From: Flavobacteriales bacterium
GTDB taxonomy: Bacteria; Bacteroidota; Bacteroidia; DT-38
Direction: 5' to 3'
Length of the DNA stretch: 32,108 nucleotides
NCBI GenBank assembly: GCA_013214205.1
Contig: JABSPQ010000417.1
Coordinates: forward strand, 1-32,108
The position numbers and the translations under genes were made by a program. Shown here one piece after another: positions 1-32,108 of the stretch. Numbering within the stretch: position 1 is the first letter of the stretch; every line of letters begins with the position of its first letter. The notes under the pieces were generated by a model. The model was not told the DNA's origin, made no database searches, and was given only the letters and a program-made list of their open reading frames with translations.

Positions 1-360
1 GCCATTTTTTATAATAAACCCTAAATTGTGTATGCTGATAACCATCGGGGTGTTCCAATATATACTCTTCCCAAAGTTTATAAAGAGTTACACCTGGCTT
101 GGTAAGATCCTTCTGCATCTTAACAAAACACTTCTAAAGAATCTCTAATCGTTGATTAACGGTATCTGGGTCTTCACTCTGAAAAAGGGCATGAAGATGG
201 CTGTTACTCATATCCTGAACCTGATCATAGGTGAGCTTAGAGGTGAGATATAATTGTAAATACTTCTTACCGTATTGCGTGATATTCCACAATACTTACT
301 AATAAACAACTTACTGCTTCCTTCTGAAAACAGTCTTAACACGGTTCTTAATTTATTCAT
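1..360 (-). pseudogene. istA: IS21-family transposase istA, 5' part, broken
   Basis: Read on the minus strand from the ATG at 360, the frame begins MNKLRTVLRLFSEGSSK and runs into a helix-turn-helix (ISKYCGISRNTV), which is the DNA-binding start of IS21-family IstA. After about codon 33 (near 259-262) one base is missing. Restoring one A returns the expected KKYLQLYLTSKLTYDQ frame. Further on, the restored frame meets an in-frame TAG at 134-136, then continues with clear IstA sequence (GVTLYKLWEEYILEHPDGY) to the window edge. One frameshift plus one nonsense codon make this a decayed copy. The integrase core and istB, if present, lie outside the window. The family call rests on remembered sequence pattern plus the adjacent terminal repeats. 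Confidence 0.82.
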
Positions 361-445
361 CGCTATTGATTTATTTCCCATTTGATTAACATTTATTGTG
401 GTTAATCAAATGAAGTCAATAGCTAATAATTATTACCTTCTCTTG

Positions 446-541
446 GGGTGGTCAGTTTGCACCGAAATAGGTGGTCACTTTCAACCGAAAATGGGTGTCA
501 CTTTCAACCGAAACTAGGTGGTCACTTTCACCGTTTTTTCC
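446..541. repeat. IS21-type multiple terminal repeats (four ~24-bp copies)
   Basis: Four adjacent copies of a unit built on GGTGGTCACTTTCAACCGAAA begin at about 446, 470, 493 and 517. Copies 2 and 3 are closest to consensus, copy 1 has CAGTTTGCACC, and copy 4 is cut after TTTCACCG. Arrays of this kind at IS21 ends are transposase binding sites, and the orientation fits the outer end of the istA remnant at 1-360. The element boundary is probably near 541. I see no gene in 361-689. The stretch 542-689 is A+T-rich leader of the AbiE operon without a clear promoter match. Confidence 0.75.
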
Positions 542-689
542 AATGGATTCCATAACAACCGAGATGAATAAGAGCAGTTCATTAATTTGAATTATGCTGA
601 AGTTTTGATATTTACGTATTATTAATGAATAAATAATATCTTCGTAGAACCCTTTATTAGGTGTTTACTAGATATTTATTGTTTATAAT

Positions 690-1499
690 ATGCAAAAGAA
701 ATTAAATCAAGACATCTTAAAGAGATTTTCTCTTAATGAAATCTTATGTTTTTCATTAGAGGACGTGGCATTAGAATATCCATCTAAAACTAGAAAGTAC
801 CTAACAAAGGTTCTTGGAAAGATGGTAACAGAAGGGATATTGATTAGGCTAAAAAAAGGGTTGTACCATATTGTTCCCTTAAACGAAGATGTTAATCATT
901 TCATTCCTGATTGGCATCTGGTAGCCAAATATTTGATGAGCAATAAAAAATACTACATAGGGTACTATTCAGCCATGCAAATACATGGACTTATCACACA
1001 GCCTAGTCTGAAAGAAATTATAGTTACCAATGTTCAGGTTAAGCCAAATAAATTTTTCATTAAGAATACCGAATTTCAGTTTGTGCATCATATTGAAAAA
1101 CGATTCTTTGGTTTTGAAAACGTTTGGATAGATGATTACAACAAAGTAAAGTGTAGCGATCTTGAAAAAACACTGGCTGATGTATTGAGCAAGCCTCATT
1201 ATGGTGGCGGAATGGTTGAAATAGGAAAAGCTATTTACGAAACGAAGGAAAAAATAAGTAGAGACAAGTTGTTTAAATATCTAGTACAGTTAGAAAGCAA
1301 TGTTGCGATAAAGCGGTATTTGTTTTTGTGTGATTTACTAGATATGTGGACGGCCTACCATGAAGGAATGCTACTTAAAATAGGAACTTCAATATCTGTG
1401 TTTGACACTACTGCGCCAGACGAAGGTAAGGCCAATCACAAATTTGGACTGAGAATAAATATTGATCCTAACGACATTAGAGAAGCCATTTATACATGA
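690..1499 (+). CDS. abiEi: AbiEi-family antitoxin / transcriptional regulator
   Basis: A 269-aa protein. Residues about 1-60 read as a winged-helix region (start of the frame through GILIRLKKGLYHIVP), the layout of the AbiEi antitoxin_4 type, followed by the C-terminal antitoxin domain (YYIGYYSAMQIHGL, then CSDLEKTLADVLSKPHYGG). In known AbiE systems this protein represses its own promoter and counteracts the AbiEii nucleotidyltransferase without binding it stably (type IV toxin-antitoxin). The stop TGA overlaps the start of the next gene as ATGA, so the two are translationally coupled. It sits directly after IS21 remnants, which suggests gain by transfer. The family call is strong from the pairing. 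Whether it gives phage resistance here is inference. Confidence 0.85.
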   Translation: MQKKLNQDILKRFSLNEILCFSLEDVALEYPSKTRKYLTKVLGKMVTEGILIRLKKGLYHIVPLNEDVNHFIPDWHLVAKYLMSNKKYYIGYYSAMQIHGLITQPSLKEIIVTNVQVKPNKFFIKNTEFQFVHHIEKRFFGFENVWIDDYNKVKCSDLEKTLADVLSKPHYGGGMVEIGKAIYETKEKISRDKLFKYLVQLESNVAIKRYLFLCDLLDMWTAYHEGMLLKIGTSISVFDTTAPDEGKANHKFGLRINIDPNDIREAIYT

Positions 1500-2311
1500 T
1501 ACAACCAAAAGAGTTAAGCAAAATTTCAAATATTGTCGGAGTAAGACCTCAGCAAATAGAAAAAGATTATGTCGTTTCTTGGTTATTGTGGGGAATAGCT
1601 CAAAATGATCTGCTGAAACAAAATCTAATCTTTAAGGGAGGAACTTGTATTAAGAAAATACACATTGAAGATTACAGGTATTCTGAGGATATGGATTTTA
1701 CACTTCAGGATGATTCCATTCTTGATGAAATCATATATGCTGAATTTGACAACATTTTCGGATTGATTTCAAGAGAAACAAGGATGAAATTTAACATTAC
1801 TGAAGAATCAAAAGGAATCCATTCAGCAAGTGGAAGCATTAAATTTTATGTTAATTATGTGGGTCCTTTAGGAGGAAATGGAGATCATGTAAAGCTGGAT
1901 ATTACTAGGGGGGAGCAACTTGAATATGAACCAATAAATGGTAAAATACTTCAAATATATTCTGACATAGAAGATGAATTTATCATAAGGAGTTACGGAT
2001 TAGAAGAAGTGGTAATTGAAAAGATGGCTGCCCTGATGGGAAGAACAGAACCTAGGGACTTATATGACTTTGATTATCTCACTAACATCGAACAAATTGC
2101 GATTCAAGATGTATATTATGAATTCGAACGAAAGGCCAATCATAAGGGGTTAAATCCCAATAATTTTGTTGACAAGGTATCTAGTAAAGAAATATTATTT
2201 CAAAAGTTATGGAATAAACGTCTAGAGCATCAAATAAAGGATTTATCTAAGTTCAAAGACATTTGGCGTAATCTGGGTAAACAGTTCAGAAAAATAAGTG
2301 GGTTGACATAA
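1496..2311 (+). CDS. abiEii: AbiEii-family nucleotidyltransferase toxin
   Basis: A 271-aa protein of the AbiEii/AbiGii nucleotidyltransferase family (DNA polymerase beta-like fold). Visible motifs are KGGT at 47-50, R61 with SEDMDF at 63-68 (the paired metal-binding acidic residues D65 and D67), KLDIT at 133-137 (third acidic residue D135), EKMAAL at 175-180 and RDLYD at 187-191. All are intact, so the enzyme looks active. Family members transfer nucleotides, in some cases to tRNA, and cause reversible growth arrest as an abortive-infection response. The ATG overlaps the stop of the upstream antitoxin by 4 nt. About 220 bp without a gene follow before the convergent tRNA-Asn. Confidence 0.88.
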   Translation: MIQPKELSKISNIVGVRPQQIEKDYVVSWLLWGIAQNDLLKQNLIFKGGTCIKKIHIEDYRYSEDMDFTLQDDSILDEIIYAEFDNIFGLISRETRMKFNITEESKGIHSASGSIKFYVNYVGPLGGNGDHVKLDITRGEQLEYEPINGKILQIYSDIEDEFIIRSYGLEEVVIEKMAALMGRTEPRDLYDFDYLTNIEQIAIQDVYYEFERKANHKGLNPNNFVDKVSSKEILFQKLWNKRLEHQIKDLSKFKDIWRNLGKQFRKISGLT

Positions 2312-2492
2312 AGTTCTCTTTAAAGTTAATTCTACATGAAGCTGTACATGAATAGTTGTATGGCTGTTTTGAAATAAATCTTAAAATAAAATGGAAAGTC
2401 AGAGACAGTGAAGAGCATAAAATTCTTCTATGACTTATCAACAATAAAAAAAGCTTGCCAATTGTAATTTTACAAATTGCCCGTAAAACAAA

Positions 2493-2524
2493 AAAGCCTT
2501 GATATCCATTGATATCAAGGCTTT
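2493..2524 (-). terminator. Rho-independent terminator of tRNA-Asn
   Basis: A perfect 14-bp inverted repeat (AAAGCCTTGATATC / GATATCAAGGCTTT) with a 4-nt loop lies 7 bp past the 3' end of the tRNA. On the minus strand the stem runs into a T-rich tract (TTTTTTGTTTT). The opposite direction is followed by CCGTTCG, so it should act mainly on the tRNA transcript. It may also block read-through from abiEii. Confidence 0.85.
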
Positions 2525-2531
2525 CCGTTCG

Positions 2532-2605
2532 CTCTCCCTCTAGGACTCGAACCTAGGACACCCTGATTAACAGTCAGGTGCTCTAACCAGCTGAGCTAAG
2601 GGAGA
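2532..2605 (-). tRNA. tRNA-Asn (anticodon GTT)
   Basis: 74 nt on the minus strand. The acceptor stem TCTCCCT pairs with AGGGAGA and the discriminator base is G. The D-arm reads TAGCTCAGCTGGTTAGAGC, the anticodon loop is CTGTTAA with anticodon GTT, and the T-arm contains GGTTCGAGTCC. CCA is not encoded. A strong terminator follows, so it looks like a single-gene transcript. Its position next to the AbiE module and IS remnants fits the habit of accessory DNA to sit beside tRNA genes, though I see no duplicated 3' tRNA end that would mark an att site. Confidence 0.95.
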
Positions 2606-2740
2606 GTAAGTCTTTTATCCTGTTATGCGATTACTTCGCAAAGGGTGATAAACCCCGCTTTTTCCTCTTTCTCTTTGCTGAAAAAGGAGTGCAATATTAC
2701 AGTAATTGATTCGATATTCCAATACACTTTTAATTTTTTG

Positions 2741-2748
2741 TACGTTTG
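2741..2748 (+). promoter_or_regulatory. Bacteroidota -7 element (TACGTTTG) before the PfkB gene
   Basis: TACGTTTG matches the TAnnTTTG -7 consensus exactly and lies 22 bp before the ATG at 2771. No TTG is seen at the right -33 distance. It falls inside the in-frame extension of the next gene, which argues for the downstream start. Confidence 0.4.
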
Positions 2749-2770
2749 CGCAAATCTAAAACACAATTTT

Positions 2771-3685
2771 ATGAGTTTATTGGTGGTTGGTTCGGTTGCT
2801 TTTGATGCGATAGAAACCCCGTTTGGCAAGACAGACAAGATTATTGGAGGTGCAGGAACATACATTGGTTTGTCGGCTTCTTATTTTACAAAAAATGTTA
2901 ATTTGGTTTCTGTAGTAGGTGGCGATTTCCCTAACGAAACGTTAGAAATGCTTAACACTAAAGGAATCAACACGGATGGTATTGAGATTAGACAGGATGA
3001 AAAAACATTCTTTTGGTCGGGTAAATACCACGACAATATGAACCAAAGAGACACAATTACTACAGAACTTAATGTTTTAGAAACGTTCGACCCACAAGTG
3101 CCAGATAATTATCAAGGCTGTGATGTATTGATGTTGGGAAATTTATCTCCGGGAGTTCAAAAATCTGTAATCGACAGATTGAATGATCGCCCTAAATTAA
3201 TTGTAATGGACACCATGAATTTTTGGATGGACATTATGATGGACGATTTAAAAACTACAATAGCGATGGTAGACGTACTGTCTATCAACGACGAAGAAGC
3301 TCGTCAGTTATCAGGAGAATATTCATTGGTATCGGCAGCTAAAAAAATAATGACTATGGGCCCAAAATATGTAATCATCAAAAAAGGTGAGCATGGCGCT
3401 TTGCTTTTCCACGAGGATAAAATCTTTTCTGCTCCCGGATTACCTCTAGAAGAAGTTTTCGATCCAACTGGAGCGGGAGATACATTTGCTGGTGGGTTTG
3501 TTGGTTATTTAAGTGCACAGTCGGAAATCAATTTCGACAACATGAAAAAGGCTGTGATCTATGGTTCTGCCTTGGCTTCATTTTGTGTTGAAAAATTCGG
3601 TATAGAAAGAATAGCCGATTTGAGCGACAACGATGTTGCAAGTAGGGTTCAGCAGTTTACAAACCTTATAGAGGTCGATTTATAG
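2771..3685 (+). CDS. PfkB-family sugar/nucleoside kinase
   Basis: A 304-aa ribokinase-superfamily (PfkB) kinase, which phosphorylates a sugar or nucleoside with ATP. The N-terminal substrate-side Gly-Gly region is IIGGAGTYIGLSASYF. The C-terminal signature DPTGAGDTFAGGFVGYL holds the anion hole and catalytic Asp. I chose the ATG at 2771 (start MSLLVVGSVAFDAIETPFG), because the longer open frame from 2645 adds 42 residues unlike the family and covers a -7-like promoter element. Substrate cannot be set from sequence; adenosine kinase-like, ribokinase-like and fructokinase-like activities are all possible. In many Flavobacteria this gene is near purine genes, and rnhA-purN are close by here. Confidence 0.85.
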   Translation: MSLLVVGSVAFDAIETPFGKTDKIIGGAGTYIGLSASYFTKNVNLVSVVGGDFPNETLEMLNTKGINTDGIEIRQDEKTFFWSGKYHDNMNQRDTITTELNVLETFDPQVPDNYQGCDVLMLGNLSPGVQKSVIDRLNDRPKLIVMDTMNFWMDIMMDDLKTTIAMVDVLSINDEEARQLSGEYSLVSAAKKIMTMGPKYVIIKKGEHGALLFHEDKIFSAPGLPLEEVFDPTGAGDTFAGGFVGYLSAQSEINFDNMKKAVIYGSALASFCVEKFGIERIADLSDNDVASRVQQFTNLIEVDL

Positions 3686-3728
3686 TTAATCTAATCTTCT
3701 TGTTTTCGTTTTTCGTCGAACCAAAAAG

Positions 3729-3759
3729 TTTGAGAAATGCGCTATTTTAATCATCTTTG
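3729..3759 (+). promoter_or_regulatory. Candidate promoter of the M1 peptidase gene
   Basis: TTTG at 3729-3732, a 19-bp spacer, then CATCTTTG at 3752-3759. This differs from TTTG-N19-TAnnTTTG by one base and ends 22 bp before the ATG at 3782. Confidence 0.45.
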
Positions 3760-3781
3760 CTCTTCATTTTGAAAAGCGTAA

Positions 3782-6397
3782 ATGGTCAAGTCGCACATAT
3801 TATTTATCCTGCTAATTCTCTTAATAGCAGGCTGTAGGAGGCTGGTGGTAAATCTGCCACCAATAAATATTGCTGCGCGTATTTCCGATTCCAACCTAAC
3901 AACGATAAGGCCGTACGCACCGTCGGCTACGTTGGTAAACGACATTACCCATACCAAACTCAAACTATCTTTTAGCAACGAAAAGAAAGAGGTTTATGGA
4001 ACGGCTGAATTAACTGTTAAGCCATATTTTCATAATGTTAAAGAGCTTATTCTCGATGCAAAATATTTCGATATCAATCGGGTGGCTTTGGTAGATGGAG
4101 ATGATATGACAGATTTGTCGTTTAAATACGACACGCTTAAACTCACCATCAATCTCGATAGAACTTATACGAAAGATGAGACTTATACTGTTTTCATTGA
4201 TTATACTGCACATCCGCACGATACAAAAGATCCTGAAACGGAAAAGGGTTTGTTTTTTGTAGATGTAATTGACGGGGAAAATGATTTATCCTATCAAATT
4301 TGGACACAGGGCGAAACGCAATTAAATTCTTCTTGGTTTCCTGCCAGCGATATTCCGAACGAGAAGTTTACTCAAGAAATTTATCTAACAGTAGATAAAA
4401 AATTCAAAACACTTTCTAATGGATTGTTGGTGTTTTCGGCAGAGAATGAAGATGGAACCAGAACCGATTACTGGAAGCAATCCTTACCACATTCCGCATA
4501 TTTAGCAGTAATTGTAGTGGGCGATTATAAGGTGGTAAAAGACGATTGGAAGGGGATGGAAGTGAGCTATTATGTTGAGCCTCGATACGAACAGTACGCC
4601 CGCGATATTTTTGGGAAAACTCCTAAAATGATTGAATTTTATTCAAACGTTTTAAATTACCCTTATCCATGGGAAAAATATAGCCAAATTTTAGTAAGAG
4701 ATTTTGATGTTGCTTATGCGATGGAAAATACTACTGCCGTTACCAATCACGCCGATTTTCAACTTACAAGAAGAGAACTTTTAGATGATGATTCGGAAGC
4801 AACTATTGCACACGAACTTTTTCACCATTGGTTTGGAGATCTCCTAACGGCTGAATCGTGGCCTAACCTACCCTTAAACGAATCGTTTGCTACCTACGGT
4901 GAGGTTATGTGGTACGAGCATGCATATGGATCGGATAGAGGCGCGTATCACTTGAATACAGATTTGAATTCCTATTTATATCAGTCGGCCAGCGAACAAC
5001 ATGATTTAATTTGGTTTGGCATGCCGGATAGAGGTGATATGTTCGACAGTCATTCTTATTCTAAAGGAGGCTGTATATTGCACATGCTCCGAAATTATTT
5101 GGGAGATAAAGCATTTTATGGAGGGCTTAGTTATTATTTAAAGCAGAACGAATTTCAATCTGTTGAGGCACACCAGCTCAGAAAGGCATTTGAAAAAATA
5201 AGTGGAGAAGATCTCAATTGGTTTTTCAATCAATGGTTTTTTAGCCAAGGGCATCCAGAGTTAAAAATCCTTTATAGTTATGATGAAGTAAAGAAAAAAC
5301 AAATCGTAACTATCGATCAAAAGCAAGATTTACTCGAAACACCTTTGTACAAATTACCTATTCAGATTGATGTTTATTACAATGGTAAAGTGGATTCGTT
5401 TCAAGTGGTGTTAGACAGTGTGCGTCAAACTTTTTCCTTTGATATCCCAACAAAACCTGATTTGGTTAATGTGGATGCGGACAAAATGCTTTTGTGCGAA
5501 AAAATAGATATTAAAACCAAAAATGAATTAATCTTTCAATTTAACCATGCTCCTCGATATATGGATAAAAAGGAGGCGCTGGATGCTCTAAATAAAGATT
5601 ATACGTATGATGAAGAAGCTAATATTGTTTTTCTTAAAGCATTAAGCCATCCGTTTTGGAATATTAGATTGTTGGGTATTGAATACCTTAATGACACTGT
5701 GCTGGATGCGTCGAAAGATTTAAAAGGCATAATGACCAACTTGGCTAAAAACGATACGAAATCTCAGGTTAGGGGCGATGCGCTAGATCATTTATTTAAT
5801 TTTTATAAAGATGATCCAACTATTGTTCAGGTTCAAGAGGATGCCATCAATGATAGTTCCTATTATGTGCTTACTACTGGCTTATTGAATTTGTTGTTGC
5901 TCAATGAAGACAAAGGAAGAGCCTATGCGATAAAATTTGAAAAGGAAGCAAGCAGTGATATTTTATTGGTGCTTTCCGATTTTTATAGTGATAACGGAAC
6001 AGCGGAAGATCATTCTTTCTTTCCTTCAAGCCTAACTAACATAGATCATTATTACAAGTGGCAGTTCATAGATAATTATTGCGCTTACTTATTAGAGCAA
6101 AAAAACGATTCGCTTATAGAATTAAGTTTACCTCTGCTTGGAAATTTTGCTCAGAATGAGAGTGATTGGTACGACAGGTTAACAGGCCTTGTGGCGCTAA
6201 AAGAATTGCAATGGTATTACGACGATAAAATAAAAACTTTTAGTGGAACCTCCGAAGAGAGAGTGACGTGTGTGTATAATGGGAAAAAAATAAAGGAGAA
6301 AGTAAAGGAAATTTTGAAAGAGGAAAAGGAAGATAAAGTAAAAGATCGATTAGAAACTTATATCTCTGTTGAAGTAGACGAAGAAGTCTTCGATTAG
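3782..6397 (+). CDS. M1-family zinc aminopeptidase, lipoprotein
   Basis: An 871-aa metallopeptidase of the M1 (gluzincin) family. The N-terminus is a lipoprotein signal ending IAGC with Cys18 as the lipidation site, so it is probably anchored in the envelope. The zinc site is HELFH at 344-348 with the third ligand E367 in NESF (HExxH-x18-E). The substrate-amine motif reads YAMEN (312-316) in place of the common GAMEN. Before these lies the beta-rich M1 N-domain; after about residue 600 comes a helical HEAT-like C-domain (KALSHPFWNIRLLGIEYL), and the end is rich in Lys and Glu. It removes N-terminal residues from peptides, probably for nutrient use. The stop overlaps that of convergent rnhA by 4 nt. 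Confidence 0.9.
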   Translation: MVKSHILFILLILLIAGCRRLVVNLPPINIAARISDSNLTTIRPYAPSATLVNDITHTKLKLSFSNEKKEVYGTAELTVKPYFHNVKELILDAKYFDINRVALVDGDDMTDLSFKYDTLKLTINLDRTYTKDETYTVFIDYTAHPHDTKDPETEKGLFFVDVIDGENDLSYQIWTQGETQLNSSWFPASDIPNEKFTQEIYLTVDKKFKTLSNGLLVFSAENEDGTRTDYWKQSLPHSAYLAVIVVGDYKVVKDDWKGMEVSYYVEPRYEQYARDIFGKTPKMIEFYSNVLNYPYPWEKYSQILVRDFDVAYAMENTTAVTNHADFQLTRRELLDDDSEATIAHELFHHWFGDLLTAESWPNLPLNESFATYGEVMWYEHAYGSDRGAYHLNTDLNSYLYQSASEQHDLIWFGMPDRGDMFDSHSYSKGGCILHMLRNYLGDKAFYGGLSYYLKQNEFQSVEAHQLRKAFEKISGEDLNWFFNQWFFSQGHPELKILYSYDEVKKKQIVTIDQKQDLLETPLYKLPIQIDVYYNGKVDSFQVVLDSVRQTFSFDIPTKPDLVNVDADKMLLCEKIDIKTKNELIFQFNHAPRYMDKKEALDALNKDYTYDEEANIVFLKALSHPFWNIRLLGIEYLNDTVLDASKDLKGIMTNLAKNDTKSQVRGDALDHLFNFYKDDPTIVQVQEDAINDSSYYVLTTGLLNLLLLNEDKGRAYAIKFEKEASSDILLVLSDFYSDNGTAEDHSFFPSSLTNIDHYYKWQFIDNYCAYLLEQKNDSLIELSLPLLGNFAQNESDWYDRLTGLVALKELQWYYDDKIKTFSGTSEERVTCVYNGKKIKEKVKEILKEEKEDKVKDRLETYISVEVDEEVFD

Positions 6398-6858
6398 CCT
6401 TTCTGCAAAGCTTCGTAAGCTGAGTCTATAGCGAGATTGGATTCATCAGCAACATTAAACGCAAGCCGGTCGCAAGCCTCATTGTATTTATTATTCGCAT
6501 GGCCCTTTACCCAAACAAACTTTACCTGATGCTTCGGATAAATCAATAAAAAACGCTGCCATAAGTCAACATTCTTTTTGCCTTTGAAATTTTTCTTTTG
6601 CCATCCGAAAACCCAGCCTTTATTAACAGAATCCACAACATATTTAGAATCTGAATAAATTGTTACCTCTTGATTTGGGCTTTTTATTACTTCCAAGCCA
6701 ACAATAACGCTCATTAACTCCATTCTGTTGTTAGTGGTAAGTCTAAAGCCTTGCGCAATGTCTTTTCTATGACCACCAGAAAGTAGTATAACGCCAAATC
6801 CGCCGTTTCCAGGGTTTCCTTTCGACGATCCATCTGTATAAATGGAAATTTTGGCCAT
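6394..6858 (-). CDS. rnhA: Ribonuclease HI
   Basis: A 154-aa RNase HI that cuts the RNA strand of RNA-DNA hybrids (primer and R-loop removal). The full catalytic set is visible: D9 (YTDGS), E47 (NRMEL), D70 (YSDSKYVV) and D130, plus H120 in VKGHA. The basic handle region is present (WVFGWQKKNFKGKKN). Length is normal for the bacterial type. The ATG abuts the purN stop with no gap, so the two are one transcript. It is convergent with the M1 peptidase gene and the stop codons overlap, leaving no room for a terminator between them. Confidence 0.96.
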   Translation of the reverse strand: MAKISIYTDGSSKGNPGNGGFGVILLSGGHRKDIAQGFRLTTNNRMELMSVIVGLEVIKSPNQEVTIYSDSKYVVDSVNKGWVFGWQKKNFKGKKNVDLWQRFLLIYPKHQVKFVWVKGHANNKYNEACDRLAFNVADESNLAIDSAYEALQKG

Positions 6859-7449
6859 TTAAACAGTTTTTTGCTTTACAATTTCCTGTTTAATGAATTT
6901 GTCGATTTGTTTCGGAAGATTTTCATGTTCTAGTACCAACACCCTATCTGCCAACGACTCTGGAGTGTCTGTTATAAGTACATCGCATTTTTTTTGAAAA
7001 ATAATTTCACCTTCATCATAGTTTTCGTTTACCAAATGAATAGAAATACCCGAATGTTCGTCCTTGGAATCTAGTACAGAGCGATGTACATGTAAGCCAT
7101 ACATACCTAGTCCGCCATGTTTAGGCAATAAGCTTGGATGAATGTTAATAATTCTTCCAGCAAAAGTTTTCAATAAGTTATCAGGTATCTTCCATAAAAA
7201 GCCAGCTAAAACGATTAAATCGATTTTTCTTGACTTCATTTTTATGTCGATAAGAGAAGATTCGTAAAAAATTTCTTTATCAATAATATAATGGTCAATG
7301 TCATTTACAGCCGCATGAGTAATCACTCCCGACTTACGTTTGTTAGATATAACAAAGTTAATTTCAACATCTTTTCTCTCCCGAAAATACTCTATTAAGG
7401 CTAGGGCATTGGAACCAGAACCTGAAGCAAGAATGGCTATTTTTATCAT
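6859..7449 (-). CDS. purN: Phosphoribosylglycinamide formyltransferase
   Basis: A 196-aa GAR transformylase. It moves a formyl group from 10-formyl-THF to GAR in purine synthesis. It starts MIKIAILASGSGSNA, the P-loop-like phosphate-binding segment of PurN. The catalytic Asn-His pair is in IINIHPSLLPKHGG and the catalytic Asp in YDEGEIIFQ. I chose the ATG at 7449; an upstream TTG at 7461 adds only MFLI. TATCTTTG just upstream on the minus strand matches the -7 consensus but would leave almost no leader and has no -33 partner. It is divergent from acpP, with 150 bp between starts. Confidence 0.95.
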   Translation of the reverse strand: MIKIAILASGSGSNALALIEYFRERKDVEINFVISNKRKSGVITHAAVNDIDHYIIDKEIFYESSLIDIKMKSRKIDLIVLAGFLWKIPDNLLKTFAGRIINIHPSLLPKHGGLGMYGLHVHRSVLDSKDEHSGISIHLVNENYDEGEIIFQKKCDVLITDTPESLADRVLVLEHENLPKQIDKFIKQEIVKQKTV

Positions 7450-7541
7450 AATTAAGAACAAAGATATTCCGTTTAAAACAAACTTAAGGGGCTAGGATAA
7501 GTTTAGTTATCCACATTCTAGATTAGAAGGATATTATTCAT

Positions 7542-7572
7542 TTTGTTTTTAAACTAATCTTTTCTTTCTTTG
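7542..7572 (+). promoter_or_regulatory. Candidate acpP-fabF promoter
   Basis: TTTG at 7542-7545, a 19-bp spacer, then TTTCTTTG at 7565-7572, one base off TTTG-N19-TAnnTTTG. It ends 27 bp before the acpP ATG. Confidence 0.45.
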
Positions 7573-7599
7573 CAGCCTTAAACACACAAAAATAATATT

Positions 7600-7836
7600 A
7601 TGTCAGATCAGGCTTCAAAAGTAATATCTATAATAGTAGATAAGTTAGGAGTAAGTGAAAGTGAGGTAACTCAGAATGCTAACTTTACTAACGATTTAGG
7701 TGCCGATTCCTTAGATACAGTAGAGCTTATCATGGAATTTGAAAAAGAATTTAATATAGCTATACCAGACGATGAGGCTGAAAAAATCAGCACTGTTGGC
7801 GAGGCAGTAGACTATATTGAAAAGAACGCAAAATAA
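7600..7836 (+). CDS. acpP: Acyl carrier protein
   Basis: A 78-aa acidic four-helix carrier protein. Ser37 in GADSLDTVE is the 4'-phosphopantetheine attachment site. It carries growing acyl chains for fatty-acid synthesis. Spacing to fabF is 19 bp, so the two are co-transcribed, as in most bacteria. Length and charge are typical. Confidence 0.97.
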
Positions 7837-7855
7837 ATCCCACTCAATTTACTAA

Positions 7856-9106
7856 ATGCAACTAAAAAGGGTAGTAGTTACCGGTTTAGGTGCGCTTACT
7901 CCCATTGGGAATACTGTTCCTGAATTCTGGAAAGGTTTAGAGAACGGTGTAAGTGGCGCAGGACCCATAACGAAGTTTGATTCTTCGAAGTACAAGACGC
8001 AATTTGCTTGCGAATTAAAGAACTTTGATATTCATGATCACCTCGAAAGAAAAGAGGCAAGAAAGATGGATATGTTCTCGAACTACGCTTTGGTAGCTGC
8101 AGAAGAGAGTATGCAAGATAGTGGACTAGATGTCACCAAGGTCAATTTAGACCGAATGGGTGTTATCTGGGGTTCGGGTATTGGTGGAATGAAATCTTTC
8201 TTTGATGAATGCGTAGCATTTGCCAAAGGAGATGGTACACCGAGATTTAACCCATTCTTCGTTCCTAAAATGATTCCAGATATTGCCGCAGGTCATATTT
8301 CGATCAAATACGGTTTTAGAGGAGTTAATTTTGCTACGGTTTCAGCTTGCGCATCTTCAACTCATGCTATAATTGATTCGTTCAATTACATTAGATTGGG
8401 TAAAGCAGATGCAATTATTACAGGCGGATCGGAATCTCCTATTACAGAACCAGGCGTTGCTGGATTTAATGCTTCAAGAGCTTTATCTACCAGAAACGAT
8501 AATCCACAAGCGGCATCACGACCATATGATGTTGATAGAGACGGATTTGTTCTTGGTGAAGGTGCAGGCTCTTTAATTCTTGAAGATTTAGAGCATGCTC
8601 AAGCTAGGGGGGCAAAAATTTATGCTGAAGTTGTAGGCGGTGGGTTAACTGCCGATGCATATCACATTACGGCTCCTCATCCAGAAGGATTAGGTGCAAG
8701 AAATGTAATTTTAACAGCATTAGATGATGCTAACATTGGTATCGAGGATATTGATTACATCAATACGCATGGTACATCTACTCCTTTAGGGGATATAGCT
8801 GAAATAAAAGCTGTGAAACATGTATTTGGAGATCATGTATATGATATCAACATTAGCTCATCCAAATCAATGACAGGTCATTTATTAGGTGGTGCTGGTG
8901 CAATTGAGGCAATTGGTTCTTTAATGGCAATTGAAAAAGGAATTATTCTTCCTACTATCAACTTGGATAATCTAGATCCAGAAATTGATAGCAAATTAAA
9001 CTTAACTGCTAATAAGTCACAAAAAAGAGAAGTTAATTATTGCATAAGCAACACCTTCGGTTTTGGTGGTCATAATGCTTCTATAGTTTTCAAAAAATTT
9101 AATTAA
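7856..9106 (+). CDS. fabF: Beta-ketoacyl-ACP synthase II
   Basis: A 416-aa condensing enzyme (KAS II) that elongates acyl-ACP with malonyl-ACP. The Cys-His-His triad is visible: C165 in VSACASSTHA, H305 in NTHGTSTPLGD and H342 in MTGHLLGGAGAIE. The C-terminal glycine-rich GFGGHNASIVF motif is present. It follows acpP in the same operon. A hairpin lies right after the stop. The rnc gene that usually comes next in Flavobacteria is not here. Confidence 0.97.
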   Translation: MQLKRVVVTGLGALTPIGNTVPEFWKGLENGVSGAGPITKFDSSKYKTQFACELKNFDIHDHLERKEARKMDMFSNYALVAAEESMQDSGLDVTKVNLDRMGVIWGSGIGGMKSFFDECVAFAKGDGTPRFNPFFVPKMIPDIAAGHISIKYGFRGVNFATVSACASSTHAIIDSFNYIRLGKADAIITGGSESPITEPGVAGFNASRALSTRNDNPQAASRPYDVDRDGFVLGEGAGSLILEDLEHAQARGAKIYAEVVGGGLTADAYHITAPHPEGLGARNVILTALDDANIGIEDIDYINTHGTSTPLGDIAEIKAVKHVFGDHVYDINISSSKSMTGHLLGGAGAIEAIGSLMAIEKGIILPTINLDNLDPEIDSKLNLTANKSQKREVNYCISNTFGFGGHNASIVFKKFN

Positions 9107-9109
9107 TCA

Positions 9110-9134
9110 AGAGCGGTTATTTTATAACCGCTCT
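9110..9134 (+). terminator. Hairpin after fabF (weak terminator or processing site)
   Basis: An 11-bp inverted repeat (AGAGCGGTTAT / ATAACCGCTCT) with a 3-nt loop starts 3 bp after the fabF stop. No T-run follows, so it may attenuate, stabilise the acpP-fabF 3' end or be cut, rather than fully terminate. The next start is 28 bp further on. Confidence 0.6.
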
Positions 9135-9162
9135 CTGATTTAACATGGTAGGGCTAGGCCAG

Positions 9163-9570
9163 ATGAAAAAATTAGTACTCGAAACGGAAGATGATTTTGA
9201 TTTTGAGCTAATTGCAATAAGCTGCCATGCAAAAGACTACAAACTCTGTTGGTCTATTAATAAAGAATTTAGATTTAATCTAAGGCGAGAACAGGATATT
9301 TTTCTAAAGGATAGAAACGAAGATATCAGCTATTCACTTTACATTTACGATGACGTAGATGATCACTTTACAATTGACATCATAGAAAACAGGTCTGGCC
9401 TGGGATATTTGATTCCAGAACAAAAACAGGCCGACTACTTTATGATAGTAAAAGGGTTTTTTGACGAAAGCGAAGAAGTAATAAAGAAACTAAAAAAAAT
9501 AGACATTATCCTCACTGCATATGTAGTAGATCCTACTACTTTGAAGTCGAAAAATAATTTATTGATATAA
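9163..9570 (+). CDS. IPExxxVDY-family protein (Bacteroidota-specific, function unknown)
   Basis: A 135-aa protein with the name-giving motif as IPEQKQADYF near its C-terminal half; the V of VDY is A here. It is rich in acidic residues (ETEDDFDFELI at the start) and has no membrane segment. Family members in Bacteroidota usually sit between rnc and pyk, and this copy is 5 bp before pyk, so co-transcription is likely. I chose the ATG at 9163 (MKKLVLETEDDFDF), because the family normally begins this way; an ATG at 9145 would add MVGLGQ. No biochemical role is known to me. Confidence 0.85.
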   Translation: MKKLVLETEDDFDFELIAISCHAKDYKLCWSINKEFRFNLRREQDIFLKDRNEDISYSLYIYDDVDDHFTIDIIENRSGLGYLIPEQKQADYFMIVKGFFDESEEVIKKLKKIDIILTAYVVDPTTLKSKNNLLI

Positions 9571-9575
9571 CAGAC

Positions 9576-11003
9576 ATGAAATCACCAAATAGAACAAAAA
9601 TTATCGCTACCATCGGGCCAGCGTCGTGTTCAAGAAAAGCATTAACAGACTTAATCAAAGCAGGAGTTAATGTAGTTAGAATCAACTTTTCACATGGTTC
9701 TCATAAAGATCACTTATCCGTTATTAAGCATGTAAAATCTATCAATAAAGAGCTGCACGTGCATACAGCGCTTTTGGCAGATTTACAAGGTCCTAAACTT
9801 AGGATTGGCGAGGTAGAAAACAATGGTGTTAAATTGATTAAAGGCAAAACATTAACCATTACTACTAAGAAGTGCATTGGTACGGCTGAAAAAGTATCTA
9901 TTACCTACAAACAGTTTCCTAAAGATGTTAAAGTAAAACAAAAGGTTTTATTGGACGATGGTAAACTAATATTAGAAGTGCTTAGTACAGACCATAAAAC
10001 TGAGGTGAAAACTAAGGTTATTGCAGGTGGAATTCTTTCTTCTAAAAAGGGAGTTAATTTACCCGATACAAAGGTTTCTTTGCCTTGCTTAACTCCAAAA
10101 GATAAGACAGATTTAGATTTTGCATTGGAACACAATGTTGAATGGATTGGACTTTCTTTTGTTAGAAAAGCCAGTGATATAAAGCAGTTAAAATCGATCA
10201 TAGCAAAGAAGGGTGCAAACGCTATGGTGGTTGCTAAAATGGAAAAGCCAGAAGCCATTTCAAACATGAAAGAAATTATTACTGAAACGGATGCAGTTAT
10301 GGTTGCTCGTGGCGATTTAGGGGTTGAAATTCCGATGGAAGACGTGCCGTTGGTTCAAAAGTTGTTAATTACCGAATGCTTAAAAGTTTCTAAACCGATT
10401 ATTGTTGCTACTCAAATGATGGAGAGCATGATAGAGAATGTTACACCAAGTAGGGCTGAGGTAAATGACGTAGCTAATTCTTGTATGGATGGAGCAGATG
10501 CTCTAATGTTGAGCGGAGAAACATCTGTTGGCAAGCATCCAACTACGGTTATTAAGGCAATGCACAGAATTATTGCCAAAGTTGAGGCGTATGAAAACAT
10601 TTACAACAAAGCATATTCGTTCTCTAAGAATAAAGACAGAATGGTTTCGGATAACATTTGCTATAACGCATGTACTTTATCTGATAGAATCAATGCTTCA
10701 GGAATTGTGACCATGACGATGTCGGGTTATACAGCTTTCAAAATCTCAGGATTTAGACCTAAAGCGAGGATTTTTGTTTTTACTAGTAACCACACCATAT
10801 TAAATACTTTAAGTTTAATTTGGGGCGTACAAGGATTTCATTACACAAAGTTTTCTACAACGGATGAGACTATTGAAGATGTGATTACGATTTTAAAGAA
10901 AGCCAACCACATCAAAAAAGAGGACTTGTTAATTAACGTAGCCAGCATGCCAATTAAAGCTAAAGGGCAGGTGAATATGTTAAAACTTAGTACGGTTGAA
11001 TAA
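9576..11003 (+). CDS. pyk: Pyruvate kinase
   Basis: A 475-aa enzyme converting phosphoenolpyruvate and ADP to pyruvate and ATP, the last step of glycolysis. It starts NRTKIIATIGPAS and has VRINFSHGSH. The active-site signature VVAKMEKPEAI holds the catalytic Lys, and MVARGDLGVEIP binds metal and substrate. The ATQMMESMI segment is also present. Length is typical. It is convergent with pheS with only 3 bp between stops. Confidence 0.97.
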   Translation: MKSPNRTKIIATIGPASCSRKALTDLIKAGVNVVRINFSHGSHKDHLSVIKHVKSINKELHVHTALLADLQGPKLRIGEVENNGVKLIKGKTLTITTKKCIGTAEKVSITYKQFPKDVKVKQKVLLDDGKLILEVLSTDHKTEVKTKVIAGGILSSKKGVNLPDTKVSLPCLTPKDKTDLDFALEHNVEWIGLSFVRKASDIKQLKSIIAKKGANAMVVAKMEKPEAISNMKEIITETDAVMVARGDLGVEIPMEDVPLVQKLLITECLKVSKPIIVATQMMESMIENVTPSRAEVNDVANSCMDGADALMLSGETSVGKHPTTVIKAMHRIIAKVEAYENIYNKAYSFSKNKDRMVSDNICYNACTLSDRINASGIVTMTMSGYTAFKISGFRPKARIFVFTSNHTILNTLSLIWGVQGFHYTKFSTTDETIEDVITILKKANHIKKEDLLINVASMPIKAKGQVNMLKLSTVE

Positions 11004-11006
11004 GCG

Positions 11007-12047
11007 TTATCTAGCTGCTTTAAACTGATCTAGAAACCTGGCGTCGTTCTCGAAGAACAGCCGTAAATCATCAATTTGGTACTTGAGCATCGTAATTCGT
11101 TCGATGCCCATACCAAATGCGAATCCGGTATATTTTTTAGAATCAATGTTGTTGTTTCCCAAAACGTTTGGATCAATCATGCCGCAACCTAAAATCTCTA
11201 CCCAACCAGAGTATTTACAGATGTTGCAGCCCTTGCCACCACAAATGTTGCAAGAGATATCCATTTCGGCACTAGGCTCGGTAAATGGGAAATAAGATGG
11301 TCTGAATCTAATTTTGGTATCAGCGCCAAACATTTCTCTTGAAAAATGAAGTAATGTTTGTTTTAAATCGGCGAAAGAAACGTCTTTATTGATATAAAGC
11401 CCTTCCACTTGATGAAAAATGCAATGCGCTCGTGCAGATATAGCCTCGTTTCTAAAAACTCTTCCCGGAGAAATAGTTCTAAGTGGAGGCTCACTGTTTT
11501 CCATTACCCTAACCTGTACGGAAGAAGTATGTGTTCTTAATGCAATTTGTTCTTCTGGCGTTGCACCCGGTTTATTTTCGATGAAAAAAGTATCCTGCAT
11601 GTCTCGAGCTGGATGCTCTTCAGGAAAGTTAAGTGCACTGAAATTATGCCAGTCATCCTCGATTTCGGGGCCATAAGAAAGCGTAAAACCCATTCGAGAG
11701 AAGATGTCTATAATTTGTTTTCTAACAATGGAGAGCGGGTGACGAGAGCCCAATTCGTTGGGATAGCCAGGCATTGTAAAATCTTCTTTTTTATCAGATG
11801 CCTTTTTATCAGGCAACGAAGAAGACTTAAGATTTTCAATTTTCTCCTTAGCCTTATTTTTTAAATCATTTAGAGCAATACCGATTTCTTTTCTGTCTTC
11901 TTTTGCAACAGATTTAAAATCGTTGAAAAGGTCTGCCACTGCTCCTTTTTTTCCTAAAAATTTAATTCGAAATGCTTCTATTTTACCCGAATCATCCGAT
12001 TTAAACGAAGAAATCTCCTCTACAAAACTTTTTATTTTATCCTTCAT
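11007..12047 (-). CDS. pheS: Phenylalanyl-tRNA synthetase alpha subunit
   Basis: A 346-aa class II synthetase alpha chain that charges tRNA-Phe together with PheT. An N-terminal coiled coil (about 1-85) is followed by [17 protein letters not shown], motif 2 around [29 protein letters not shown], the Cys cluster [12 protein letters not shown] and motif 3 [14 protein letters not shown]. pheT is not in the window. The ATG abuts the stop of the cyclophilin gene, so the two share a transcript. Confidence 0.97.
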
Positions 12048-12707
12048 CTACAGTAAAATCACTTTCATAGTCATTGTTATTTCCTTCAAGGGCTTGCTCC
12101 CTCCGCCTACTTTAACCGCAGCAATTTTTTCAAGTACCTCCATACCCTCAATTACACGTCCAAAGATAGTGTATTGGCCATCTAAGAAAGGGGTTCCTCC
12201 AAGAGTTTCATATGTTAACTTTTGTTTGTCGGTATATTTAATCCCGTTCCGTTGCGACATGGCGTCCAAATCTGTTGGCTTTTGTCTTGTTCCTTGCACA
12301 ATGTAAAATTGAGATCCAGATGAAGCTTTCATAGGATTAGCACTATCTGGTTTTCTTGCTGCACTCAACATGCCTTTTGTATGTACATAACCATGATTAA
12401 TTTCTGCTGGAAGCGTGTAATCTGGTCTTCTAGGGTTTTTTAATTCACCACCTTGAATCATAAAGTCTCGAATAACCCTATGGAAAATTGAACCGTTGTA
12501 CTGACCGCTTTTGGCCAACATTAAAAAGTTTTTTCTGTGCAACTTCGTTTCGTTGAACAATTCTATTTTAATATCGCCCATGCTGGTTTTAATTAAAACC
12601 TGAGTTCTTGGCTTTTCTTCTTCCGTTGCTTCTTGTGCATTAACTGTTGATACGGCAAACATGCAAACAAAAAGTAAGCAAAGCGAAAATGTATTTTTGA
12701 ATTTCAT
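12048..12707 (-). CDS. Secreted cyclophilin-type peptidyl-prolyl isomerase
   Basis: A 219-aa protein with a Sec signal peptide (hydrophobic 7-20, likely cleavage after VNA at 24). The cyclophilin domain follows: TSMGDIKIELF, then the active-site segment FHRVIRDFMIQGG, GSQFYIVQG and FGRVIEGMEVLEKI. It catalyses cis-trans isomerisation of prolyl bonds in exported proteins, so it works in the periplasm. An insert between the IVQG strand and the GGTPFLDGQYTIFG strand (YTDKQKLTYETLG) is common in Bacteroidota copies. It is upstream of pheS with no gap. Confidence 0.93.
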   Translation of the reverse strand: MKFKNTFSLCLLFVCMFAVSTVNAQEATEEEKPRTQVLIKTSMGDIKIELFNETKLHRKNFLMLAKSGQYNGSIFHRVIRDFMIQGGELKNPRRPDYTLPAEINHGYVHTKGMLSAARKPDSANPMKASSGSQFYIVQGTRQKPTDLDAMSQRNGIKYTDKQKLTYETLGGTPFLDGQYTIFGRVIEGMEVLEKIAAVKVGGGSKPLKEITMTMKVILL

Positions 12708-12726
12708 ATTGAGTTTTTCTACGATG

Positions 12727-12734
12727 CAAAAGTA
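12727..12734 (-). promoter_or_regulatory. -7 element (TACTTTTG) before cyclophilin-pheS
   Basis: On the minus strand TACTTTTG matches TAnnTTTG exactly, 19 bp before the ATG at 12707 and just past the end of the upstream gene. No clear -33 TTG is seen. Confidence 0.35.
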
Positions 12735-13061
12735 TTAATTTTCGAAGTATATAATGATCGCATTTTTAAGTTGATTAATCTGATCTGCCTTTGAAAGATA
12801 TGAAAGTGATTCTTTTTTTCGAAAAACGGGCCAATCGTCATCATCAAATCCTATGTATTCATAATGATCGTAATCGCTAAGTAACGTGGCTGTAGCTACT
12901 TGCAATAATTTTAATTTTTCTGAACTCGAAAAATCTAAATAGCCTTTTCTTAATTCTTGAACACCTACATGAAATAAAATATCTTCTAAATTCAAGTCTT
13001 CTTCAAACCTGTTTTCCAGTATTTTAACTGTGTCTATCCAATCATGTTCACCCAAATACAT
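12735..13061 (-). CDS. Conserved-looking small acidic protein, function unknown
   Basis: I do not recognise this 108-aa protein. It is acidic and soluble, with no signal peptide or membrane segment. It starts MYLGEHDWIDTVKIL and has a helical middle, a run of acidic residues (GFDDDDWPVF) and a hydrophobic end NAIIIYFEN. Codon use and A+T content match the neighbours. It lies 27 bp upstream of the cyclophilin gene on the same strand and is divergent from cvpA with 71 bp between starts. The real-gene call rests on its being the only open frame in a clean slot with sensible composition. Confidence 0.7.
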   Translation of the reverse strand: MYLGEHDWIDTVKILENRFEEDLNLEDILFHVGVQELRKGYLDFSSSEKLKLLQVATATLLSDYDHYEYIGFDDDDWPVFRKKESLSYLSKADQINQLKNAIIIYFEN

Positions 13062-13132
13062 CTTTAAATTTAATCAATTGTAAATGGGATGGTGTAAGCG
13101 ATGTAAATAAAAATTACGAGTTTTGTAGTTAC

Positions 13133-13657
13133 ATGACCAACTTATTCGACATCATTTTAATTGTACCGCTTGTATTAACCATGGTTAGGGGCTATATGAA
13201 GGGTTTAATAATAGAAGTGGCTTCATTAGTCGCTTTGTTTTTAGGTGTAATTGTTGGGCTAAAGTTCTCTATAGAAGCTGGTAGCCAGTTATCTATCTGG
13301 GGGCTGGAAACTGAATACAACGAAATTATTGCTTTTGTTATACTGTTGATTTTAGTGGTTATCGGGGTTCATTTAATCGCAAAATCAATTGAAGGCATCG
13401 TAAAAATTGTGATGCTGGGTTTTGTAAATAAGTTGCTGGGATCGGTTTTCGCGGCTATAAAAATGGCCTTAATCATGAGTGTCCTCTTGTTTGTGGTTCA
13501 TAAAGTTGACGAAAGGGTGGGTTTTTTAGGAGCAGAATTTAAAGATGGTTCTAAACTTTACGAACCAATGGTTAAAGGGGTGTATAAGGTGATGCCTTAT
13601 GTAAAGGAATTTGCAAAACCCCATATACAAGATCTCCCAACAGATACTTTAATCTGA
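13133..13657 (+). CDS. cvpA: CvpA-family membrane protein
   Basis: A 174-aa protein with four predicted membrane segments (about 5-20, 25-45, 63-85 and 98-120) in the CvpA/colicin V production family layout: DIILIVPLVLTMVRGYMKGLI at the start and a conserved Gly-rich loop (NKLLGSVFAAIKMAL) before the last segment. CvpA proteins sit in the inner membrane and are linked to envelope stress tolerance; the exact activity is unsettled. It appears to be a single-gene unit. It is convergent with pgk, with a REP-like hairpin between. Confidence 0.85.
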   Translation: MTNLFDIILIVPLVLTMVRGYMKGLIIEVASLVALFLGVIVGLKFSIEAGSQLSIWGLETEYNEIIAFVILLILVVIGVHLIAKSIEGIVKIVMLGFVNKLLGSVFAAIKMALIMSVLLFVVHKVDERVGFLGAEFKDGSKLYEPMVKGVYKVMPYVKEFAKPHIQDLPTDTLI

Positions 13658-13666
13658 AAAGTTGTC

Positions 13667-13705
13667 AGTTCGAGTGATCCGCCGGATGGCGGATTGTATC
13701 GAGAA
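13667..13705. repeat. REP-like hairpin flanked by TCGAG direct repeats
   Basis: A 7-bp stem ATCCGCC / GGCGGAT (13677-13683 and 13688-13694) with loop GGAT is flanked on both sides by TCGAG in direct orientation: AGTTCGAG at 13667-13674 and TATCGAGAA at 13697-13705. Its G+C is much higher than the surroundings. This resembles the short intergenic palindromes spread by REP-associated transposases in Bacteroidota. It lies between the converging cvpA and pgk genes and could also end transcription from both sides. No second copy was seen in the window. Confidence 0.65.
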
Positions 13706-13729
13706 TATTGATTTAGCTCAGTTTAAAAC

Positions 13730-14920
13730 TTAATCGTTGATTGCTTTAATTCCTGGTAATTCTTTTCCTTCAATGTATTCTAACAGCGCCCCGCCTCCTG
13801 TAGAAACGTAGCTAATTTTATCGGTGAGATAAAAATGATTGATTGCAGCAACGGAATCGCCACCACCCACTAAAGAATATGCTCCGTTAGCAGTAGAATC
13901 TGCTATTGCCAAAGCAATTTGCTTAGTTCCTTCTGCATAGTTAGAGAATTCAAAAACACCCATTGGGCCATTCCATAATATCGTTTTCGACTCTGCAATT
14001 ACTTCTTTAAATCGTTTAATCGACTCTTCACCTAAATCTAATCCAAGCCAACCATCCGGTATCTCATCTATTTTCGAATATTCTACAGCTGCATCATTGC
14101 TAAATGAATCTGCCAGTTTTGCATCGCTAGGTAAAATTAAATTCACGCCCAATTCTTTTGCTTTCGCAATGGTTTTGAGTGCTAGTTCTAATTTGTCTTC
14201 TTCCACCAACGAGTCGCCAATTTTGCCACCCATGGCCTTTATAAAAGTAAAGGCCATGCCGCCACCAATGATGATATTATCGGTTTTGGCCATTAATTCG
14301 TTCAGAATATCAATTTTACCACTGATTTTGGCTCCTCCAATTATGGCTGTATAAGGCTTTTCAGCATTTTGTTCGAGTACGTTAAGATTGGTAATTTCTT
14401 TGGTCATTAAAGCACCAAATGCTTTTTTGTCGGTAAAAAACTGTGCAATTACACTCGTTGAAGCATGTGCTCTGTGGGCAGTTCCAAACGCATCGTTTAT
14501 ATAAACATCTGCATGAGCCGAAAGCGCTTTGGCAAAATCAACGTCTCCTGTTTTTTCTTCAGGATAAAACCTCAGGTTTTCCAATAACAAAATTTCACCG
14601 TCGGATAAATTATTGATTGCTTCATCTGCTTTATCTCCGATACAATCAGTTACAAAGTGAATTTTTTGACCGAGTAAAACAGAAAGGTGGTTAACGATGT
14701 GTTTTAATGAAAACTTATCTTCTGGGCCATTTTTAGGTCGGCCTAAGTGCGACATTAAAATAACCTTGCCTTTATCAGCTGTAATTTTCTGAATAGTTGG
14801 GATGGCACCTCTGAGGCGAGTGTCATCGGCTACATTAAAATCTAAATCAAGTGGAACATTAAAGTCTACCCTAACGATGGCTCTGAGCCCCGAAAAGTTA
14901 ATATTTTCTATTGTTTTCAA
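13730..14920 (-). CDS. pgk: Phosphoglycerate kinase (TTG start)
   Basis: A 396-aa enzyme of glycolysis that moves phosphate from 1,3-bisphosphoglycerate to ADP. Motifs: [13 protein letters not shown] near the start, [23 protein letters not shown], the hinge-region Lys in [15 protein letters not shown], and the nucleotide-binding [13 protein letters not shown]. The frame has no ATG near the expected start. The TTG at 14920 gives [20 protein letters not shown] after the initiator, the normal family N-terminus and length, whereas another TTG at 14956 adds 12 unmatched residues and runs over a promoter-like sequence. It is divergent from holB. Confidence 0.95.
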
Positions 14921-14925
14921 GCAAG

Positions 14926-14957
14926 TAAAGCTATTTCTAATTCTTTGATGATACAAT
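14926..14957 (-). promoter_or_regulatory. Candidate pgk promoter
   Basis: On the minus strand ATTG (14957-14954), a 20-bp spacer and TAGCTTTA (14933-14926) are close to TTTG-N19-20-TAnnTTTG. It ends 5 bp before the TTG start, so the message would be almost leaderless. Confidence 0.3.
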
Positions 14958-14990
14958 GTTTTTTAAGGGAAAAATCCACTCAATATTAAC

Positions 14991-14998
14991 TAACTTTG
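14991..14998 (+). promoter_or_regulatory. -7 element (TAACTTTG) before holB
   Basis: An exact TAnnTTTG match, 16 bp before the holB ATG, the same distance as for lysS in this window. No -33 TTG is found at 17-23 bp. Confidence 0.4.
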
Positions 14999-15014
14999 AT
15001 TCAAGATAATTGGA

Positions 15015-16148
15015 ATGACATTTAAAGAAATTGTTGGACAAGAAAGGGTAAAGGAACGACTGATTAAATCGGTTGAATCTGGAAAAATTGCTCATGCTCA
15101 AATGTTTGAAGGTCCTGCGGGAGCTGGTAAACTGGCGTTAGCTATTGCTTACGCTCAATTTATTTCGTGTACCAATAGGCTTCCAAACGACTCTTGCAAC
15201 GAATGTCCATCCTGTTTAAAAATAAATAAACTCGCTCATCCCGATCTTCATTTCTCTTTTCCAGTGGCTACAACCAAAAGTGTAAGCAAAGATCCGGTTA
15301 GTGATAGATTTCTGGAGCCTTGGAGAGAATTACTTATTTCTAGCCCCTATGTAGACATTGATATGTGGATAGATTCTATTGGAACACAGAACAAGCAATT
15401 GGCAATTAACACGAAGGAATCGGAGGAGATTATCAAAAAACTGATGCTTAAAAGTTATGAGTCGGAATATAAAATGATGATTATATGGCATGCGGATAGG
15501 ATAAATGCCTCAGCTTCAAACAAATTGCTTAAAATTATTGAGGAGCCTTTAGAGAACACCCTGTTCCTTTTGATTACTGAAAAACCTGACGCAATTCTCC
15601 CAACAATTCATTCGAGAACACAGGTGGTAAGTATAAATGCAGTTGATGATGTGTCGGTAATGAAGTATTTGTCTTCTGTTTATAGTTTAGATGATGCTAA
15701 GGCCAGAGATACAACCAGTATGGCCAAGGGTAATATGCTCGACGTAATTCGATTTGCGAATGAGGATGATGAGAACAGTAACACAAATGCTTTTATAGAT
15801 TGGATGAGGTTATGTTACGGTGCTAAAGTTCCAGAAATTATTATTTGGACAGAGCAAATGGCTGGAATCGGACGTGAACGGCAGAAAAACTTTTTTCTTT
15901 ATTGTTTAAAGATGATTAGGGAAAGTTTAATGATGAATTATGAACAACAGCTTGTTCAACTAGGGGAAAAAGAGATGGGTTTTGCTAAGAAATTTTCGCC
16001 GTTTATCGATGAAATTAATGGTAGTAAAATGTCTAAAATATTGAGTAAAGCCTTTAGCGATGTGGAAAGAAACGCTAACCCCAAAGTTCTGTTATTAGAT
16101 TTATCACTTAAGATGACCAAATTTTTAAGGGCAAAACAGGCAGCTTAA
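15015..16148 (+). CDS. holB: DNA polymerase III delta' subunit (clamp loader)
   Basis: A 377-aa AAA+ clamp-loader subunit. The start MTFKEIVGQERVKERL is typical. The P-loop is GPAGAGKL (33-40) with the Lys kept. A zinc-binding set follows at C52, C61, C64 and C67 (CNECPSC). Sensor/arginine-finger region: ASNKLLKIIEEP, then TIHSRTQVV. It helps load the sliding clamp during replication. About 147 bp separate it from gldH, a space where Flavobacteria often carry ricT; here there is only a possible 31-aa frame. Confidence 0.93.
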   Translation: MTFKEIVGQERVKERLIKSVESGKIAHAQMFEGPAGAGKLALAIAYAQFISCTNRLPNDSCNECPSCLKINKLAHPDLHFSFPVATTKSVSKDPVSDRFLEPWRELLISSPYVDIDMWIDSIGTQNKQLAINTKESEEIIKKLMLKSYESEYKMMIIWHADRINASASNKLLKIIEEPLENTLFLLITEKPDAILPTIHSRTQVVSINAVDDVSVMKYLSSVYSLDDAKARDTTSMAKGNMLDVIRFANEDDENSNTNAFIDWMRLCYGAKVPEIIIWTEQMAGIGRERQKNFFLYCLKMIRESLMMNYEQQLVQLGEKEMGFAKKFSPFIDEINGSKMSKILSKAFSDVERNANPKVLLLDLSLKMTKFLRAKQAA

Positions 16149-16196
16149 CGAATTGCTGATTTTGAATACTAATTCAGGAAAAGAAGGAGTAATTTT

Positions 16197-16292
16197 ATGT
16201 TTGAAAACGATTGTAAATCATTTACAACGGCTTTACATCAACATTATGGAAGGAAAGGAACTATTGAGCTTAGATTCGCTGTATTAAATTAA
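16197..16292 (+). CDS. Possible 31-aa small ORF upstream of gldH
   Basis: A short frame starts with ATG 7 bp after a good Shine-Dalgarno-like AAGGAGT (16185-16190 region) and ends 3 bp before the gldH ATG. It encodes MFENDCKSFTTALHQHYGRK followed by GTIELRFAVLN. I recognise no domain. It could be a leader peptide coupled to gldH, a remnant of a lost gene, or chance. Strong Shine-Dalgarno sequences are uncommon in this phylum, and this one is the best I noticed in the window. Confidence 0.3.
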   Translation: MFENDCKSFTTALHQHYGRKGTIELRFAVLN

Positions 16293-16295
16293 ACC

Positions 16296-16775
16296 ATGAA
16301 TTTGAATAAAATATTTTTAATATTAATTAGCATAATGTGTTGCGCTGCTGTAGATGGTTGCGATAGCAATAGAGTATATGAACAAAACTATGAGATAACA
16401 AATGCTGTTTGGAATAAGGACAGCGTTTTGGTATTTAAAGTTGATGTGAAAGACTCTATTTCCGAGCACAATTTGATAATCAACATTAGAAATATTTCCA
16501 CTTACACTTATAGCAACTTATTTATGTTTGTGCGGGTAATTTCTCCGCAGGGAAACATGATAAAGGATACAATTGAATGTACATTGGCCGAAAAATCGGG
16601 CAAATGGCTAGGTAGTGGTACTGGCGGTGTTTACGACTTCAATAGGCTTTATAAAAGTTCGGTGAAATTTCCGGTTAAAGGAATTTATACTTTCCAACTT
16701 CAACATGCCATGAGAGAAGACGATTTAGAAGATATTTCCGATATTGGATTCAGAATAGAGAAAATCAATGAGTGA
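16296..16775 (+). CDS. gldH: Gliding motility lipoprotein GldH
   Basis: A 159-aa protein of the GldH family, needed for gliding in Flavobacterium johnsoniae together with the other Gld proteins. The N-terminal hydrophobic stretch (5-19) ends in VDGC with Cys22 as the likely lipidation site; the Asp at -2 is unusual for a lipobox. The family's conserved C-terminal part is clear: KSGKWLGSGTGGVYDF, then VKFPVKGIYTFQLQHAMRED and DISDIGFRIEK. It overlaps the PBP1A start by 8 nt, the usual Flavobacteriales arrangement. Presence of GldH does not itself prove gliding. Confidence 0.9.
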   Translation: MNLNKIFLILISIMCCAAVDGCDSNRVYEQNYEITNAVWNKDSVLVFKVDVKDSISEHNLIINIRNISTYTYSNLFMFVRVISPQGNMIKDTIECTLAEKSGKWLGSGTGGVYDFNRLYKSSVKFPVKGIYTFQLQHAMREDDLEDISDIGFRIEKINE

Positions 16776-19122
16776 AGAAAGTAATATAGAAAACAAGTCG
16801 AAGATTACTGAAGACAAACCCAAGAAAACAGCAAAAAAGTCTAAGAAGAAAAGTAAAGGTGGCTTTCTTGTATCTGTAATTTGGTTCTTAGGATTGGGCT
16901 CCATATTTGGCGCAACGGCATTTATGTATGCGATTTCGATAGGTATTTTTGGCGAATTACCAGATATTGAAGCTTTGGAGAATCCTCAAATTAATTTGGC
17001 AACAGAAATTATCTCTTCCGACCAAGTTATTTTGGGAACCTATTACCTTGAAAATAGATCGAATGTTAAATACGATCAGCTTTCTCCACATTTAGTAAAG
17101 GCTTTAATTGCAACTGAGGATGTTCGATTTTATGAGCATTCTGGTATAGATTTTAAGGGCTTGGCGCGTGCAATTGCCTACGGAGGTACAAATGGCGGTG
17201 CAAGTACTGTAACACAGCAATTGGCAAAAAATCTTTTTCATGGTACTTCCAGAAACCTTACTGACAGACTACTTCAGAAGTTAAAAGAATGGATCATTTC
17301 AGCTCGATTGGAAAAATATTATACTAAGGATGAAATCATCGCTTTGTATTTTAACAAAATAGATTTCGTGAACAATGCCGTAGGAATTAAGTCGGCTTCT
17401 CGTGTATATTTTAATACTACTCCAGACTCTTTAACCATTGAGCAAGCAGCAACATTTGTTGGGATGCTTAAAAATCCATCTTTGTTTAATCCGAATAGAA
17501 GATTGGAACGAACAGAAAAAAGAAGGAATGTAGTTTTATCTCAAATGAAAAGGTACGAGATAATTACGCAAGCCGAATACGATTCTTTAAGGGTAATTTC
17601 ATTAGAACTTAATTTTAAAAGAGTGGATCACAATGAAGGTCTTGCTCCTTATTTTAGGGAAGTTTTAAGAGGAGAAATGATGAAATGGTGCAAGACGCAT
17701 CAAAAGCCAAATGGAGAATATTATAACCTTTATACAGATGGTTTAAGAATTTATACCACCATCAATGCTAAAATGCAAGGGTATGCAGAGTATGCGGTTA
17801 CGGAGCATTTAGGAAACTATTTGCAAGATGCATTTTATGTTTCGTGTTCTAAAAAAGCAAATCCACCGTTTGAAAAAAGAGTTTCAAAATCTGAGGTTGC
17901 CAAAATTATGGATCAGTCAATGAGGAGATCGGAAAGGTATAGGTTGTTAAAAAAATCGGGAATGGGTTTAGATAGTATTAAAATCATGTTTAATACTCCA
18001 ACCAAAATGTCTGTGTTTTCTTGGAAAGGAGAAATTGATACAGTAATGACTCCAAGGGATTCAATTCTTTATTACAAACATTTTCTACAAACAGGTTTTA
18101 TGTCCATGGATCCAAAGACTGGCTATATTAAGGCCTGGGTAGGAGGAATCAACAACAAGCATTTTAAATACGATCACGTTAGGCAAGGGAAAAGACAAGT
18201 GGGATCTACCTTTAAGCCTTTTGTTTATAGCTTAGCAATTGAAGCAGGATATTCGCCTTGCTACGAAGTGCCAAACGTTAAAGTGTATTTTGAAATGCCA
18301 GATGGTCAGGCACCTTGGTCGCCAAATAATGCAGGCCATGAATACGGAGGCATGATGTCTTTAAAATATGGCTTGGCTAATTCTATGAACACAATTACAT
18401 CGTGGGTTATGAAGCAATTTGGACCTAAAGCTGTTGTTAAGCGCGCCAAAGACATGGGAATAACAAGTAAGTTGGATGAAGTACCATCTATTTGTTTAGG
18501 TACTTCTGATGTTTCTGTTTTCGACATGGTTGGCGCTAACTGTACATTTGCTAACAAGGGTGTTTGGACTCAGCCTACTTTTATTATGAGGGTGGAGGAT
18601 AAGCATGGAAATGTAATTGACGATTTAAGCTTTAAACCTGAGAAAAGAGAGGTAATGAGCGAAAACGCTGCTTATATTATGACCAGTTTAATGAAGGGTG
18701 TTGTAGATGGAGTTTATAACGAACATAAGGGAAGAACGCTTGGTAGTGCAATGCGATTAAGAAGCAAGCCAAGAGAAAGCCGACCTTACACTGGGTTTAA
18801 AAATCCGATTGCTGCGAAAACAGGAACGACTCAAAATCAATCTGATGGATGGTTTATTGGAATCACACCAGATTTAGTTTCGGGTGTTTGGGTAGGAGCA
18901 GAGGACAGAGGCGTGCATTTCGACAGATTGTCGTTGGGACAAGGTGCAAACATGGCTTTACCTATCTGGGCTTATTACATGCACAAAGTATATGCAGACT
19001 CTGCCTTACAAATTAGTCAGGGAGATTTTGAAAGTCCAGCAGAAGGTATTAGTACTGAATTAGATTGTAATGCTTACAAGAAAGTTAAATCGGGTGGCGT
19101 ACACGTATTTGATGATTTTTAG
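16768..19122 (+). CDS. Penicillin-binding protein 1A (bifunctional)
   Basis: A 784-aa class A PBP that builds and cross-links peptidoglycan. A Lys-rich cytoplasmic tail (10-31) is followed by one membrane anchor (33-60). The GT51 glycosyltransferase domain has [10 protein letters not shown] at 117-126 (catalytic E117) and [14 protein letters not shown]. The transpeptidase domain has the SxxK motif S480-T-F-K483 (GSTFKPFVY), SMN at 539-541 and KTGT at 684-687. All catalytic motifs are intact. The start overlaps gldH by 8 nt, so they are coupled; scoA follows after 20 bp. Confidence 0.95.
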
Positions 19123-19142
19123 AAATAATTTGTTTTCCATAC

Positions 19143-19838
19143 ATGGATAAAAGAGTAAAGAATGTTGCTGAGGCAATAGAAGGAATAGAGGATAACATGA
19201 CGCTTATGCTTGGTGGTTTTGGGCTTTGTGGCATTCCCGAGAATTGCATAATCGCATTGTCGGAAAGTGGAATAAGTGGTTTAACATGTATCTCGAACAA
19301 CGCGGGTGTAGATAATTTTGGACTAGGAACTTTGCTTCAGAAAAAGCAAATCAAAAAAATGATTTCTTCTTATGTTGGAGAAAACGATGAGTTTGAACGT
19401 CAGATGTTGAGCGGTGAGCTAGAGGTAGACTTAATTCCTCAGGGCAGTTTAGCTGAAAGATGCAGAGCTGGAGGAGCAGGAATTCCTGCTTTCTTTACAC
19501 CAGCGGGATATGGTACTGAAGTTGGCGAAGGTAAAGAAGTGAGAGACTTTAACGGAAAACCTCATATTTTGGAAATGGCCCTTACAGCAGATTTTGCAAT
19601 TGTAAAAGCATGGAAAGGAGACTCGGCTGGCAACTTAGTTTTTAAGGCTACTGCCAGAAACTTTAATCCAGTAATGGCAATGGCTGGTAAAATTACCATC
19701 GCTGAGGTTGAAGAAATGGTGTCGCTGGGAGAATTAGACCCTAATGAAATTCATACACCTGGAATTTTTGTACAAAGAATTTTTCAAGGCGAAAAGTACG
19801 AGAAGAGAATAGAGCAACGAACAACCAGACAGCGATAA
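19143..19838 (+). CDS. scoA: Succinyl-CoA:3-ketoacid CoA transferase subunit A
   Basis: A 231-aa alpha subunit of a 3-oxoacid CoA transferase. It shows the CoA-transferase family I signature [13 protein letters not shown], the segment [13 protein letters not shown], and the glycine-rich [18 protein letters not shown]. With ScoB it moves CoA between succinyl-CoA and acetoacetate, linking ketone-body or branched-chain acid breakdown to the TCA cycle. It is spaced 20 bp from PBP1A and 20 bp from scoB, so it may be read as part of a gldH-PBP1A-scoAB transcript. Confidence 0.93.
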
Positions 19839-19858
19839 ATTAATTACAAGTAATAACG

Positions 19859-20515
19859 ATGGCACTAGATAAAAATCAAATTGCAAAGAGAATTGCACAA
19901 GAGCTTGAGGATGGTTTCTATGTAAACTTGGGGATCGGTATTCCGACTTTGGTTGCAAATTATATTCCAGAAGGATTAGAAATTGAGTTTCAATCGGAAA
20001 ATGGCGTGCTTGGCATGGGACCTTTCCCGTTTGAAGGAGAAGAAGACCCAGACTTAATTAATGCTGGCAAGCAAACCATAACCACATTGGATGGAGCTGC
20101 ATTTTTTGATTCGGCTACGAGCTTTGCAATGATTAGAGGACAACATGTTCAGCTAACTGTTTTAGGAGCTATGGAAGTGTCTCAAAATGGCGATATAGCC
20201 AACTGGAAAATTCCAGGGAAGATGGTTAAGGGCATGGGAGGTGCGATGGATTTAGTTGCGTCGGCCGAAAATATTATCGTGGCTATGATTCATGCCAACA
20301 AAAAGGGACAATCGAAGTTGCTTAAGGAATGTACTTTGCCGATTACAGGGAAAAACTGCATTAAAAAAGTGGTTACAGATTTAGCGGTTATAGACATTAC
20401 ACCCAATGGCTTTAAATTGATTGAAAGAGCTTCAGGAGTTTCTGTAGAAGAAATAATAGCAGCTACTGATGGTGATTTAATTGTTGAGGGAGAAATTCCT
20501 GAGATGGATGTTTAG
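19859..20515 (+). CDS. scoB: Succinyl-CoA:3-ketoacid CoA transferase subunit B
   Basis: A 218-aa beta subunit. The catalytic Glu that forms the CoA thioester lies in SENGVLGMGPFP. Further family segments are VNLGIGIPTLVANYIP near the start, LGAMEVSQNGDIANWKIPGK and GMGGAMDLV. It is convergent with the ABC ATPase gene, with 3 bp between stops. Acetoacetate-type substrate is inferred from best family fit, as related transferases (butyryl-, acetyl-specific) share the signature. Confidence 0.93.
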   Translation: MALDKNQIAKRIAQELEDGFYVNLGIGIPTLVANYIPEGLEIEFQSENGVLGMGPFPFEGEEDPDLINAGKQTITTLDGAAFFDSATSFAMIRGQHVQLTVLGAMEVSQNGDIANWKIPGKMVKGMGGAMDLVASAENIIVAMIHANKKGQSKLLKECTLPITGKNCIKKVVTDLAVIDITPNGFKLIERASGVSVEEIIAATDGDLIVEGEIPEMDV

Positions 20516-20518
20516 CTA

Positions 20519-22348
20519 TTAGAGCTCCGTTTTGTTAAGGTGCTCTTGATTTTGTCTTCTTACCTCTTTCCAAACGGCAGCAGATTTTATATCTGCAAGT
20601 TCGCCTTTTGGAATGGCTCGAATCAATTTCTTGGTATACTCTGTTTTAGGGTTTGAATAAATTTCTCTGGAGTCACCTATTTCTTCGATCTTTCCATTAT
20701 TCATCACAATTATTCTATCCGACATAAATTTCACAACGGATAAATCATGAGAAATAAAGATGTAAGTGAAGTTAAACTCATCTTGTAAGTCGTTTAGCAA
20801 ATTAAGCACCTGCGCTTGTACAGAAACATCTAAGGCACTTACAGACTCATCGCAAACAATAAATTCTGGGTTTAAAGACAATGCCCTTGCAATACAAATT
20901 CGTTGCCGTTGTCCACCAGAAAATTCGTGTGGATAGCGATAAAAATGAGATTCATTTAAATCAACTTTCTTTAATAAATCAAACACCTTCTGTTTTCTTT
21001 CTTCGTCATTTTTTCCAATTTTATGCACTTGCATAGGTTCCATTATCGCGTTACCGATAAGCTTTCTTGGGTTTAATGAAGAGTAAGGATCTTGGAAAAT
21101 AATTTGAATCTTCTTTCTTAAATGTCTTAAATTGGTAGAAGATAATTTGCTGATATCTTGCCCTTTGTAAATGATTTTTCCGTAAGTCGGATCAATTAAC
21201 TTTAGTAGTGTTCTACCAAGTGTAGTTTTCCCACAACCAGATTCTCCAACCAAACCAAGTGTTTCACCCGGGTAAATTTTGAAAGAAACATCATCAACGG
21301 CCTTAATTACTTCTGGCTTTCTAAATAACTTTTTAGGACCATTAAAGTAAGTGCTCAAGTTTTCAACCACCATAACGGGATCTGAAGCATACATTTTTCT
21401 ATGCCTTTCATCACGTTCTTCTTCGTTTACTTTAAACGACCTTTTGGTGTCTTTAACCGTCTGATTGGTTTCAATCATATTGCCATTCTCATCAAACTTC
21501 ATAAAATTTGATATGGTTGGCAAGCGAGATAAATTATTTCTTAAAGACGGCCTACACGATAGTAAGCTCTTTGTATAAGGGTGTTGTGGGTCAGAGAAAA
21601 TTTTCCAAACATTACCTTGCTCAACAATCCTGCCTTTGTACATCACCAAAATTTTATCTGCCAGTTCGGCAATAACGCCTAAATCATGCGTGATAAAAAT
21701 GATGCTTTTATTATACTTGAATTCGAGATCTTGCATCAAATCCAAAATGGTTTTCTGTACTGTAACATCTAATGCGGTAGTTGGCTCGTCGGCAATTAAA
21801 ATAGCGGGTTCGCACGACATTGCCATGGCGATCATAACCCTTTGCTTTTGCCCACCTGATATTTGATGTGGGTAAGAATCAAAAATTGCTTCGGGCCTTG
21901 GCAGCTTAACTTCGGTAAATAAATTGATGGCTTTAACCTTGGCTCGTACCTTGCTAATATTTTGATGGAGCATAATTGCTTCAGCAACTTGTTCGCCACA
22001 TGTAAAAACAGGATTTAAGGAGGTCATTGGCTCCTGAAAAATCATTGCGATATCGTTTCCTCTAAATCTTCGGAGGTCGGATTTATTAACTTTTAGCAAG
22101 TCTATTTCACCTAATTCTGCTGAATCATAAATGATTTCTCCACTAGAAATATGCCCGGGAGGTGTTTGTAATAAGCCCATCAAACACAATGAGGTAACCG
22201 ACTTTCCTGAACCAGATTCGCCTACAATTCCAATGGTTTCGCCCTTGTTTAAGCTGAAAGAAATATCGTTAACGGCAATAGTCGTTTCGTCTTCCGTTCG
22301 GAACTCAACCGTGAGATTTTTAACCTGTAAAATGGGCTTGCCCTGCAT
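20519..22348 (-). CDS. Fused two-domain oligopeptide-type ABC transporter ATPase
   Basis: A 609-aa protein with two complete ABC domains, like a DppD-DppF or GsiA fusion. Domain 1: Walker A GESGSGKS (43-50), signature SGGQKQR (from 164), Walker B with D187-E188. Domain 2: Walker A GESGCGKT (368-375), signature SGGQRQR (from 478), Walker B FIVCDES (D500-E501). The oligopeptide_trans-type tails (PQHPYTKSLLSC; PKTEYTKKLI) after each domain support peptide or nickel-type uptake. No permease or binding protein is nearby, so partners must be encoded elsewhere. It powers import by ATP hydrolysis at the inner membrane. A promoter-like match lies upstream. Confidence 0.92.
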   Translation of the reverse strand: MQGKPILQVKNLTVEFRTEDETTIAVNDISFSLNKGETIGIVGESGSGKSVTSLCLMGLLQTPPGHISSGEIIYDSAELGEIDLLKVNKSDLRRFRGNDIAMIFQEPMTSLNPVFTCGEQVAEAIMLHQNISKVRAKVKAINLFTEVKLPRPEAIFDSYPHQISGGQKQRVMIAMAMSCEPAILIADEPTTALDVTVQKTILDLMQDLEFKYNKSIIFITHDLGVIAELADKILVMYKGRIVEQGNVWKIFSDPQHPYTKSLLSCRPSLRNNLSRLPTISNFMKFDENGNMIETNQTVKDTKRSFKVNEEERDERHRKMYASDPVMVVENLSTYFNGPKKLFRKPEVIKAVDDVSFKIYPGETLGLVGESGCGKTTLGRTLLKLIDPTYGKIIYKGQDISKLSSTNLRHLRKKIQIIFQDPYSSLNPRKLIGNAIMEPMQVHKIGKNDEERKQKVFDLLKKVDLNESHFYRYPHEFSGGQRQRICIARALSLNPEFIVCDESVSALDVSVQAQVLNLLNDLQDEFNFTYIFISHDLSVVKFMSDRIIVMNNGKIEEIGDSREIYSNPKTEYTKKLIRAIPKGELADIKSAAVWKEVRRQNQEHLNKTEL

Positions 22349-22370
22349 TGAAGTGTATTGTGATTGTAAT

Positions 22371-22402
22371 TAAAGGTAACTCAACAATTGTAGGAAAACA
22401 AA
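22371..22402 (-). promoter_or_regulatory. Candidate promoter of the ABC ATPase gene
   Basis: On the minus strand TTTG (22402-22399), a 20-bp spacer, then TACCTTTA (22378-22371), one base off the TAnnTTTG consensus. It ends 22 bp before the ATG at 22348. Confidence 0.45.
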
Positions 22403-22464
22403 TAGTGAAATTTGTCAATTTAAATAAATCATCCCTACTTACTTAAAACCAGTTCTTTATACGC

Positions 22465-23175
22465 TTAATTAGCAATGATGATATCATCGTCGGAAATAAG
22501 CGGAAGACCTTTGTAACGCAGCAATAGCTGGGCAACAGTTACCACATCCTTTTGGCAATAAACCACAATTCGCTCTAAGTCTTTGTCTTTCCAATAAACG
22601 CGTGCAACATCGCTACCATCAATGTCATCTTTTGGCGTGGGAATGTTGAAAATATTGGCAAGTAAAGCGATTGAAGTATAATTTTTATAGTCGCCGAATT
22701 TCCATAATTCCATGGTATCCAAATGATTAATTTCCCACGGTTTTTTACCTGCTATATCTAATAATTTTGGTAACCTTAAACCGTTAACCAAAGCACGCCG
22801 AGCTATGTACGGAAAATCGAACTCCTTGCCATTATGCGCGCAGAGCATATATTTGGCGTGGCTATAATGACTATTCATCATTTCGATAAAATCGGCTAGC
22901 AATTGTTTTTCGTCGTCGCCATAAAATGATTTTAAACGCAGCGTACTGTTAGAAAAAAATCCGATTGAGATACAAATAATTTTCCCGAATTCTGCTAGGA
23001 TCCCGGCTCTTTCCGGAAAATATTCCTCTGGCGTAATTTCTTCTTTACGCTCGTACTTGGTCTTCTTTGCCCAAAGTTCTTGTAAGCCTTCTGGTACGTA
23101 TTTATAATCTTGATATTTGGGTACAGTTTCTATGTCAATAAAAAGAATGTTTTGAATATTGATGTGATCTAACAT
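22465..23175 (-). CDS. DEDDy 3'-5' exonuclease (PolB-exonuclease-like)
   Basis: A 236-aa protein like the predicted 3'-5' exonuclease domain of family B DNA polymerases, standing alone. Visible motifs: Exo I FIDIETVP (acidic D and E), Exo II HNGKEFDFPYIARRA, and Exo III YCQKDVVTVAQLLLRY with the Tyr of the DEDDy class. It should trim DNA or RNA ends with two metal ions; its cellular role is unknown. It is last in the five-gene minus-strand operon, 13 bp after the 130-aa gene. Confidence 0.85.
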   Translation of the reverse strand: MLDHINIQNILFIDIETVPKYQDYKYVPEGLQELWAKKTKYERKEEITPEEYFPERAGILAEFGKIICISIGFFSNSTLRLKSFYGDDEKQLLADFIEMMNSHYSHAKYMLCAHNGKEFDFPYIARRALVNGLRLPKLLDIAGKKPWEINHLDTMELWKFGDYKNYTSIALLANIFNIPTPKDDIDGSDVARVYWKDKDLERIVVYCQKDVVTVAQLLLRYKGLPLISDDDIIIAN

Positions 23176-23188
23176 GAGATGAAGAAAG

Positions 23189-23581
23189 TTATTTTAATAA
23201 AATTCCCTTCTTATTAATTATGGGGATATCGATTAAGTTTTTGGGAATAGCGCTTTCGGGTAAAACAATGTATTTTTTGTCGAACATCATTTTCTTGTGA
23301 AAAAAACTGACCCAATATTCGTTGGTCAAATGTAATACCTTTTCCATAATAGGTTCCACTTGGACAAAAGATTTTTCTTCTATAGTTCCAAGCGAATGTC
23401 TTAGCATGGAAGTTTTTACCTTTTCACCATCACGCTTTCCATACCCTTTAGAAGTAACCAATACCGCTTCAATAGGCGTTTCCTTTAAGTTTATGAGATA
23501 AACGGTCCACGAATCCTCAGTTTCTTTAACAATAGCCAGTGCTATATCTTCTACTTTATTTTTTGGAATATCTTTTAACAT
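23189..23581 (-). CDS. Small soluble protein of unknown function
   Basis: A 130-aa protein I cannot assign with certainty. It starts MLKDIPKNKVEDIALAIV and has strand-rich segments (WTVYLINLKETPIEAVLVTS, EYWVSFFHKKMMFDKKYIVL). No signal peptide or membrane segment is visible. Similar short proteins in Bacteroidota have sometimes been labelled PheS-like without good reason. It lies 2 bp after the serine hydrolase stop and 13 bp before the exonuclease gene, so it belongs to the same transcript. Confidence 0.75.
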   Translation of the reverse strand: MLKDIPKNKVEDIALAIVKETEDSWTVYLINLKETPIEAVLVTSKGYGKRDGEKVKTSMLRHSLGTIEEKSFVQVEPIMEKVLHLTNEYWVSFFHKKMMFDKKYIVLPESAIPKNLIDIPIINKKGILLK

Positions 23582-23583
23582 GC

Positions 23584-24741
23584 TTATTCTAATGATAATG
23601 CGGCATCGATGTACATAAAAACATCAGCAGGGTGTTTTGCGCCAGGAACCTTCGATCTTTTGTGTCCCAACCTAACAATCACCAAATCCTTTTCAGGTAT
23701 AACGACAATATACTGCCCTAAAATACCTCGGGCATAAAATATTTCTAAATTATTATAATCCATAAGCCACCAACTGTAACCGTATCTGTTGTTTGCAGTG
23801 CCATCTTTCTCAAGCAAATCGGCAGCCACTACAGACTGTTGGGCGTAGTTTTGAGATACAACTTGTTTGGTTTCCCATTTTCCTTTATTTAGGTAAAGCT
23901 GGCCTAACCGTGCAAAATCTCTGGCATTCGAATATATGCAGCAATACGATTTCTCATCACCGTTTTCATGATCCAAACTCCAAAAGGCATCATTTTTCGC
24001 ACCAATTGGTCCCCAAAGTTTTTTAGAAGCATAGTCACTCATTTTCATTCCAGTTGCCTGTTCTGTAACCTGTTGAAGAATTTGTGTATTGCCACTTAAA
24101 TAAGAAAATATTTTGGCGGGTTCTTCTGTCACTTCATATTTATCCACCAATTTCTTTAGACCTGTTCCGTAATACGCCTTGGCAGGAAATGCAAAGGGGC
24201 TTACATAATCTTCGTCGAAATTTATTCCCGAACTCATAGTAAGCAAGTGTTCGATGGTCATATTTGCATTTTTTCCACTGCTATAAGCGGGTAGGTACGA
24301 GCCAACCAAATCGTTTACGCCTTTAATTTTACCTTCATTAATTGCGATGCCAATTAAAATACTCACCACCGTTTTGGCCATCGAAAACGAATTGGTGAGC
24401 GACGAAGAATTATAATCGTCCCAATACAATTCTGTTTGAATCTCACCTTTTTTAATCACCAAAAATGCAATTGATTCGTAGCTGGCAAACTCGGTTAGAT
24501 ATTTTTGATCTAATATCTTCTGATTAATTTCTCTGCTTTCTGGCCAAGGTTGGTGAATACCTTTGGTGATTTTTCTGGAATGGAAAATGTCCATATCGTC
24601 TATACCCGGACCCGATTTCCCAACAAGATAAGTGTTGGTCACTCCTTTAAATAGATGTGAGTTACCAGTTAGGGCTAGCAAAAGGCTTGCAATAACAAAA
24701 AATCCAATTAGACCGACAAGTATTTTTTTAATTGGCTTCAA
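23584..24741 (-). CDS. Serine hydrolase, beta-lactamase/class C type
   Basis: A 385-aa protein of the beta-lactamase-related serine hydrolase family. An N-terminal membrane anchor (about 7-26) places the domain outside the inner membrane. The nucleophile motif is SMAK (S120, K123) in NSFSMAKTVVSILIG. A Tyr-centred second motif is FSYLSGNTQ, and GHKRSK near the C-terminus is in the place of the KTG-like third motif. The substrate is unknown; family members are D,D-peptidases, esterases or 6-aminohexanoate-dimer hydrolases, and the last group fits the overall layout. It need not be a resistance enzyme. Confidence 0.85.
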   Translation of the reverse strand: MKPIKKILVGLIGFFVIASLLLALTGNSHLFKGVTNTYLVGKSGPGIDDMDIFHSRKITKGIHQPWPESREINQKILDQKYLTEFASYESIAFLVIKKGEIQTELYWDDYNSSSLTNSFSMAKTVVSILIGIAINEGKIKGVNDLVGSYLPAYSSGKNANMTIEHLLTMSSGINFDEDYVSPFAFPAKAYYGTGLKKLVDKYEVTEEPAKIFSYLSGNTQILQQVTEQATGMKMSDYASKKLWGPIGAKNDAFWSLDHENGDEKSYCCIYSNARDFARLGQLYLNKGKWETKQVVSQNYAQQSVVAADLLEKDGTANNRYGYSWWLMDYNNLEIFYARGILGQYIVVIPEKDLVIVRLGHKRSKVPGAKHPADVFMYIDAALSLE

Positions 24742-24768
24742 CTTGGATCAAATAGTTTGATTTGAATT

Positions 24769-25476
24769 TTAAAAAGAGATTAGCTCAAATTTGAAAAGCT
24801 CCGACAAATGTGTCTTTAGTTTTTCCTTTACTTCTTCTACGTTAACTTTTTCTCCAAGTTCTGATGACAGGGAAGTTACTTGCTTGTCGGCAATACCACA
24901 AGGGACTATGTTTTCGAAATAATCTAAATCGGTGTTAAGGTTAAAAGCAAAGCCATGTAAAGTTACCCACCTGCTACATCTAACACCCATAGCAGCAATT
25001 TTTCGTGCTTTAAGTGGGTTTTCTACATCGAGCCATACACCGGTAAAACCAGGGTTCCTCTCCGATTTAATTTCATAGTCTGTTAAAGTCATCATAATTG
25101 CCTCTTCCATAAAGCGCATGAACTTTGAAATGTCTGTAAAGAAATTTTCGAGATTTAAAATTGGGTATCCAACCAATTGTCCTGGGCCGTGGTAAGTAAT
25201 ATCTCCACCTCGATTAATTCTATGGAATGTGGCATTTTTTTCCACCAACTGAGCTTCGTTTAGCAGTAAATTTTTATCCTCTCCGCTTTTTCCAATGGTG
25301 TAAACGTGCGGATGTTCGCAGAAAAGGAGGTAATGCTTGCTTTGTATTGGCTCAAGTATTCCTTCGTCGCGTGCTTTTAATTTAAGGTCGACAATTTCCT
25401 TATGAAGTTTTTCTTGATAGTCCCAAGTTTCCTCGTAACCAGCTAGTCCTAAGTCTTTGAAGTATACTTTTTGCAT
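24769..25476 (-). CDS. lipB: Lipoyl(octanoyl) transferase
   Basis: A 235-aa octanoyltransferase that moves octanoyl from ACP to lipoyl domains of dehydrogenases, the first step of lipoate synthesis. Motifs: CEHPHVYTIGKSG, the signature RGGDITYHGPGQLVGYP (R89 to P105), catalytic Lys159 in RKIAAMGVR and catalytic Cys193 in VPCGIADKQVTSL. It depends on acyl-ACP, whose acpP gene lies 17 kb away in this window. It sits 23 bp after the isomerase gene and 27 bp before the hydrolase. Confidence 0.96.
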   Translation of the reverse strand: MQKVYFKDLGLAGYEETWDYQEKLHKEIVDLKLKARDEGILEPIQSKHYLLFCEHPHVYTIGKSGEDKNLLLNEAQLVEKNATFHRINRGGDITYHGPGQLVGYPILNLENFFTDISKFMRFMEEAIMMTLTDYEIKSERNPGFTGVWLDVENPLKARKIAAMGVRCSRWVTLHGFAFNLNTDLDYFENIVPCGIADKQVTSLSSELGEKVNVEEVKEKLKTHLSELFKFELISF

Positions 25477-25499
25477 ATTTCATTTTCAAGATAAGTAGT

Positions 25500-26483
25500 T
25501 TATAGCTTTGCTAATTCAAATTTCAGCATGTCAATTACAGCTACTTCAATAGAATCAACACCTTTCTTTTCTGAAAGAATTACAGAAATCCAATCGCAAA
25601 GGTGGATAAGGTAAATGGTATTTTCTATTCGGTTATTTCCCAACGAATTAATTTCAATGATGGTAGAAGTGTATTTAGCAAAGATCTCTTTACTAATCCT
25701 TATCCGTTCTTTCGTTCGGCTGTTATCAGATTCGTTGCGCAATATAATCACTCCTAAATCCTGATTTTCGGTACGCCATCCAACTAATTCGTTGTGGTTC
25801 ATTTCTGGCAAAACATGGTGCCAGCACAGCATTTTAGCATTTTCATTTATCTGTTGTCTAAATCGAATGCCAACCCCTTCGTAATCTGATGCGCTGTAAA
25901 TAATTGGAGTTTTATTTAAAAGTTGTTCTGCAACTTTTTCGGCTTTGGCCAAAATATCAGCCTTACCTTCTACCAATAAGTTAGAAGCGGCAGTTACCTT
26001 CTCTACATAAGTATTGGTTACCAAATTATACTTTTCAAACACAGTTAAAAGTTGGACAAAAGGCAGTCCGAATGCAGACCTTGGAGGAAGTCCGCCAGGG
26101 ATTTGAATAATATTAATTCCATTTTCTTGTGCAGTTTCAAGAATATAACCTCCTGAAGTAATGCAAACAATTTCGGCACCAGCGGCACGAGATTTACCGA
26201 ATACTTCAACTGTTTCTTCCGTGTCTCCCGAGTAGGAACAAATAATAACAAGCGTATTGGGGCCTACAAACGCAGGCAAATCATAATCTTTGTTAACTGT
26301 AACGGGTACTCTAGAATCGCTTGAAACGATTTGAGAAACAACGCTACCGCCAATTCCAGATCCTCCTAATCCACTAATCAGAATATTTTGTATTTCGTTT
26401 GGTCCAATGTTAAGTGTAGAATTTTGACTGATTTCAACTGCTGTGTTAAGTTGAGCGGGGAAGGCATCGACGAGATTTCTCAT
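25500..26483 (-). CDS. Bifunctional phosphoglucose/phosphomannose isomerase (SIS domain)
   Basis: A 327-aa two-SIS-domain isomerase of the archaeal/crenarchaeal PGI/PMI type. Visible: phosphate-binding GLGGSGIGGS (38-47), the sugar-phosphate motif SYSGDTEET (83-91), PPRSAFGLPF, and the catalytic-region PEMNHNELVGW. It interconverts glucose-6-P or mannose-6-P with fructose-6-P. This form is common in Bacteroidota. Here it heads the five-gene operon. The SIS motifs are clear; dual specificity is family knowledge, not visible here. Confidence 0.88.
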   Translation of the reverse strand: MRNLVDAFPAQLNTAVEISQNSTLNIGPNEIQNILISGLGGSGIGGSVVSQIVSSDSRVPVTVNKDYDLPAFVGPNTLVIICSYSGDTEETVEVFGKSRAAGAEIVCITSGGYILETAQENGINIIQIPGGLPPRSAFGLPFVQLLTVFEKYNLVTNTYVEKVTAASNLLVEGKADILAKAEKVAEQLLNKTPIIYSASDYEGVGIRFRQQINENAKMLCWHHVLPEMNHNELVGWRTENQDLGVIILRNESDNSRTKERIRISKEIFAKYTSTIIEINSLGNNRIENTIYLIHLCDWISVILSEKKGVDSIEVAVIDMLKFELAKL

Positions 26484-26567
26484 AAAAAAGATTTTTTAAA
26501 GACTAAAAGTAGGAAACTATAGTAAATTTTAAGCTGTTTATTGATTGTTCTTTGATCGAAGGCCAAT

Positions 26568-26602
26568 TTTGAACCAATATTTGAAAGGTAAAGTTATCTT
26601 TG
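26568..26602 (+). promoter_or_regulatory. Candidate lysS-gpsA promoter
   Basis: TTTG at 26568-26571, a 23-bp spacer, then TATCTTTG at 26595-26602, an exact TAnnTTTG. The spacer is at the long end of the 17-23 bp range. The lysS ATG follows 16 bp later. Confidence 0.5.
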
Positions 26603-26618
26603 TCGAAAATTTAATAAG

Positions 26619-28136
26619 ATGGAAAAGACCCTTTCAGAACAAGAGGAGATAAGAAGATCGGCACTTCAGGAAATGATTAATCTTGGATTCTATCCATATC
26701 CTTCCGAAACTTTTGAAACAAATGCATTTGCTATAAATGTTAAATCTGAATTTGCTAAGGATGATACCAAGTATCAAAAGGTAAGCATGGCAGGTAGGTT
26801 GATGAGTAAAAGGGTAATGGGGAAAGCCTCTTTTGCTGAACTGATGGACTCAACAGGTCGAATTCAAATTTATGTTAGTAGAGACATTATTTGTCCCGAC
26901 GAGAACAAGGATCTTTACAACAAGGTATTTAAAAAATTGCTTGATATAGGCGATTTCATTGGTATTGAAGGCCATGCCTTTACTACTAAGGTTGGCGAAA
27001 TTTCCATTCATGTTTCAAGTTTAAAAGTATTATGTAAATCTCTTAGACCACTTCCAGTTGTTAAAACAGATGAGGAAGGAAACATTCATGATGGTTTTAC
27101 CGATCCTGAGCAAAGGTACCGCCAACGTTATGTTGATTTAGTTGTAAATCCACACGTAAAACAAACATTTTTACAAAGAACCAAACTTGTAAACACAATA
27201 AGAACGTTCTTAAACGATAGAGAATATACAGAGGTGGAAACGCCAATTCTTCAACCGATTTATGGTGGTGCTGCTGCACGTCCGTTTAAAACGCATCACA
27301 ATACTTTAGACATGACTTTGTATCTGCGGATAGCAAACGAATTGTATCTGAAAAAATTAATTGTAGGTGGTTTTGAAGGTGTATTCGAATTTGCAAAAGA
27401 TTTCAGGAACGAAGGAATGAGCAGGTTTCACAATCCCGAATTTACTCAGGTAGAGCTTTACGTGGCCTATAAAGATTACATCTGGATGATGGAGTTGGTA
27501 GAGGAAATGTTGGAAAAGGTTGCGATGGATTTGCATGGAACTACCAAGGTAATGGTTGGTGAAAACGAAATTGATTTCCAACGACCTTACAAACGTTACA
27601 CAATGTTTGAGGCCATCGAAGAATTTACTGGCGAGGATATTTCGGAATTAGATGAAGCAGGTTTGAGAGAAGTTGCTAAAAAGCTCGATATCCATATTGA
27701 AGCAAGTGCTGGAAAAGGCAAAATTATCGATGAGATTTTTGGAGAAAAATGTGAGAAACTGTTGATCCAACCTACTTACATTACCGACTATCCAGTTGAG
27801 ATGTCGCCATTGGCAAAGAAACACAGAGACAAAGAAGGCTTGGTAGAGCGCTTTGAACTAATCTGTAATGGAAAAGAAATTGCCAATGCATACACCGAGT
27901 TAAACGATCCGATTGATCAACGTAAGCGTTTTGAAGATCAGATGGAACTTGGCGCAAGGGGAGACGATGAGGCAATGGTTATAGATGAGGATTTCTTAAA
28001 AGCTATTGAATACGGCATGCCTCCAACATCTGGTTTGGGAATTGGAATAGACCGTTTGGCTATGATTATGACGAATTCAAACTCTATTCAGGATGTGTTA
28101 TTTTTCCCTCAAATGAGACCAGAAAATCCACAGTAA
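26619..28136 (+). CDS. lysS: Lysyl-tRNA synthetase, class II
   Basis: A 505-aa class II synthetase that charges tRNA-Lys. An N-terminal OB-fold anticodon-binding domain (VSMAGRLMSKRVMGKASFAEL, about 50-75) is followed by motif 1 around NTIRTFLNDREYTEVETPIL, motif 2 FRNEGMSRFHNPEFTQVE and motif 3 GLGIGIDRLAM near the C-terminus. Length is normal. It is followed by gpsA after 16 bp, probably one transcript, as in many Flavobacteria. It is divergent from the isomerase operon. Confidence 0.97.
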   Translation: MEKTLSEQEEIRRSALQEMINLGFYPYPSETFETNAFAINVKSEFAKDDTKYQKVSMAGRLMSKRVMGKASFAELMDSTGRIQIYVSRDIICPDENKDLYNKVFKKLLDIGDFIGIEGHAFTTKVGEISIHVSSLKVLCKSLRPLPVVKTDEEGNIHDGFTDPEQRYRQRYVDLVVNPHVKQTFLQRTKLVNTIRTFLNDREYTEVETPILQPIYGGAAARPFKTHHNTLDMTLYLRIANELYLKKLIVGGFEGVFEFAKDFRNEGMSRFHNPEFTQVELYVAYKDYIWMMELVEEMLEKVAMDLHGTTKVMVGENEIDFQRPYKRYTMFEAIEEFTGEDISELDEAGLREVAKKLDIHIEASAGKGKIIDEIFGEKCEKLLIQPTYITDYPVEMSPLAKKHRDKEGLVERFELICNGKEIANAYTELNDPIDQRKRFEDQMELGARGDDEAMVIDEDFLKAIEYGMPPTSGLGIGIDRLAMIMTNSNSIQDVLFFPQMRPENPQ

Positions 28137-28152
28137 ATTGGGCGACACTCCA

Positions 28153-29139
28153 ATGAAAATATCGGTTTTAGGTGGTGGTAGTTGGGCAACAGCTATCGTA
28201 AAAATGCTGCTCAACAATGCCGACCAAGTTGGTTGGTGGATGAGAGATGAATCCGCTATCGATCACATAAAAACCTATAATCAAAATCCCAAATATTTGA
28301 GTTCGGTAGAGCTGGACCCAAATAAATTGAATCCTTCGGCTAATTTGTCTGAGGTGGTAGCTAATTCTGACGTAATTATTTTAGCGATTCCGGCGGCTTT
28401 CTTAAACGATTCGTTGAAAGATGAATCCGAAGATTTGTTTGAAGGAAAGATTGTTTTTTCTTCAATTAAAGGAATAGTACCAGAGAGCAACGAAATAGTT
28501 GGAGAATATATCCATAATAAATTCAATGTAGATTTTAAGAATGTTGGAGTAATCTCAGGGCCTTGTCATGCCGAGGAAGTAGCGTTAGAAAAATTATCAT
28601 ATCTCACAGTTGCTTGTCAGAATGAAGAGAATGCTGAGAATTTAGCTAAAATGATTTCATGTAGGTACATCAAAACAACTACTTCCGACGACATTTATGG
28701 AACAGAATACTCAGCTGTTTTAAAAAATGTATTTGCTTTGGCCAGCGGAATTTGTCATGGTTTAAACTATGGCGATAATTTTCAAGCTGTTTTAATCTCT
28801 AACGGAATTCAAGAAATTAAGCGATTTGTAGATACTGTTCATCCAATAGATAGAGACATTAAAAGTTCTGTTTACCTCGGAGATTTACTGGTAACAGCCT
28901 ATTCTCAATTTAGTAGAAATAGAACTTTTGGTAATATGATTGGCAAAGGATACTCTGTTAAATCGGCTCAAATAGAGTTAAACATGATTGCGGAAGGCTA
29001 CTATGCTACTAAATGCATCAAAGAAATCAACGAAAAATACAAGGTTGATATGCCTATTACAGATGCGGTTTACAACATTTTGTACGAAAAGATTTCTCCA
29101 ATTATGGAGATGAGATTGCTTTCGGATAAATTGTCTTAA
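28153..29139 (+). CDS. gpsA: Glycerol-3-phosphate dehydrogenase [NAD(P)+]
   Basis: A 328-aa enzyme that reduces dihydroxyacetone phosphate to sn-glycerol-3-phosphate, the backbone for phospholipids. The N-terminal nucleotide-binding loop is ISVLGGGSWATAIVKML. ISGPCHAEEV and the catalytic Lys region EYSAVLKNVFALASG are present. I chose the ATG at 28153; a TTG at 28138 would add GDTP before it without family support. It is coupled to lysS. Downstream is a structured repeat, then convergent uvrC. Confidence 0.95.
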   Translation: MKISVLGGGSWATAIVKMLLNNADQVGWWMRDESAIDHIKTYNQNPKYLSSVELDPNKLNPSANLSEVVANSDVIILAIPAAFLNDSLKDESEDLFEGKIVFSSIKGIVPESNEIVGEYIHNKFNVDFKNVGVISGPCHAEEVALEKLSYLTVACQNEENAENLAKMISCRYIKTTTSDDIYGTEYSAVLKNVFALASGICHGLNYGDNFQAVLISNGIQEIKRFVDTVHPIDRDIKSSVYLGDLLVTAYSQFSRNRTFGNMIGKGYSVKSAQIELNMIAEGYYATKCIKEINEKYKVDMPITDAVYNILYEKISPIMEMRLLSDKLS

Positions 29140-29173
29140 TTTTTTTCTGAGTCGCAAGATGAAGTTAGAGGCA

Positions 29174-29427
29174 AAGGCTTTTGTTTTAGGATGTTTTTTT
29201 CTGTACCATGACCTAAAGGACATGGTAAAATCATTTCGATTGAGTTTGTTCTTTTTGCCTTTGCCCTTTAAGTCAATGCGAAAATAAGTGGAGTATTTTG
29301 CGGTAAAAGGTTTGTAAAAAGGGAGTTTCTGTTTTGAGCTGTCTTTTCTGTACCATGACCTAAAGGACATGGTAAAAGACATTTCGTTTGAGTTTGTTTT
29401 TTTTTGCTTTCGTCCTTTAGGTCAAGG
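29174..29427. repeat. Tandem 147-bp-offset repeat with nested palindromes
   Basis: Two diverged copies lie head to tail. An identical 34-nt core occurs at 29197-29230 and 29344-29377, an offset of exactly 147. Each core holds a 24-nt palindrome (29204-29227 and 29351-29374): outer arms TACCATG / CATGGTA, an A-A mismatch, then CC-TAAA-GG. About 45 nt further, each copy has a second arm. In copy 2, TGACCTAAAGGAC (29356-29368) is perfectly complementary to GTCCTTTAGGTCA (29412-29424); in copy 1 the matching arm at 29263-29275 has two mismatches. Flanks are similar but diverged and T-rich on the plus strand. No T-run follows the palindrome directly, so it is not a standard terminator. It fills the 319-bp gap between gpsA and uvrC. 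Confidence 0.85.
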
Positions 29428-29458
29428 GAAGAAGAGTTTTGTAGTTGATCATTCAGGT

Positions 29459-31246
29459 TCAGGCAAGAAGCGCCTTCCTAACCACCTCTGCTTTTTTCTT
29501 ACCCACAACAGCTTCAATTTCTTCTAAATTGGCCTCCTTAATTCGCTTAACAGATTTGAATGTTTTGAGCAGGTTTTGAGCCGTAGTTGGCCCAATGCCT
29601 TCAATATCGGTAAGACCAGATGTAAAAGCAACCTTCGATCTTCTATTCCTGTGATGCTTGATTCCAAAGCGATGCGCTTCGTTTCTTAAAAACTGAATGA
29701 TTCGCAGCGTCTCCGATTTTTTATCTAAATAAAGCGGAATAGAATCATCTGGGTAATAAATTTCCTCAAGCTTTTTAGCTATTCCGATAATGGCAATTTT
29801 ACCTCTTAGGTTTAACTTCTCTAGGCTTTTAACCGCCGAACTCAATTGTCCTTTGCCGCCATCAACAAGAATTAATTGAGGTAAATTCTGTCCTTCTTTC
29901 AATAAACGGCCATACCTCCGCTCAATTACCTCTTCCATCGACGCGAAATCATTAGGCCCTTCAACCGTTTTTATATTAAAAATTCGGTAATCTTTTTTGG
30001 CTGGTTTTACGTCTTTAAAAACCACACAAGCAGCTACTGGAAAGCTCCCTTGAAGGTTGGAACAATCAAAACATTCAATGTGTTCGGGTAATTCCGACAA
30101 ACGAAGTAACTCCTTCATCTCTTCTAGAATCCTTGTTTCTCGTTTTTTAGGAATGTAACTATTGCGCTCCTTTTGCTTATCAAGCATGTAGAATTTCGCG
30201 TTTCGTGTAGATAAATCAAGCAAAGTTTTTTTGTCGCCTTTAATCGGTACGATACATTTAACGTCGGGTATTTCCACATCGATTTCAAAAGGGATCAACA
30301 TTTCCTTTACATCGCTATCAAATCGAAGTCTCAAATCAGCAATTCCAAACTCCAACAACTGTTTGTCATCTTCGCCAAGTTTCTTTTTGAGTTCAAGTGT
30401 ATGAGCCTGAATAATTGCTCCGTTGTTAATGCGCATGTAGTTGACGTACGCAAAATTTTCCTCCGAAATAATTGTGAAAACATCGATGTTGTTAATCTTA
30501 GGATTAACCACCGTAGATCTCGATTTATACTTTTCGAGCGTCTCAATTTTATCCTTAATCAACTGCGCACTTTCAAATTCTAAATCCGCGGAATGTTTGT
30601 CCATCAACTCCTTTAGTTGCTTAATTACATTGGAGAGATTGCCTTTGATGATGTTCCTTATTTCCTGAATACTTTGGTTGTAATCTTCCTCGTTTTGATG
30701 ATTGGCACAAGGGCCAAGGCAGTTTCCAATATGGTATTCTAAGCAAACTTTAAATTTTTCTTTTTTAATGTTGTCTTCCGACAGATTGTAATTGCAATTT
30801 CGGATAGGATACAACTGAAACACCAAGTCCAGAACGGTTTTCATCATTTTAACCGATGCATATGGGCCAAAATACTCAGAACCATCTTGTTTTAAAGTAC
30901 GGGTAGAAATTACCCTCGGAAAGCGTTCTTTTTTAATGCAAATCCAAGGAAAAGTTTTATCGTCCTTAAGCTGTATGTTGTATCGCGGTTGATGCCTTTT
31001 AACCAATGAATTTTCGAGAAGTAAAGCCTCATACTCGCTGTCAACAATGATTGGATTTACATCATGTATGTTTTTTACTAGCAGAATGGTTTTACCGCTT
31101 TCATGTCTTCCTTTGTTGAAATAAGATGCAACTCGTTTTTTGAGAGATTTGGCTTTTCCAACATAAATGATGATTCCTTCCTTATCCAGAAATTGATAAA
31201 CACCTGGTTTATCTGGTAACGATTTTATTTTTCCTGACAGATCCAT
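29459..31246 (-). CDS. uvrC: Excinuclease ABC subunit C
   Basis: A 595-aa nucleotide-excision repair nuclease that cuts both sides of a lesion after UvrAB. The N-terminal GIY-YIG domain is KPGVYQFLDKEG..IIYVGKAKSLKKRVASYF (about 12-45). A Cys-rich stretch is CLEYHIGNCLGPC, the UvrB-binding UVR motif lies near 200-240, and the C-terminal RNase H-like part has ECFDCSNLQGSFPVA and LILVDGGKGQL. The end has two helix-hairpin-helix repeats (TSGLTDIEGIGPTTAQNLL; ANLEEIEAVVGKKKAEVV). Length and all domains are normal. Confidence 0.97.
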   Translation of the reverse strand: MDLSGKIKSLPDKPGVYQFLDKEGIIIYVGKAKSLKKRVASYFNKGRHESGKTILLVKNIHDVNPIIVDSEYEALLLENSLVKRHQPRYNIQLKDDKTFPWICIKKERFPRVISTRTLKQDGSEYFGPYASVKMMKTVLDLVFQLYPIRNCNYNLSEDNIKKEKFKVCLEYHIGNCLGPCANHQNEEDYNQSIQEIRNIIKGNLSNVIKQLKELMDKHSADLEFESAQLIKDKIETLEKYKSRSTVVNPKINNIDVFTIISEENFAYVNYMRINNGAIIQAHTLELKKKLGEDDKQLLEFGIADLRLRFDSDVKEMLIPFEIDVEIPDVKCIVPIKGDKKTLLDLSTRNAKFYMLDKQKERNSYIPKKRETRILEEMKELLRLSELPEHIECFDCSNLQGSFPVAACVVFKDVKPAKKDYRIFNIKTVEGPNDFASMEEVIERRYGRLLKEGQNLPQLILVDGGKGQLSSAVKSLEKLNLRGKIAIIGIAKKLEEIYYPDDSIPLYLDKKSETLRIIQFLRNEAHRFGIKHHRNRRSKVAFTSGLTDIEGIGPTTAQNLLKTFKSVKRIKEANLEEIEAVVGKKKAEVVRKALLA

Positions 31247-31523
31247 TTAAGAGGCTAGAATTACCATAAAATTACTGTTTTACGGGCAAATTATTTTTTG
31301 AATTTAACCACTAACCGATAATTTTAGGTAGTGTATCGTTTGAGTGACTCGTTTTGCCGAAAACAGTACAATTTTGAGTATTTATTGATTTAAATTTACA
31401 ATGTTTTAAAAGGAATAATTGAACAAGTAAATCAATTTCCTGAAAACAGATAAAAAAAGAAACAAGAGCATTGAAATTGAAGGTGGTACGTACGCAGGGC
31501 AAACGCATTTAAAATAATTCCAT

Positions 31524-31550
31524 GTTATTAACAATTTAAAAGTTAATAAC
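31524..31550. repeat. 9-bp inverted repeat GTTATTAAC / GTTAATAAC
   Basis: Perfect arms at 31524-31532 and 31542-31550 with a 9-nt A/T spacer, followed by CTTCTTTATT. It could be a weak terminator or a protein site; the stem has only two G-C pairs. Confidence 0.5.
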
Positions 31551-31598
31551 CTTCTTTATTCCAATCAATTACAGCCCTAATTAGTAGATGTAAGATCG

Positions 31599-31627
31599 TA
31601 TATTTAATTGATAATCAGTTAAATATA
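31599..31627. repeat. 29-bp near-palindrome before the transposase start
   Basis: Arms TATATTTAA / TTAAATATA with inner TGAT / ATCA (mismatch T-G between), centred at 31613. It ends 5 bp before the TTG start of the ISAs1-type frame. Its place suggests an operator or a subterminal transposase site. Confidence 0.5.
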
Positions 31628-31632
31628 TAGTT

Positions 31633-32108
31633 TTGAGTAAAAGAAATAGTTTATTGGAATTCTTTGAGGATTTAGAAGATCCAAGACGTAATAAATGTAA
31701 AAAACATCTTCTATTGGATATTGTTGCAATATCAGTTTGCGGAGTTATCTGTGGAGCAGAGTCATGGGATGAAATAGAAGATTATGGTAACATCAAGTAC
31801 GATTGGTTAGCGACCTTCTTGTCTTTACCAAATGGTATTCCATCACATGATACTTTTAATCGAGTCTTTAGCATTTTGTGCCCATAAAAATTTGAAGTTT
31901 GCTTTGGTCAATGGGTGGCTTCCTTATCTAATTTATTAGAAGGAGAAGTAGTAGCTATTGATGGTAAAACAATAAGAGCAGCAAAAGTTAATGGTGTCTC
32001 ACCTATTCATATGGTTAGTGCTTGGGTCTGTGAAAGTAACTTAGTGTTGGGGCAGCAAAAAGTTGGAGATAAAACCAATGAGATAAGCGCAATTCCAAAT
32101 TTAATAGA
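31633..32108 (+). pseudogene. ISAs1-family transposase, interrupted, 5' part
   Basis: From a TTG at 31633 the frame reads SKRNSLLEFFEDLEDPRRNK and HLLLDIVAISVCGVICGAES, the N-terminal domain of ISAs1-family transposases, and passes GIPSHDTFNRVFS. It then meets TAA at 31885-31887. The same frame goes on without a shift as KFEVCFGQWVASL, then the start of the DDE catalytic domain (VVAIDGKTIR, with the first catalytic Asp) to the window edge. A single C-to-T change (CAA to TAA) explains the stop. It is therefore probably inactive. It could still be made if the stop is read through, for which I see no signal. It shows no relation to the IS21 remnant at the other end. Confidence 0.85.

Follow-up and report, generated by a model that had tools for sequence, protein, structure and literature searches.

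A species-restricted family of REP/REPIN-like palindromic repeats represented in the gpsA–uvrC spacer of a Flavobacteriales bacterium

Within the window, which is the whole stretch of 32,108 nucleotides analyzed here, the ORF ends place gpsA (NAD-dependent glycerol-3-phosphate dehydrogenase; Pfam PF01210 and PF07479) at 28138..29139 on the plus strand and its convergent neighbor uvrC (excinuclease subunit C; Pfam PF08459, PF01541, and others) at 29459..31246 on the minus strand. The 319-bp spacer between the convergent stop codons (29140..29458) has no counterpart in the congener used for comparison. Identical 34-nt stretches were found in this spacer at 29197–29230 and 29344–29377, offset by 147 as stated in a preliminary description of the locus. 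Each contains TACCATGaCCTAAAGGaCATGGTA, and the 24-nt palindrome attributed to the core is indeed present in both copies but is imperfect, folding with 7 outer pairs, one A·A mismatch, 2–3 inner pairs, and a small loop. The flanks had been considered diverged, which is true of the DNA upstream of the core, unrelated between the two copies (37%), whereas the 60 nt 3' of the core agree at about 75% once 1-nt indels are allowed (33% ungapped). The pairing of the palindrome with a second arm was reproduced, as GTCCTTTAGGTCA at 29412–29424 pairs with copy 2 at 13/13 positions and copy 1 pairs at 11/13, and the four 13-mer matches with at most 2 mismatches exceed the number in every one of 100 shuffles (mean 0.63).

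An alignment of inverted-type units and matches to two covariance models, R1 (hairpin and 3' flank) and R2 (hairpin only), indicate that the window contains two inverted doublets side by side, with hairpins at 29201 (+), 29253 (−), 29348 (+), and 29402 (−). Unit 1 (29197..29305, plus strand, right edge approximate; R1 match 29192–29250, E 1.4e-13) consists of the CTGT-tagged hairpin A, the linker CATTTCGATTGAGTTTG, a minus-strand hairpin C, and a tail, and unit 2 (29344..29452, plus strand, right edge approximate; R1 match 29339–29398, E 3.5e-14) is organized in the same way. Hairpin A of unit 1 (29204..29227, plus strand) is formed by TACCATGaCCTAAAGGaCATGGTA with a covarying stem, has CTG(T) on its 5' side and AAA on its 3' side, and is matched by R2 at 29201–29230 with 43.4 bits; hairpin A of unit 2 (29351..29374, plus strand; R2 match 29348–29377, 43.4 bits) is identical to it. 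Hairpin C is decayed in unit 1 (29253..29283, minus strand; R2 15.3 bits, E 0.028), where it includes the 11/13 arm; in unit 2 (29402..29431, minus strand; R2 22 bits, E 1.9e-4) it includes the 13/13 arm. The second arm is thus complementary, as described, but is half of a separate minus-strand hairpin of the same family that had been missed.

The suggestion that the repeat belongs to a dispersed, non-autonomous family was borne out by searches of the 5.1-Mb genome. The core TGACCTAAAGGAC occurs 26 times with at most 1 mismatch, as compared with 3 occurrences of a reversed control pattern, and around most of these matches the stem letters vary and nevertheless pair (ACCATG/CATGGT, GCCATG/CATGGC, GCCCTG/CAGGGC, ACCACG/CGTGGT, and GCATCG/CGATGC). 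R1 detected 20 copies at E<1e-5, and R2 detected 43 hairpins at E<0.01, distributed over about 28 sites. The conserved core is CCTRAAGG, and alignments A1 and A3 give CTGT as the 5' foot and AAAA as the 3' foot. Covariation in the local stem is strong: the 14 copies found first show 13 double-change cells as compared with 4.2 in shuffles, and 26 hairpins of both kinds show 37 as compared with a shuffled mean of 10.8, with double changes in 6 of the 8 pairs and a covariation of 0.524 versus 0.191. In the latter set 91% of the cells are paired, a percentage raised by the loose pairing filter through which part of the set was chosen. The signal was lost when the partner was slid by 1–3 columns. 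An Rfam covariance-model search gave no match for the repeat, neither at the gathering score nor at E up to 1, and a known Rfam RNA was dropped as a candidate. No published description of the motif or family was found in the literature on the motif and on palindromic repeats of Bacteroidota.

Hairpins of the family tend to occur in pairs, as 33 of 45 have a neighbor within 130 nt (random mean 0.9). Spacings are mostly fixed, at 87–91 or 100–101 nt in direct doublets (n=11, range 87–101) and at 51–54 nt in inverted ones (n=4), so that most doublets are arranged head to tail; the unit measures about 110–130 bp in all. These data do not support the earlier view of a unit organized around two competing hairpins, as covariation favors the local stems only and most doublets are direct and lack a perfect long pairing. 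Across five aligned inverted units the long-range stem, whose arms lie 43 nt apart, shows zero double changes. Where alignment column 18 changed from T to C, its local partner (column 31) changed to match and its distant partner (column 86) did not. A separate double change is present within hairpin C, at columns 67–91 of L058. For copy 2, predicted folding energies favor the long fold in RNA (−39.8 versus −27.7 kcal/mol for the local one) and are close in DNA (−16.1 versus −14.4); for L050, L056, and L058 the folds were unconstrained ones. The CCTRAAGG core is common to all hairpins, which allows every inverted doublet to snap back on itself, and the long pairing is a by-product of two same-core hairpins placed head to head. 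According to the folding predictions, it would be possible and energetically favored in RNA for inverted units, with no sign of selection for it. Direct doublets, which are the majority, cannot form it perfectly. The simplest reading is that the conservation of the core stems from the hairpins themselves. More generally, hairpins that seem to compete at a locus can result from the presence of a mobile palindrome in inverted copies.

According to crude ORF calls, no strong copy lies within a long ORF. Of the 26 copies, 18 come after a gene on the same strand, 15 of them at most about 76 nt from its stop codon, and the remaining 8 are not located behind such a gene. Four copies (L045, L056, L057, and L058) directly follow terminator-like hairpins with T-runs. 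The element itself is not an intrinsic terminator, in agreement with the preliminary description, as no T-run comes right after the stem, which on the plus strand is preceded by TTTT and followed by AAAA, and no terminator was predicted at the site. Integron attC sites, recognizable by conserved GTT/AAC ends, were also rejected, since such ends were not seen. At two unrelated sites, L044 and L045, about 260 bp are common, and the left edge of this shared stretch is exactly TGTGCCC, the foot of hairpin A. The composite carries a hairpin-GGCAAAAGG-GCATTTCGTTT module on the left, and at the other end the identity stops within an inverted hairpin that has this GGCAAAAGG...GCATTTCGTTT module too. 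The pattern suggests that a composite unit moved, with one of its edges at the hairpin foot.

Outside its own genome, the family was not convincingly detected. R2 gave no match at E<0.01 in the single congener compared, where the one match of E 0.29 is at chance level, and the covariance model gave nothing convincing in 40 relatives and a sample of 295 genomes of the class. An exact degenerate pattern, which copies with changed stems would escape, had no match in 84,980 species genomes and nothing convincing in viral contigs, and BLASTN against phages and plasmids was likewise unconvincing. The congener keeps the order lysS, gpsA, uvrC (identities of 85, 76, and 87% over the aligned parts), but its gpsA and uvrC (locus L100) meet tail to tail with overlapping stop codons and no spacer, and therefore the 319-bp spacer is lineage-specific. 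A role as a conserved control element for gpsA or uvrC, which had been proposed, is contradicted by this arrangement. Other sites are also free of the element: at L051 the congener genes abut (TGA TTA) as compared with 265 bp in the repeat-bearing genome, at L057 the same gene is followed in the congener by a terminator but by no element, and at L045 it has a terminator without the element as far as its contig reaches, about 225 nt behind the gene. L040 was left out of this comparison, as a different gene is present there in the congener. As the family is absent from the other class genomes sampled, gain is simpler than loss in the congener; gain of the repeats in their own lineage would therefore be the simpler reading, with loss in the congener possible given a single outgroup.

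REP-like elements are best described in Proteobacteria, and Bacteroidota examples are termed atypical and are little characterized. The family described here is real, species-restricted, and REP/REPIN-like. Like the REPINs of Pseudomonas, which are inverted REP doublets (PMC3116915), it is intergenic, has a doublet as its apparent unit with short fixed spacing, occurs in tandem clusters, and would form hairpins in single-stranded DNA. It differs from them in its mostly direct doublets, with a minority of four inverted ones (51–54 nt), in its size of about 43 hairpins as compared with more than 1000 16-mers (PMC3116915), in its core and tag, and in that no RAYT is flanked by the family. With REPs and BIMEs associated with TnpA-REP (RAYT), including those of Bacteroidota subclass 2.6 (PMC6006769), it shares an imperfect palindrome with an inner mismatch, a short conserved foot, and many intergenic copies. 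GT[AG]G is absent from the family as it is from subclass 2.6 repeats, and class 3 repeats also lack it (PMC6006769). Whereas canonical REPs carry GT[AG]G, the foot of this family is CTGT (3' foot AAAA), and the single RAYT of the genome is accompanied by another repeat, confined to its own locus. The family is an imperfect palindrome in the range of 20–65 nt in many intergenic copies, as expected of a REP, but neither GT[AG]G at the 5' foot nor a RAYT gene flanked by repeat copies was found. Both features define canonical REPs, and the family is therefore not classed as REP in spite of its REP-like anatomy. Non-autonomous IS200/IS605-type (PATE-like) elements carry two same-orientation subterminal hairpins about 90–100 nt apart. 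The direct doublets resemble such elements, but the IS200-type elements of the same genome carry other end hairpins.

A search with Y1_Tnp (PF01797) returned six matches in the genome, and no family hairpin lies beside any of these genes, the flanks of which were checked for the core. The sole RAYT of the genome (L039 on contig C280; 182 aa, 103.5 bits with NF047646 at a cut-off of 80) has the motifs NHLH and YIHQNP, which fit subclass 2.6, a Bacteroidota group for which these motifs are listed and in which the repeats are of an atypical sort without GT[AG]G (PMC6006769). This RAYT is located within an array of direct repeats of about 230 nt (L039:800–2420), with at least 4 partial copies on both sides; these occur nowhere else in the genome and are unlike the hairpin family. 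Gene and array together make up a compact REPtron like the atypical ones of Bacteroidota, and since the flanking repeats are different ones, the flanking test fails to link L039 to the hairpin family. The repeat-free congener has no such RAYT and only one other Y1 protein. On contigs C140, C274, and C291 (L035–L037), IS200-type transposase genes are cut at the contig starts, which is what the collapse of multicopy elements during assembly should produce, and have upstream hairpins of the CCCCGAGG/CCTCGAAG types. The fragmented assembly (464 contigs) may hide the mobilizing partner.

The repeat is probably a short non-autonomous mobile DNA, REP/REPIN-like in its working, whose unit is a doublet of covarying hairpins at fixed spacing (probability roughly 0.75). 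The sequences themselves show that the hairpins are dispersed, lie between genes, covary in their stems, form doublets of fixed spacing, and are restricted to one lineage, that sites in the congener lack the spacer, and that L044 and L045 share an edge at the hairpin foot. The family would have spread within one species lineage into gene ends, with some copies directly behind a terminator T-run. By analogy with REPs and REPINs, its hairpins would probably be recognized as folded single-stranded DNA, and an enzyme supplied in trans might cut near the hairpin foot, the selected feature being the local fold and the core. We infer, tentatively and at slightly less than even odds, that this enzyme is of the HUH/Y1 type. 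Against mobility stand the lack of a linked enzyme and of a GT[AG]G tag and the predominance of direct over inverted doublets, and no target-site change or excision was seen for the family. A sharper and compatible form of the mobile reading, a genuine REP family served by a subclass 2.6 RAYT, be it L039 working in trans or another that was lost or is missing from the assembly, appears rather unlikely; the NHLH and YIHQNP motifs, the lack of GT[AG]G in repeats of that subclass (PMC6006769), and the absence of such a RAYT from the repeat-free congener speak for it, but L039 is flanked by its own unlike repeats and no family copy adjoins any Y1 gene found. Still more doubtful is a REP-like family that spreads as direct doublets, whose two fixed spacings differ by about one helical turn, that favors gene ends and the T-runs of terminators, and that is moved in trans by a non-neighboring enzyme, maybe by no known RAYT.

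An RNA element at mRNA 3' ends (a stabilizer, processing signal, or attenuation signal) in which both competing folds are functional could account for the 18 of 26 copies 3' of same-strand genes, 15 of them close to the stop codon, for the covarying stems, and for the predicted stability of the long fold in RNA of inverted units. We consider it improbable, as the long pairing shows no compensatory change (T18 to C being matched at 31 and not at 86), direct doublets predominate, 8 of 26 copies lie elsewhere, Rfam gave no match, and gpsA/uvrC of the congener have neither element nor spacer. Equally improbable is that the repeat is a MITE descended from a classical DDE transposon, with the hairpins in its inverted ends: the L044/L045 composite, with its left module and similar inverted right module, has this appearance, but terminal inverted repeats are missing from the direct doublets that predominate, target-site duplications were not recognized, and a non-systematic look brought up no DDE element with these ends. 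With the mobile, REP/REPIN-like reading preferred, this is a defined, recently spread family for which a consensus, a covarying fold, the spacing of the unit, lineage-specific sites, and a putative left edge are available, and such a family from Bacteroidota offers a concrete test case for the question of which enzyme mobilizes repeats of this kind.

Several other repeats were observed in the same genome. GCATTTCGTTT occurs 28 times (L071–L098), as compared with 6 occurrences of a reversed control. Several unrelated hairpins have it immediately on their 3' side, namely those of the mobile-hairpin family and of the CTCCCC, CGTC, and CCTGAA types; it might serve a number of intergenic repeats as a common tag or target. 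CGTC-tagged palindromic repeats are intergenic palindromes also reported in Bacteroidota (PMC3733652) and similar in this to the hairpin family, which differs by its core and by the lack of a CGTC end. Look-alikes (GAGATC...GATGACG type) share spacers with the family at L051, L089, and L094 and are joined to GCATTTCGTTT in L089 and L094. A second palindromic repeat, CAAATTCAAGTTTGCAACTTGGATTT (CAAGTTTGCAACTTG), is found near family members at L024, L026, L044, L045, L068, L079, and L081 and is part of the L044/L045 composite. In the window, 31633–32106 holds the start of a transposase gene (PF13808, DDE_Tnp_1-associated) that has an in-frame stop codon at 31885–31887, runs off the contig end, and looks like a broken insertion sequence.
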